Made by a program: the position numbers and the translations under genes
Shown: positions 1 through 43,658 of the stretch, in pieces
Numbering within the stretch: the stretch's first letter is position 1
How the letters are laid out: each line of letters opens with the position of its first letter
Notes under the pieces: model-generated
Told to the model about the DNA's origin: nothing
What the model saw: the letters and a program-made list of their open reading frames with translations, nothing else
Databases searched by the model: none
IMG/VR virus record: IMGVR_UViG_3300020056_001541
Coordinates: 1-43,658 of that record
Direction: 5' to 3' (one strand)
DNA from: a virus
DNA: 43,658 bases

Positions 1-815
1 GCAAAACTGTTTGGACATTTACGTCAGGGGAAGATTTAACCACTGACGAGTTTGCACAGGTAGATGCTGACGGCAATCACTGGGCTATTGGACTAATGCA
101 ATGGAGTCAGATCAACGACACACAGGATTCATTTTGGAGTGTAGAAAACAACACAGTGTCTGCGTCAAGCAAGAGAGACTATGCTGTAAGTGCTAGTAAT
201 GCAAGTGCATTTGATGGTGAGTTGGACTTAGACGGATTGAGTTCAAACAGGATCTCATCTACCATAGGAAACAAACAGGACTTTGATTCAGGTATAGCAC
301 AAAACACTTGGGTTATCATATGTGCCATATTCAATAAGTCAGGCAACCAGATTGCTTTTAGAGTAAATGGTGATAATGCATTTACACCTGTAAATGACTA
401 TGATAACGCACTAAACACCAACTTGGATTTGCGATTCTTCCGCAATAGAGCCAACGAACGAATGCAAGGTCAAATGGCAGAGTTCCTTACTTTTGCTGGA
501 TTGCCAGGCACAGGTGGCACAGATGTCAGCCACGTAGAACGCATAGAAGGATACCTTGCTCACAAGTGGGCTCAAACAGGCAGTTTACCTGTGAGTCACC
601 CATATAAGAGTTCAGCACCAAAACAAAATGCTGTATTAGTGAATACCGACACAAAGGTCAGCCTTGATGGTTCTGACATTGACAGGATTGTGCTGTGGAA
701 AAATCACAGACAAACATCAGGTAATATGGCGTTCAACACATACAACAAAGACGTAAACACTCGTCCTACAACCGGATTGATGTATCCTCGTGTAAGGACA
801 CGTAGGCGTGGATAA
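1..815 (+). CDS. Tail fibre/virion surface protein, LamG-like C-terminal domain (5' partial)
   Basis: The reading frame is open from base 3, so the gene starts upstream of the window. An internal ATG at 96 is not a convincing start because no Shine-Dalgarno site precedes it and the frame runs through it. The visible ~270 residues end in a concanavalin A/LamG-like jelly-roll. The typical terminal block is present (VERIEGYLAHKWAQTGSLP followed by HPYKS), which in this family closes the lectin-like fold. Such domains bind glycans on phage fibres and adhesins. It is followed by a late promoter and further fibre genes, so a role as a distal tail-fibre or baseplate-associated receptor-binding protein is likely. 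Function is inferred from domain and context only. Confidence 0.75.
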   Translation, partial: KTVWTFTSGEDLTTDEFAQVDADGNHWAIGLMQWSQINDTQDSFWSVENNTVSASSKRDYAVSASNASAFDGELDLDGLSSNRISSTIGNKQDFDSGIAQNTWVIICAIFNKSGNQIAFRVNGDNAFTPVNDYDNALNTNLDLRFFRNRANERMQGQMAEFLTFAGLPGTGGTDVSHVERIEGYLAHKWAQTGSLPVSHPYKSSAPKQNAVLVNTDTKVSLDGSDIDRIVLWKNHRQTSGNMAFNTYNKDVNTRPTTGLMYPRVRTRRRG

Positions 816-823
816 GATAAATA
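816..823 (+). promoter_or_regulatory. T4-type late promoter (GATAAATA)
   Basis: GATAAATA lies directly behind the upstream stop codon and 23 bases before the next start at 847. It matches the T4 late -10 element TATAAATA at seven of eight positions and has no -35 box, as expected for gp55/gp45-dependent late promoters. The same word recurs before other virion genes in the window. Confidence 0.7.
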
Positions 824-846
824 TACAAAAGAACAGGATTTAGAGA

Positions 847-2298
847 ATGGCATTTTTTCCACTAGTATTAGACACAAGCGACGGTAATCAAATCAAAGAG
901 ATTCCCAGCGGAAGCGAATTGAGCATGGCAGGAGTTGAACTTTCCGGCTTGAATAATCTCACTATTGGAGGCGCTTTAAATGGCAATTCCATTTCAACTG
1001 TAGGAGATGCAACAATTGGAAATGATGCAATTATTTCTGGAGGCGCAAGTGTAGGTGGTAATCTTTCTAGTGCAACTTTGAATGTGACAGGTATATCCAC
1101 AGTAGACGATTTAACTGTAAGCGGAACATTAACACTAGGAGCAACAGATGTATCAACTTATCTTGTGCAAAGTGATTGGGCAATTTTAAATCCATCTGAT
1201 CCTGCATTTATTAAAAACAAGCCCGATATACAAGATGGAGCCACAGTGCTTAACGATTTGACTGACGTGCAAGCAGATGTAACATCTCCTGCTATAGCAG
1301 ATCCTAGTCGACTTGTATTGGGCTGGGACGCAGGTGGTGGCGCATGGGTTGCAGCAAATCCAGCAGGAGGTATTGACTTAACAGCCTTTAGCGTTACCAA
1401 TACCGCAGCCACACCTAATAGTAATGGTGATTTGCAATATAACACAGGCACAGGTGAATTCACTTTTGAAAGAGCAGATATTCCACGGTCATTGGCAGAT
1501 CTTGGAGTGACAAATAACGTTGACGAATCAAACTTTTCAGAGGTAGCAGCACCGGCTAGGTATTTCAAAACAACTGCAATTGTATCAGACAGTTTTATTA
1601 ACGTAAGTGTTGCACAAGATGATGTTAATGGCGATCAGGTAACATTTTCTTTTAACGATCCAGGGTATCTTACTGCTGAAGCAGACACATTGGATTCTGT
1701 AGTAGGAAGAGGTGCTGTTACTGCATTGTCTATACAAACAGGCGATATAACTGCAACCAGCATAGACTCAGTAGCATCTCCAGGAACACCTAATAGTTTA
1801 GGCTATAGCAGCGGAATAAGTTTAGATCTAACAGCAGACTTGACTTCTACAAACGGCAATGTTACAATGACCAACGGTCAAATCACAGCTACAAACGGCA
1901 CAGTCACAGGAAATATTGTCAACGCAACAGATGAGTTCACCGGAGATAGAGTCAATGCTAGCACTGCTGAACTGGTTCTTAATGGAACTAAGGTTACTGT
2001 TGAGCCAAATCATTTCAAAATTACACCAAATGTAACACTTCCTAGTTCACCAACTGTAGGCGATTTTACACACAACGGCGACAGTGTAGCTACATATGTC
2101 AACGACAAAGATGGAGGAGGAAATCCTGGATGGGTTTGGTTAGGTGGACCTTTTGCTCCAGAGGGTATTATTTTTCCAAACAAAACAACCACAGAACGTA
2201 ATGCCTTGTCTGGGGTATTAGGAATGGCAATACTTAATGTTACTACTGGCAAACTAGAAGTCTACGACGGATCAAGCTGGATTGTTGTAGGACCATAA
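847..2298 (+). CDS. Phage tail-fibre-like structural protein
   Basis: This 483-residue protein is rich in Gly, Ser, Thr, Asn and Val. Residues about 25-100 form a quasi-repetitive stretch of short beta-strand units (for example GNLSSATLNVTGISTVDDL), the pattern of a trimeric beta-helical fibre shaft. Comparable T/G/N-rich units recur around residues 300-370. The C-terminus (about 390-483) contains a fold seen at the ends of many cyanophage fibre proteins: FPNKTTTERNAL, then a strand reading KLEVYDGSSWIVVG. There is no enzymatic motif. It sits between a LamG-type fibre protein and another small fibre-like gene, each behind its own late promoter. It is a virion fibre or baseplate-decorating protein; the exact T4 counterpart cannot be named. 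Confidence 0.7.
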   Translation: MAFFPLVLDTSDGNQIKEIPSGSELSMAGVELSGLNNLTIGGALNGNSISTVGDATIGNDAIISGGASVGGNLSSATLNVTGISTVDDLTVSGTLTLGATDVSTYLVQSDWAILNPSDPAFIKNKPDIQDGATVLNDLTDVQADVTSPAIADPSRLVLGWDAGGGAWVAANPAGGIDLTAFSVTNTAATPNSNGDLQYNTGTGEFTFERADIPRSLADLGVTNNVDESNFSEVAAPARYFKTTAIVSDSFINVSVAQDDVNGDQVTFSFNDPGYLTAEADTLDSVVGRGAVTALSIQTGDITATSIDSVASPGTPNSLGYSSGISLDLTADLTSTNGNVTMTNGQITATNGTVTGNIVNATDEFTGDRVNASTAELVLNGTKVTVEPNHFKITPNVTLPSSPTVGDFTHNGDSVATYVNDKDGGGNPGWVWLGGPFAPEGIIFPNKTTTERNALSGVLGMAILNVTTGKLEVYDGSSWIVVGP

Positions 2299-2306
2299 AT
2301 CAAACG

Positions 2307-2335
2307 CTCCGTTGTGATAAATATATAAAACGGAG
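2307..2335 (+). promoter_or_regulatory. RBS-sequestering hairpin with a late promoter in its loop
   Basis: CTCCGTT (2307-2313) and AACGGAG (2329-2335) are perfect 7-bp inverted repeats separated by 15 bases. The right arm contains the GGAG Shine-Dalgarno of the gene starting at 2342. The loop contains the late promoter GATAAATA (2316-2323), whose expected start site falls at about 2329. Read-through transcripts would fold and hide the ribosome site, whereas late transcripts would lack the left arm. This is the design described for T4 e, soc and I-TevI. The sequence is observed; the mechanism is inferred. Confidence 0.55.
2316..2323 (+). promoter_or_regulatory. T4-type late promoter (GATAAATA)
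   Basis: GATAAATA followed by TATAAAA lies in the loop of the 2307-2335 hairpin, 18 bases before the start at 2342. It has the same core as the other late promoters in the window. Confidence 0.7.
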
Positions 2336-2341
2336 AACACT

Positions 2342-3037
2342 ATGCCATTAACATTACCAAATTTAGGAAACATTGTAAACGACGGCACCGGCGACGATCT
2401 TTACACAGCATTTACAAAAGTCAATGCAGCACTATCCGACCTTGATACAAGATCAGAACAAACCACAGCGTCTAACACAGAAGATGGATTCCCTGTATTT
2501 AGAGAGCAAGTAGGAAGCGAATTACAATTTAACACCTTACAAGTTGATCCGCTGTTTCCAGATAGCATGGCAATACGGGTAGTTAATGGGCAAGTAATGT
2601 TAGCCAGCAAACAGGCTAATTTTAGATATGCACTAGACAAGCCAGGTGATCCACAAGATGGTGTTGTGCTGGTTTCTAATCCTTCCAAAATCGTATATTT
2701 TAAACCTACACAAGGTGCAGACATTCAACTTAATCGTGTTAATGAAGTAGACGGTGTTTATAATATAGAAGTAGCAATAGATTCACAATTGGTAAGAGAA
2801 ACTGCTCCGCGTGTCTCTGCCAACCTAGATTTACAAGGTAATGACATTGTTAACATAGGCAGTTTAGACGGGTTAGCTATAGATAGCATTAACGAATTAT
2901 TCAGTTGGGATTTTGGAGATTTATCTCCAAATCCGTCTAGTATAATTGATTTCATTGTAAATTCAATTGATGTCGACTTTGGCACATATGCAGATCCAAA
3001 TAATCAAGTAGTGGATTTTGGCGTAATTACAACATAA
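2342..3037 (+). CDS. Tail-fibre/virion structural protein
   Basis: This 231-residue protein starts with ATG six bases after GGAG. Its N-terminus (LPNLGNIVNDGTGDDLYTAF then TKVNAALSDLD) is a pattern I associate with small structural proteins of marine T4-like phages: a short helical attachment region that often reads 'NDGTGD.LR.AF.KVN'. Residues 50-231 look beta-rich without an enzymatic signature. The gene stands between two fibre-like genes and ends 9 bases before the 1371-aa surface protein. It is likely a minor tail-fibre or adaptor component. No specific T4 gene can be assigned. Confidence 0.65.
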   Translation: MPLTLPNLGNIVNDGTGDDLYTAFTKVNAALSDLDTRSEQTTASNTEDGFPVFREQVGSELQFNTLQVDPLFPDSMAIRVVNGQVMLASKQANFRYALDKPGDPQDGVVLVSNPSKIVYFKPTQGADIQLNRVNEVDGVYNIEVAIDSQLVRETAPRVSANLDLQGNDIVNIGSLDGLAIDSINELFSWDFGDLSPNPSSIIDFIVNSIDVDFGTYADPNNQVVDFGVITT

Positions 3038-3046
3038 GGATAGTAA

Positions 3047-6000
3047 ATGAGTTTACCTCAGTGGACAAAAGAAACTGGCGATAGTTTAGGAACAATCAAC
3101 GAGCGTGAAAACATTGCTATTGATTTGCCTCTTGCTGATACAACTGCAACGACTGTTAGCTTGATTGCTGGAGAATTACCTCCAGGGCTACGTATAGATA
3201 ATTTTCAAATAAAAGGTGTGCCATTTGAAGTTAATAGAACTAAAATATTTGAATTTACCATCAGAGGAACAACTCTTGCAGGAGTATTAGATAGGACATT
3301 TACAATCACTGTAGAAGGTCCAGATGCGCCGGTATGGATTACACCAGAGGGGCCATTAAACATAAGTGCAGTGCCTAATTTAGATTATTGGCTTGACACT
3401 GTAAACACTAATTTTGGTCTTAACAAGTCAAACGGCGTTGTATGGCAACCGCAAAGTGTAAGCACATTTGACGGAGCACCGTCAAACTTAGAAGGTGCCG
3501 ATGGCGAGTATGCATTTGATTTACAAACAAATCAGTATTTTGAGAAAATATCAGGACGCTGGTATAAACTTAATTCAACAATAATAAAAAATATACTAGG
3601 AAGTGATATAGATTTATCATCCAGTCAAAGTGTGCCTAATCCTATAAACATAGAATACTGGTTAAACGCAAATAAAGATTTGGGCGGTTTAGACTTGCGC
3701 TTGAGAAGGTATAGCGAATCACAAGATGCATGGTTGCCAGTTGAATATACTGTAAGTTATACGCCTCCAATTGATCCAGGTGACAAGCAAATATGGGTAG
3801 AAATTTATCCTGAAGACATAAAGTTTAGTTTAAAAATTTATAATTTGCCAGAAATGCAATGGGAAGAATTAAACTACGAATTTACTGACGTCCCACCTGA
3901 TAGAGCAAGCACAGCATATTTTGTCTTAGACAGCAGTTTTGTAGATTTTCAACTTCAAGCAATTGATACAGACCTAAAAGCTGGAGATAGTTTAAAATTC
4001 TATATAGCAGAAGGTGATGGCGAATTACCACCAGGATTAACATTAAACGAGGATGGTAGTATAACTGGCATTGTTGAACCTATACTAAGTCTGGATAAAG
4101 ATGCAGAACCAGGTTATGATGTAGGTATATTTGATAGATATCCTCATGATTTCACAGTGAGAGATAACGACGGATTTGATAGCTATCTTTATGATACACA
4201 ATTCTATGGCTTTGCTGACAGGACTCAAATACCAAAAAAACTTAATCGATATTTTAATTTTACTGTAACTGTAGCAGACGATGTAGGAGAAATTACAAGA
4301 GATTTCCAAATTTATCTCGTAGGTGATGATTTCTTACGAGCAGACAATACAATTATGAAAAGTGCTACAGGATTGTTCACTGCTGATGTAACATACCTGA
4401 GAAAGCCAGTGTGGCTAACTCCAGGTTATCTCGGTGCAAAACGTGCAGATAATTATCAAACAATATATTTAGAAGTATATGATCCTAATACTTTGCTAGG
4501 AGTAATTACATATGTTCTTCGTGGAACAAATGATGATGGATCGCCTAGTTTGTTACCTCCAGGATTAGAAATAGACAATACAACAGGCGAATTGGTAGGA
4601 ACAATTCCGTATCAACCTGCTGTTTCTAAACAATACAGATTCACAGTTGAAGCACAACGCAGCGAAAGTGATTTAGATATTGCAGAAATTTTCTTTAACA
4701 TTTTTGAAGATACTGTGTCTAACAAAACAGAAATAAGGGTTTTTAAACTTCCTACAGGATTACAAGACGGGCTAGACGATTTAAATAGTTTATTAAATCG
4801 AACAATTACAATAGAAAATAATTTTTACACAGTTATTGGAACAGACGATGCTAATGTAGATTATGATATAATCAAACTGGATAGAGGTTTAGAACCTACA
4901 TATAGAGCAAATCCTTTGACGCTACAAAAGGCCGTAGAGCCCGGCGACAGTGTTTTATATGTAAGATATGATGATTTGTCAAGAGAAATTGATAGAAACT
5001 TTTATTATAGCAGAACTTTACAATACAGTAGTGTAAATATTATTGAAATAAAGTCCCAATTAACTGACGGAGTTGATAATAATGCTATAGAACCGTTTGT
5101 GTCGTGGACTGTAGAAAGTAGAGATCCAGCTTTTGATTTAGAGTTTAATTATGATGCAGCTGAAGTTGAGCAGTTACCAGGCGATACATTTTCAGATGCC
5201 GTAAAACGTTATGTTTTAGAAAAATTAATTAAACCTGCATTGCCTTCGACTGATCAAGATAAGTATGCATTATCAGATATATTGGTAAACATAATATCGC
5301 AAAGTAAAATTGAAATTTACACGCCAGAAACAAATCTTACATTAAGTAGGACCAAAATTGACAATGTTTTTCATATAGGTGATAGTGCAACAGATGACAA
5401 TCTTGTTGATGTTACAAGAGGTGCATCCAACAATCCGGACGGTAGATATTTTAGAGTTTTATTGAACAGTGCATATCCAGGAAGTTTTGTAGCAGGCGCC
5501 CAACTTAGCATAGGTGTTCCTGCCGAAACAACAATTGTTGAAAGAATAAATGTTGCAAATAATGAAGTGGTAAGTGCAGTCAAGACATTCACAGTTGATA
5601 TTTTAGGCGAAGTGGAGAGTGCTATTACTTGGATAACTCCTACAAATTTGGGCACATTGCCTGCTGGTAGGTTAAGTTATTATAAATTAGAGGCTACAAC
5701 ATCATTAGAAGGCGGCAACTTAAAATACGATCTAATTACAGGAAAACTTCCTAATGGACTTACACTTAAAAAAGATGGAGAAATTGTTGGTAGGGCAAAT
5801 CAATATGCAGAGTCAAACGTGTATAAATCTACATGGAAAAGCACTAGAGCATATGATAAAGGCGATGTGGTAGTATATGAAGGAACAAAATACAAAGCTG
5901 TTGTTGATATAAATGCCGGAGGGGATGAGAGTATATTAGAAGACACAGCATTTTTTGAAGAATTTGAATATAACAATGTAGGACTTACAACTATTGATAC

Positions 6001-7162
6001 AAGAACAATCTTTATTGATGGTAGCACAACTACTTTTGATAGAGAGTTTACATTTAAGGTCCTAGCAAGAGATAGATATGGATATAGTGCAAGATCACAA
6101 GAATTTACAATTACTGTTGTAGATATAGATCAAAACATATATACAAATCTGTATATGCAACCTTTCTTAAAACAGAATCAAAGAGACTACTTCAAAACTC
6201 TTGTAGACAACTATACAATATTTGAACCTGAATTTATTTACAGACCCTATGATCCAAATTTTGGAATTCAAAAGAATTTGAAATCATTAGCATATGCAGG
6301 CATTGAACAAAAGACATTGGCAAATTTTGTGTCTGCTGTAGCTAAAAATCACAAAAGGAAAAAATTTACTTTTGGCGATATTAAAACAGCAGAGGCAAGG
6401 CAGCCTGGTTCAAACGATGTAGTATATGAATTAGTATATGTAGAGCTTAAAGATCTACAAGAACCCGTGAAAGGACAAATACCCCAGGTTACCAAAATCA
6501 GGACAAAGAACACAACCCTTATTAACGAAGTTGATATTGAAATTAAAGACGATGACAGCAACATAGATATAGGTTTACAATTTTTTGAAGTCTTCAGTCG
6601 TGACCTAAACGATGTCGTATCTATACGTGCCGAAAATGCAGTAATTGAAATAGAAACTCGTGATAGTGGTGTTATACAACTACCAGCTGCTGGTGTTATA
6701 TCAATATTAGATAGAAATAATCAAGTGGTGAATATAATTGCAACCACTACATCCAACAATTCAAGTCCGGCGCCAATGCGTTTTAGACCAATCGGTCAAA
6801 CTATAAGCATTGACAGCGATGCATTGATTGTGAGCGATCAAAAAGATCAATTTAGATACGTTAGTAACATTAGTAATATGCGTAAAAGAATTGCTGCTAT
6901 TGGTGCAAGTGAACGTGAGTTTTTACCTTTGTGGATGAGAACCAGTCAAGAAGGCAGTATAAGAGAAATTGATTATACATTAGCTGTTCCTATCTGTTAT
7001 TGCAAAGCAGGCTCAGGACAGCGTATTAAAGAAAACATACAACAAAGTGAATTTAATTTTTCATTAATAAACTATGAAATAGATAGATATATTGTGGATG
7101 CAACCACCGATAATCAATCGGAACAGTATATTCTATTTCCAAATTATAAATTTAATGTGTAG
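3047..7162 (+). CDS. Giant virion surface protein with Ig-like (He_PIG-type) repeats
   Basis: This 1371-residue protein has at least four cadherin/putative-Ig type repeats. They are recognised by the strand 'LPPGL' followed by 'G.I.G': about residues 43-47, 326-331, 502-507 and 900-905 (the last is LPNGL). Around residue 927 a segment reads STRAYDKGDVVVYEGTKYKA, which resembles a type 5/12 carbohydrate-binding (chitin-binding-like) module. The C-terminal third (about 1035-1371) has a distinct, less repetitive domain with few gaps. Such long Ig-repeat proteins of marine myoviruses are tail-fibre or baseplate proteins contacting the host envelope. It begins 9 bases after the preceding fibre gene and shares its transcript. 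The adhesive role is inferred from the repeats. Confidence 0.75.
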   Translation: MSLPQWTKETGDSLGTINERENIAIDLPLADTTATTVSLIAGELPPGLRIDNFQIKGVPFEVNRTKIFEFTIRGTTLAGVLDRTFTITVEGPDAPVWITPEGPLNISAVPNLDYWLDTVNTNFGLNKSNGVVWQPQSVSTFDGAPSNLEGADGEYAFDLQTNQYFEKISGRWYKLNSTIIKNILGSDIDLSSSQSVPNPINIEYWLNANKDLGGLDLRLRRYSESQDAWLPVEYTVSYTPPIDPGDKQIWVEIYPEDIKFSLKIYNLPEMQWEELNYEFTDVPPDRASTAYFVLDSSFVDFQLQAIDTDLKAGDSLKFYIAEGDGELPPGLTLNEDGSITGIVEPILSLDKDAEPGYDVGIFDRYPHDFTVRDNDGFDSYLYDTQFYGFADRTQIPKKLNRYFNFTVTVADDVGEITRDFQIYLVGDDFLRADNTIMKSATGLFTADVTYLRKPVWLTPGYLGAKRADNYQTIYLEVYDPNTLLGVITYVLRGTNDDGSPSLLPPGLEIDNTTGELVGTIPYQPAVSKQYRFTVEAQRSESDLDIAEIFFNIFEDTVSNKTEIRVFKLPTGLQDGLDDLNSLLNRTITIENNFYTVIGTDDANVDYDIIKLDRGLEPTYRANPLTLQKAVEPGDSVLYVRYDDLSREIDRNFYYSRTLQYSSVNIIEIKSQLTDGVDNNAIEPFVSWTVESRDPAFDLEFNYDAAEVEQLPGDTFSDAVKRYVLEKLIKPALPSTDQDKYALSDILVNIISQSKIEIYTPETNLTLSRTKIDNVFHIGDSATDDNLVDVTRGASNNPDGRYFRVLLNSAYPGSFVAGAQLSIGVPAETTIVERINVANNEVVSAVKTFTVDILGEVESAITWITPTNLGTLPAGRLSYYKLEATTSLEGGNLKYDLITGKLPNGLTLKKDGEIVGRANQYAESNVYKSTWKSTRAYDKGDVVVYEGTKYKAVVDINAGGDESILEDTAFFEEFEYNNVGLTTIDTRTIFIDGSTTTFDREFTFKVLARDRYGYSARSQEFTITVVDIDQNIYTNLYMQPFLKQNQRDYFKTLVDNYTIFEPEFIYRPYDPNFGIQKNLKSLAYAGIEQKTLANFVSAVAKNHKRKKFTFGDIKTAEARQPGSNDVVYELVYVELKDLQEPVKGQIPQVTKIRTKNTTLINEVDIEIKDDDSNIDIGLQFFEVFSRDLNDVVSIRAENAVIEIETRDSGVIQLPAAGVISILDRNNQVVNIIATTTSNNSSPAPMRFRPIGQTISIDSDALIVSDQKDQFRYVSNISNMRKRIAAIGASEREFLPLWMRTSQEGSIREIDYTLAVPICYCKAGSGQRIKENIQQSEFNFSLINYEIDRYIVDATTDNQSEQYILFPNYKFNV

Positions 7163-7167
7163 AATAT

Positions 7168-7175
7168 TATAAATA
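7168..7175 (+). promoter_or_regulatory. T4-type late promoter (TATAAATA, perfect match)
   Basis: TATAAATA matches the T4 late consensus exactly. It lies 20 bases upstream of the ATG at 7195, and a GAGG ribosome site at 7184-7187 falls downstream of the expected start site. Confidence 0.75.
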
Positions 7176-7194
7176 AATGTAGCGAGGAACTAAG

Positions 7195-7824
7195 ATGGCA
7201 AGTAGCATTATACATACAACAATAGATGAACAATATCCTGTAGCAGGTGTTGATAACGATAGTCAAGGTTTTAGAGATAATTTTTCTATAATCAAAGATA
7301 ACTTTAGTATTGCAGCAAACGAAATTACCGATCTGCAAGATAATGTTTTGTTACGTGCCCCTTTAACCGGACAAGACACAGCAGCCTTCGAAACACAAAA
7401 TAGTTTAAATAATGCTACACTATCCACATTAAATTTAAAATCTGCTACGCTAGAATCTAACAACACTGTGGCAGGTGATGCAGATCGCACAGTATCATTT
7501 AATGTAGGACACTATTTTCCTATAACTGTTGATACAAGTTTAACATTGACATGCTCCGACTGGCCGAGTGAACATTATGCAGAAATCTACATAGAATTGA
7601 AAGCGTCAACTAGCAATCAAGACACAGTGACATTTGCAAGCACAAATTCAGGCGGTGCACCAACTGCTACTTATCTTGTAGACACTGCAACAGAAGCATT
7701 GTCATATTGGACGACTAGAACCTTAACATTAGATAGTGCAACAGATCCAAGAGATATTGTAAAACTTTGGACTGCTGACGGTGGTATCACTGTCTTTATC
7801 CAACATGTAGGAAGATTCCAATAA
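7195..7824 (+). CDS. Small tail/virion structural protein
   Basis: This 209-residue protein begins with a conserved short region (YPVAGVDNDSQGFRDNFSII) seen at the N-terminus of fibre-associated proteins in marine T4-like phages. A stretch around residues 62-90 reads like fibre-shaft units (NSLNNATLSTLNLKSATLES). The remainder, about 95-209, is a compact beta-rich domain rich in Thr and Asp. It has no signal peptide and no catalytic motif. It is expressed from a perfect late promoter and directly follows the giant Ig-repeat protein, so a fibre or fibre-attachment role is likely. The exact counterpart is unknown. Confidence 0.6.
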   Translation: MASSIIHTTIDEQYPVAGVDNDSQGFRDNFSIIKDNFSIAANEITDLQDNVLLRAPLTGQDTAAFETQNSLNNATLSTLNLKSATLESNNTVAGDADRTVSFNVGHYFPITVDTSLTLTCSDWPSEHYAEIYIELKASTSNQDTVTFASTNSGGAPTATYLVDTATEALSYWTTRTLTLDSATDPRDIVKLWTADGGITVFIQHVGRFQ

Positions 7825-7828
7825 AATA

Positions 7829-8062
7829 ATGCATCCTGGTATAACAGATCTAAGTGAATTTACTGATACCCAGCTTGAGGAAAAATTAATAAAGCTGAAC
7901 AGATATTATTTTACTACAGATAATCCTGATCTACGGCAGCAAATGATTCTTGTTATGGATTCATACAAGAGCGAAATAGAAATGAGAAGAGCTGCTGCAA
8001 AAAAACAACAGTTAGATGCAAGCGGCGATAATGATCTTGACAATTTAATAAATGTATCGTAA
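7829..8062 (+). CDS. Conserved small T4-like phage protein
   Basis: This 77-residue protein is predicted to be almost fully helical. It reads MHPGITDLSEFTDTQLEEK, then a 'YF.T.NPDLRQQM' stretch, then a charged C-terminus ending in DLDNLINVS. I recognise the general pattern (MHP..DL..L.D.ELE.K) as a conserved small protein of marine T4-like phages, but its function is not known to me. It starts five bases after the stop of the upstream structural gene, so it is probably co-translated with it. It could be a small virion or assembly factor. Confidence 0.6.
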   Translation: MHPGITDLSEFTDTQLEEKLIKLNRYYFTTDNPDLRQQMILVMDSYKSEIEMRRAAAKKQQLDASGDNDLDNLINVS

Positions 8063-8071
8063 AATACATAG

Positions 8072-8596
8072 ATGCTCATGAAGACAGACGAACTTGGTAT
8101 TCCGCGATTTAGTAATCGTAATCTTATAGATATGATCTATTCGGGTCAGCATGACAAGTGCCATGTAGTATTGTGCGAGTCAACTGATGATGTAGATAAA
8201 TTCAATAGTGCAATGGAAGCACAAGGTATGGATCTATTGCAGAAATACATTCCGTTAGATGTAGATCAAAAGACTTTTGACGGTGTATGTCAAAGTGAAT
8301 GGTTTATGCCTGACGAATACAAGAACATGGACATTTCAGAATATTTACAAAGTAAATGTAAAACACAAGAAGAACTTACACGTTATTTTGAAGAATATGC
8401 AGAGTTTAACAAACGAGGTATGCTACCGCTATTACGCTATATGGTTTATCTTGTGGACTTTATGCGTGAAAACGATATTGTATGGGGTGTAGGTCGTGGA
8501 TCAAGTGTAGCAAGTTATGTGCTATATTTGATTGGTGTTCATAAGATAAACAGTATAAAATACAATTTAGATTGGCGTGAGTTTTTACGAGACTAA
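8072..8596 (+). CDS. DnaE-like (DNA polymerase III alpha) fragment without catalytic centre
   Basis: The C-terminal 38 residues (137-174) align with the end of the DnaE region just before the palm catalytic aspartates. The GVGRGSSVASYVLYLIGV block is followed by a 'K..SIKYNL.WREFL' strand, like 'GRGSAAGSLV.Y.LGI...DPI.YNLLFERFLN' in bacterial Pol III alpha. The protein stops there, so the catalytic PDxD motif is absent. It also lacks the PHP domain of full-length DnaE (~1100 residues). A polymerase activity is therefore excluded; a binding or decoy role is possible. The start may be ATG 8072 or ATG 8078, and neither has a clear ribosome site. The 9-base gap to the previous gene suggests coupling. 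Confidence 0.6.
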   Translation: MLMKTDELGIPRFSNRNLIDMIYSGQHDKCHVVLCESTDDVDKFNSAMEAQGMDLLQKYIPLDVDQKTFDGVCQSEWFMPDEYKNMDISEYLQSKCKTQEELTRYFEEYAEFNKRGMLPLLRYMVYLVDFMRENDIVWGVGRGSSVASYVLYLIGVHKINSIKYNLDWREFLRD

Positions 8597-8599
8597 ATA
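8592..8599 (+). promoter_or_regulatory. Late promoter variant (ACTAAATA)
   Basis: ACTAAATA overlaps the stop codon of the DnaE-like gene and lies 27 bases before the ATG at 8626, with AAAGGAG in between. CTAAATA is a variant of the T4 late motif also seen before dnaJ in this window. Confidence 0.55.
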
Positions 8600-8625
8600 T
8601 ATACGCACATAAAGGAGACCATACG

Positions 8626-9045
8626 ATGCCAATGAGACAAAAAGGTAGGAAAATTTACCGCACAATGCAAGGAAAGCAAATTGATTTAGATCTGCTTATC
8701 AAAAGAAATGAGTTGACACCTGCTGTGGGTAATGCTAAAGTAAACGCTAGAGGTGACGAATTAGGCCCAGGTGGTAAAATTATTCGCAAGCGTGAAGAAG
8801 TTGTTAAGGAATACTACAAAGGTAGTAAACCTGTAGTCAATGAAGAAGCAGTGTCACAGGAACGTGTTGCTAAAGAAGCAACTCCGGCACCTGTCAAAGC
8901 AACTGCTGCTGAACAAAAAATGCTTGACGAGTTTGATAGCGAACCTGTTCCACCTAAAAAGTCAACCCCTGTAAAATCAACTGCCACTAAAGAAGAAGAG
9001 TGGGTAGAAGATGAAGAAGGAAATTTTGTTAAAAAAGGTGACTAA
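8626..9045 (+). CDS. Conserved T4-like phage protein with disordered tail
   Basis: This 139-residue basic/acidic protein has a conserved N-terminal half (MRQKGRKIYRTMQGKQIDLD, then ELTPAVGNAKVNARGDELGPG) that I recognise from marine T4-like phages without a known function. Residues about 70-139 are rich in Ala, Pro, Glu, Lys and Thr, with acidic repeats, and are likely disordered. AAAGGAG is well placed before the ATG. The late promoter just upstream and the TAATG overlap with the co-chaperonin gene suggest expression during virion assembly. A scaffold-like or small capsid-associated role is possible but unproven. Confidence 0.6.
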   Translation: MPMRQKGRKIYRTMQGKQIDLDLLIKRNELTPAVGNAKVNARGDELGPGGKIIRKREEVVKEYYKGSKPVVNEEAVSQERVAKEATPAPVKATAAEQKMLDEFDSEPVPPKKSTPVKSTATKEEEWVEDEEGNFVKKGD

Positions 9046-9449
9046 TGTCTATTAATTTAAACACTATTGCTGGCACTCTAAGACCAATAGGCAACAGAGT
9101 ATTAGTAAAAAATATGTTTTTCGGCGAACAAAAGACAGCCGGAGGACTAATCATTTCAGATGATGATGGTAAAACCCGTGGTATCTATCCACGCTGGGGA
9201 CAAGTTCATGGTAAAGGTCCCGATAATAAAGACGATTACGCTGTAGGCGATTGGGTGTTGGTAGAACACGGACGTTGGACACGAGGCGTAAAAATTGACG
9301 AAGGTGAAGGTGATCTAGAATTGCGTATGGTCGAAGCAGAAAGCATTCTTGCTTTTTCTAGTGAAAAACCTGAAGATGTCTTTATTGGTCAAGAATATTC
9401 AAACGGTGATACAGCTACTATTGATCCCAGCAGTTTTGTGAGAGCGTGA
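9045..9449 (+). CDS. GroES/gp31-like co-chaperonin
   Basis: This 134-residue protein has the GroES fold signature. An N-terminal strand reads LRPIGNRVLVKNMF. It is followed by a mobile-loop-like segment (EQKTAGGLIISDDDGKTRG) and a 'GxVxGKGP...Y.VGDWVLVEHGRW' core. T4 gp31 replaces host GroES so that GroEL can fold the major capsid protein gp23; the same role is likely here. The start at 9045 overlaps the upstream stop (TAATG), and its own stop overlaps the next start (TGATG), so translation is coupled. It is slightly longer than GroES (97 residues), in the gp31 direction (111 residues), with an extra acidic C-terminal tail. Confidence 0.8.
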   Translation: MSINLNTIAGTLRPIGNRVLVKNMFFGEQKTAGGLIISDDDGKTRGIYPRWGQVHGKGPDNKDDYAVGDWVLVEHGRWTRGVKIDEGEGDLELRMVEAESILAFSSEKPEDVFIGQEYSNGDTATIDPSSFVRA

Positions 9450-9808
9450 TGACAAATCCATTTGCAGATATTGAACGCTTTGGCTCGGCGTGTGATCAAG
9501 AGCCATCAGAAGCAAACTATGATATGTATCTCGGTCTTATTGCAGAAGAATACAATGAGCTTGCAGATGCTATAGCAGCAGATGACCGTGTAGAACAACT
9601 TGATGCACTGATTGACATTCTTGTTGTTACCATGGGTGCTATTCGAGCAGGTGGCTTTGATGGCGAAGGTGCGTGGAAAGAAGTAATGGATACTAACTTT
9701 GCTAAAATCAATCCAGAAACAGGCAAAGTAATCAAACGTGAAGATGGCAAAGTTCTAAAGCCAGAAGGATGGAAGGCTCCAGAACTTGCACAGTTTATAG
9801 GAGACTAA
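9449..9808 (+). CDS. MazG-like nucleotide pyrophosphohydrolase (PRA-PH/MazG fold)
   Basis: This 119-residue all-alpha NTP pyrophosphohydrolase-like protein has metal-binding motifs EEYNELADA (about residues 31-39) and, one helix later, EQLDALIDILVV. These correspond to EExxE and ExxD in the MazG/HisE superfamily. The C-terminus (NFAKINPETGKVIKREDGKV, then LKPEGW) is a typical extension in phage members. The family hydrolyses (d)NTPs to monophosphates; phage versions may recycle nucleotides or lower alarmone levels. ATG 9449 is preferred over GTG 9446 because it forms a TGATG overlap with the co-chaperonin stop. A second MazG-like gene lies at 11899. Confidence 0.75.
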   Translation: MTNPFADIERFGSACDQEPSEANYDMYLGLIAEEYNELADAIAADDRVEQLDALIDILVVTMGAIRAGGFDGEGAWKEVMDTNFAKINPETGKVIKREDGKVLKPEGWKAPELAQFIGD

Positions 9809-9809
9809 T

Positions 9810-10478
9810 ATGGAACGAACTATTGAAAGAGCTGGTTATGACGAAGGTCTTAGGCAGTTCATGCTTAACATGTATAACCACACAGCAGCTGGTCTTGCTG
9901 TAAGTGGCGCTGTTGCACTTGTAACTATATGGAGTGGCTTGATATGGAGTATTTTACCATTCATGTGGATTTTTGCAATTGCTCCTCTTGGTTTAATTTT
10001 ATTATACAGTTTTGCAGGTCAAAACTGGGGATATGAAACTCTGCGTAATTTTTACTACGCATTTACAGCAATTATGGGAGTAGGGTTATCTCCACTGTTT
10101 TTGATTTATACAGGCGAAAGTGTAGCACAAGTTTTCTTTATTACGGCTGCAACATTTTTATCTGCTAGTCTATGGGGATATACAACCAAACGTGACCTAC
10201 AAGGGTTTGGACACTTCTTAATAATGGGCCTTATAGGTATAATTATTGCAATGGTAGTAAATATCTTCTTGCAAAGCAGTGCAGTGCAGTTCGCAATCAG
10301 TATAATTGGTGTATTGATTTTTACAGGACTTACTGCATGGGATACGCAAAATGCAAAAGGCATTTATTACTCACACGGAAATGACCCACGTTATGGTATC
10401 CAATTTGCATTGAGCCTATACCTAAACTTTATCAATCTCTTCCAAATGCTGCTAAGCCTGTTAGGCAATAGGGAGTAG
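9810..10478 (+). CDS. Bax inhibitor-1 family membrane protein (YbhL/YccA type)
   Basis: This 222-residue polytopic membrane protein has about seven hydrophobic segments. The N-terminus (AGYDEGLRQFMLNMYNH) is typical of bacterial, particularly alphaproteobacterial, BI-1 proteins. The C-terminus carries the family signature TAWDTQ and the ending LSLYLNFINLFQMLLSLLGN. The family (TMBIM/UPF0005) forms pH-sensitive Ca2+ leak channels. In E. coli, YccA inhibits FtsH and YbhL is uncharacterised. In a phage it may modulate host membrane proteostasis or delay cell death. It starts one base after the MazG-like stop and is followed by a late promoter. Full length and intact motifs argue it is functional and acquired from a host. 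Confidence 0.85.
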   Translation: MERTIERAGYDEGLRQFMLNMYNHTAAGLAVSGAVALVTIWSGLIWSILPFMWIFAIAPLGLILLYSFAGQNWGYETLRNFYYAFTAIMGVGLSPLFLIYTGESVAQVFFITAATFLSASLWGYTTKRDLQGFGHFLIMGLIGIIIAMVVNIFLQSSAVQFAISIIGVLIFTGLTAWDTQNAKGIYYSHGNDPRYGIQFALSLYLNFINLFQMLLSLLGNRE

Positions 10479-10485
10479 ATAAATA
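10478..10485 (+). promoter_or_regulatory. T4-type late promoter (GATAAATA)
   Basis: GATAAATA overlaps the last base of the Bax inhibitor stop codon and lies 17 bases before the GTG at 10503, with AAAGGAG between. Confidence 0.65.
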
Positions 10486-10502
10486 CACTAAAGGAGACTG
10501 CC

Positions 10503-11120
10503 GTGAATAAATCTGACATCAAAAAAGCTATAATTAGAAGCCAGCACTGTCAACGGAATTGGGATTTATCAAAAGAGATTCCCGAAGACGATTTAGAATT
10601 AATTAAAACGGCAGTCACCGAGTGTCCGAGCAAACAAAATGTTGCTTATTACACAGTGCATTTTATTACTGATCGAAACCAGATTGAAGAAATTTACAAT
10701 TCAACAGATGGTTTTGTGGTAAACTTTCAAAGCAATGCAACTGTAACCAACAGTCAAGTGTTAGCAAATCTTCTTTTGGTTTTTACTGACAGTGAAGAAG
10801 AACCAATGGAAAACATAATTGGTGATAGATTTGTTCCCAGCAAATTTATTGAAACAGAAGAAGACATGCTCAAAGACAAACACATGGCAGTAGGCATAGG
10901 AGCAGGTTTTGCAAACATTACAGCAAGTATGCTTGGTTACAGCACAGGTTGCTGTGCATGTTTTGATCCTACTGCTGTGCAAAAAGTTTTAAACACAGAC
11001 AAGCATGTTCACCTTCTTATGGGCATAGGTTTTAAAGATGAAGCTAGACCTAGAAGAGAACACCATGTTGAAGATTTCGTTTTCCCTACAAAAAAGAAAC
11101 AGCAAATCCAAGTAAAATGA
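10503..11120 (+). CDS. Nitroreductase-family flavoprotein
   Basis: This 205-residue protein has nitroreductase traits. An N-terminal 'IIRSQHCQRNWD' replaces the usual 'RRS.R.f' FMN-phosphate motif, followed by a 'ECPSKQNVAYYTVHFI' segment like the family's 'APS..N.QPW.f..i'. A central helix (AVGIGAGFANITASMLGYST) resembles 'a..i..qnl.laA...GLgtcwi', and the end of the core has LLMGIGFKDE. These enzymes are FMN-dependent NAD(P)H oxidoreductases. The start is GTG (10503), chosen because GGAG lies eight bases upstream and no ATG fits. The Cys-rich CCACF near residue 147 is unusual. It could serve redox or nitro/quinone detoxification; the substrate is unknown. Confidence 0.7.
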   Translation: MNKSDIKKAIIRSQHCQRNWDLSKEIPEDDLELIKTAVTECPSKQNVAYYTVHFITDRNQIEEIYNSTDGFVVNFQSNATVTNSQVLANLLLVFTDSEEEPMENIIGDRFVPSKFIETEEDMLKDKHMAVGIGAGFANITASMLGYSTGCCACFDPTAVQKVLNTDKHVHLLMGIGFKDEARPRREHHVEDFVFPTKKKQQIQVK

Positions 11121-11133
11121 ATACACATTTAGG

Positions 11134-11161
11134 TTGACAATTTTTATAAGATTGTTATAAT
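11134..11161 (+). promoter_or_regulatory. Sigma70-type promoter with extended -10
   Basis: TTGACA (11134-11139), a 16-base spacer and TATAAT (11156-11161) are perfect hexamers. A TG at 11153-11154 gives an extended -10. It drives the exonuclease/clamp-loader/thymidylate operon and would be read by unmodified host RNA polymerase, as expected for early or middle expression. Confidence 0.85.
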
Positions 11162-11189
11162 AAAGTATCATTTAAACACGGAGTAGAAT

Positions 11190-11720
11190 ATGGCCATTCA
11201 CGGCATGATTGATCTAGAAACACTAGACGTAACACCCAACGCCTGTGTGCTTACTGTAGGTGGTGTAAAATTTGACCCTTTCAACGATACTGAACCGCAC
11301 AGCGAATTCTACTATAAACTTGATTTGGATGCTCAAAACAGTCGTAAGGTTAACGACAGCACTATTGCATGGTGGAGCACTCAAGATCAAAAAGTTCAAG
11401 ACGAAGCATTTAGTGAAGAAGGTAGGACTCATCCTAAAGAGTTTTTAGAACATTTACCTAAATGGATGGTAGGCGTAGATGTGCTGTGGGGCCACGGCTA
11501 TGGTTTTGACATTACAATTATAGAAGATATGCTAAGGTATTATGCAAAACCAATTCCTTGGCAGTTTTGGCAAGTGCGTGACAGCAGAACATTATTTGCA
11601 TTAGCAAAAACGGATCCACGCAAAGCAATGCAGAGTGATTTGCACAATGCACTAGCAGACGCATACTTCCAAGCAAAAGGTGTGCAAATGGTTTATAAAG
11701 AATTAGGAGTAACAAAATGA
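11190..11720 (+). CDS. dexA: DEDD-type 3'-5' exonuclease (DexA-like)
   Basis: This 176-residue protein begins with the Exo I motif in HGMIDLETLD (acidic D8 and E10). A middle aspartate lies in GYGFDITII, and the C-terminal HNALADAYFQA matches the DEDDh Exo III motif (H..L.DA). The family includes T4 DexA and the Rv2179c-like nucleases, which trim 3' ends of DNA or RNA. T4 DexA is 227 residues, so this is a shorter version. The gene heads the operon downstream of the strongest sigma70 promoter in the window, so it is likely made early. The stop overlaps the next ATG (ATGA). The symbol is by family resemblance; an exoribonuclease activity cannot be excluded. Confidence 0.7.
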   Translation: MAIHGMIDLETLDVTPNACVLTVGGVKFDPFNDTEPHSEFYYKLDLDAQNSRKVNDSTIAWWSTQDQKVQDEAFSEEGRTHPKEFLEHLPKWMVGVDVLWGHGYGFDITIIEDMLRYYAKPIPWQFWQVRDSRTLFALAKTDPRKAMQSDLHNALADAYFQAKGVQMVYKELGVTK

Positions 11721-11896
11721 CAGATGGTCCATTTAAATCAGTGTTTGACGCTGACACAGACGGAGTAGTGCGTAGGGAAATTGTAACCTATCGTATAAAA
11801 AATGGTATTATGGTAAAAGAAGAAGCAAGTCGTGATTACTACAAATCAGGTGACTATCACGATGCACAAAACAGCAAACCGCTGGTAGCGAGGTAA
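11717..11896 (+). CDS. Conserved 59-aa phage protein
   Basis: This short gene starts inside an ATGA overlap with the exonuclease stop and ends two bases before the MazG-like start, so it fills the gap exactly. The protein reads MTDGPFKSVFDADTDGVVRR, then a basic middle part and SGDYHDAQNSKPL near the end. I recognise the pattern MT.GPFK.VFD..G...R.EI.TY...NG as a recurrent small protein in marine T4-like phages of unknown function. It is a soluble mixed alpha/beta protein with no Cys and no hydrophobic helix. Confidence 0.65.
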   Translation: MTDGPFKSVFDADTDGVVRREIVTYRIKNGIMVKEEASRDYYKSGDYHDAQNSKPLVAR

Positions 11897-11898
11897 AA

Positions 11899-12177
11899 AT
11901 GGACAATAGTCCTATAAATCATTTGCAGCAACTTATGACAATCACCATGGAAGAGTGTGGTGAATTGACTCAACGTTGCAGCAAAATCATGCGCAAATAC
12001 GAAAACATTGAAGATATAGAAGAAGAACAACGTGTCAAACTAGTTGAAGAACTAGGAGATGTCTTTTGTATGATGGAACTAATTGTAGAACATAATCTAA
12101 CCGACTGGCGAGAACTACAAGATCGTGCAGACGTAAAACTAGAAAAACTTGCTACCTGGAGCACTCTAGTAGGATGA
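11899..12177 (+). CDS. MazG-like NTP pyrophosphohydrolase domain protein
   Basis: This 92-residue four-helix-type protein has the paired acidic motifs of the MazG superfamily: EECGELTQRCSK (about residues 14-25) and EELGDVFCMMEL (about 47-58), i.e. EExxE and ELxD. It is a minimal, single-domain form; E. coli MazG has two domains and 263 residues. Enzymes of this fold convert (d)NTPs to (d)NMPs and pyrophosphate. In this operon, with DHFR and ThyA downstream, a dNTP-pool role is likely. It starts two bases after the previous gene and overlaps the next one by ATGA. It differs in sequence from the 9449 MazG-like protein and is not a recent duplicate. Confidence 0.75.
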   Translation: MDNSPINHLQQLMTITMEECGELTQRCSKIMRKYENIEDIEEEQRVKLVEELGDVFCMMELIVEHNLTDWRELQDRADVKLEKLATWSTLVG

Positions 12178-12383
12178 GTGGACAGCGGCGTTGGCTGAAA
12201 CTGTGGGCAAGAACTGTTGGGATGCCGATTGGTATAACAGACGATGACAAACCTGAGTTTTTGCCTATATCACAAGAAGATGTAAAACGTGCTTTGGCAT
12301 TTAGAACTTTCTGGATTGTCTTGCATATTGTTACATGTTGTGCTATTATAGCTGGTAATGGAAGAACCTTAGGAATTTGGTAA
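12174..12383 (+). CDS. Small membrane protein, unknown function
   Basis: This 69-residue protein has a basic N-terminal half (MSGQRRWLKLWARTVGMPIG). A single hydrophobic segment at about residues 43-61 (FRTFWIVLHIVTCCAIIAG) is probably membrane-spanning. The start overlaps the stop of the MazG-like gene (ATGA), and the next gene begins nine bases after its stop. Comparable small membrane proteins stand next to the clamp loader in other marine T4-like phages, but I do not know a function. Confidence 0.6.
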   Translation: MSGQRRWLKLWARTVGMPIGITDDDKPEFLPISQEDVKRALAFRTFWIVLHIVTCCAIIAGNGRTLGIW

Positions 12384-12391
12384 TACAAACG

Positions 12392-12568
12392 ATGACTAAT
12401 CTACGTAAAAAAAGGCTACTTTTATTAGCAAGACACGGTGGCGATCACAAACGGTGGTATAGCCAATATCTAAAATTACAACGCAAGGGGTTAATTACTT
12501 GGCAATTAGGATTCGCTGCACTTACAGATGATGGCGCAATTGAATTATTTGAATTGGAAAAAGAATGA
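12392..12568 (+). CDS. Small conserved hypothetical protein upstream of the clamp loader
   Basis: The protein has 58 residues from ATG 12392; an in-frame TTG at 12377 would give 63 but overlaps the previous gene's end without a ribosome site. It is strongly basic at the N-terminus (TNLRKKRLLLLARHGGDHKR) and ends acidic (IELFELEKE). It resembles a small helical domain with Trp and Tyr. The stop overlaps the clamp-loader start (ATGA), so it is translationally coupled to gp44. Function is unknown to me. Confidence 0.55.
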   Translation: MTNLRKKRLLLLARHGGDHKRWYSQYLKLQRKGLITWQLGFAALTDDGAIELFELEKE

Positions 12569-13479
12569 AAGAACTATGGGTAGAAAAGTATCGTCCAAAG
12601 ACAGTGGACGGTTATGTATTTAGAGATGATGCGCAAAGGAGCCAAGTAAATACGTGGATCAAGGAAAAGACCATTCCGCATTTGTTGTTCAGCGGCAACG
12701 CAGGAATCGGAAAAACGACACTCGCAAAGCTACTCTTCAACGAGCTAGAAATAAACGACTTAGACATCTTGGAAATAAACGCAAGTCGAACAAACTCCGT
12801 AGATGATGTGCGTGACAAGATTATTGCATTTGTGCAAATGATTCCATTTGGTGACTTTAAGGTCGTGCTGCTGGATGAGGCAGATTACTTGTCGCCAAAC
12901 GCACAGGCAGCATTACGTGGTGTTATGGAAGAATATCACAGCACAGCAAGATTTATTTTAACGTGTAATTATCCAAACAGAATTATTCCAGCGATCCACA
13001 GTAGATGTCAAGGCTTCCACATTGCAAAAATTGATCAAACTGAGTTTACTGCTCGTGTCGCTGAAATCCTTATCACAGAAGGTGTTACTCCAGACTTGGA
13101 TACGCTTGACACCTATGTAAAAGCCACATATCCGGACTTGCGCAAATGTATAAATATGGTGCAGATGAACAGTGTAGACGGTAACCTTGTATCACCCCAA
13201 GAGGGCGATAGCGGTGAAGCTGACTGGAAACTTGATATGGTTGAACTGTTCAAAGCAGGCAAAATCCACGATGCACGTAAGTTATTGTGTGGCACTGTGC
13301 GAGCAGAAGAGATGGAAGAAATTTATCGTTGGCTTTATGACAATATTGAATTGTTCGGAACAGACGAACAACAAGACCAAGCAGTGCTAATTATAAAGCA
13401 AGGACTGGTAGATCATACTTTGGTTGTAGATCCAGAGATCAATCTAGCAGCGACATTAATTAAATTAGGGGCATTATAA
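12565..13479 (+). CDS. 44: gp44-like sliding-clamp loader ATPase
   Basis: This 304-residue AAA+ protein of the RFC/gp44 family starts with the typical LWVEKYRPKTVDGYV. It carries Walker A GNAGIGKTT (residues 44-52), Walker B LLDEAD (102-107) and the clamp-loader SRC motif (146-148) that reaches across to a neighbouring ATP site. T4 gp44 (319 residues) forms a 4:1 complex with gp62 and loads the gp45 clamp at primer-template junctions. The clamp gene is at 42693 and the polymerase at 36535; gp62 is not in this window. The start is fixed by ATGA overlap with the preceding gene. It lies in the operon of the 11134 promoter. Confidence 0.92.
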   Translation: MKELWVEKYRPKTVDGYVFRDDAQRSQVNTWIKEKTIPHLLFSGNAGIGKTTLAKLLFNELEINDLDILEINASRTNSVDDVRDKIIAFVQMIPFGDFKVVLLDEADYLSPNAQAALRGVMEEYHSTARFILTCNYPNRIIPAIHSRCQGFHIAKIDQTEFTARVAEILITEGVTPDLDTLDTYVKATYPDLRKCINMVQMNSVDGNLVSPQEGDSGEADWKLDMVELFKAGKIHDARKLLCGTVRAEEMEEIYRWLYDNIELFGTDEQQDQAVLIIKQGLVDHTLVVDPEINLAATLIKLGAL

Positions 13480-13574
13480 TGTTAAAAAAACTTTTTGGAT
13501 ATATTCCAATTTTTATGAATGATTCAAGCAAGCATAGACAATACACATTGATGTATGAGGATCTTTGCCAGTGA
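13479..13574 (+). CDS. 31-residue small protein, doubly coupled
   Basis: This tiny frame starts inside the clamp-loader stop (TAATG) and ends inside the next start (GTGA at 13571-13574), so it bridges the two genes without spare bases. The product (MLKKLFGYIPIF, then [19 protein letters not shown]) has a hydrophobic, basic N-terminus and polar C-terminus. It could be a real microprotein or a device that couples translation from gp44 to the nucleosidase. gp62 is usually encoded next to gp44, but 31 residues is far too short for it (187 in T4). Without conservation data it remains tentative. Confidence 0.4.
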   Translation: MLKKLFGYIPIFMNDSSKHRQYTLMYEDLCQ

Positions 13575-14152
13575 ATTGGGTAATCGTTGCATTAGAAGGC
13601 GAACTTGATAAAGATACTTTCCATGCAAAACGTCCAGATGTAAGCTGGCAAATTGAATATTGTGGGGTTGGAAAAGTAAACGCAGCAATTACAGCATGCC
13701 GTCTTGCTGCAATATCCGGCGTGCAACAAATTGTCAATTATGGAACAGCAGGTATTGTTAGCTACAAAACAATAGTATCTCAATTAGTAGAACCAGATGT
13801 AATTATCCAAAGAGATATGCTGACAGAGCCTCAAGCACCAAGGGGGACTACACCATTTGAAGATGGTGATACAGCAGGGCCTATCTTGATGGATACCAAT
13901 ACTAATATAACACTAGGCACAGGTGACAGTTTTGTTATGGAAAACGATCCGTGGTTTGAGTATGCGAATATCGATCTGGTTGATATGGAAGGCTATGCAA
14001 TTGCTAAAGCATGTAAATTAAACAACATCAAGTTTTCGTGCTGGAAATATGTAAGCGATTTTGCCGACTCTAATGCAGCGGAAGAATGGCAGAAAAATAT
14101 AAACAATGGCGCAAACCTGTTTATGGAGAAATTGAATGACATATATAGTTAA
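13571..14152 (+). CDS. MTA/SAH nucleosidase-like (PNP/UDP superfamily) enzyme
   Basis: This 193-residue protein has the fold of purine-nucleoside phosphorylase/MTAN enzymes. A '[17 protein letters not shown]' loop precedes 'VNYGTAGIV' (substrate ribose site). [14 protein letters not shown] supplies the ME pair that contacts the ribose, and [15 protein letters not shown] carries the catalytic Asp. MTA/SAH nucleosidases cleave the glycosidic bond of 5'-methylthioadenosine or S-adenosylhomocysteine, relieving product inhibition of methyltransferases. A GTG start at 13571 is preferred over TTG 13565 because GAGG lies nine bases upstream and GTGA overlaps the previous stop. It is shorter than E. 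coli MTAN (232), so substrate choice is uncertain. Confidence 0.65.
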
Positions 14153-14477
14153 TGACTCGTGTATTAAATGCAAGCACATGGATTGTGTCGAAGTTTGTCC
14201 GGTTGATTGTTTTTATGAGGGCGAAAACATGCTGGTTATTAATCCAATAGAGTGCATTGATTGTGGAGTATGCGAACCAGAATGCCCAGCGGATGCAATC
14301 CATCCGGAAACTGCCGCAGGAGCGGATAAGTGGGTTGAGTTCAATCAAAAATGGGCAGACATTTGGCCTAATATTACTTTAATGCGTCCAGAAGACGTTC
14401 CAAGCGATGCAGAAAAATGGCATGGGGTAAAAGGCAAAATGGAATATTTTAGCGAGGAGCCAGGCAAAGGTGATTAG
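14136..14477 (+). CDS. fdxA: 7Fe ferredoxin, FdxA type
   Basis: This 113-residue protein matches alphaproteobacterial FdxA over its whole length. Cys9, Cys17 and Cys50 fit the [3Fe-4S] ligands, and Cys21, Cys40, Cys43 and Cys46 fit the [4Fe-4S] ligands, offset by one from Azotobacter FdI. Cys12 and Cys25 are the usual extra cysteines. The motif [15 protein letters not shown] and the C-terminal IWPNIT are hallmarks of the family. It carries low-potential electrons. The gene overlaps the nucleosidase by 17 bases and the DHFR start by 8. A cognate reductase is encoded two genes later (15803). Its close host likeness suggests acquisition from an alphaproteobacterium. Confidence 0.9.
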
Positions 14478-14943
14478 AGCAATATTAGCATGTGATGACA
14501 ACTGGGGTATAGGAAAAAACGGAACATTGCCATGGCCGCATAACCCATCAGACCAAAAATGGTTTAAAGAATGCACAGTGGATAGCACTGTGGTAATGGG
14601 CAAAACAACTTGGGATGACCCCGATATGCCAAAGCCATTGCCTAAAAGAAAAAATGTTGTAGTAACATCAACCGATGCACCTGGTGCTCATATTGTAACT
14701 GATTTAATATCTGCAAAGAAAATGCTGCCCCAGATGGATTTAGAACAAGATGTATGGATCATTGGCGGAGCAAGACTGGTGTCTAGTTTATTAGCTTATA
14801 TAGATGAGTTTTGGTTAAGCAGAATACCAGGAACATATGATTGTGATACATTTCTTCCAAAAGATTTAATCGAAACATCTTTTTATTTGCACTTATCAGA
14901 GAAAAAAGATGGCGTGTATATTGAAAAATGGAGAGCATATTGA
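14470..14943 (+). CDS. folA: Dihydrofolate reductase
   Basis: This 157-residue DHFR has the N-terminal '[20 protein letters not shown]' (Met20-loop region, W in GxxGxxxxLPW). It also has a [10 protein letters not shown] helix equivalent to 'VMGR.TWES' and WIIGGARLV for the 'I.GG..iy' NADPH site. It regenerates tetrahydrofolate after thymidylate synthase turns methylene-THF into DHF, and the thyA gene follows directly. The start is GTG 14470, overlapping the ferredoxin stop; there is no ATG option upstream of the conserved residues. The stop TGA overlaps the TTG at 14940. The length is typical (E. coli 159). Confidence 0.88.
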
Positions 14944-15806
14944 AACAGTATTTGAATGCCCTTGACCATATAATGGCATTTGGCAAAGATAGAGACGACA
15001 GAACCGGAGTAGGAACCAAAGGTGTATTTGGTTATCAAATGAGATTTGATCTGCGTAAGGAGTTTCCTGCTGTTACAACTAAAAAATTAGCATGGAAAAG
15101 TGTTGTAAGCGAATTACTATGGATGCTAGAAGGATCAAGTGACGAGCGAAGACTAGCAGAAATACAGTATGGCGATACAGTAGAAAACCTTATTGGGAAA
15201 ACTACAATATGGACAGCAAATGCAGACAAACAAGCCAAAGAGCTGGGTTATACCAATACAGATACAATAAAAGATCTCGGTCCAGTATATGGACACCAGT
15301 GGCGTTCTTGGGATGCACAACTAGGATATGTAGATCAGATAGCAAGATTACTTGAAGGATTGCACTATGATCCATATGGACGAAGACATATAGTAAGTGC
15401 ATGGAATGCAGATAGAGTAGACGTAATGGCTTTACCGCCTTGTCATACCATGTTCCAAATGCATGTGTCAGGTGATGAATTAAGTTGTCAACTATATCAA
15501 CGCAGTGCAGATATGTTTTTAGGTGTGCCATTTAATATTGCTAGTTATAGTTTGCTTACACATATTATTGCACAAATTGCAGGATTTAAAGTTGGTGAAT
15601 TTATTTGGACTGGCGGTGATTGTCACATTTATAAAAATCATATGGATCAGGTTGAAGAACAACTTACACGCAAGCCTTTGAAAGGTCCAACCTTACAAAT
15701 GCCTGCTTTTAGCAATTTAGAAGATGTTAAAAACACAAAACCGGAAGATTACAAACTTTTAAATTATTATCCTATGGATAGTATAAAGGCGCCTATGGCA
15801 GTATGA
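14928..15806 (+). CDS. thyA: Thymidylate synthase (ThyA)
   Basis: This enzyme makes dTMP from dUMP with methylene-THF. It shows DRTGVGTKGVFGYQMRF near the N-terminus, catalytic Cys172 in LPPCHTMFQ, QRSADMFLGVPFNIASY for dUMP binding, and GDCHIYKNH. Length 292 from ATG 14928 compares with 264 for E. coli. A TTG at 14940 may be the true start. It forms a TTGA overlap with the DHFR stop, has GAGAG/GGAG just upstream, and gives the canonical beginning '(M)KQYL'. The pairing with DHFR is the classic phage dTMP cycle. The end overlaps the reductase start by four bases. Confidence 0.95.
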   Translation: MESILKQYLNALDHIMAFGKDRDDRTGVGTKGVFGYQMRFDLRKEFPAVTTKKLAWKSVVSELLWMLEGSSDERRLAEIQYGDTVENLIGKTTIWTANADKQAKELGYTNTDTIKDLGPVYGHQWRSWDAQLGYVDQIARLLEGLHYDPYGRRHIVSAWNADRVDVMALPPCHTMFQMHVSGDELSCQLYQRSADMFLGVPFNIASYSLLTHIIAQIAGFKVGEFIWTGGDCHIYKNHMDQVEEQLTRKPLKGPTLQMPAFSNLEDVKNTKPEDYKLLNYYPMDSIKAPMAV

Positions 15807-16498
15807 AACTAAAAGTAATTGACGTAGAACATTATACAGATACACTTTTTAGGATAAGAACCGAACGTCCAAATTCTTACAGATTTACAGCAGGTGAATT
15901 TGTTATGATAGGAATGGACGATACTCCTAAACGTGCATACAGCCTTACTAGCGGACCTTATGACGAATATTTAGAGTTTTACAGTATAAAAGTGCAAGAT
16001 GGTCCCCTTACAAGTAAACTACAGCATATTAAGGTTGGCGATGAACTTGATGTAGGAGACAAACCTACAGGAACTTTGATATTGGCAAATTTAGAACTTG
16101 GCGGACATCTAGTTATGATGGCAAGCGGAACAGGTATTGCACCTTTTATAAGTTTACTTAGAGATCCCGAAACTTACGATTTATTTGAAAATATTACAGT
16201 CACGTGGACAACACGCACACATGCCGAACAAGATAGTTACAGAGATTTTCTAAACGAAATGCCAATAGAATATATTAGCACAGTTACACAAGAGCCTGCT
16301 GAACTAAATGGACGTATTCAAAAGTTTATGGAGGACGGAACTGTGCAAATAAATGACCCTACACAGCAACGTATTATGCTTTGTGGTAGTATGTCATTTA
16401 ACACAGATTTAAAAGAATATTTTTCTAAATTAGGATTTAACGAAGGCAACAAAAAAACACAAGGAACTTTTGTGCAAGAGAAAGCATTTGTGGGATGA
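15803..16498 (+). CDS. fpr: Ferredoxin/flavodoxin-NADP+ reductase (Fpr type)
   Basis: This 231-residue FAD enzyme has RAYSLTSGP (FAD-binding RxYS), GTGIAPFISLLRDP (NADP-binding GTGxxP), CGSMSF, and the C-terminal FVQEKAFVG. The last is typical of bacterial Fpr, whose C-terminal residues stack on the flavin. It exchanges electrons between NADP(H) and ferredoxin. The likely partner is the FdxA encoded at 14136 in the same operon. The length (231 versus 248 for E. coli Fpr) is slightly short but complete. It starts by ATGA overlap with thyA. The electron acceptor of the pair is not visible in this window. Confidence 0.88.
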   Translation: MKLKVIDVEHYTDTLFRIRTERPNSYRFTAGEFVMIGMDDTPKRAYSLTSGPYDEYLEFYSIKVQDGPLTSKLQHIKVGDELDVGDKPTGTLILANLELGGHLVMMASGTGIAPFISLLRDPETYDLFENITVTWTTRTHAEQDSYRDFLNEMPIEYISTVTQEPAELNGRIQKFMEDGTVQINDPTQQRIMLCGSMSFNTDLKEYFSKLGFNEGNKKTQGTFVQEKAFVG

Positions 16499-16776
16499 TG
16501 GGGGCAAATTGGCGGCCAGATCCTAAGCAAACAATCAATGAACGTTTCGCGTGGTGGCCAGTTAAAAGCACTTGGAGCAAAAAGCTAATTTGGTTGGCAA
16601 AGTATATACAAATGGAAGTATACCACGACAGCGAAATGTCTAACCCTATAAGGTCAAACACATTTACTTTTGTATACTCAAAAAACGAATATTTACTTTA
16701 TTTGCTTAGAAACAGTGAAGGTAGCGGTTCAAAAAATCCGCTACCCCCTAAAATTAGTAATCAAGCATCTCCGTAA
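16495..16776 (+). CDS. Conserved small phage protein at the end of the operon
   Basis: This 93-residue protein starts at ATG 16495 or 16498, overlapping the reductase stop. The conserved-looking part is WRPDPKQTINERFAWWPVKS, followed by TWSKKLIWLAKYIQ and a DSEMSNPIRSNTFTF segment. This pattern, rich in Trp and Arg, resembles small proteins of marine T4-like phages of unknown function. The last ~20 residues run through an 8-bp hairpin and overlap the phoH 3' end by 16 bases, so the C-terminus may be poorly conserved. Confidence 0.55.
   Translation: MMGANWRPDPKQTINERFAWWPVKSTWSKKLIWLAKYIQMEVYHDSEMSNPIRSNTFTFVYSKNEYLLYLLRNSEGSGSKNPLPPKISNQASP
16720..16745 (+). terminator. Hairpin at the convergent operon/phoH junction
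   Basis: GGTAGCGG (16720-16727) and CCGCTACC (16738-16745) form a perfect 8-bp, GC-rich stem with a 10-base A-rich loop. It sits where plus-strand and minus-strand transcripts meet, so it could end or insulate both. A classic T-run is missing on either side, so factor-independent termination is uncertain. Confidence 0.45.
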
Positions 16777-17480
16777 ACTTCGAGAACTTCTGCAACAGCA
16801 GGATGTCTTTCAATATCTCCTTTGTGGAAATCTACTATATCAATTCTTGTTGATTCAAAATCTCTAAGATGACTGATAAAATCAATTAGCCCGTTATCTT
16901 TGAGTCTATCTGCCTGTGCTAAATCTCCTGTGACAACCATTTTACTGCCTTGCCCTATTCTTGTAAGCAGCATTTTCATTTGGTTAGGTGTTGCGTTTTG
17001 CATTTCGTCTGCAATAATATAAGAGTCTTTGAAAGTTCTACCACGCATATATGCTAATGGAGAAATTTCAATTACACCTTCTTTTATCATGCCCTCAATT
17101 TCGCCTGCATAAAAATGCTCACGAAATACATCAAATATAGGCCTGGTCCAAGGTGCCATTTTTTCTTCCAGTGTTCCTGGCAAAAACCCTAGATCCTCAT
17201 CGGCACTTACTGCCGGACGAGTTACAACAATTCTATCAACTGTGCCATCTAAGAAATTTTTTACTGCTGCCTGACATGCTAACATTGTTTTACCTGTGCC
17301 AGCAGGACCTATACCAAATACAATGTTTTTAGCATCGTTTAGTAGACTTAGTATATATGTTTCTTGATTTCTGTTTCTGGGAATTAGTTGAATGTTTCTA
17401 GTTTTTTGTGGAAGGAAGTTATTAATTTTTACAACATTATTGTTGTATTTTTGCTTTTTAGCAGCTCTCGCTTTACCCAT
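16761..17480 (-). CDS. phoH: PhoH-like ATPase
   Basis: This 239-residue P-loop protein has Walker A GPAGTGKTMLACQAA (from about residue 58), VVTRPAVSADEDLGFLPGTL, the Walker B region YIIADEMQNATPNQMKMLLTR, and VTGDLAQAD. These are all hallmarks of PhoH (an SF1-helicase-like ATPase). PhoH is very common in marine phages; its biochemical role is unclear, and links to phosphate stress or RNA metabolism have been proposed. It is the only minus-strand gene in the window. AAAGGAG lies eight bases upstream of the ATG. Upstream it has 149 bases with a hairpin and a possible extended -10 promoter on the minus strand (TGATAAAAT, 17579-17587), so it is transcribed independently. Confidence 0.92.
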   Translation of the reverse strand: MGKARAAKKQKYNNNVVKINNFLPQKTRNIQLIPRNRNQETYILSLLNDAKNIVFGIGPAGTGKTMLACQAAVKNFLDGTVDRIVVTRPAVSADEDLGFLPGTLEEKMAPWTRPIFDVFREHFYAGEIEGMIKEGVIEISPLAYMRGRTFKDSYIIADEMQNATPNQMKMLLTRIGQGSKMVVTGDLAQADRLKDNGLIDFISHLRDFESTRIDIVDFHKGDIERHPAVAEVLEVYGDA

Positions 17481-17629
17481 TAAGTTCTCCTTTATATGGA
17501 TAGCAGGGCAATCCCAAGCAGGATGACCTGCTGTTTGTATTTACTCTTGTTGAACAAAAATAAAGTGCGCTGTGAATTATTTTATCATCTGTGCTATAAT
17601 GATAAATAGTATAAAGTGAGTTTATAAAC
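17481..17629. other. Divergent intergenic region upstream of phoH
   Basis: This is the only divergent junction and the longest gap in the window. On the minus strand it holds the phoH ribosome site and a perfect 6-bp hairpin, AGCAGG-atga-CCTGCT (17517-17532), which would lie in the phoH leader. It also has a weak extended -10 (complement of 17579-17587). On the plus strand it holds an extended -10 TGCTATAAT followed at once by the late motif. No open reading frame or tRNA is seen. Confidence 0.55.
17592..17608 (+). promoter_or_regulatory. Tandem extended -10 and late promoter
   Basis: TGCTATAAT (17592-17600) is an extended sigma70 -10 element with only a weak -35 (GTGAAT). It abuts the late motif GATAAATA (17601-17608). 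The pair could give both early and late transcription of the gene at 17630. Confidence 0.5.
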
Positions 17630-18169
17630 ATGCCTGATATTTTAGATACTTTAGACGTAATTAAAAATTTAGAAAACATCTATGACAGCGATCGTGCGTT
17701 TGGTGTTTTAAAAGATTTTGAAAGAGTTATAGACGAATTAGGATTATATGTTTACGATAACTGGGGATCAGGTGAATTAGTTGATGGTCCAAAAATAGAA
17801 AGACACTGGGTAACTTGCAAGTTTATGTGGCCACGAGATATGATGCCAGATCCTATGGGAGGCAAAAGGCTTGTAGACTATGATTGCAAACTTACATATG
17901 CAAAAACATATATTGTCAAACCACGTGAAATTAAAAAGCCAGATGACATGCGCCCCGGCACAAAAAAAGGCAAACTAGATAAAGTTCCTGTTTGGGTAGT
18001 AGAAATCCAAATGCCAAAAAGTCTAATAGTTGATATATACGGAGGCACAGTTGAGCCTGAAGAAACAGAATCAGTTATGCCTACTGCTCCAGCGCCAGAA
18101 GCACCAGGTGCAGCTATGCCTGCAGATGACCTAGGTATAGATCCGTTAGCCGCAGGAGGAGCAATATAA
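17630..18169 (+). CDS. Conserved phage protein, unknown function
   Basis: This 179-residue protein has a conserved-looking core (DERVIDELGLYVYDNWGSGE-like helix-strand, then WVTCKFMWPRDMMPDPMGGK and a beta-rich 'DYDCKLTYAKTYIVKPRE'). A Pro/Ala-rich, probably disordered tail starts at about residue 145. The pattern recalls a conserved protein found with the next gene in marine T4-like phages. It has no enzymatic motif, signal peptide or membrane segment. A late promoter lies upstream and the next gene begins inside its stop region (ATAATG), suggesting a two-gene virion or assembly unit. Confidence 0.6.
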   Translation: MPDILDTLDVIKNLENIYDSDRAFGVLKDFERVIDELGLYVYDNWGSGELVDGPKIERHWVTCKFMWPRDMMPDPMGGKRLVDYDCKLTYAKTYIVKPREIKKPDDMRPGTKKGKLDKVPVWVVEIQMPKSLIVDIYGGTVEPEETESVMPTAPAPEAPGAAMPADDLGIDPLAAGGAI

Positions 18170-18882
18170 TGAGCTACATACAAAGCGACCTTAAAGATCT
18201 TGTAAAAAATATTTTCGAAGTGGATGCATTCAAAAGTAAAATGGGCGACGATGAAGATATCGTAGTGGTTAGTTTTAGTGTAAAAGAATCTGGCGCTGCG
18301 GAAGATTTAGTTGATTTTATCGAAAAAGGATATAACTTTGTATTAGATGCAGACTCTACTAGTGGAGAATTAGAAACTGGCGATTACAAAGTATTTGTAG
18401 AAATCGAAAGAAACCGTAAAACTAACGAAAATATTATGGAAATACTAGATGGTGTAGGCAAACTTGCAGCAATTGATCAGTTCAAGTTTAGATACCACAA
18501 AAGTTTTGCCAGCACAGATGTCAGTGACGAAGCACTTGCAGAAACTATACCTACAAATCCAACAGATTATATTGTAAAGATAAGTGAAGGAAAAGTAGAC
18601 AACTACAGTGAATTCTTTAATAAAGGATACTTAGAAAAGATCGAAGCAATTGGTGATGAACTTATTGTCAAAAAAGCATATGCAGATCCAATTGGTTTTA
18701 GAATTAAAAACTTTGGTCCTTCAAGCCAAATAAACGAAACTCTTGAAAAAATTAATATGAATGATTATGCCGAGATACTGTTTTTAACAAAATATCTCGG
18801 AGATTATAATGTAATGAAATTCGGAGATAAAACTATTACCTTCGAAAATAAAGGACACACACTTGTTGTCGAAAGAATATAG
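18169..18882 (+). CDS. Conserved phage protein, partner of the preceding gene
   Basis: This 237-residue acidic protein is alternately helical and beta. No known motif is seen. The middle region (GYNFVLDADSTSGELETGDY, then KVFVEIERNR) and the C-terminus (YNVMKFGDKTITFENKGHTL) look like compact alpha/beta domains. The start overlaps the previous stop by one base, so the two are co-translated. The last 17 bases overlap the start of the Cys-rich mini-protein. I do not recognise a function; a structural or chaperone role late in infection is possible from context. Confidence 0.55.
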   Translation: MSYIQSDLKDLVKNIFEVDAFKSKMGDDEDIVVVSFSVKESGAAEDLVDFIEKGYNFVLDADSTSGELETGDYKVFVEIERNRKTNENIMEILDGVGKLAAIDQFKFRYHKSFASTDVSDEALAETIPTNPTDYIVKISEGKVDNYSEFFNKGYLEKIEAIGDELIVKKAYADPIGFRIKNFGPSSQINETLEKINMNDYAEILFLTKYLGDYNVMKFGDKTITFENKGHTLVVERI

Positions 18883-19027
18883 TAACTGCGATAACTGTGG
18901 CAGACCTAGCCACTGTGGATTGCCAGAATACGTAGAAATGAAAGACTATAACGAGCCGCCAAAAACAATAAAAATATGTAATACATGCAGATGCGGACGC
19001 TGCACAAATATAGAAAGTAAGATGTAA
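18866..19027 (+). CDS. 53-residue Cys-rich zinc-ribbon-like mini-protein
   Basis: This frame starts at TTG 18866 (or 18863) within the end of the previous gene, with AAGGA at 18851-18855 as ribosome site. It ends in a TAATG overlap with the endolysin start. The product has seven cysteines: NCDNCGRPSHC at the N-terminus, and CNTCRCGRC near the C-terminus (Cys38, 41, 43, 46). Two CxxC knuckles suggest a zinc or Fe-S site. Its exact fit between two genes and the clustered cysteines support reality despite the TTG start. Function unknown; perhaps a regulator of the lysis genes or a nucleic-acid binder. Confidence 0.5.
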   Translation: MSKEYSNCDNCGRPSHCGLPEYVEMKDYNEPPKTIKICNTCRCGRCTNIESKM

Positions 19028-19878
19028 TGGCTGTAGAAGATTTTGATTTTGAATTTACAGAAGATATGGTTATCGAAATGCTCAGAGGTAACGACGAAGC
19101 AGAGGATTGGTATGATGCAATGTGCGAAATACTACCGTTATGGGAAGTAGATACACCAGAGCGTGTAGCAATGTTTATTGCGCAGTGCGGACATGAATCT
19201 AACAATTTTAGAGTTCTAAGCGAGAACCTAAATTACAGTGCAAAAGCACTGAATGCATTATTTGGAAAATATTTTGAAAGGGCAGGAAGAGATGCTCAAG
19301 AATATCACAGAAAACCTAGAAAAATTGCGAATGTTATTTACGCAAATAGAATGGACAATGGCGATACAGATTCCGGTGATGGCTGGCGCTTTAGAGGCGG
19401 CGGAATACTGCAACTTACAGGTCGCTACAACTATACTAAATTTGGAGAAGAAGTAGACATGTCTCCAGAAGAAGCAGTTGAGTATGTGCGCACAAAAAAG
19501 GGTGCATTAGATTCTGCTTGCTGGTTCTGGGATACAAACGACTTGAACAAGTATTGCGATGCACGTGACATAAAAGGTGCTACAAAGCGAATAAACGGTG
19601 GATATATAGGTTTAGAAGATCGTAAGAAGCATTACGAACATGCAATGGAAGTGCTGGGCGGACATTGGGAGCCAAGCAAAATTGTATACGAAACAATACG
19701 TGTAGGTTCAAGAGGTCCTACGGTAAGAGCTGTTCAAGAAGAATTAGAAATTGGTGCTGATGGTATATTTGGCCGTGGCACTGAAGCTCACGTTAAAGCG
19801 TGGCAAGAAGAAAATGGACTTACACCTGACGGTGTAATGGGTCCGAAAAGTCTAGCGATAATGTTTGGAGAAGACTAG
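19027..19878 (+). CDS. Endolysin: GH19 lysozyme/chitinase-like plus peptidoglycan-binding domain
   Basis: This 283-residue protein has a GH19-type catalytic domain (about 40-215). GHESNNFRVLSENLNYS includes likely catalytic Glu57 and Glu66, and FRGGGILQLTGRYNYTKFGE is the family's 'FRGRGLIQLTGR.NY'. Residues about 222-280 form a PG_binding_1 domain (VGSRGPTVRAVQEEL, then DGIFGRGTEAHVKAWQ and DGVMGPKS). It has no signal peptide, so release needs a holin. Small membrane proteins and Rz/Rz1-like spanins follow directly, forming a lysis cassette. The ATG is chosen by its overlap with the mini-protein stop; an acidic ~30-residue extension precedes the fold. Confidence 0.88.
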   Translation: MAVEDFDFEFTEDMVIEMLRGNDEAEDWYDAMCEILPLWEVDTPERVAMFIAQCGHESNNFRVLSENLNYSAKALNALFGKYFERAGRDAQEYHRKPRKIANVIYANRMDNGDTDSGDGWRFRGGGILQLTGRYNYTKFGEEVDMSPEEAVEYVRTKKGALDSACWFWDTNDLNKYCDARDIKGATKRINGGYIGLEDRKKHYEHAMEVLGGHWEPSKIVYETIRVGSRGPTVRAVQEELEIGADGIFGRGTEAHVKAWQEENGLTPDGVMGPKSLAIMFGED

Positions 19879-20084
19879 TGTTTAGTAAAAAGTGTCAAGC
19901 ACACTTGAATGATGTCAACATGACAAGATGGCAGCATTTTAAATTTGCTTGGTGGTTCTTATGGCAACTTAAAAAAGCAGGTATAGCGTTAGCTATACAC
20001 AGTGTTGCTCCTAGATTTTTGCAAACATATGCTAGTGATAAAATACTAGAGTTAGCTGAAATTTTAAAGGATCATAAAAAATGA
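19878..20084 (+). CDS. Small membrane-associated protein (DUF6356-like), holin candidate
   Basis: This 68-residue protein has a GTG start inside the endolysin stop (TAGTG). It has an amphipathic/hydrophobic region around residues 17-47 (RWQHFKFAWWFLWQLKKAGI, then ALAIHSVAPRF) and a helical tail. The pattern 'HL..V..T...H.KFA......AG...IH...P..F...AS' resembles the DUF6356 family found in phages and bacteria. Its position between endolysin and spanins makes a holin or lysis-accessory role plausible, but the hydrophobic span is interrupted by charges. The stop overlaps the next ATG (ATGA). Confidence 0.5.
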   Translation: MFSKKCQAHLNDVNMTRWQHFKFAWWFLWQLKKAGIALAIHSVAPRFLQTYASDKILELAEILKDHKK

Positions 20085-20551
20085 AACTATCGGGCATACT
20101 AATTGTAGTAATACTAATGATGGGCAGCATTGGTTATTGGTATTACAACGATACACAAAAAACGATAAAAGTGTTGACAGAAAACAATGCAAAACTAGAG
20201 TTAGCTGTTGAAACAAACGAAGCGGCAATTGAAAGTTTACAAGCAGATTATGCTGCTGTAGCTGCCGAAAATCAACGTATAAATGAAGCATACGCAGAAA
20301 TACGTAGACAGAACAGTCGTTTAAGTAGCAAACTTGCCGATATGGATTTAGGACTTTTAGCAGCAGAAAGACCAGATTCTATAGAACGTGCTGTAAACAA
20401 CGGAAGTAAAAATGCCGGTAGATGTTTTGAAATACTGTCCGGCTCACCACTAACAGAGGAAGAAATAAATGCGGAAGATGGAGAAACTTTTAACAAAGAG
20501 TGTCCTTGGCTTTGGCCTGGTCCTGCTACTGTCGGGTTGCCTGGGGAATAA
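20081..20551 (+). CDS. Inner-membrane spanin, Rz-like
   Basis: This 156-residue protein has a single N-terminal transmembrane anchor (ILIVVILMMGSIGYWYY, about 6-22). A long coiled coil follows (about 28-100: KVLTENNAKLELAVETNEAA and on), then a Cys-containing globular end (CFEILSGSP, ECPWLWPGP). This N-in type II topology with periplasmic coiled coil is that of i-spanins, which fuse inner and outer membranes at the last step of lysis. The partner lipoprotein gene overlaps its 3' end in another frame, as in lambda Rz/Rz1. Confidence 0.75.
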   Translation: MKLSGILIVVILMMGSIGYWYYNDTQKTIKVLTENNAKLELAVETNEAAIESLQADYAAVAAENQRINEAYAEIRRQNSRLSSKLADMDLGLLAAERPDSIERAVNNGSKNAGRCFEILSGSPLTEEEINAEDGETFNKECPWLWPGPATVGLPGE

Positions 20552-20870
20552 TCCTCAAACAATCGAAATCAGTGCAAAACCATTAGACAAGCCAGAACTC
20601 AATTTGCCACCAGTTGACGAGTTGCGTATGCGCCCTGTTGAGTGGGTCATTATCAACGAAGAAAATATGGAAGAAAAAATAGCGCAACTTACTGCTAACG
20701 GACAGCCATTAGGCATGTTTGTTCTTACAGGAGAAGGATATGAAAATTTAGGCTTAAACTTTTCCGATATTAGAGCTATGGTTCAGCAGCAACAAGAAAT
20801 TATAGTTGCATATGAAAACTATTATAAAGCAGCAGAAGAAGCAATGGACAATGCTGTAATAAAAGAATAA
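20469..20870 (+). CDS. Outer-membrane lipoprotein spanin, Rz1-like
   Basis: This protein has 133 residues from ATG 20469, or 130 from ATG 20478, which gives the cleaner signal sequence. MEKLLTKSVLGFGLVLLLSGC has a basic start, a hydrophobic core and the lipobox LLSGC, predicting lipidation by Lgt/LspA. The mature part is Pro-rich at first (KPLDKPELNLPPVDELRMRP), then a small alpha/beta domain (VEWVIINEENMEEKI, LTGEGYENLGLNFSDIRAM) typical of the larger o-spanins of marine myoviruses. The frame overlaps the Rz-like gene by about 80 bases, a diagnostic arrangement. Confidence 0.78.
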   Translation: MRKMEKLLTKSVLGFGLVLLLSGCLGNNPQTIEISAKPLDKPELNLPPVDELRMRPVEWVIINEENMEEKIAQLTANGQPLGMFVLTGEGYENLGLNFSDIRAMVQQQQEIIVAYENYYKAAEEAMDNAVIKE

Positions 20871-20873
20871 ATA
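20866..20873 (+). promoter_or_regulatory. T4-type late promoter (AATAAATA)
   Basis: AATAAATA overlaps the stop codon of the o-spanin gene and lies 24 bases before the ATG at 20898, with GAGGG between. It has the same core as the other late promoters. Confidence 0.55.
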
Positions 20874-20897
20874 CACATATAACTATGAGGGCAAATT

Positions 20898-21194
20898 ATG
20901 TGGGAAATGATACAAAGTATGGCTAGCGATCGCTTGTGGATATACACAGCAATTGCCGGTTCTATAATAAGTGCTATAGTTGTAGCATATCTAAGCACTA
21001 CAAGAATAGGGCTTTGGGGATATGCACAAGTAGATAGATTATTAGATTACCTTGTGGTTCGTTGGGGCCTTACATGGCTAGAACAACCAGAAGATGCTTG
21101 GCGTAAAAAATACCCCAAAATTACTGCTAAAATAGATTCAATTGAGGCAAGACTAGAAAAATTGGAGGGTAAAAATGCCAAGAAAAAAACCTGA
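20898..21194 (+). CDS. Small membrane protein with one transmembrane helix and coiled-coil end
   Basis: This 98-residue protein has a short N-terminus and a hydrophobic helix at about residues 14-32 (IYTAIAGSIISAIVVAYLS). A Trp-rich amphipathic middle follows (RLLDYLVVRWGLTWLEQPED), then a basic coiled-coil C-terminus (IDSIEARLEKLEGKNAKKK). The short periplasmic N-tail with one helix could suit a pinholin-like or accessory lysis protein. It is translated together with the next membrane gene, which begins inside its 3' end. Its family is not known to me. Confidence 0.55.
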   Translation: MWEMIQSMASDRLWIYTAIAGSIISAIVVAYLSTTRIGLWGYAQVDRLLDYLVVRWGLTWLEQPEDAWRKKYPKITAKIDSIEARLEKLEGKNAKKKT

Positions 21195-21624
21195 GCAACT
21201 TAAAAGCGCGGCGCCTGCACCAACTGCTACAGAAACTAAAGCGCCTGCGCCAGCACCGGTAGCACCACAAATTCCAGCAGCAAAGCCTGCAGAAGCACCA
21301 ACTGGAAATTTTCATCCTGCTGACTTAGATGGCAACGGATATGTGGACGCTGAAGAAAAAGCAATGGAGTTAGAATTTAGACGCAAAGCTCTAGAAGATG
21401 CCGATGCAATGCGTGACGCACAACGTAGCATGGCATGGTTTGCACTTGCAGGAATGCTGCTATATCCTTTTGCAGTTGTGCTTGCAGTATTTTTAAACTT
21501 AGAACAAGCTGGCACAATCTTAGGCAATATGGCTGCAACATATTTTGTTTCGGTTGCTGCTATTGTTGCTGCCTTCTTTGGTGGACAAGCATACACGCAG
21601 TCAAGTTCAACAAAAAAACGGTAG
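21175..21624 (+). CDS. Membrane protein with EF-hand-like loop, holin candidate
   Basis: This 149-residue protein has an Ala/Pro-rich, probably disordered N-terminus (1-42) and a canonical calcium-loop sequence DLDGNGYVDAEEKAMELEFR (about 49-68). Two hydrophobic segments follow near the C-terminus (about 84-107 WFALAGMLLYPFAVVLAVFL, and about 117-138 MAATYFVSVAAIVAAFFGGQ). It ends KKR. Related EF-hand plus two-helix proteins occur in marine T4-like phages. Two helices next to a lysis cassette suggest a class II holin, perhaps tuned by divalent ions. Function is inferred only. GGAGG at 21163-21167 is its ribosome site. Confidence 0.55.
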   Translation: MPRKKPEQLKSAAPAPTATETKAPAPAPVAPQIPAAKPAEAPTGNFHPADLDGNGYVDAEEKAMELEFRRKALEDADAMRDAQRSMAWFALAGMLLYPFAVVLAVFLNLEQAGTILGNMAATYFVSVAAIVAAFFGGQAYTQSSSTKKR

Positions 21625-21626
21625 GG

Positions 21627-21634
21627 TCTAAATA
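21627..21634 (+). promoter_or_regulatory. Late promoter variant (TCTAAATA)
   Basis: TCTAAATA lies nine bases before the dnaJ ATG at 21644. The expected start site would leave a leader of only a few bases, so late transcripts may be nearly leaderless. Confidence 0.55.
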
Positions 21635-21643
21635 AGTAATAGT

Positions 21644-22456
21644 ATGGACTATTACAGTAGATTAGGTGTATCAAAAACAGCATCGTCAGATGAACTCAAG
21701 CGAGCATTTCGCAAACTGGCGATGCAACATCATCCAGACCGTGGTGGTGATCAAAAAACTTTTCAAGAAATCAACGAAGCATACGATATACTAAAAGATC
21801 CGCAAAAACGCAAACAATATGATAATCCACAAACACAATTTGAGTTTGACATAAACTCGCAAAATATAAATGATATATTTGGCGAATTTTTTAGACAAGG
21901 AAGACCTAGTCCAAGACAAAGAAGAAATCTAGATATAACAATAAGTGTTAGAATTACACTTGAAGATGTGCTTACAGGTAAAGATATAATTGGCAAATAC
22001 AGGCTGAAAGATAATACAGAGGAAATGGCAACTATTCGTATACCGCCGGGTATAGAAAATGGGCAAGTTATGAGTTATAAGGGTTTAGGCGACAATACTT
22101 ATAAAAATGCCCCAAGAGGCAACTTGCATGTAAAAATTATAATAGAAAATCATAAGGTATACGAAAGAGATAGGTTGCATTTACGCACTAAATGTGCTAT
22201 AAATGTATTTGAATTAATCCTAGGCACAGAAGTAGAAATCCACAAGCTCGAAGGTGGACCTCTAAGAATTAAAATTGCAAAAGGCACAAATCCAGGCACT
22301 ATCCTTAGCATACCAAATCACGGGCTACCTGATAGACGAAGTGGCCGAAGAGGCAATATCTATTTAGAAATACGTGGTATTACGCCTAAAATTGACAAAT
22401 ATGAAGATGTAGAAAAGATAGAGAAATTGTATGATGAACTTAATTTACGCACCTGA
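21644..22456 (+). CDS. dnaJ: DnaJ/CbpA-like co-chaperone
   Basis: This 270-residue protein has an N-terminal J domain (YYSRLGVSKTASSDELKRAF, HPD in QHHPDRGGDQKTF). A short linker (about 65-90) and two C-terminal substrate-binding domains follow (LDITISVRITLEDVLTGKDI, GRRGNIYLEIRGITP). It lacks the zinc finger and most of the G/F region, so it is closer to CbpA/type B J-proteins. It recruits host DnaK through HPD. It forms an operon with peptide deformylase and ClpA, which overlap one after the other. No clear Shine-Dalgarno precedes the ATG. Confidence 0.9.
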   Translation: MDYYSRLGVSKTASSDELKRAFRKLAMQHHPDRGGDQKTFQEINEAYDILKDPQKRKQYDNPQTQFEFDINSQNINDIFGEFFRQGRPSPRQRRNLDITISVRITLEDVLTGKDIIGKYRLKDNTEEMATIRIPPGIENGQVMSYKGLGDNTYKNAPRGNLHVKIIIENHKVYERDRLHLRTKCAINVFELILGTEVEIHKLEGGPLRIKIAKGTNPGTILSIPNHGLPDRRSGRRGNIYLEIRGITPKIDKYEDVEKIEKLYDELNLRT

Positions 22457-22961
22457 TGTAATGTTAGAAACTCAAGTGCAAAAAATGAATTTTGATGAAA
22501 TACATCCTGCTACAGTAGCACCTGACATGATAAGTGTAATGACTATTAATAGTGGATTAGGATTAAGTGCTAACCAGGTTGGGCTAAATGCACAAATTTT
22601 TGTGATGAAGACCCTGTTGAATAAAAAATGGGGCAGTCCTTTGGTTGTTGCAAATCCAATCATCAAAGGTTTGAGTAAAGAAATGGAGTTAGGCATTGAA
22701 GGCTGTTTGAGCCATCCAGATTTATACATAAAGGTTAAACGCCCTATTAGCTGTATTGTTGAATTTGATACACTTGCAGAAGATGGAAAAACTATCATTC
22801 ACACAGAAACAAAGTTTGACGATATAGATGCTAGAATCTTTTTACATGAATATGATCACCTACACGGAATACAATTCATTGACAGAGTAAGCAAATACAA
22901 GTTACAATTAGCTGAAAAGAAGCGACTAAAACAAATTAAAAAAAGGAAAATTAATGGTTGA
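22431..22961 (+). CDS. def: Peptide deformylase
   Basis: This 176-residue metalloenzyme removes the N-formyl group from new proteins. The three family motifs are visible: GLGLSANQVG (motif 1, with Ser for the usual Ala), EGCLSHP (motif 2, metal-binding Cys) and HEYDHLHG (motif 3, HExxH). The C-terminus is basic and lacks the long helix of E. coli Def. Marine phages often carry deformylases, thought to speed processing of host or phage proteins such as photosystem D1 in cyanobacteria. The start at 22431 or 22434 overlaps dnaJ by about 25 bases. Confidence 0.9.
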   Translation: MMNLIYAPDVMLETQVQKMNFDEIHPATVAPDMISVMTINSGLGLSANQVGLNAQIFVMKTLLNKKWGSPLVVANPIIKGLSKEMELGIEGCLSHPDLYIKVKRPISCIVEFDTLAEDGKTIIHTETKFDDIDARIFLHEYDHLHGIQFIDRVSKYKLQLAEKKRLKQIKKRKING

Positions 22962-25203
22962 GCCGAGCAAAAGTTTACAAGCAGTTTTTGAAAAAGCTGT
23001 AAAAGATGCTAAAAAATTAAATCACGAATACGTTACACTAGAACATTTATTGTATGCAATGCTGTGCGAAGATAAGTTTGGTAACATTATCGGCGGGTTT
23101 GGCGCTGATATAGATTATGTCAAAAAGACCCTTGAAAACTATTTAAAAACTAAATTAGATGAAATTAAGATCGAAGGGGGTAAAACAAAGCCACGTAAAA
23201 CACAAACTGTTGAGCGGGTGCTTAACCGTGCTTTTACTCAAGTTTTATTTCACGGACGTAACAATATTGAGATAGCAGATGTGTTTATCAGTATACTCAG
23301 CGAAAAGAAAACTTACGCATTTTATATTTGCGACCAAAGCGGAATCACAAAAGAAAAATTCTCTAATTACATGGCAAACGAGTTTGATGCTGAATTTGAC
23401 CATGAAACAGGCCAAGAAAATACTGGCATGGCTAATCGTGCCCTTAGAGAATTTACTACACATCTTAATGAAGAAGTAAAACAAGGCAAAGTTGACCCAG
23501 TCATTGGGCGGAACGAAGAAATGGATCAAGTTGCATTAGCATTGGGTCGCCGCACAAAATCTAACGTTCTTATGGTAGGTGATCCTGGTGTTGGTAAAAC
23601 TGCTATTGCAGAAGGTTTGGCTTTTAAAATAGAAAACAATGATGTGCCTGACTTCCTAAAAGAATATAGTGTTTACACCCTAGACATTGGAAGTATGTTA
23701 GCTGGTTCAAAATATAGGGGTGATTTTGAAGAACGTTTCAAACTTGTATTACAAGCGTTGAAAAACAAAGGCAAAACAATCATGTTTATTGATGAAGCAC
23801 ATATGATTTCGGGTGCAGGAGCCGGCGGTGGCAACAGTGCTAACGATCTTGCAAACATGTTAAAGCCTGCGCTAGGAAAAGGAAATATTAAAGTAGTTGC
23901 ATCTACCACATGGGACGAATATCGTAAATATTTTGAAAAAGATCGTGCTCTCATGCGTAGATTCCAAAGAGTAACAATTGATGAGCCAAGTCCGTCAACA
24001 ACCATAGAAATTTTACAAGGTGTAAAAAAATATTATGAAGAGTATCATGCAACAGAAATTACACAAGAAGCAATCGAAGCTGCGGTGAAGCTCAGTGTAA
24101 GATATCAAACAGATAAAAAATTGCCAGACAAAGCAATTGATCTAATTGATGTAGCATGTAGTAGATTCAAAGTTCGTAATCAAACCGAAAACAAAATTGT
24201 TACAGCAGATAGTGTTCAGTTTGAACTTGCAAAAATGGTAAATCTACCAGAAGATCAAGTCAAGGAACGTGAAGCTGAAAATCTAGTGCATTTGGCAGAA
24301 AATCTTAAAAAAGTTGTATACGGACAGGATGATGCAATTGAAAAGATTGTAGACAAAATACTGGTAGCACAAGCAGGATTGAAAAACGAAGACAAGCCGA
24401 TTGGTTCTTTTGTGTTTATGGGTCCAACAGGTGTAGGTAAAACTGAATTAAGTAAACAACTTGCAGAACAAATGGGTGTAAAATTAGTGCGTTTTGATAT
24501 GAGCGAATATCAAGAAAAGCACAGCGTGAGTAAACTTATTGGCTCACCTCCTGGTTATGTAGGCCACGAAGAAACAGGCGGACAATTGATAGAAAAGTTA
24601 CAAGAATCTCCTAATTGTATTCTACTGTTAGACGAGGTAGAAAAAGCACATCCAGATGTATCTCAGCTTTTACTACAAATTATGGATAACGGTAAAATTA
24701 CTGGTAGCAATGGCAAAGAAGCAGACGCCCGCAATGCTACTTTAATCCTTACAACAAACCTAGGAGCGCAGGAAGCAGAAAAGAATACCATTGGTTTTAG
24801 CGAAACAATGGATAGAGATTACGACGACGAAGAACTAAAAAAGTTTTTCCCTCCTGAATTTAGAAATAGACTAGATGGCATCATTACATTTGGCAAACTA
24901 GAAAAGCCTGTGATGATGAAAATTGTTGGCAAGTTCCTACTAGAACTTAAAAACAAAGTAAAGGAAAAGAATATCAATATAACTGTTTCTGATGAAGCAC
25001 TTGATTATCTAGTTGACACAGGCTTTGATAGTAAGATGGGCGCTCGTCCATTACAGCGTGTAATTGATCACGAAATTAAACGTCCTTTAAGTAAATTGAT
25101 GTTGTTTGGTGAACTGAAAAACGGCGGCAACATCAGTATCGATTATGTGGATGACGAACTAGAGATACTGGTGGTAATGACTGATGAACTTGTTGAAAAC
25201 TAA
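22954..25203 (+). CDS. clpA: ClpA-like AAA+ protein unfoldase
   Basis: This is a full-length 749-residue class I Clp ATPase (E. coli ClpA 758). It has Clp_N repeats (about 1-145), D1 with Walker A GDPGVGKT (209-216) and Walker B MFIDEAH (277-283), and D2 with GPTGVGKT (490-497) and LLLDE (557-561). The ClpB middle coiled coil is absent. A loop with NTIGF (IGF 613-615) sits where E. coli ClpA has the ClpP-docking IGL, so it should be able to feed host ClpP. No clpP is seen here. The start overlaps def by eight bases, preceded by AAAAGGAA. Such a complete unfoldase is unusual in a phage. Confidence 0.93.
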   Translation: MVEPSKSLQAVFEKAVKDAKKLNHEYVTLEHLLYAMLCEDKFGNIIGGFGADIDYVKKTLENYLKTKLDEIKIEGGKTKPRKTQTVERVLNRAFTQVLFHGRNNIEIADVFISILSEKKTYAFYICDQSGITKEKFSNYMANEFDAEFDHETGQENTGMANRALREFTTHLNEEVKQGKVDPVIGRNEEMDQVALALGRRTKSNVLMVGDPGVGKTAIAEGLAFKIENNDVPDFLKEYSVYTLDIGSMLAGSKYRGDFEERFKLVLQALKNKGKTIMFIDEAHMISGAGAGGGNSANDLANMLKPALGKGNIKVVASTTWDEYRKYFEKDRALMRRFQRVTIDEPSPSTTIEILQGVKKYYEEYHATEITQEAIEAAVKLSVRYQTDKKLPDKAIDLIDVACSRFKVRNQTENKIVTADSVQFELAKMVNLPEDQVKEREAENLVHLAENLKKVVYGQDDAIEKIVDKILVAQAGLKNEDKPIGSFVFMGPTGVGKTELSKQLAEQMGVKLVRFDMSEYQEKHSVSKLIGSPPGYVGHEETGGQLIEKLQESPNCILLLDEVEKAHPDVSQLLLQIMDNGKITGSNGKEADARNATLILTTNLGAQEAEKNTIGFSETMDRDYDDEELKKFFPPEFRNRLDGIITFGKLEKPVMMKIVGKFLLELKNKVKEKNINITVSDEALDYLVDTGFDSKMGARPLQRVIDHEIKRPLSKLMLFGELKNGGNISIDYVDDELEILVVMTDELVEN

Positions 25204-25879
25204 AAAGTTACATTACGGAAAGTATCTTTACAAAACATCTTTTCCTAATAGATTAGCAGGACATTTTAGGACAGAGTTGCAAAAAGATGGTCATTATGGC
25301 CATCTACGAGTAAAGTTAGACGAAATGCACAGTGCATTTATTCCGGGTAGCACAGAGATAAAGATGCCTTGGGCGTATAGTTCTCGTATGTATGATTCAA
25401 TACCTACAGAAGATTATTTTGATGCAATTGATTTATATAGACTACTTTGTAAATCAACTGACATTGAGTTTACTTTACGTTGCGAAGCGTTTAGACTAAA
25501 CATTTACAGTAGTGACAGAGATTTTATTACAAAAATTGTCAATACTGTAAGACACAAGTTTATAGAGTTTTGGGAGCCTGATCCTGAAGATGCAAAGTTA
25601 TTGGTAGCAGAAAGCAATGTAATAATTGTAAGTGAACCTCCGCTCTATGAATATAAAATTACACTCGGTAAGAAGATAGGAAATCCCAGTCTGGCTAAAT
25701 GGGTCCAGGCAAATCCAAATTTAGCTAAAATGGGAGACATTGCAATGCACGAATGTCACATTGGAGGCTGGGTTAAAGGCTATTATTTTTTTGTAAGAGA
25801 CGAAAAAACACTGTTAATTGCGCAAATGCTTGTAGGGGACAATATACAAAGAGTTGACCGTTTGGTTTATAACAGATAA
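25184..25879 (+). CDS. Conserved phage protein, unknown function
   Basis: This 231-residue mixed alpha/beta protein starts 20 bases inside the clpA 3' end. The N-terminus is basic (KTKKLHYGKYLYKTSFPNRL). It contains SSRMYDSIPTEDYFDAIDLYRLL, and near the C-terminus HECHIGGWVKGYYFFVRDEK. No Walker, Cys-cluster or membrane motif is seen. I have the impression of a conserved gene in marine T4-like phages but cannot name it. It might act with ClpA, given their overlapping translation, or simply be a late gene. Confidence 0.5.
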   Translation: MNLLKTKKLHYGKYLYKTSFPNRLAGHFRTELQKDGHYGHLRVKLDEMHSAFIPGSTEIKMPWAYSSRMYDSIPTEDYFDAIDLYRLLCKSTDIEFTLRCEAFRLNIYSSDRDFITKIVNTVRHKFIEFWEPDPEDAKLLVAESNVIIVSEPPLYEYKITLGKKIGNPSLAKWVQANPNLAKMGDIAMHECHIGGWVKGYYFFVRDEKTLLIAQMLVGDNIQRVDRLVYNR

Positions 25880-25882
25880 ATA
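25875..25882 (+). promoter_or_regulatory. T4-type late promoter (GATAAATA), possibly leaderless transcript
   Basis: GATAAATA overlaps the upstream stop codon and ends only five bases before the ATG at 25888. By T4 late-promoter geometry (motif roughly -13 to -6), the RNA would begin at or next to the start codon. No ribosome site is present upstream. Confidence 0.6.
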
Positions 25883-25887
25883 GTTAT

Positions 25888-26253
25888 ATGCCAAGTAACA
25901 GTGAAACAATTTTAACACAAAATGTCCATCCTGGAGATAGCACCACAGAAACTATCACAGGTGAAAAATACAAAGGTGACGGCTACTATGGACGTAGCGA
26001 TGGTTTCCACAGTGTTCAATTTAATCTAATAGGATTTATTGGAACAATCAGTATGCAAGGCACTCTTGCAATTGATCCGGCATCAACTGATTGGTTTGAT
26101 ATTGATGGAACAACACACACTAGCATTGCTGTTGATACACAATTAAGCGATGGCGGTCATATTTATAATTTTACCGGCAACTATGTTTGGGTAAGAGTAA
26201 CTGTTACAAATTGGACCGATGGCACTGTTGATAGTGTCTATCTAAATCATTGA
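25888..26253 (+). CDS. Small virion structural protein (beta-sandwich)
   Basis: This 121-residue beta-rich protein has Thr/Gly/Asp-rich strands (MQGTLAIDPASTDWFDIDGT, FTGNYVWVRVTVTNWTDGTV). The pattern '...T..WF.I.......' followed by 'f.GNYVWVRv.V.n...G.v' is common in small decoration or tail proteins of phages. It has no signal peptide. Its own late promoter, ending five bases before the ATG, fits a virion component made in quantity. A fibre or head-decoration role cannot be separated from sequence alone. Confidence 0.6.
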   Translation: MPSNSETILTQNVHPGDSTTETITGEKYKGDGYYGRSDGFHSVQFNLIGFIGTISMQGTLAIDPASTDWFDIDGTTHTSIAVDTQLSDGGHIYNFTGNYVWVRVTVTNWTDGTVDSVYLNH

Positions 26254-26262
26254 GGCAACAGT

Positions 26263-26841
26263 ATGAAATTTATAAACGTAATATTAGACCAAAAACACGA
26301 AAAACATAATATTGTAGAAGCAATTACTAGTAACTTTAAAATGCCATTGAACGAGAGCGGACAAGAGTTTTACGTCACTGATAATTCAGTAGGTTGCGAA
26401 GTTAAATCTGTTACCGAAGAATATATAAACAACTTAGCAGAAAGTCTGTTTGATATGGGCTTTGATAATTTTGACATAGATGTCGAAGACGATTTTGAAA
26501 ATGTAGACGAAGTGACGCTAGAAGACGACGAAGACTTTCACGAGTGGTTCGGCTACCTTGCATTTTCCGAAGATGAGCACGACATGTTCGAAGCAAAATA
26601 TCGCGGGCGCAAAGTAAAATTAAACAAGCCAATGGCAGGCGATGTTAAGAAGTTTAAGGTATATGTAAACTGTCCCGGCAAAGGCGGCAAGAAGCGTGTT
26701 AAGAAAATTAACTTTGGTCAAAAAGGCGTAAAAATTAAAAAATCTAATCCTAAAAGACGCAAGAGCTTTAGAGCAAGACACAACTGCGATAATCCAGGTC
26801 CAAAGTGTAAAGCAAGATATTGGAGTTGTAGAAAATGGTAA
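26263..26841 (+). CDS. Virion protein with basic Cys-containing C-terminal domain
   Basis: This 192-residue protein has an acidic N-terminal half (about 60-105, DVEDDFENVDEVTLEDDEDF). The very basic C-terminal domain (about 115-192: KKFKVYVNCPGKGGKKRVKK, then KSNPKRRKSFRARHNCDNPGP and KARYWSCRKW) I recognise as a widespread phage domain, sometimes listed as DUF5872. Residues 16-20 (NIVEA) match the cleavage-like word of the tagged protein at 28518. The acidic/basic split suggests a scaffold or inner-capsid protein binding DNA. It overlaps the next gene by seven bases. The role is inferred. Confidence 0.6.
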   Translation: MKFINVILDQKHEKHNIVEAITSNFKMPLNESGQEFYVTDNSVGCEVKSVTEEYINNLAESLFDMGFDNFDIDVEDDFENVDEVTLEDDEDFHEWFGYLAFSEDEHDMFEAKYRGRKVKLNKPMAGDVKKFKVYVNCPGKGGKKRVKKINFGQKGVKIKKSNPKRRKSFRARHNCDNPGPKCKARYWSCRKW

Positions 26842-27170
26842 AAATTGTAGAATTTTTTGATCATGAAGCACAACCAGATAACTTGCTACCTCCAATTGAC
26901 TGGGACTTGTCCGAGGACCTAGTGATTTTTATGCGTAACGATCCAATGTTTTATCGTAAAAGTTTATTTCCAGCAATTGAAACTGTAAAAGCGTCTGATC
27001 CTATGGACACTACAGCATTACAAAATGTAGTGACAAGAGGGTTGGGAAAGTATTGCGAAAAGTTTAATATACCGCATCCAAAAAATGAATTATTAACAGA
27101 CGAAGATATATCAAGAATAGTAGAACGTTTGGTGCAAGAAGATTGTAAAGGCCAAACATATGGATCTTAA
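26835..27170 (+). CDS. Conserved small phage protein
   Basis: This 111-residue helical protein has the conserved-looking stretch PPIDWDLSEDLVIFMRNDPM, then FYRKSLFPAIETVK, and a C-terminal acidic helix (LLTDEDISRIVERLVQED). No catalytic or membrane motif is visible. I have seen similar sequences in marine T4-like phages next to head-gene homologues, without a function. It overlaps both neighbours by a few bases, so it is translated with the virion genes around it. Confidence 0.55.
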   Translation: MVKIVEFFDHEAQPDNLLPPIDWDLSEDLVIFMRNDPMFYRKSLFPAIETVKASDPMDTTALQNVVTRGLGKYCEKFNIPHPKNELLTDEDISRIVERLVQEDCKGQTYGS

Positions 27171-27378
27171 AACGCTTCAAAAACTTGCAGGTATAAATGA
27201 ATTCAAAGGATATACACCGTATACCAATGAAAACATTAGTCATACTGGCACAGAGAAAGCGCAAATACAAAAAGATCGCAATATACAACCTGGTGATCCA
27301 GATTGGTTTGAACTATGGTTTAGTAGACCATACTGGTTAGGTATGCCAGCAAAATTTAGAGGACGGACCAAAAGATGA
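27160..27378 (+). CDS. Small tagged protein (possible capsid-targeting N-terminus)
   Basis: This 72-residue protein begins MDLKTLQKLAGINE followed by F, giving an (I/L)xE word at residues 12-14. It then has a polar linker and a C-terminal 'NIQPGDPDWFELWFSRPYWL' segment known to me from marine T4-like phages. The short helical N-terminus resembles those of the downstream genes and the T4 capsid-targeting peptide. The stop overlaps the next start (ATGA). A virion-internal role is a hypothesis. Confidence 0.5.
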   Translation: MDLKTLQKLAGINEFKGYTPYTNENISHTGTEKAQIQKDRNIQPGDPDWFELWFSRPYWLGMPAKFRGRTKR

Positions 27379-27590
27379 GCTTATTCAAAAAAGTTTGGCG
27401 TAGTTGGAATCCATGGTATGTTCTAGAAGTAACGCACAGAGGCAAAGAAAGAAGATTCATAGTTAAAGATTTCAAAAAGAAATCTCCTAAGCACATAAGT
27501 GGCACAAATGCAGACGGAGAATTTTTTGAACTTAAAAGTGAAACTCCAATGGATTTTTATGTAGAAGAATATAGGGCAGATCTAAAATGA
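27375..27590 (+). CDS. Small basic conserved phage protein
   Basis: This 71-residue protein has a basic, Trp-containing N-terminus (MSLFKKVWRSWNPWYVLEVT) followed by beta-like strands (RRFIVKDFKKKSPKHISGTN) and an acidic end. It has no Cys and no membrane helix. It is flanked by ATGA overlaps on both sides. It could be a DNA-binding or virion-internal protein, but the family is not recognised. Confidence 0.5.
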   Translation: MSLFKKVWRSWNPWYVLEVTHRGKERRFIVKDFKKKSPKHISGTNADGEFFELKSETPMDFYVEEYRADLK

Positions 27591-27901
27591 AATATCCTGT
27601 AATGAATTATAAACAAATTGAAAAGATACGTAAAAAGTATGCAAAAGATTGGGAAGTTAGAGAGCAAAAATATCTCTATAAAAAAGTAGCATTTGACGAT
27701 TACAATGCTGCACTACGCTTTATGATGATGATAGAAAAGCCACAAATCAAATTAGATCATTTTGCAGACCTAGGGCTGTTTTATAACGAAATGATCATTA
27801 TGGTGTATACGCATGATGTAAAAGCACTAACACAATTAGACTTTGAACTGGCGGTGTATATAGATTATGCACTTGACAAAATGGGTGCGAGACAATTATG
27901 A
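27587..27901 (+). CDS. Pterin-4a-carbinolamine dehydratase (PCD/DCoH)-like protein
   Basis: This 104-residue protein has the PCD fold pattern: WEVREQKYLYKKVAFDDYNA, then ALRFMMMIEKPQ, HFADLGLFYNEMIIMVYTHD and LTQLDFELAVYID. His58 and Asp61 match the first His and the Asp of the family HHPD motif, but the second His and the Pro are Phe59 and Ala60. THD (75-77) is conserved. PCD recycles the pterin cofactor, and DCoH also dimerises with a transcription factor. The altered active site makes catalysis doubtful; a binding role is possible. Stop and start overlap with neighbours (ATGA). Confidence 0.65.
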   Translation: MKYPVMNYKQIEKIRKKYAKDWEVREQKYLYKKVAFDDYNAALRFMMMIEKPQIKLDHFADLGLFYNEMIIMVYTHDVKALTQLDFELAVYIDYALDKMGARQL

Positions 27902-28518
27902 AGATTACAGAAGTAACACAGAACCAAAGGTTAAACGAGTTTGTATTCATACCACCGGTTGTGGTAGCATTAACAACTGTAGGACTCCGCGTTGGCACTG
28001 GATTGTATGCCTTGCACTTAGCATGGAAAATTTATACAGGGCTACGAAGCGGCGAAATGACAAGAGCAGAAGCAGTAAAGTTAGTCGGAGAAGAGGCTGC
28101 TTATGTATTGGGAGGTATAGCTGCTTTTAAAGGTGCAACTATGACCTGGAGGGCTTTTAAAAGACACTGGAAAAAAGCCACAGCAGGCACAGTTGGTATA
28201 GGTGCTGGCACAGGTGTTGCAGCTCAAACTGACGAGCCAATAAAAGAAAATTTAGCCAAAGGGCTAAGAGCAATATTCGATGTTGCAAAGAATTTTGACG
28301 AATATAAAAAAGAAGTTTTTAAAATACTTAGACGCAGTTCTAAATTCAAAAACCTACCCGATGAAAAAATCGAAAAAATGTCTCATGCTATAACCACAGC
28401 AGAAACTTCTAAAAGAGCAACAAGATCCGCAGCACCAGACGACGACTTTAATATTGAGTTAGAACGGAGACGTTTAAATTTTGATCGCGGCGACTATTTA
28501 CAACCAGTGGATGACTAA
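27898..28518 (+). CDS. Tagged protein with membrane-like segments
   Basis: This 206-residue protein begins with MKITEVTQNQRLNE followed by F, an (I/L)xE word at 12-14 in a short tag similar to its neighbours. Residues about 16-42 (FVFIPPVVVALTTVGLRVGT onward) and 68-80 are hydrophobic. A Gly/Ala-rich part (TAGTVGIGAGTGVAAQ, about 92-107) follows, then a charged helical C-terminus. It may be a virion-packaged protein that meets a membrane during DNA entry, or an inner-head component. No family is recognised. Confidence 0.5.
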   Translation: MKITEVTQNQRLNEFVFIPPVVVALTTVGLRVGTGLYALHLAWKIYTGLRSGEMTRAEAVKLVGEEAAYVLGGIAAFKGATMTWRAFKRHWKKATAGTVGIGAGTGVAAQTDEPIKENLAKGLRAIFDVAKNFDEYKKEVFKILRRSSKFKNLPDEKIEKMSHAITTAETSKRATRSAAPDDDFNIELERRRLNFDRGDYLQPVDD

Positions 28519-28937
28519 TGAGAAGTTACTTGAATATCGTAGAAGCAGCAAATAAAGGCTGTCCTATAGCAACACAAGATGTTGATGTTAATTTGAAAAA
28601 TCGTCAAACAGCAATTGACGATTACTATTATGGACCAGCCAATCCTGACAAGCCTGGCAACTATTGGAAAGACTATGCCAAACGTTGGAAAATAGATGAG
28701 AAAACTGCAAAAACCATGCAGTGTAATAATTGTGCAGCGTTTGACGTTTCGGACAAAATGTGGGCATGTATAGAATCAGGTATACAAGGCGATGAAAAAA
28801 ATGCTGATGCAATGGCAACTATACACAAAGCAGACATAGGTTATTGTAATTTTTTACATTTTAAATGTGCAGGCTCACGTAGTTGCACAGCATGGGTAAG
28901 TGGAGGCGCTATTGACGACAAGGATCTTACCAAATGA
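28518..28937 (+). CDS. Tagged Cys-rich protein, possible high-potential Fe-S type
   Basis: This 139-residue protein starts MRSYLNIVE followed by A, closely resembling the T4 capsid-targeting peptide MKTYQEFIAE/A. Apart from Cys15, six cysteines lie in the second half: MQCNNCAAFDVSDKMWAC (69, 72, 84), GYCNFLHFKC (110, 117) and SCTAW (123). C-x2-C, then spaced Cys and a GYC near an aromatic residue is reminiscent of HiPIP iron-sulfur proteins, and zinc is the alternative. The start is in a TAATG overlap. It lies two genes before the superoxide dismutase. Cofactor and function are unproven. Confidence 0.5.
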   Translation: MRSYLNIVEAANKGCPIATQDVDVNLKNRQTAIDDYYYGPANPDKPGNYWKDYAKRWKIDEKTAKTMQCNNCAAFDVSDKMWACIESGIQGDEKNADAMATIHKADIGYCNFLHFKCAGSRSCTAWVSGGAIDDKDLTK

Positions 28938-29479
28938 AGATAAATGAAATTGACGATTTTACAAAAAGAGACATAGAAAATACTCGCTCGTTGAACGTGG
29001 CAAAATCTATGGCCAAAGGTAGCAATATGAGTCAGATGGCCGATAAAATAGAAGACAAGTATCTATCTATTCGCGACGAAGCATTACGCTATGCACAACA
29101 AGACGGCAATTTAGATCTATATCAAGCATATGTTATGGCAATCCAAGACCACAATCTTGATCCTGCAATGGTTTTTGATTGGATGAGAGCACCAGAAATA
29201 CACCAGAATGAAGATTTAAAAGATGCAATTCCAATGGAAGCAGAAACAGGCGGATGGTTGCAGAGATATGAAGAAGAAGGTGAAAAAAGATATTCTACAA
29301 TTCCTGATGCTAGAGTCAAAAGAATATTATCTAAAAAGAAAGAACTTGTAGACCAAGGTATGGAGCCTGAAGACGCACAAGACGAAGCAGCAAAATTTTT
29401 TAATGTAGATTCAGAGGAATTTGATGAATTGCTGTCAAGTATGGATGTTAAAAGACTTAAAAAGTTATCGGGAATATAA
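28934..29479 (+). CDS. Helical tagged protein, unknown function
   Basis: This 181-residue, almost entirely helical, acidic protein begins [15 protein letters not shown] followed by N. It shares the MKIxEI opening with neighbours, and (I)xE words occur at residues 3-5 and 13-15. The middle ([20 protein letters not shown]) and the C-terminus ([20 protein letters not shown]) are amphipathic helices. No catalytic signature. It starts by ATGA overlap. It ends one base before the SOD start. A core or internal head protein is plausible from tag and context. Confidence 0.5.
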
Positions 29480-29480
29480 A

Positions 29481-30215
29481 ATGAAGATAAACCAAATATT
29501 AGAAGGTGTAGGTCGTATAACGTCACAAAATCAAACACATGATGTTGGCCCAAACGAAATAAAAACACAGGCAGCAAAATTTGGTAACATTGTAGACAAA
29601 GACGGACGCCCGCCGACACTGAGCACCAAAGTCAAAGGCAAAAGCACCAATGTATTGTATAATTTAGGACTTGCAGAAAGCAAACAATACACTTGTCCTA
29701 GAACCAAAGCTGCTTCTTGCCAATGCGAAAGTTTAAACAAAGTTACAGAATCAGATGAAGAAATTACTGCAATCAGTGTTTTAGAGCACAGTGATGCAGT
29801 CAAAGGCACTTTGCTATTCAAACAAAAATCAGATGGCGACACATTGATAGTTGGGGAAATATCGGGTTTGACTCCAGGCGAACATGGATTTCATATACAT
29901 GAATTCGGAGACTTGAGCAATGGTTGTGAAAGCGCAGGGGGCCACTATAATCCTGACGGTGTAAATCATGGAGATATAAACAAAGGACATGTTGGCGATC
30001 TAGGTAATATTGTTGCAAACAAAAGCGGAGTAGCAAATGTAAGGATAGCTGCCAAAAGAGTTACTCTTAGAGGCGAACGCAGTATTGTAGGCAGAGCAGT
30101 AGTTGTCCACGAAGATAAAGATGATTTAGGCAAAGGCGGAGATACAGAAAGTCTTAAAACAGGCAATGCAGGTGATAGACTTGCCTGTGGTGTTATAACA
30201 TTGAAGGAAAGTTGA
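29481..30215 (+). CDS. sodC: Cu/Zn superoxide dismutase with phage-specific N-terminal region
   Basis: This 244-residue protein starts at ATG 29481, one base after the previous stop. Residues about 95-244 are a complete SodC domain. Copper ligands are His138, His140 (GFHIHEFGD), bridging His155 (GGHYNP) and His210 (VVVHED). Zinc ligands are His163, His170 and Asp173 (HVGDLGNI). The disulfide pair is Cys149 and Cys236, and the guiding Arg is 233. It converts superoxide to H2O2 and O2. Unlike bacterial SodC it has no signal peptide. It begins MKINQILE followed by G, then ~85 residues including [16 protein letters not shown]. The tag suggests packaging in the capsid (inference). Confidence 0.93.
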
Positions 30216-30216
30216 A

Positions 30217-30471
30217 GTGTATGCAGACTCAGAAAGATTTAAAAAAACTGGTAAAAAAGAAAACCAAAAAGTTGGACAAAGCCAATCAGAAAGCAACACG
30301 GTTACGATTGTCAATAGCGGAAGCAAAACGAACCTTGGCATCGATGAAGACGGAAACATAGACGATATAGAATTTGCTCACTATGTGAATAAATACAAAG
30401 AGCACGAACAAAAGCATACAAGCACAAACGAACGAGCAAAATACTGGAAAGAATACAATGAAAATAAGTAA
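30217..30471 (+). CDS. Small polar phage protein (GTG start)
   Basis: This 84-residue hydrophilic protein starts at GTG 30217, eight bases after AAGGA. Its N-terminal third is basic and polar (ERFKKTGKKENQKVGQSQSE). The C-terminal half is acidic then helical (NLGIDEDGNIDDIEFAHYVN, KYKEHEQKHTSTNERAKYWK). An overlapping +1 frame from ATG 30221 (46 codons) is open, but its codon choice (CGG, GCG, TCG) is unlike the genome's. The end overlaps the next gene by 14 bases. Function unknown. Confidence 0.5.
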   Translation: MYADSERFKKTGKKENQKVGQSQSESNTVTIVNSGSKTNLGIDEDGNIDDIEFAHYVNKYKEHEQKHTSTNERAKYWKEYNENK

Positions 30472-31153
30472 CCTAGACGAAGGATTTTTAGATAGCGTGA
30501 AGCAATGGTTTACAGGACCTAGTTATATTGACCGTTGGGCAGAAAAAAGAGATGACGCTGTAGGCGATATGTCAAGAAAATTTGTAAGTATGCGAGAAGA
30601 ATATGCCGACACTGAATGGGCAGAGCAAATTGCTTGTCGTATAGACACGTTTGAGGATTTTGTTTTAATCAAAGGTCGTGCTCCAAACGATCGTTCGCAA
30701 AGCCCACGTGCTGTATTAGATCCGGCAGCATGGCAAGCCAAAAATGGTAATCACAAATGTGCAATCAAAGAGTCAGTTAACGAAATGAGTGCTGGAGGAG
30801 TTACGGTAGCAGCAGTAGCAATGCCATTAGGCATGCAAAGCAGAAACGGCACTGTAACACCAAAAAAGAAGAGAAAGAAAAACGAAGGTCAGTATGGCGA
30901 AATAACACATCAGGATCAAGACGTTACACAATCCGAAGTATTGGTTAAAGGCATGGGCGTGTATAGAATGGATCAACTTGAGCAGCGCATCAAGGATAGA
31001 TTACAAAATCTTTCAACACTTATAGATAGAGGCGAGCCTGATCAAGCTGCCAAATTGTTAGCACCAAACAGCGGCACATACAAGTCATTGATTGCTATGA
31101 TGAATGCATATGCTGAAGCACATGACGATTTAGCATTTGGCGATAACAACTAG
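30458..31153 (+). CDS. Tagged virion-type protein, unknown function
   Basis: This 231-residue protein begins MKISNLDE followed by G, an (L)xE|G word matching the T4 gp21 protease consensus. The N-terminal domain (about 10-105) is helical with one Cys (IACRIDTFEDFVLIKGRAPN). A short hydrophobic Gly/Ala strip (MSAGGVTVAAVAMPLGMQSR, about 110-129) resembles a segment found in other marine T4-like phage proteins. A basic KKKRKK patch and a helical tail follow. It overlaps the previous gene by 14 bases. It is probably an inner-virion protein. Confidence 0.5.
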   Translation: MKISNLDEGFLDSVKQWFTGPSYIDRWAEKRDDAVGDMSRKFVSMREEYADTEWAEQIACRIDTFEDFVLIKGRAPNDRSQSPRAVLDPAAWQAKNGNHKCAIKESVNEMSAGGVTVAAVAMPLGMQSRNGTVTPKKKRKKNEGQYGEITHQDQDVTQSEVLVKGMGVYRMDQLEQRIKDRLQNLSTLIDRGEPDQAAKLLAPNSGTYKSLIAMMNAYAEAHDDLAFGDNN

Positions 31154-31161
31154 CTCTAACT

Positions 31162-31169
31162 GATAAATA
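31162..31169 (+). promoter_or_regulatory. T4-type late promoter (GATAAATA)
   Basis: GATAAATA lies eight bases after the previous stop and 28 bases before the ATG at 31198, with CGGAG at 31186-31190. It is partly shared with a palindrome (31167-31184). Confidence 0.65.
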
Positions 31170-31184
31170 GTATTAGTATACTAT
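31167..31184 (+). repeat. Perfect 7-bp inverted repeat in a late leader
   Basis: ATAGTAT and ATACTAT flank a TAGT loop. The repeat begins in the late promoter and covers the expected transcription start, upstream of the CGGAG ribosome site. It could be a protein-binding site or a weak leader hairpin, and being AT-only it may be chance. Confidence 0.35.
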
Positions 31185-31197
31185 TCGGAGCATTATA

Positions 31198-31551
31198 ATG
31201 ACAAAGAAAATCAAAGAAGGTTTAGCAGATCTTGCCGATCGTGCAGAACGTGATCACGAAGTTCAAATGGCACGTAGCGATCTATACAAGCTGGCCAAAT
31301 ATTCAATAAAATTACACGAAATGCTTAAAAATGTTTCAGAAGCAGAAGGCATTGAGGGATGGCAACAGGCCAAAATTACAAAAGCCGCAGACTACATTTC
31401 AAGCGTATACCATGCAATGGATTACGACATGAACATGGAAATGCCAATGGCTGCTGAAAGTGCAAAACCAAAGCGTAGAGCACCAGTATTAAGCGAAGAA
31501 GAATTCACAACATATAAAGCAAACCTAAAAGCAAAACTTCAGAGGAAATAA
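31198..31551 (+). CDS. Conserved tagged phage structural-type protein
   Basis: This 117-residue helical protein starts MTKKIKE followed by G, an (I)xE|G word. The middle (DLYKLAKYSIKLHEMLKNVS, then GWQQAKITKAADYISSVYHAMDY) is a pattern I associate with a conserved protein in marine T4-like phages that lies among head-assembly genes. The C-terminus is basic (NLKAKLQRK). It has its own late promoter and CGGAG ribosome site, so it may be abundant. Its precise role is unknown; a prohead-core or internal protein is my guess. Confidence 0.55.
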   Translation: MTKKIKEGLADLADRAERDHEVQMARSDLYKLAKYSIKLHEMLKNVSEAEGIEGWQQAKITKAADYISSVYHAMDYDMNMEMPMAAESAKPKRRAPVLSEEEFTTYKANLKAKLQRK

Positions 31552-31553
31552 TC

Positions 31554-31961
31554 ATGAAAGTAAACGAGATTGTTACTGAAGCACAACAGCTAAACGAAAT
31601 TCGTAGTTTTATTAAAGTAGGCGAGTTTCTATGGAAATATGTTCCGCTTAACGTCAAAAAGAAAATGCCATGGGGTAAAAAACCAGATGCATGGAATCCT
31701 GACGAATTTATGCAATATTTAGAGAAAACAGGTAATGCAAAACGAGATTTAGAAAATTTAATAAAAAATGTTCCTAGTGTTGAGCAACTTGCCAAGATGG
31801 AAAAACATCTTGGTGATTATCTAAAGACAAATCCAAAAGCATCTCCTGCAGGACAATATTTAATAGATGTCATAAGATTACGCAAACAAGAGTTAATTAA
31901 AATGAATCAAAGTTTTACACGTCCAGATGTAAGACCAAGAGACGATTGGAGAAACATGTAA
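31554..31961 (+). CDS. Tagged small basic protein
   Basis: This 135-residue protein begins MKVNEIVTE followed by A, then QQLNE followed by I, so two xE words lie in its first 15 residues. The rest is basic and helical (WKYVPLNVKKKMPWGKKPDA, LGDYLKTNPKASPAGQYLID). It has no Cys and no hydrophobic span. It starts two bases after the previous stop and ends in a TAATG overlap with the next gene. It could be an internal head protein contacting DNA. Confidence 0.5.
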   Translation: MKVNEIVTEAQQLNEIRSFIKVGEFLWKYVPLNVKKKMPWGKKPDAWNPDEFMQYLEKTGNAKRDLENLIKNVPSVEQLAKMEKHLGDYLKTNPKASPAGQYLIDVIRLRKQELIKMNQSFTRPDVRPRDDWRNM

Positions 31962-32611
31962 TGGATTTTCATGCACTACAGCACAAACTATTTGCGTTGG
32001 ATCCTGTAGATCCTAAAGAAGATCTAGCAAGACTCAGAGGACAGGCACAAGGTGCTGCACAAGCGCCAGTTGAGTCAGATGTAGATTACTTGCAAGAAAG
32101 TGCAAGTGTGCCAGAAGGTTCATTACAGATGGATAGAAACTACAGTGTAGCAGATTTTGCAGCACTTGCTGGTGTAAGTGAAGGACAAAAAACAGGTAGT
32201 GCAGGTCAAGCAAAAGGTAGTGATCCTATGCCCAAATTAAGCAAGCCTAGTCGCACTGGCGAACAGCCTCATCCATTAAAAGACAAACTTGTCGGCGATA
32301 GCATACAATACGAAGATGATGATCGTATTAGTGCATTAGAGCGCAGGATTGAAGCATTAGAAGCCTTGCTGAATGAAAAAGCAGTCAGTAAAAAACAGCA
32401 GCAATTCTTTGGCGTTGTAAGATCAATGCAAAAAGGCGATACACCTCCTGAGGGAGAAGCAGGAGAAGTTGCTAAAGACATGTCAAAAGCAGATGTGAAA
32501 AAAATGGCAAGCACTAAACACAAAGGATTACCGACCAGAGCTGAAAATATTGACACAAGCGATATTAAAACTAGGTTGTATGATGCACTGAATAAAAAAA
32601 TGGGCCTATAA
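31961..32611 (+). CDS. Virion protein with DUF3008-like C-terminus
   Basis: This 216-residue protein starts at ATG 31961 (TAATG overlap; a TTG at 31946 has no support). The N-terminus MDFHALQHKLFALDPVDPKE is conserved in marine T4-like phages. NYSVADFAALAGVSEGQKTG and the DPMPKL/HPLKDKLVG stretch are further recurrent blocks. A coiled segment (ISALERRIEALEALLNEKAV) precedes a C-terminal 'SKKQQQFFGVVRSMQKGDTP ... ASTKHKGLPTR' region matching the DUF3008-type domain. It is a likely virion protein. Its function is unknown. Confidence 0.65.
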   Translation: MDFHALQHKLFALDPVDPKEDLARLRGQAQGAAQAPVESDVDYLQESASVPEGSLQMDRNYSVADFAALAGVSEGQKTGSAGQAKGSDPMPKLSKPSRTGEQPHPLKDKLVGDSIQYEDDDRISALERRIEALEALLNEKAVSKKQQQFFGVVRSMQKGDTPPEGEAGEVAKDMSKADVKKMASTKHKGLPTRAENIDTSDIKTRLYDALNKKMGL

Positions 32612-35296
32612 ATGAAACTTGAACACCTTTTACTTGTAGAAAACAATCTAGCTCAATTTAGAAATGCTCCGTTCAATGCCAACGTGCTTGGACAAAGATC
32701 GGGTGCTACAGATCTACAAGTTCAAGAAATTAAACAAGCACTGAAAAAACACAGACTTGCCCTTGGAGAAAGACCAGAAGGCAGTTTGTGGAACAGTGAT
32801 CAAATGGCATGGACGGGTGACGAAAGCGGAGTATGGACAGCTGAATTGTCTCGTGCTATTAGAACCTGGAAAGAAAGTATACAAAAGCAAACCCGGGGTG
32901 TTGCAAGAGCAAAAAAGATCTCAGTAAATGATACAATAAACAACGACGAAGATTTATTCTATTTGATAGACGCAGAACTAATACCCGAAGGACAATCTGG
33001 TTTTGGATTTTTAAAGATAACCCAAGGCAGAGTTGCAAGTGAAATCAAAGCCATGTCAGCACGTATAGACTGGGCAGATGAGATTCCTGTAAAAAATGTA
33101 GATTCAATCAACAGTTTGGCAGATATGATCGACGGTATTGGTTACAATGGCTGGATTGCAATTATAACACCTATACTAAACACTAGGTTTCCTCCACCAA
33201 GAGATAATGCAAGAGTTGGTAGAGAGCGTGATGCTCTTATACAACAAATTAATACAACCACAGGCGGCTTGCGTCAATGGTATACAAATTTTAGAAGAAA
33301 AGTTTTAAGTGGTGTTCCAGAAAGTTTTAGTGTAGAAATAAATGGCAGCAAAGTGAAACTTTTGCCTGATGCTTATATGATAGTAAGGTCATTTCCGCAT
33401 AAATTGATGTTTCTTCATTTTGCAAACATTGCAAGTGCATTACTCAAGCAAGGTGCTGCCACTGACGCAGAAAGAGAGACTGCTGCTGCACAAGAAGACG
33501 CAGATCGATATGCAAATCAGCCAACCAGCACTGACATAGAATACGCGGGTCTTGCAAGAGCACTAAAAGCAGCGTTCGACAACGATTTATTAGCAGCAGT
33601 TTTACCTGGAGGCAGAGGTTACGAAAGTGACGATGAAATAATTGAAGATGTGTTCAGCAGAATAAAATCAGCAGCAGATTATGATAAAATTGCCCAAGCA
33701 TATGCAACACCCCAAATTGCAGGCGATAATGCAAACCTAGGCAAAGATCTGTCAGAACAAATGCGTCTTGAAGACTATGAAAGAATTGTAAAAATACGTT
33801 TGTCTTATGTAAGACGTATAGCACCTAAAATATTACATGCTAGAATTAATTTTGCAGGTGTAGAAAATATCACAGTAAATTTAGACAATAAAGAATATGT
33901 AATAGGTGATAGAGTATTCAACGACAAGGTGCAAATTGAACCCGAAGTGTTTGATGTAATACTTGAAGATGCAATACTGAGACAAGCAATTGAACAGTCA
34001 GGTAACACTATTCCAGACTTGTTTGTTGAGCCTAAAGATGTTCCAGACGAAATTAAATTGCGAGTTGCTAATTTGTTTATTGAAGCCATTGAAAGCACGT
34101 ATCCTGAACTTGTTCCATGGTATACCAATCAAGAACCTTTTGATAGTGTATCGTTAGATCTCGGCGGGGCAAGACTACGTGAAATAATGGCAGAATTAGC
34201 AGTGCTTGCCAATGCTGGGTCGTCGGATTCAGAAATGACACAGCGCATAGTTGATATATTAGAAAGCGATAGATTGTGGCTGGTAGGCGACGGAACGGAA
34301 GATAATAGAGGCAATGCAGCGATAACATTTGATCGTAGGTATCAATTAGAAGGCTTAGGCGGAAGGACACTGCCAGCGTCAGATTTACAGACAAATTTAA
34401 ATGATACAGATCGTGATTTGATTACAAGAATGGCCGATGACAGAAAAGACATAGTTGCTGCTGCAATGGAAGAATTGGCTGCAAAACCAAATAGCAAAGA
34501 ATATTACAAAGACAAAATCTACAACGGATTTAGAATAGAAGAAGGAAAATATCCTGATCTATTCTATAACGGAGAGGAAGCTCTTAAATCTCTTTTACTG
34601 CAAGGCACATTCCCAGATAATGATGCACCTTTTGCTATGTTAATACGTGCATTGGATGATGATGTAGCAATAGCAGCGCCTAGTGTAATTGTTGATTTGA
34701 TAGAAGAAAGTTTTGAAGGCGAAAACTGGTTAGAGAGAAGGATCACCGGCGGCACCAACGAAGAACTGTTACTAGCATTGGTTTCTACAATTAAAGACAG
34801 AACTACATATAACTGGGTAAATACTTTCTATAATGGAAATTTATTCAACGATGTAAGACAAGAAGGCAGATGGAGTAGTGACTTTGTAAAAACGCTTGCT
34901 GATGCAATTGGTGCAGATTATGCAAGAGCACAAGAGTTCAGTGTTCCAGAAGCAGCAAATAATGCCTACTTAGAATTAAGAAATACGCTAGCCGGTAATG
35001 ATTTGTCAACAATGGATCAGAATGAACTACAGCCAGTGTTTGACGCTTTCTATCGTGCTTTTGATGCTTGGGGAGAAAGTAAAATGGATCCAGCACCAGG
35101 CGAGGAAGGTGGCAATCAAATAGCAAATATGACAAACTACTGGTCAGAAGTATTGTTACCATTCTTAGAAGTTATACTAAATGCATTTCCAAATGTAGAT
35201 GATATGGACGAATTACCAGAGCCATACAGAGAACTAGCAAACTACATTTATGAATGGAGACAAAAAGTTCTTAAAGTAGGAGGCTGGGGAGAATAA
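32612..35296 (+). CDS. Large (894-aa) tagged virion protein
   Basis: The largest gene of the head-like region encodes 894 residues starting MKLEHLLLVE followed by N, matching (L)xE at residues 8-10 of a 10-residue tag like that of T4. Residues about 55-95 (GERPEGSLWNSDQMAWTGDE onward to AIRTWKESI) resemble a peptidoglycan-binding-type fold. The rest is acidic and helical without recognised catalytic motifs. In T4, large packaged proteins such as Alt are injected with the DNA; an analogous ejected or core protein is possible. A TATAAATG overlapping its start is not counted as a promoter. Confidence 0.55.
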   Translation: MKLEHLLLVENNLAQFRNAPFNANVLGQRSGATDLQVQEIKQALKKHRLALGERPEGSLWNSDQMAWTGDESGVWTAELSRAIRTWKESIQKQTRGVARAKKISVNDTINNDEDLFYLIDAELIPEGQSGFGFLKITQGRVASEIKAMSARIDWADEIPVKNVDSINSLADMIDGIGYNGWIAIITPILNTRFPPPRDNARVGRERDALIQQINTTTGGLRQWYTNFRRKVLSGVPESFSVEINGSKVKLLPDAYMIVRSFPHKLMFLHFANIASALLKQGAATDAERETAAAQEDADRYANQPTSTDIEYAGLARALKAAFDNDLLAAVLPGGRGYESDDEIIEDVFSRIKSAADYDKIAQAYATPQIAGDNANLGKDLSEQMRLEDYERIVKIRLSYVRRIAPKILHARINFAGVENITVNLDNKEYVIGDRVFNDKVQIEPEVFDVILEDAILRQAIEQSGNTIPDLFVEPKDVPDEIKLRVANLFIEAIESTYPELVPWYTNQEPFDSVSLDLGGARLREIMAELAVLANAGSSDSEMTQRIVDILESDRLWLVGDGTEDNRGNAAITFDRRYQLEGLGGRTLPASDLQTNLNDTDRDLITRMADDRKDIVAAAMEELAAKPNSKEYYKDKIYNGFRIEEGKYPDLFYNGEEALKSLLLQGTFPDNDAPFAMLIRALDDDVAIAAPSVIVDLIEESFEGENWLERRITGGTNEELLLALVSTIKDRTTYNWVNTFYNGNLFNDVRQEGRWSSDFVKTLADAIGADYARAQEFSVPEAANNAYLELRNTLAGNDLSTMDQNELQPVFDAFYRAFDAWGESKMDPAPGEEGGNQIANMTNYWSEVLLPFLEVILNAFPNVDDMDELPEPYRELANYIYEWRQKVLKVGGWGE

Positions 35297-35934
35297 TGAA
35301 TTTGGTAAATTTAAACCCTGAATTTACTGATTATCCTTACCTTACTAAGCCCATACAGAAACAATTGGTTGAAACTTTGCCTTTTAAAGACTTTGACAAA
35401 GACGGATACGAAGTTCCAACCCCACTTGAACACTTACACTATGAAGCAAATGGGGTAGAACTAAACAGAGAAATACAATTTCACATAGCACCAGTTCAAG
35501 AATGGTATAGAGACATTGAACAAAGTGAACATGGACTTGTTTTAGACCATTGCATGTTGTTGACTCGTTATGCTTTTGCAGACCAAGCAAGAGAACAAAT
35601 ACAAGACGTTTGTCGTAACCGTCCTATACTACAAAAATTATTAAACATAAAACCAAAATGGGGTATTGACTTTTCTTTAGATTATGTTACACATGAAGTT
35701 GTTATGGAGGTAATACATATCGAACAAGACTTTGATATTTTAGAAGACGCCTATGATGCAAAACAACGACTAGAAAACATAATAGACAACACTGATTGGT
35801 ATGATGGTGCTTTACAGTTGTGGAAGCGAAAAGACGAATGGGAAAACTTGTCTAGTGATGATCATAGCGATTATAAAGCACAGTTCTTTGGATGGGAAAG
35901 AGCGTTTGATAATAAAAAGGTTTTTAACACTTGA
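35296..35934 (+). CDS. Conserved phage protein, unknown function
   Basis: This 212-residue protein starts in a TAATG overlap. A strongly conserved-looking stretch, EHLHYEANGVELNREIQFHI then APVQEWYRDIEQSEHGLVLD, is followed by KPKWGIDFSLDYVTHEVVME and a C-terminal QFFGWERAF. I recognise this as a conserved gene of marine T4-like phages near the DsbA/polymerase region, but no function is known to me. No metal-binding or nucleotide motif is evident. The sigma70 promoter of dsbA overlaps its stop codon. Confidence 0.6.
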   Translation: MNLVNLNPEFTDYPYLTKPIQKQLVETLPFKDFDKDGYEVPTPLEHLHYEANGVELNREIQFHIAPVQEWYRDIEQSEHGLVLDHCMLLTRYAFADQAREQIQDVCRNRPILQKLLNIKPKWGIDFSLDYVTHEVVMEVIHIEQDFDILEDAYDAKQRLENIIDNTDWYDGALQLWKRKDEWENLSSDDHSDYKAQFFGWERAFDNKKVFNT

Positions 35935-35959
35935 CTTTTGGCCCTGATCCAATTATAAT
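35931..35959 (+). promoter_or_regulatory. Sigma70-type promoter for dsbA/DNA polymerase
   Basis: TTGACT (35931-35936) and TATAAT (35954-35959) are separated by 17 bases. AAGGAG (35973-35978) follows before the ATG at 35985. The -35 has one mismatch to consensus. It would allow early transcription of dsbA and the polymerase. Confidence 0.82.
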
Positions 35960-35984
35960 ATAACAAATAATCAAGGAGTATTGC

Positions 35985-36251
35985 ATGAGCGATAGAGTTT
36001 ATGGCCCTGACGAAAAGGCCAAGCTAGAACGTCTTGTCCGTGAAGGCGTTACAGTATTACAAGAAATTGAAGATTTACAAGCAGGATTGAAAGAAACTGT
36101 AAAAGCAGTTGCAGAAGAACTCAATGTAAAAACTAGTCTTATTAACAAAGCAATTAAAGTAGCACAAAAGCGTGACTGGAGTCGTGTGCAAGATGAGTTT
36201 GAAGATTTAGAAACTATTGTTGCAACCACAGGTTACGACAAAGATGCGTAG
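35985..36251 (+). CDS. dsbA: DsbA-like double-stranded DNA-binding protein
   Basis: This 88-residue helical protein resembles T4 DsbA homologues of marine phages: MSDRVYGPDEKAKLERLVRE, then a helix pair (EIEDLQAGLKETVKAVAEEL) and INKAIKVAQKRDW. T4 DsbA (89 residues) binds dsDNA and has been linked to late-gene transcription. This is not the disulfide oxidoreductase of the same name; there is no CxxC. It stands directly behind a near-consensus sigma70 promoter and AAGGAG. Its end overlaps the next gene by eight bases. Confidence 0.7.
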   Translation: MSDRVYGPDEKAKLERLVREGVTVLQEIEDLQAGLKETVKAVAEELNVKTSLINKAIKVAQKRDWSRVQDEFEDLETIVATTGYDKDA

Positions 36252-36525
36252 TATCATAGATTTTTTCAAGCGTAGCCACGCATTGAATCCACGTTTGTTC
36301 TACATAGAAATGGCCAGTGCCGTTAGTGTTCTTATTGCTAGTTTCTCATTGAGTATAAATGCAGCTGATCCTGACATGCGTTGGATCTATCCGTTTTTCT
36401 TTTTTGGAACAGCATGTGGGCTATATACTAATTATAAACGTAATCTTGCATTTCCATTAGTGCTAATGACTGTGTTCTTTTTCAACAACATATATGGAAA
36501 TGGTGTAGCTTGGGGTTGGTGGTAA
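36244..36525 (+). CDS. Small polytopic membrane protein
   Basis: The protein has 93 residues from ATG 36244 (a TTG at 36217 would extend into dsbA without a ribosome site). It has three hydrophobic stretches: about 18-36 (FYIEMASAVSVLIASFSLSI), 45-60 (RWIYPFFFFGTACGLY) and 68-83 (LAFPLVLMTVFFFNN). It ends GVAWGWW. It lies between dsbA and the polymerase and is expressed from the 35931 promoter. Similar small membrane proteins occur near gp43 of marine phages. Function is unknown; a membrane-linked replication or exclusion role is speculative. Confidence 0.6.
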   Translation: MRSIIDFFKRSHALNPRLFYIEMASAVSVLIASFSLSINAADPDMRWIYPFFFFGTACGLYTNYKRNLAFPLVLMTVFFFNNIYGNGVAWGWW

Positions 36526-36534
36526 GGAGATATA

Positions 36535-39216
36535 ATGCCATACGTTGATGCTTTTTTTGATAGAGACGCTGATATTATTCGTGCTGTAGAACGCAAGGAT
36601 GGTAAACGTGTTTACAATGAATATCAAGCAAAATACACATTCTACTATGAAGATCCACGTGGCAAATACAAAAGTATCTTTGGCGATCAACTGCAACGTG
36701 TGGTTTGTAAGAACACAAAAGACTTTCGCAAAGAACTTGCTATTAACAAAGGCAAGAGAATGTTTGAAAGCGATGTGAATCCAATTTTCCAGTGTTTAAG
36801 TGAAAACTACTTGAACCAAGATGCACCAAAGTTGAACGTGGCGTTTTGGGATATTGAGACTGACTTTGATCCGGATAGAGGCTTTGCTCCAGTAGAAGAT
36901 CCTTTTATGCCAATCACTGCAATTACAGTGCATTTGCAATGGCTAGACATGTTGATTACAGTTGCAATGCCACCCAAAGGCATGGACTTTGATGAAGCAA
37001 ACGCTATGTGTAAAAGTCGTTGGGGTGAAGAATGTATACTGTTTCCTAATAGCAAACAAGGCGAGTGTGATATGCTTGAAGCATTCCTTGACTTGATTGA
37101 GGATGCAGATATTCACAGCGGTTGGAACAGTGAAGGTTATGACGTTCCATATACTATCAACAGAATACAACGTGTATTGAGCAAAGATGACACAAGACGT
37201 TTTTGTTTATGGGGACAGTTGCCCAAGCGTAGAGAATATGAAAAGTTTGGTAAGATGAGCGAAACATATGACACTATTGGTAGAGTGCATATGGACTATC
37301 TCAACTTGTATCGCAAGTATACATATGAAGAACGTCACACATATAGACTAGATGCTATTGGTGAAATGGAAGTTGGCGAGAACAAGACTGTGTATGAAGG
37401 CACACTTGATCAACTTTACAATAACGACTTCGAAAAGTTTATTGAATACAACAGACAAGACGTTGCACTACTTGACAAACTAGACAAGAAACTGAGATTT
37501 ATCGATCTTGCAAATGAGATTGCACACGACAACACAGTGCTGCTACAAACAACAGCAGGTGCGGTTGCAGTGACTGAACAGGCTATTGTCAACGAAGCAC
37601 ATAGACGTGGTATGCAAGTGCCTAACAGAGTAAATCACGAAGGCAACACAGCAGCAGCAGGTGCTTATGTTGCGTTTCCAAAGAAAGGCGTGCATGAGTG
37701 GATTGGCAGTATGGACTTGAACAGTCTGTATCCAAGTATTATTCGTGCAATGAACATGGCGCCAGAAACTATCATTGGACAAATACGCCCTGATTTAACA
37801 GAAGCGTTTTTACACGAAGCTATGACACTGCAAAAAAAGTCATTTGCGGGTGCTTGGGAAGGAAAGTTTGCCACACTTGAATATGATGCTGTGATGGAAC
37901 AACGCAAGGATATTTCGTTGCACTTAGACTTGGAAGACGGCAGTAGCCATGTGTTAAGTGGTGCCGAAGTTTATAAACTAATTTTTGACAGCAACCAACC
38001 TTGGATGCTCAGTGCTAACGGCACAATCTTTACAACAGAAGTAGAAGGTGTTATTCCTGGACTGCTAAAACGTTGGTATGCTGAACGTAAGGAACTGCAA
38101 GCAAAAATGCGCAAAGCAATTGACGCAGGCAATGAAACAGAAATAGCATTTTGGGATAAAAGGCAACTTGTTAAAAAGATTAACTTGAACAGTTTGTATG
38201 GTGCTATCCTAAATCCAGGTTGTAGATTCTTTGATAAACGCATCGGACAGTCAACTACACTGACTGGTAGATGTATTGCAAAACACATGGCTGCGGAAGT
38301 TAATAAGATTATCACAGGCGAATATGATCACGTAGGCAAAGCAATCATATATGGCGATACAGACTCTGTATACTTCAGTGCATACCCTGTGCTCAAAGAT
38401 GAAATACAAGCAGGAAGTATTCCTTGGGGCAAAGACAATGTCATCACGCTGTATGACCAACTGTGTGAACAAGCAAACACAACATTCCCAGACTTCATGC
38501 GTGATGCATTCCATTGTCCACGTCCACGCAGCGAAGTTATTGCAGCTGGTCGAGAAGTTGTAGCTGACACTGGTTTGTTTATTACGAAGAAACGTTATGC
38601 AGTGCGAGTGTATGACTTGGAAGGCAATAGAACAGACAAAGACGGAAAACTAGGCAAAGTTAAGGCTATGGGCCTGGACTTGAAACGTTCGGATACTCCA
38701 GTGTTTATGCAAGACTATTTGAAAAGTTTGCTAGACATGGTATTAGAACTAAAAGACGAAAAAGAACTGCTAGATTCAATCAGTGCATTTAGACGTGAAT
38801 TCAAAGAACGGCCCGGCCATGAAAAAGGTTCACCTAAACGTGCAAACAAGATTGGACACTATCAGCGCCTTGAAGAAAAGCAAGGCAAAGCAAACATGCC
38901 CGGACATGTCAGAGCAAGCATTAACTGGAATACACTAAAACGTATGAACGGTGACAAGTATTCACAAGATATTGTAGATGGCATGAAAGTTATTGTTTGT
39001 AAACTAAAACAAAATCCACTAGGCTATACAAGTGTTGCATATCCAACAGACGAACTGCGTTTGCCAGAATGGTTCAAAGAATTGCCATTTGACAGTGATG
39101 CCATGGAAGAAGTTATTATTGATAATAAACTAGGAAACTTGATTGGCGTGCTTAACTATGACTTAGAAAGCACAAAACAAAAAACAACCTTCAATGATTT
39201 ATTTGAGTGGGGATAA
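36535..39216 (+). CDS. 43: DNA polymerase gp43 (family B)
   Basis: This 893-residue replicative polymerase (T4 gp43 is 898) has a 3'-5' exonuclease domain with DIET (106-109), NSEGYDVPY (Exo II) and YNRQDVALL (Exo III). Polymerase motifs are DLNSLYPSI (motif A, about 394-402), KKINLNSLYGA (motif B, 547-557) and YGDTDS (motif C, 606-611). It replicates phage DNA with the gp45 clamp and gp44/62 loader. GGAG lies seven bases before the ATG. All catalytic acids are present. The gene shares the promoter at 35931. Confidence 0.97.
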   Translation: MPYVDAFFDRDADIIRAVERKDGKRVYNEYQAKYTFYYEDPRGKYKSIFGDQLQRVVCKNTKDFRKELAINKGKRMFESDVNPIFQCLSENYLNQDAPKLNVAFWDIETDFDPDRGFAPVEDPFMPITAITVHLQWLDMLITVAMPPKGMDFDEANAMCKSRWGEECILFPNSKQGECDMLEAFLDLIEDADIHSGWNSEGYDVPYTINRIQRVLSKDDTRRFCLWGQLPKRREYEKFGKMSETYDTIGRVHMDYLNLYRKYTYEERHTYRLDAIGEMEVGENKTVYEGTLDQLYNNDFEKFIEYNRQDVALLDKLDKKLRFIDLANEIAHDNTVLLQTTAGAVAVTEQAIVNEAHRRGMQVPNRVNHEGNTAAAGAYVAFPKKGVHEWIGSMDLNSLYPSIIRAMNMAPETIIGQIRPDLTEAFLHEAMTLQKKSFAGAWEGKFATLEYDAVMEQRKDISLHLDLEDGSSHVLSGAEVYKLIFDSNQPWMLSANGTIFTTEVEGVIPGLLKRWYAERKELQAKMRKAIDAGNETEIAFWDKRQLVKKINLNSLYGAILNPGCRFFDKRIGQSTTLTGRCIAKHMAAEVNKIITGEYDHVGKAIIYGDTDSVYFSAYPVLKDEIQAGSIPWGKDNVITLYDQLCEQANTTFPDFMRDAFHCPRPRSEVIAAGREVVADTGLFITKKRYAVRVYDLEGNRTDKDGKLGKVKAMGLDLKRSDTPVFMQDYLKSLLDMVLELKDEKELLDSISAFRREFKERPGHEKGSPKRANKIGHYQRLEEKQGKANMPGHVRASINWNTLKRMNGDKYSQDIVDGMKVIVCKLKQNPLGYTSVAYPTDELRLPEWFKELPFDSDAMEEVIIDNKLGNLIGVLNYDLESTKQKTTFNDLFEWG

Positions 39217-39217
39217 A

Positions 39218-39466
39218 ATGAGTGATGAACAAAAGCTAATACTTATTACAGACTTTATAGAACAAAAATTACGCAAAGAACAAGAGCTTGAATACTATCT
39301 CAAAGAACTAGAGGAACTACAACGTAAAATAGGTTATCTGCGACGTGAAGTAAGTTTAACAAACACAATTATTAATATGATAAAAACAGAAACCGTTTAT
39401 GATATTAAGGAACAAATGATTGCAAATGACGATAACATTATAAAATTACCAGAGGACGACAAGTGA
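39218..39466 (+). CDS. Small coiled-coil protein
   Basis: This 82-residue protein starts at ATG 39218, one base after the polymerase stop, with GGGG at 39209-39212 as ribosome site; an upstream in-frame ATG (39194) lies inside the polymerase. It is a long amphipathic helix (FIEQKLRKEQELEYYLKELE, ELQRKIGYLRREVSLTN) with heptad Leu spacing and an acidic tail. It overlaps the next gene by four bases. Such proteins often form dimeric adaptors; nothing more can be said. Confidence 0.6.
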   Translation: MSDEQKLILITDFIEQKLRKEQELEYYLKELEELQRKIGYLRREVSLTNTIINMIKTETVYDIKEQMIANDDNIIKLPEDDK

Positions 39467-39897
39467 AGTTTTTTATCACAGGAACACGCCGAGGTTTAGG
39501 AAAAGCACTACAAGAAAAATATGGCAATTGCAATAGTTTAGAAGATTGTGACATCTTTATAAATTGTAAACATGACGGATTTAACCAGGTTTATATGCTT
39601 TATGAAGCTGCAAATCTAAATAAACGTATAATTAACATAAGTTCAAATTCGGGTGATGGTATCAAATATAAGCCGCATGTATATGCAGTAGAAAAAAATG
39701 CTATTGACAAAGCAAACGAACAGTTGTATTATCAAGGAGTATATACAACCAGTGTAAGATTTGGATGGTTTGACAGCGAACGTGTTGCAGATGTTGAAGA
39801 TAAAAAAATGAGTATAGAATACTGTGTTGAAGTTATTGATTGGATTTTAAAACAGCCACACAAAGTGAAAGAAATTACAGTGACCCCAAATGATTGA
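39463..39897 (+). CDS. Short-chain dehydrogenase/reductase-like protein
   Basis: This 144-residue protein starts at GTG 39463, overlapping the previous stop. The N-terminus KFFITGTRRGLGKAL is the TGxxxGxG NAD(P) motif. IINISSNSGDG is the catalytic Ser strand, and YAVEKNAIDKANEQL supplies YxxxK. Thus Ser, Tyr and Lys are all present although the domain is much shorter than a usual SDR (~250). The loop after strand 2 is trimmed. It starts the sugar-metabolism stretch up to 42647, so a nucleotide-sugar oxidoreductase or epimerase role is plausible. The substrate is unknown. Confidence 0.65.
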   Translation: MKFFITGTRRGLGKALQEKYGNCNSLEDCDIFINCKHDGFNQVYMLYEAANLNKRIINISSNSGDGIKYKPHVYAVEKNAIDKANEQLYYQGVYTTSVRFGWFDSERVADVEDKKMSIEYCVEVIDWILKQPHKVKEITVTPND

Positions 39898-40537
39898 TGT
39901 AACATTACATAAAAATTTTTTACCACGTAGTGTAATAGATAATTTATACACGTTTTTTGAAGAAAATAAAGACTTGCATGAGTTAAGCAACCATATGGTA
40001 AAAATTAAATCGCCTTGGAGTCATTGTAAAAATTTATTAGAACCATATTTAGAAAAAATTATAAACACAGAAAAGAACTTAGGCGATAACTTTTACAAAC
40101 ATAAATATCCATATTTTCCGCATGTAGATGCAGGTAATAATATCTTCTCAGTAAATGTTTTAATTCCTATAAAAACAGGCAATAGTGAACTGCAAAAATT
40201 TATTATTTTTGATCAATACAAAGCAGATTTTGTGCCTGCGACATGGACTGGTAATTTTAATTTTGAAGCAGACTTTGAATATAATAAGATGTCAGGATTT
40301 CCATCAAAGGATAAAACTGTCAAAAATCTAACAAATAAAGAAATTGATAATGTATTTTACGAAATGTATTTAAAAGACGACAGAATGCGAGATAAAGAAT
40401 TGTTTTTTGGACTAAGCGGCACTGCTTATAATTTTTTGCCAGGCAATGTTCTTGTATTTCCTAGTAATCGAATACATGCAACCGGAACAATGATGAGTGA
40501 TTGGAAAATAGGATTAAGTTTGAGGTTTGAAATATGA
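39890..40537 (+). CDS. 2-oxoglutarate/Fe(II)-dependent oxygenase-like protein
   Basis: This 215-residue protein with a double-stranded beta-helix pattern has PHVDAGNNIFSVNVLIPI, giving HxD iron ligands with a following strand. Near the C-terminus, NRIHATGTMMSDWKIGLSLR provides the distal His and the Arg for 2-oxoglutarate. These enzymes hydroxylate proteins, nucleic acids or small molecules and are abundant in T4-like marine phages. It overlaps the SDR-like gene by eight bases and is followed by the cytidylyltransferase with ATGA. Its target may be a glycan or lipid in this module, but that is inference. Confidence 0.65.
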   Translation: MIDVTLHKNFLPRSVIDNLYTFFEENKDLHELSNHMVKIKSPWSHCKNLLEPYLEKIINTEKNLGDNFYKHKYPYFPHVDAGNNIFSVNVLIPIKTGNSELQKFIIFDQYKADFVPATWTGNFNFEADFEYNKMSGFPSKDKTVKNLTNKEIDNVFYEMYLKDDRMRDKELFFGLSGTAYNFLPGNVLVFPSNRIHATGTMMSDWKIGLSLRFEI

Positions 40538-40941
40538 AAGTAGGATTTACTTGTTCGACATTTGATTTACTACATGCAGGTCATGTGCAAATGCTCCGCG
40601 AAGCAAAAGAACAATGCGATTATCTTATTTGTGCATTGCAAATGGATCCAAGTGTCGACAGAAAAGAAAAGAATGCTCCTGTGCAAACTATTGTAGAGCG
40701 TTATACACAGCTAAAAGGTGTAAAGTATGTGGATGAAATCATTCCGTATGGCACCGAAAAAGACCTAGAAGATATCTTGACAATGTATCATATCAATGTT
40801 AGAATACTAGGAGAAGAATACAGAGACAAAGACTTTACTGGCAAGGATATTTGCCGTAAACGTGAAATAGATCTGTATTTTAACAAACGTGATCATCGCT
40901 TTAGCACAAGTGATCTACGAAGAAGAGTATGTGAGGAATAG
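40534..40941 (+). CDS. Cytidylyltransferase-like nucleotidyltransferase (TagD/glycerol-3-P type)
   Basis: This 135-residue protein of the HxGH superfamily begins KVGFTCSTFDLLHAGHVQML, with the catalytic HAGH. It also shows VERYTQLKGVKYVDEIIPYG and the C-terminal STSDLRRR, comparable to the family's 'R.eg.STt..i..ri' nucleotide site. Members transfer CMP or AMP to phosphate-containing precursors such as glycerol-3-P, phosphocholine or heptose-P. The length matches B. subtilis TagD (129). It starts by ATGA overlap with the oxygenase. With the neighbouring phosphomannomutase-like and UDP-glucose dehydrogenase genes it suggests glycan modification. Confidence 0.82.
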   Translation: MKVGFTCSTFDLLHAGHVQMLREAKEQCDYLICALQMDPSVDRKEKNAPVQTIVERYTQLKGVKYVDEIIPYGTEKDLEDILTMYHINVRILGEEYRDKDFTGKDICRKREIDLYFNKRDHRFSTSDLRRRVCEE

Positions 40942-40943
40942 AC

Positions 40944-41189
40944 ATGACTTTTGAATGGAATAAAATATACAAATGGGAAGAAGCCTTCGAACGTGAAATT
41001 GTAGAGTCTGTTGTCGAATATGTTTGTAGATATTATGACGTAGAAGACTTTGACGAATTAACTGCAAACCAAATAGACGAAATTATGGAGTTTATGGAAG
41101 GACTAAACGAATACAGTGTTCTACAAGTAGGATTTAGACATTTAATAAATTACTGGGAAGATGCATCTTATGAAATCGAAGACGAGTAA
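40944..41189 (+). CDS. Small acidic protein, unknown function
   Basis: This 81-residue strongly acidic helical protein (EEAFEREIVESVVEYVCRYY, then DFDELTANQIDEIMEFMEGL and FRHLINYWEDASYEIEDE) has one Cys. It has no known motif. It starts two bases after the cytidylyltransferase stop and overlaps the next gene by about 20 bases. I have seen similar small acidic proteins in marine T4-like phages but cannot assign a function. Confidence 0.55.
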   Translation: MTFEWNKIYKWEEAFEREIVESVVEYVCRYYDVEDFDELTANQIDEIMEFMEGLNEYSVLQVGFRHLINYWEDASYEIEDE

Positions 41190-41895
41190 ATTTATATTTG
41201 ATGTTGATGGAACATTAACTCCAAGTAGACAAAAAATAGATCCTCAATTTGCAGAATACTTTCAATCTTTTGTGCATAGTAATAAAGTGTGGCTGGTTAC
41301 AGGTAGTGATTATGCAAAAACTGTAGAACAACTTGGAGGAAAAATTTGCGAGTCAGTTGTAACTGTGTATAATTGTAGTGGAAACGATGTGTATTTCAAA
41401 GGCAAACGTGTAAATTCAAAACCATTCAACGCTCCTAAAGAGTTATACAAATTTATGGAAAGTTGGTTACAAACAAGTAGTTTTCCTTTGCGCACCGGAA
41501 ATCATATTGAAGAACGTATGGGCACTATTAATTTCTCAATTGTTGGTAGAAATGCTACAATAGGTGAACGGCAGTTATACATAAAGCACGATATCCAAAA
41601 TAGAGAGCGTGAAAGCATAGCATTTCAAATCAATTTAGACTTTCCCAATATAACTGCTACTGTAGGAGGGGAAACAGGCATTGACATTTATCGCAAAGGA
41701 GGCGACAAAAGTCAGATCCTTGAAGATTTTAGTGGTATTGATGACATATACTTTTTTGGAGATAAAATCGAATTAGGCGGCAACGACTATCCTCTTGCAA
41801 ATAAATTAAACAATAAGCGTTGTTTTAATGTTAAAAACTGGAGAGACACTTGGGAAAGGTTGTCTTACTTTCAGGAGGCAAAAATAGCATCATGA
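41170..41895 (+). CDS. HAD-family phosphomannomutase-like phosphatase
   Basis: This 241-residue HAD class IIB protein starts at ATG 41170, nine bases after GGGAAG; ATG 41161 would leave no spacing. FDVDGTLTPSRQKID has the catalytic DxD pair. HIEERMGTINFSIVGRNA matches the R-x-G-x2-N-x-S-x2-G-R sugar-phosphate site of eukaryotic-type phosphomannomutases. GGDKSQIL and FFGDKIELGGNDY provide the C-terminal HAD motifs. It may interconvert mannose-6-P and mannose-1-P or dephosphorylate sugars. It ends in an ATGA overlap with the UDP-glucose dehydrogenase gene. Mutase versus phosphatase activity cannot be told. Confidence 0.75.
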   Translation: MKSKTSKFIFDVDGTLTPSRQKIDPQFAEYFQSFVHSNKVWLVTGSDYAKTVEQLGGKICESVVTVYNCSGNDVYFKGKRVNSKPFNAPKELYKFMESWLQTSSFPLRTGNHIEERMGTINFSIVGRNATIGERQLYIKHDIQNRERESIAFQINLDFPNITATVGGETGIDIYRKGGDKSQILEDFSGIDDIYFFGDKIELGGNDYPLANKLNNKRCFNVKNWRDTWERLSYFQEAKIAS

Positions 41896-42647
41896 TTATT
41901 GCAGGGTATGGCTTTGTAGGAAAAGCACACGAATTACTATTTAAAAATTTTCGTAGAGAAATTGTTATACATGATCCTGCAAAAGGCATGACAGCAGATT
42001 TTGAAAATACAAGTGCAGTAATTATCTGTGTTGCAACACCCCAAGCGGAAGACGGCAGTTGTGATATGAGTGCTGTATACGATGTAGTATCAAAGTGCAA
42101 AGCAGGCACACCTATTATGATAAAAAGCACTATAAGTTTAGAAGGATGGCAAAAACTTAGAACTGATTATCCTAAACATAAACTTTGCTTTTCTCCTGAA
42201 TTTTTACGTGCTACAAATTTTATGAATGACATACAAGATTTAGATCATATAATATTAAGTGGAGATACAGACTATTGGCGAGATCAATGCAGTTATAATT
42301 GGCCTAATATTAAATTAAGTATTGTATCGCCAAAAGAAGCTATTGCTATAAAATATTTTAGAAATGCGTTCTTAGCCACCAAAGTAAGTTTTTTCAATGA
42401 ATTATATGATTTTTGTAATGCAAATGAAATAAGTTTTCAAGGTGTAAGACTTGGCGTTGCAGCAGACAAACGCATAGGTGATAGTCATACTTATGTTTGG
42501 CCAGAAGATGGTGTAAGAGGCTGGGGCGGGTTTTGCTTTCCTAAAGATACTAGTGCATTATTAAAAATGGCAGCAGATAAAAATATTAATCTAAATACAC
42601 TTGAAGCAGCAGTTGAATACAACAAAACAATCACAAATAAGTCTTGA
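41892..42647 (+). CDS. Short UDP-glucose/nucleotide-sugar 6-dehydrogenase
   Basis: The protein has 251 residues from ATG 41892 (ATGA overlap; a TTG at 41850 lies inside the upstream gene). It has the Rossmann GYGFVG motif, 'VIICVATPQ', 'CFSPEFLRATN' and the central helix EAIAIKYFRNAFLATKVSFF with NE. The active-site Cys215 lies in GGFCFPKDT. The C-terminal UDP-binding domain of UGD (usual length ~390-440) is missing. The catalytic NAD and central domains are intact, so it may be a minimal enzyme, an inactive binder or a partner of a host protein. UDP-glucuronate or GDP-mannuronate are possible products. Confidence 0.75.
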   Translation: MIIAGYGFVGKAHELLFKNFRREIVIHDPAKGMTADFENTSAVIICVATPQAEDGSCDMSAVYDVVSKCKAGTPIMIKSTISLEGWQKLRTDYPKHKLCFSPEFLRATNFMNDIQDLDHIILSGDTDYWRDQCSYNWPNIKLSIVSPKEAIAIKYFRNAFLATKVSFFNELYDFCNANEISFQGVRLGVAADKRIGDSHTYVWPEDGVRGWGGFCFPKDTSALLKMAADKNINLNTLEAAVEYNKTITNKS

Positions 42648-42672
42648 CTTTACAGCAATAGTGCAGTATATT
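42644..42672 (+). promoter_or_regulatory. Sigma70-type promoter for the sliding clamp
   Basis: TTGACT (42644-42649) and TATATT (42667-42672) with a 17-base spacer lie just before the clamp gene. The -35 overlaps the upstream stop codon. GGAG at 42683-42686 precedes the ATG at 42693. Confidence 0.75.
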
Positions 42673-42692
42673 AAAACAAAATGGAGACAAAT

Positions 42693-43421
42693 ATGCAAGA
42701 CATTCTACAAGATATGGTAAGTCATACACACAAACTTGGCTTTATCACAACCCTCAAAGTAACGGCAGAAGCCGAAACTGGCATTGAAAGTATGGCAGAT
42801 GATCGAAGTGTAATTATGAATGCAACCACACATTCGCCAGTAGGTGAATTTACAGGTGTATTTGGTATGCCCGATTTAGGCAAACTTGCTTATCACTTGA
42901 ACAATCCAGAATACAAAGAGAATTCTAAAATCGAAGTTGTGCAAGACGAACGCAACGGAGAAGTTATGCCAACGCACATTCACTTTGAAAATGCAACAGG
43001 CGATTTTAAAAATGATTATCGCTTTATGAATAAAGCAATCATTGAAGAAAAATTGAAAAGCGTAACATTCAAAGGCAACAGTTGGAATGTAGAATTCCAG
43101 CCTAGCATGGCAGCAATTGCACGTATGAAACTTATGGCAGGTGCGCACAGTGAAGAAACTGTATTCCAAGTTAAAACAGAAGATGGCAACTTGAACTTCT
43201 ATTTTGGTGACGAAGCAACACATGCTGGTTCATTTACTTTTGAACACGGAGTTGAAGGAACACTAACCCACACTTGGGCATGGCCAGTTGCACAAACTAT
43301 TGCTATCTTGAACTTGGATGGTGATAAAACCATGAGCATCACAGATCAAGGCGCTATGAAAATTAGCGTAGATAGCGGTATGGCAAATTACGATTACATT
43401 CTACCGGCACAACAAAAATAA
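42693..43421 (+). CDS. 45: Sliding clamp gp45
   Basis: This 242-residue DNA polymerase processivity clamp is of the T4 gp45 type (228 in T4). It forms a trimeric ring, tethers gp43 and activates late promoters together with gp33 and gp55. N-terminal DILQDMVSHTHKLGFITTLK, the loop VFGMPDLGKLAYHLNNPEY and C-terminal ALTHTWAWPVAQTIAIL-like strands match gp45 homologues. ATG 42693 is chosen over 42681 because GGAG lies six bases upstream and falls within the alternative start's codons. It is driven by its own sigma70 promoter. The next gene starts inside its stop (TAATG). Confidence 0.88.
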   Translation: MQDILQDMVSHTHKLGFITTLKVTAEAETGIESMADDRSVIMNATTHSPVGEFTGVFGMPDLGKLAYHLNNPEYKENSKIEVVQDERNGEVMPTHIHFENATGDFKNDYRFMNKAIIEEKLKSVTFKGNSWNVEFQPSMAAIARMKLMAGAHSEETVFQVKTEDGNLNFYFGDEATHAGSFTFEHGVEGTLTHTWAWPVAQTIAILNLDGDKTMSITDQGAMKISVDSGMANYDYILPAQQK

Positions 43422-43658
43422 TGAAAACAAACCTTACTGAAACACAAAACGATTATGCTGTTTTCTTGCCCAGTATTAGTGGCTTTTATGCTACGTTTGT
43501 AGGCAAACAACGTTACAGCGAATATGTAGATTACAATCGTGTTCCAGCAGGTATTGGTGAAGTCGAAGGTCTTAATTTTTTGAATCCAGATAAAGGAGCG
43601 TTTCATTATAAGTGGGCGCTCTATTCTGCAGGACACGCAGAACTTGATACAAACAAAT
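43421..43658 (+). CDS. Conserved phage protein downstream of the clamp (3' partial)
   Basis: ATG 43421 overlaps the clamp stop (TAATG) and the frame stays open to the window end (79 residues). The visible part includes YAVFLPSISGFYATFVGKQR and LNFLNPDKGAFHYKWALYSA followed by GHAELD. The 'FL.P.KGAF.YKW.LYSAGHA' pattern is one I associate with a conserved gene beside gp45 in marine T4-like phages. No function is known. It is coupled in translation to the clamp. Confidence 0.65.
   Translation, partial: MKTNLTETQNDYAVFLPSISGFYATFVGKQRYSEYVDYNRVPAGIGEVEGLNFLNPDKGAFHYKWALYSAGHAELDTNK

Follow-up and report, generated by a model that had tools for sequence, protein, structure and literature searches.

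N-terminal tags resembling the T4 capsid-targeting sequence point to probable internal head proteins in an uncultivated marine jumbo phage

Introduction

The prohead protease gp21 of phage T4 cleaves at L/I-X-E and, in the T4 capsid-targeting sequence (CTS), residues 4 and 7 serve targeting and residues 8 and 10 processing (PMC9026906). The CTS, which in the internal proteins IPII and IPIII reads MKTYQEFIAE|A (the bar marks the cut), has already been proposed as a general loading route for varied proteins in T4-like phages (PMC9026906). The giant phages phiKZ and SPN3US also cut many internal head proteins (inner-body and ejection proteins) C-terminal to Glu: phiKZ cleaves at S/A-x-E, and SPN3US propeptides mostly exceed 100 residues (PMC9026906, PMC5694885). 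A further related case is that of polyvalent proteins, phage proteins of several domains for which packaging and delivery together with the DNA, and processing by zincin-like metallopeptidases, have been proposed (PMC5512222).

Here we analysed a stretch of 43,658 nucleotides (the window; IMG/VR record IMGVR_UViG_3300020056_001541) from an uncultivated giant (jumbo) marine relative of T4, in which the putatively tagged genes begin between positions 27160 and 32650. As in T4 IPII, IPIII and Alt, the tags are short N-terminal peptides with the core [ED][FILV][ILVF]xE|, one tag is found on unrelated bodies, Ala often follows the cut, and an S77 protease and an LxE capsid site go with them, here in relatives. 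They differ from the T4 CTS in being mostly one residue shorter (9), in being predicted from sequence, in the far larger number of candidate cargo families, including superoxide dismutase (SOD), HAD-nucleotidase-like, nucleotidyltransferase-like and iron-sulfur-like proteins, and in the internal sites present in fusions. The tags do not fit the propeptide type of phiKZ and SPN3US: the residue two before Glu is I, L, V or F and the tag has 9 residues. At fusion joints the motif is that of the prohead protease, in contrast to the processing proposed for polyvalent proteins.

Results

An initial annotation of the window had proposed that most genes between 27160 and 32650 start with a T4-like tag ending in (I/L)xE and encode capsid cargo. 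All nine tag peptides that it quoted are present, each at a plausible gene start. [IL]xE with its Glu at residues 6-16 was found in 8 of the 13 genes of the region, compared with 4 of the 48 elsewhere in the window (Fisher p = 1.5e-4, for a region picked post hoc). 'Most genes' is nevertheless generous, since 27375, 27587, 30217 and 31961 (genes are designated by their start coordinate), interspersed among the others, have no N-terminal tag. Taken alone, this regional over-representation is weak evidence. The three residues [IL]xE occur by chance in about 11-12% of genes, and homologues were therefore given more weight. No capsid or prohead protease gene was found within the window, a 43.7 kb fragment without head genes, so that cut specificity was taken from relatives, which share about 50-61% identity with the window phage in DNA polymerase.

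Genome-wide counts of [IL]xE were rejected as proof, showing little overall enrichment in the relatives G002 (39 genes vs 28-34 expected) and G003 (30 vs 22-25); homologues and the full tag were therefore used. Such low enrichment, together with the frequency of MK starts, would fit tags arising by chance, as short lysine-rich, AT-biased starts in which a loose [IL]xE recurs. The full tag behaves differently. M[KR]xx[ED][FILV][ILVF]xE|, of 9 residues, is about 12 times commoner than expected in the relatives: [ED][FILV][ILVF]xE starting at residues 4-8 was present in 102 of 2509 distinct N-termini vs 8.1 expected. Among these 102, tag length was exactly 9 in 94, the second residue was K/R in 88, and the residue two before the tag Glu was I (44), L (41), V (13) or F (4). 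Tags in the window have 7-10 residues; G003 and G021 have few strict tags. The same pattern returned 7 matches in T4, among them ipII, ipIII, alt and gp24, and proved rare among the MK/MR genes of phiKZ (0/35) and SPO1 (2/35). With a tag that is, moreover, invariant in families whose bodies fall to about 25% identity, chance becomes a very improbable explanation. It is contradicted for 28518, 29481 and 32612, and may still account for 27160, 27898 and 28934.

In the relatives, the same tags were observed on dozens of unrelated proteins, including SOD and long multi-part proteins. Words of residues 2-6 common to unrelated bodies numbered 46, vs 1-4 at nine internal offsets (residue 1 was left out of the comparison, the fixed Met being unfair to the control). 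Leader DNA moving by recombination between gene starts, with no selection on the peptide, could also generate shared leaders, and modules are clearly shuffled among genes. Yet where unrelated bodies share an identical leader peptide, 45 of 84 codons carry synonymous differences, which argues against chance as well and makes mobile leader DNA an extremely unlikely source of the tags. Retention of the tag while bodies differ, a check named in the initial annotation, is thus seen across families and also within them, where (I/L)xE is constant and the adjacent residues and body change.

The tags of three genes are well supported by homologues (all features located hereafter are on the + strand). 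The first, 28518-28937, encodes a Cys-rich, high-potential-iron-sulfur-like protein and predicted capsid cargo with the tag MRSYLNIVE| (nt 28518-28544); [IL][VI]E| is kept in 29/29 distinct homologues, and similar genes in phages bear the annotation 'high potential iron-sulfur protein'. The second, 29481-30215, encodes a Cu/Zn SOD precursor, also predicted cargo (Sod_Cu, E=6.8e-48, 162.9 bits vs a curated cut-off of 28.9, full model 1-133). Its tag is MKINQILE| (29481-29504), followed by a candidate second site, LGLAE|S (29664-29678), and a third, NKVTE|S (29736-29750), immediately ahead of the SOD domain. At this last site, homologous contexts have [IL]xE in 40 of 43 cases and VxE in 3, the window's own being VTE. 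The start at 29481 is internal to a longer frame, which has earlier starts at 29421 and 29445; homologues (for example L009, MKYREIKEAVGRI) favour 29481. The third gene, 32612-35296, encodes a predicted cargo protein of 894 aa with the tag MKLEHLLLVE| (32612-32641), in which [IL]xE is kept in 20/20 homologues, with E10 invariant, at 22-58% identity. This protein shows weak peptidoglycan-binding-like and annexin-like similarity (annexin E=8e-5, with a match in 6 of the 20 family members). Its predicted model is of moderate confidence (pLDDT 75.8, pTM 0.41, residues 1-11 mostly <50), and a fold search with it gave no significant match. Among isolates, none was found with close homologues of the window cargo genes: the SOD matched distant phage SODs only, the iron-sulfur-like protein a few distant genes only, and the basic NFADG module found in related fusion proteins (see below) had no match.

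Three further tags listed initially are moderately supported. Gene 30458-31153, predicted cargo, has the tag MKISNLDE| (30458-30481), whose LDE is kept in a single independent homologue (L197, 96% identical), and an internal site ESVNE|MSAGGVTVAAVAMP (30770-30784); elsewhere, modules of the MSAGS/TTSAGS type, which bear on this internal site, come after [ILV]xE tags or joints. Gene 31198-31551, likely cargo, has a short tag, MTKKIKE| (31198-31218). Its 47 distinct homologues carry [IL]xE in 22 cases, [ILV]xE in 35 and TxE in 10, and in other proteins its body is fused behind [ILV]xE. A T4-late-promoter-like GATAAATA (31162-31169) lies 36 nt upstream of this gene, and a comparable element precedes the syntenic gene of G001 by 34 nt; each of the 6 copies of GATAAATA in the window precedes a gene start by <=80 nt, in several cases that of a tail-fibre-like gene. 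Gene 31554-31961, predicted cargo, starts with MKVNEIVTE| (31554-31580), initially rated a weak match and in fact a canonical 9-mer of the tag class. For this gene, which is without informative homologues, the assignment is based on the match to the class.

Other starts gave less. Gene 27898-28518, possible cargo, has a tag-like start MKITEVTQNQRLNE| (27898-27939); a single independent homologue keeps RLNE|F, and its leader MKITEVT also starts an unrelated gene in L024. Two listed tags failed. That of 27160-27378, MDLKTLQKLAGINE|F (LAGINE|F), loses the site in homologues, which read LAGIKNKF, LAGIRNKF or LAGVNEF, and MKINEIDDF of 28934-29479, listed as the weak tag MKINEI, has no [IL]xE. The untagged neighbour 31961-32611 is a possible long-propeptide substrate with an internal DYLQE|S (32084-32098): strict D[YF][ILV]xE|S is found in 23 of 34 distinct homologues, and most others shown retain [ILV]xE. 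Its C-terminal module is KKQQQFFG/DUF3008-like (DUF3008 E=2e-4, under the family cut-off), and the cyanophage proteins with a KKQQQFFG module that were examined show no clear tag at the N-terminus.

A T4-type S77 prohead protease and a gp23-type capsid protein are present in G002, G021-G023, Phosso and Atu_ph07 (in the protease alignment, the row for G002 shows a neighbouring, scaffold-like protein and that for G022 is truncated; the actual G002 protease is a 213-aa protein). Aligning the capsid maturation site, as had been suggested, placed L[QSM]E|[STN]AT of six jumbo relatives at the position of T4 gp23 LTE|AE. In addition, cargo carries E|xATAGATSAG[NS][VI]A, resembling the N-terminus of the mature capsid protein in several relatives. 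These observations bear on another reading, in which the N-terminal helix does serve docking, but to a different assembly (tail, baseplate, membrane or enzyme complex), and is not a cleaved capsid tag. Short conserved N-terminal helices can act as docking peptides in other systems, and the head function of the tagged proteins is one that we infer. However, the sole near-fixed residues are those of a gp21-type cut site; LxE serves at capsid maturation in the relatives, cargo repeats the mature capsid N-terminus directly after [ILV]xE, and the T4 control returned known head proteins. We consider docking elsewhere unlikely, and sequence comparison supports the capsid-cargo proposal of the initial annotation.

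In Atu_ph07, tags number 20 vs 3 expected, 12 of these at 32-50 kb. Eleven tagged genes (gp43, gp53-gp62) fall in CDS 31-76, for which 29 proteins were detected in the virion by MS, a figure for the cluster and not for each tagged protein (PMC6102473). Like genes of the window, the ten consecutive genes gp53-gp62 carry a tag, M[KR]WxQL[TNI]E| or a close variant; they differ by its 8-residue form and by bodies of another family with a shared YRGM/YRGI motif. One array member has a zeta-toxin-like kinase domain. Assignment of the array as ADP-ribosyltransferases was rejected, having no Pfam support.

Modules found directly behind a tag in single genes recur behind internal [ILV]xE sites of long fusion proteins in related genomes, which suggests cargo polyproteins cut in the prohead. 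In a tag-to-joint test demanding different upstream sequence, which reduces artefacts of truncated gene calls, [IL]xE was found at 133 of 434 joints vs 10.0 expected; 62-69% of the fusion contexts have no site at the mapped position. Control classes were also raised (AGSTxE 5.1x, FYWxE 3.0x); part of this result is therefore due to shared ancestry. An unbiased alignment-breakpoint test, superseded by the tag-to-joint test, was noisy ([ILV]xE 338 vs 225; controls 208/181 and 187/180). We give an even chance to the proposal that small unrelated modules (SOD, HAD-nucleotidase-like, ParB-like, basic NFADG and others), joined by [ILV]xE, form cargo polyproteins that a single tag directs into the prohead in one piece and that the protease of capsid maturation cuts apart; in some modules, the sequence after the cut would copy the N-terminus of the mature capsid protein.

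Discussion

From these comparisons, the products of 28518, 29481, 30458, 31198, 31554 and 32612, and perhaps those of 27898 and 31961, are likely to be internal head proteins of a T4-superfamily jumbo phage, targeted by their tag and cleaved by an S77 protease. Packaging, cleavage, ejection and host function of the tagged proteins are predictions, which can be assembled as follows. Cargo would be produced late with an N-terminal targeting sequence of 7-10 residues, typically M-[KR]-x-x-[ED]-[FILV]-[ILVF]-x-E|, whose hydrophobic face would dock it onto the scaffold core in prohead assembly. The S77 (gp21-type) protease would then cleave after [IL]xE, freeing the cargo body within the head, where it would remain with the DNA before being ejected into the next host. 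Where modules are serially fused with [ILV]xE joints, the protease would cut the polyprotein into separate products.

In a search of open-access papers, we found no description of a comparable tag expansion in marine jumbo phages. The possible injected cargo includes enzymes, namely superoxide dismutase, iron-sulfur-like and nucleotidase-like proteins, and the joints suggest a possible second role for the capsid protease in processing polyproteins. For many uncultured T4-like jumbo phages, the tag would provide a sequence rule to predict head-carried, injected proteins, which otherwise requires virion proteomics of isolates.

Conservation of the tags among homologues

The window, from an IMG/VR record of a T4-superfamily jumbo phage, is probably a fragment of its genome (43,658 bases). 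Among isolates, the DNA polymerase most like its own is that of Sinorhizobium phage Phosso (50%), followed by that of Agrobacterium phage Atu_ph07 (47%). The initial annotation had read the genes at 27160–32650 as a capsid cargo operon, and all the tag peptides it quoted were found in the window. An [IL]xE with Glu at residues 6–16 is present in 8/13 genes starting at 27160–32612 compared to 4/48 elsewhere (p = 1.5e-4, for a region picked post hoc). Because [IL]xE is common, each tag was checked against homologues drawn from 248 loci. In gene 32612 (genes are named by start position), [IL]xE was kept in 20/20 aligned homologues, which reach down to 22% identity; besides Met1 the sole invariant residue of the tag is E10, preceded by V, K, S, T, L or F. 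Gene 28518 has [IL][VI]E in 29/29 homologues, and the tag of 31198 is less strictly kept. MKVNEIVTE at 31554, proposed as a weak match, falls in the commonest tag class. The site of 27160 is lost in relatives and 28934 has no [IL]xE. The cargo proposal is supported for about six genes and is probably narrower than the actual system.

The 894-aa protein encoded at 32612–35296 shows annexin-like sequence similarity near residues 685–790 (E=8e-5), not confirmed by a fold search with this protein, and, in some relatives, weak peptidoglycan-binding similarity. The product of 31961–32611 ends in a KKQQQFFG/DUF3008-like module common to many cyanophage proteins, some adjoining head genes.

The tag as a peptide class

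The pattern [ED][FILV][ILVF]xE starting at residue 4–8 was found in 102 of 2509 distinct N-termini, where 8.1 were expected from the same window set inside the proteins. Tag length is exactly 9 residues in 94 of these 102, with K or R at residue 2 in 88 and I or L two before the Glu in 85; the residue after the predicted cut (|) is most often Ala. T4 ipII and ipIII (MKTYQEFIAE|A) have the same core, placed one residue further in. The same residues 2–6 recur on unrelated bodies 46 times, compared with 1–4 times at internal offsets; MRAREFVIE, for instance, heads two different bodies. In pairs sharing a tag but not a body, 45/84 codons differ synonymously, thus conservation is at the level of the peptide and not of the DNA.

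With no change to the pattern, T4 yielded 7 matching genes, among them ipII, ipIII, alt and gp24, all internal or gp21-processed head proteins (for gp24 and Alt processing, PMC9026906). The uvsY match is probably false, and those of 61.1 and vs.6 are uncertain. Gene 61.1 (NC_000866 18966–19130) encodes an uncharacterised 54-aa protein whose start, MKTFKEFIKE|D, resembles the tag of the internal proteins. SPO1 gave 2/35 MK/MR genes and phiKZ, where cleavage is at S/A-x-E (PMC9026906), 0/35 and no match to S77 (gp21-type) protease. In Atu_ph07, 20 matches were obtained (3 expected), 12 of them grouped at 32–50 kb; of these, gp43 and gp53–gp62 lie within CDS 31–76, a cluster in which 29 proteins, counted over the cluster as a whole, were detected in virions by mass spectrometry (PMC6102473). 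The tag M[KR]WxQL[TNI]E|, exact or with small changes, heads all ten consecutive genes gp53–gp62 (NC_042013 39484–49507), which have a YRGM/YRGI motif in common; the first has a zeta-toxin-like kinase domain (E=1.5e-14).

Predicted cuts in superoxide dismutase and fusion proteins

Gene 29481 encodes a complete Cu/Zn superoxide dismutase (SOD) behind the tag (Sod_Cu 162.9 bits). Just before the SOD domain, after a Cys-rich CxRTxxxxCxC peptide, lies a further site, [IL]xE in 40/43 and VxE in 3/43 distinct homologous contexts, with a variable middle residue (S, T, N, Q, V, A). The window's own is VTE|S, with LAE|S farther upstream. The CPRTKAxxCxC peptide between tag and SOD domain, conserved in SOD homologues (window 29694–29726), would be separated from the enzyme by the predicted cuts; could it bind metal?

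Several SOD homologues are 400–2400 aa long, with SOD, HAD-nucleotidase-like, ParB-like and basic modules in series (names other than SOD were read from sequence by us). Joints were defined by modules that follow a tag as single genes and recur inside longer proteins behind unrelated upstream sequence. They carried [IL]xE in 133/434 contexts (10.0 expected) and [ILV]xE in 194/516 (18.3 expected). Control classes were raised too (AGSTxE 5.1x, DNKRxE 2.8x, FYWxE 3.0x), so a share is owed to plain homology; the excess above controls favours cutting at fusion joints, short of proving it.

Protease and capsid protein in relatives, and a promoter-like element

As no recognisable head genes were found in the 43,658-base window, capsid and protease evidence was taken from relatives. 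On a single related contig, G002, SOD is encoded together with an S77 protease and a gp23-type capsid protein; the latter two also occur in G021–G023, Phosso and Atu_ph07. The proteases keep GVSSRG and HP motifs, and the capsid proteins have L[QSM]E|[STN]AT[AT]G at the position of T4 gp23 LTE|AEIGG. The N-termini of both proteins are themselves tag-like in these six (MSLYLRE|N, MANFLTE|A, MSELLE|S, MSKLFE|S). About 11 cargo-like proteins have xxE, in most of them [ILV]xE, followed directly by an ATAGATSAG[NS][VI]A-like stretch that matches how the mature capsid protein of several relatives begins. These E|xATAGATSAG[NS][VI]A proteins are in L009, L016, L024, L030, L042, L081, L082, L247, L274, G002 (109112–109606) and G003 (114231–114497), and the copy possibly binds where the capsid arm binds.

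A T4-late-promoter-like element, GATAAATA, lies 36 nt upstream of gene 31198, and a similar one 34 nt upstream of the G001 counterpart of this gene. Tail-fibre-like genes and the portal-like gene of G002 are also preceded by the element.

The closest precedents are the internal proteins of T4, the inner-body proteins of the phiKZ type and polyvalent proteins (PMC5512222). In T4, gp21 cuts L/I-X-E and a ten-residue tag is enough for packaging (PMC9026906). By analogy with T4, SOD and the other tagged proteins would be packaged, cleaved, ejected and active in the host.
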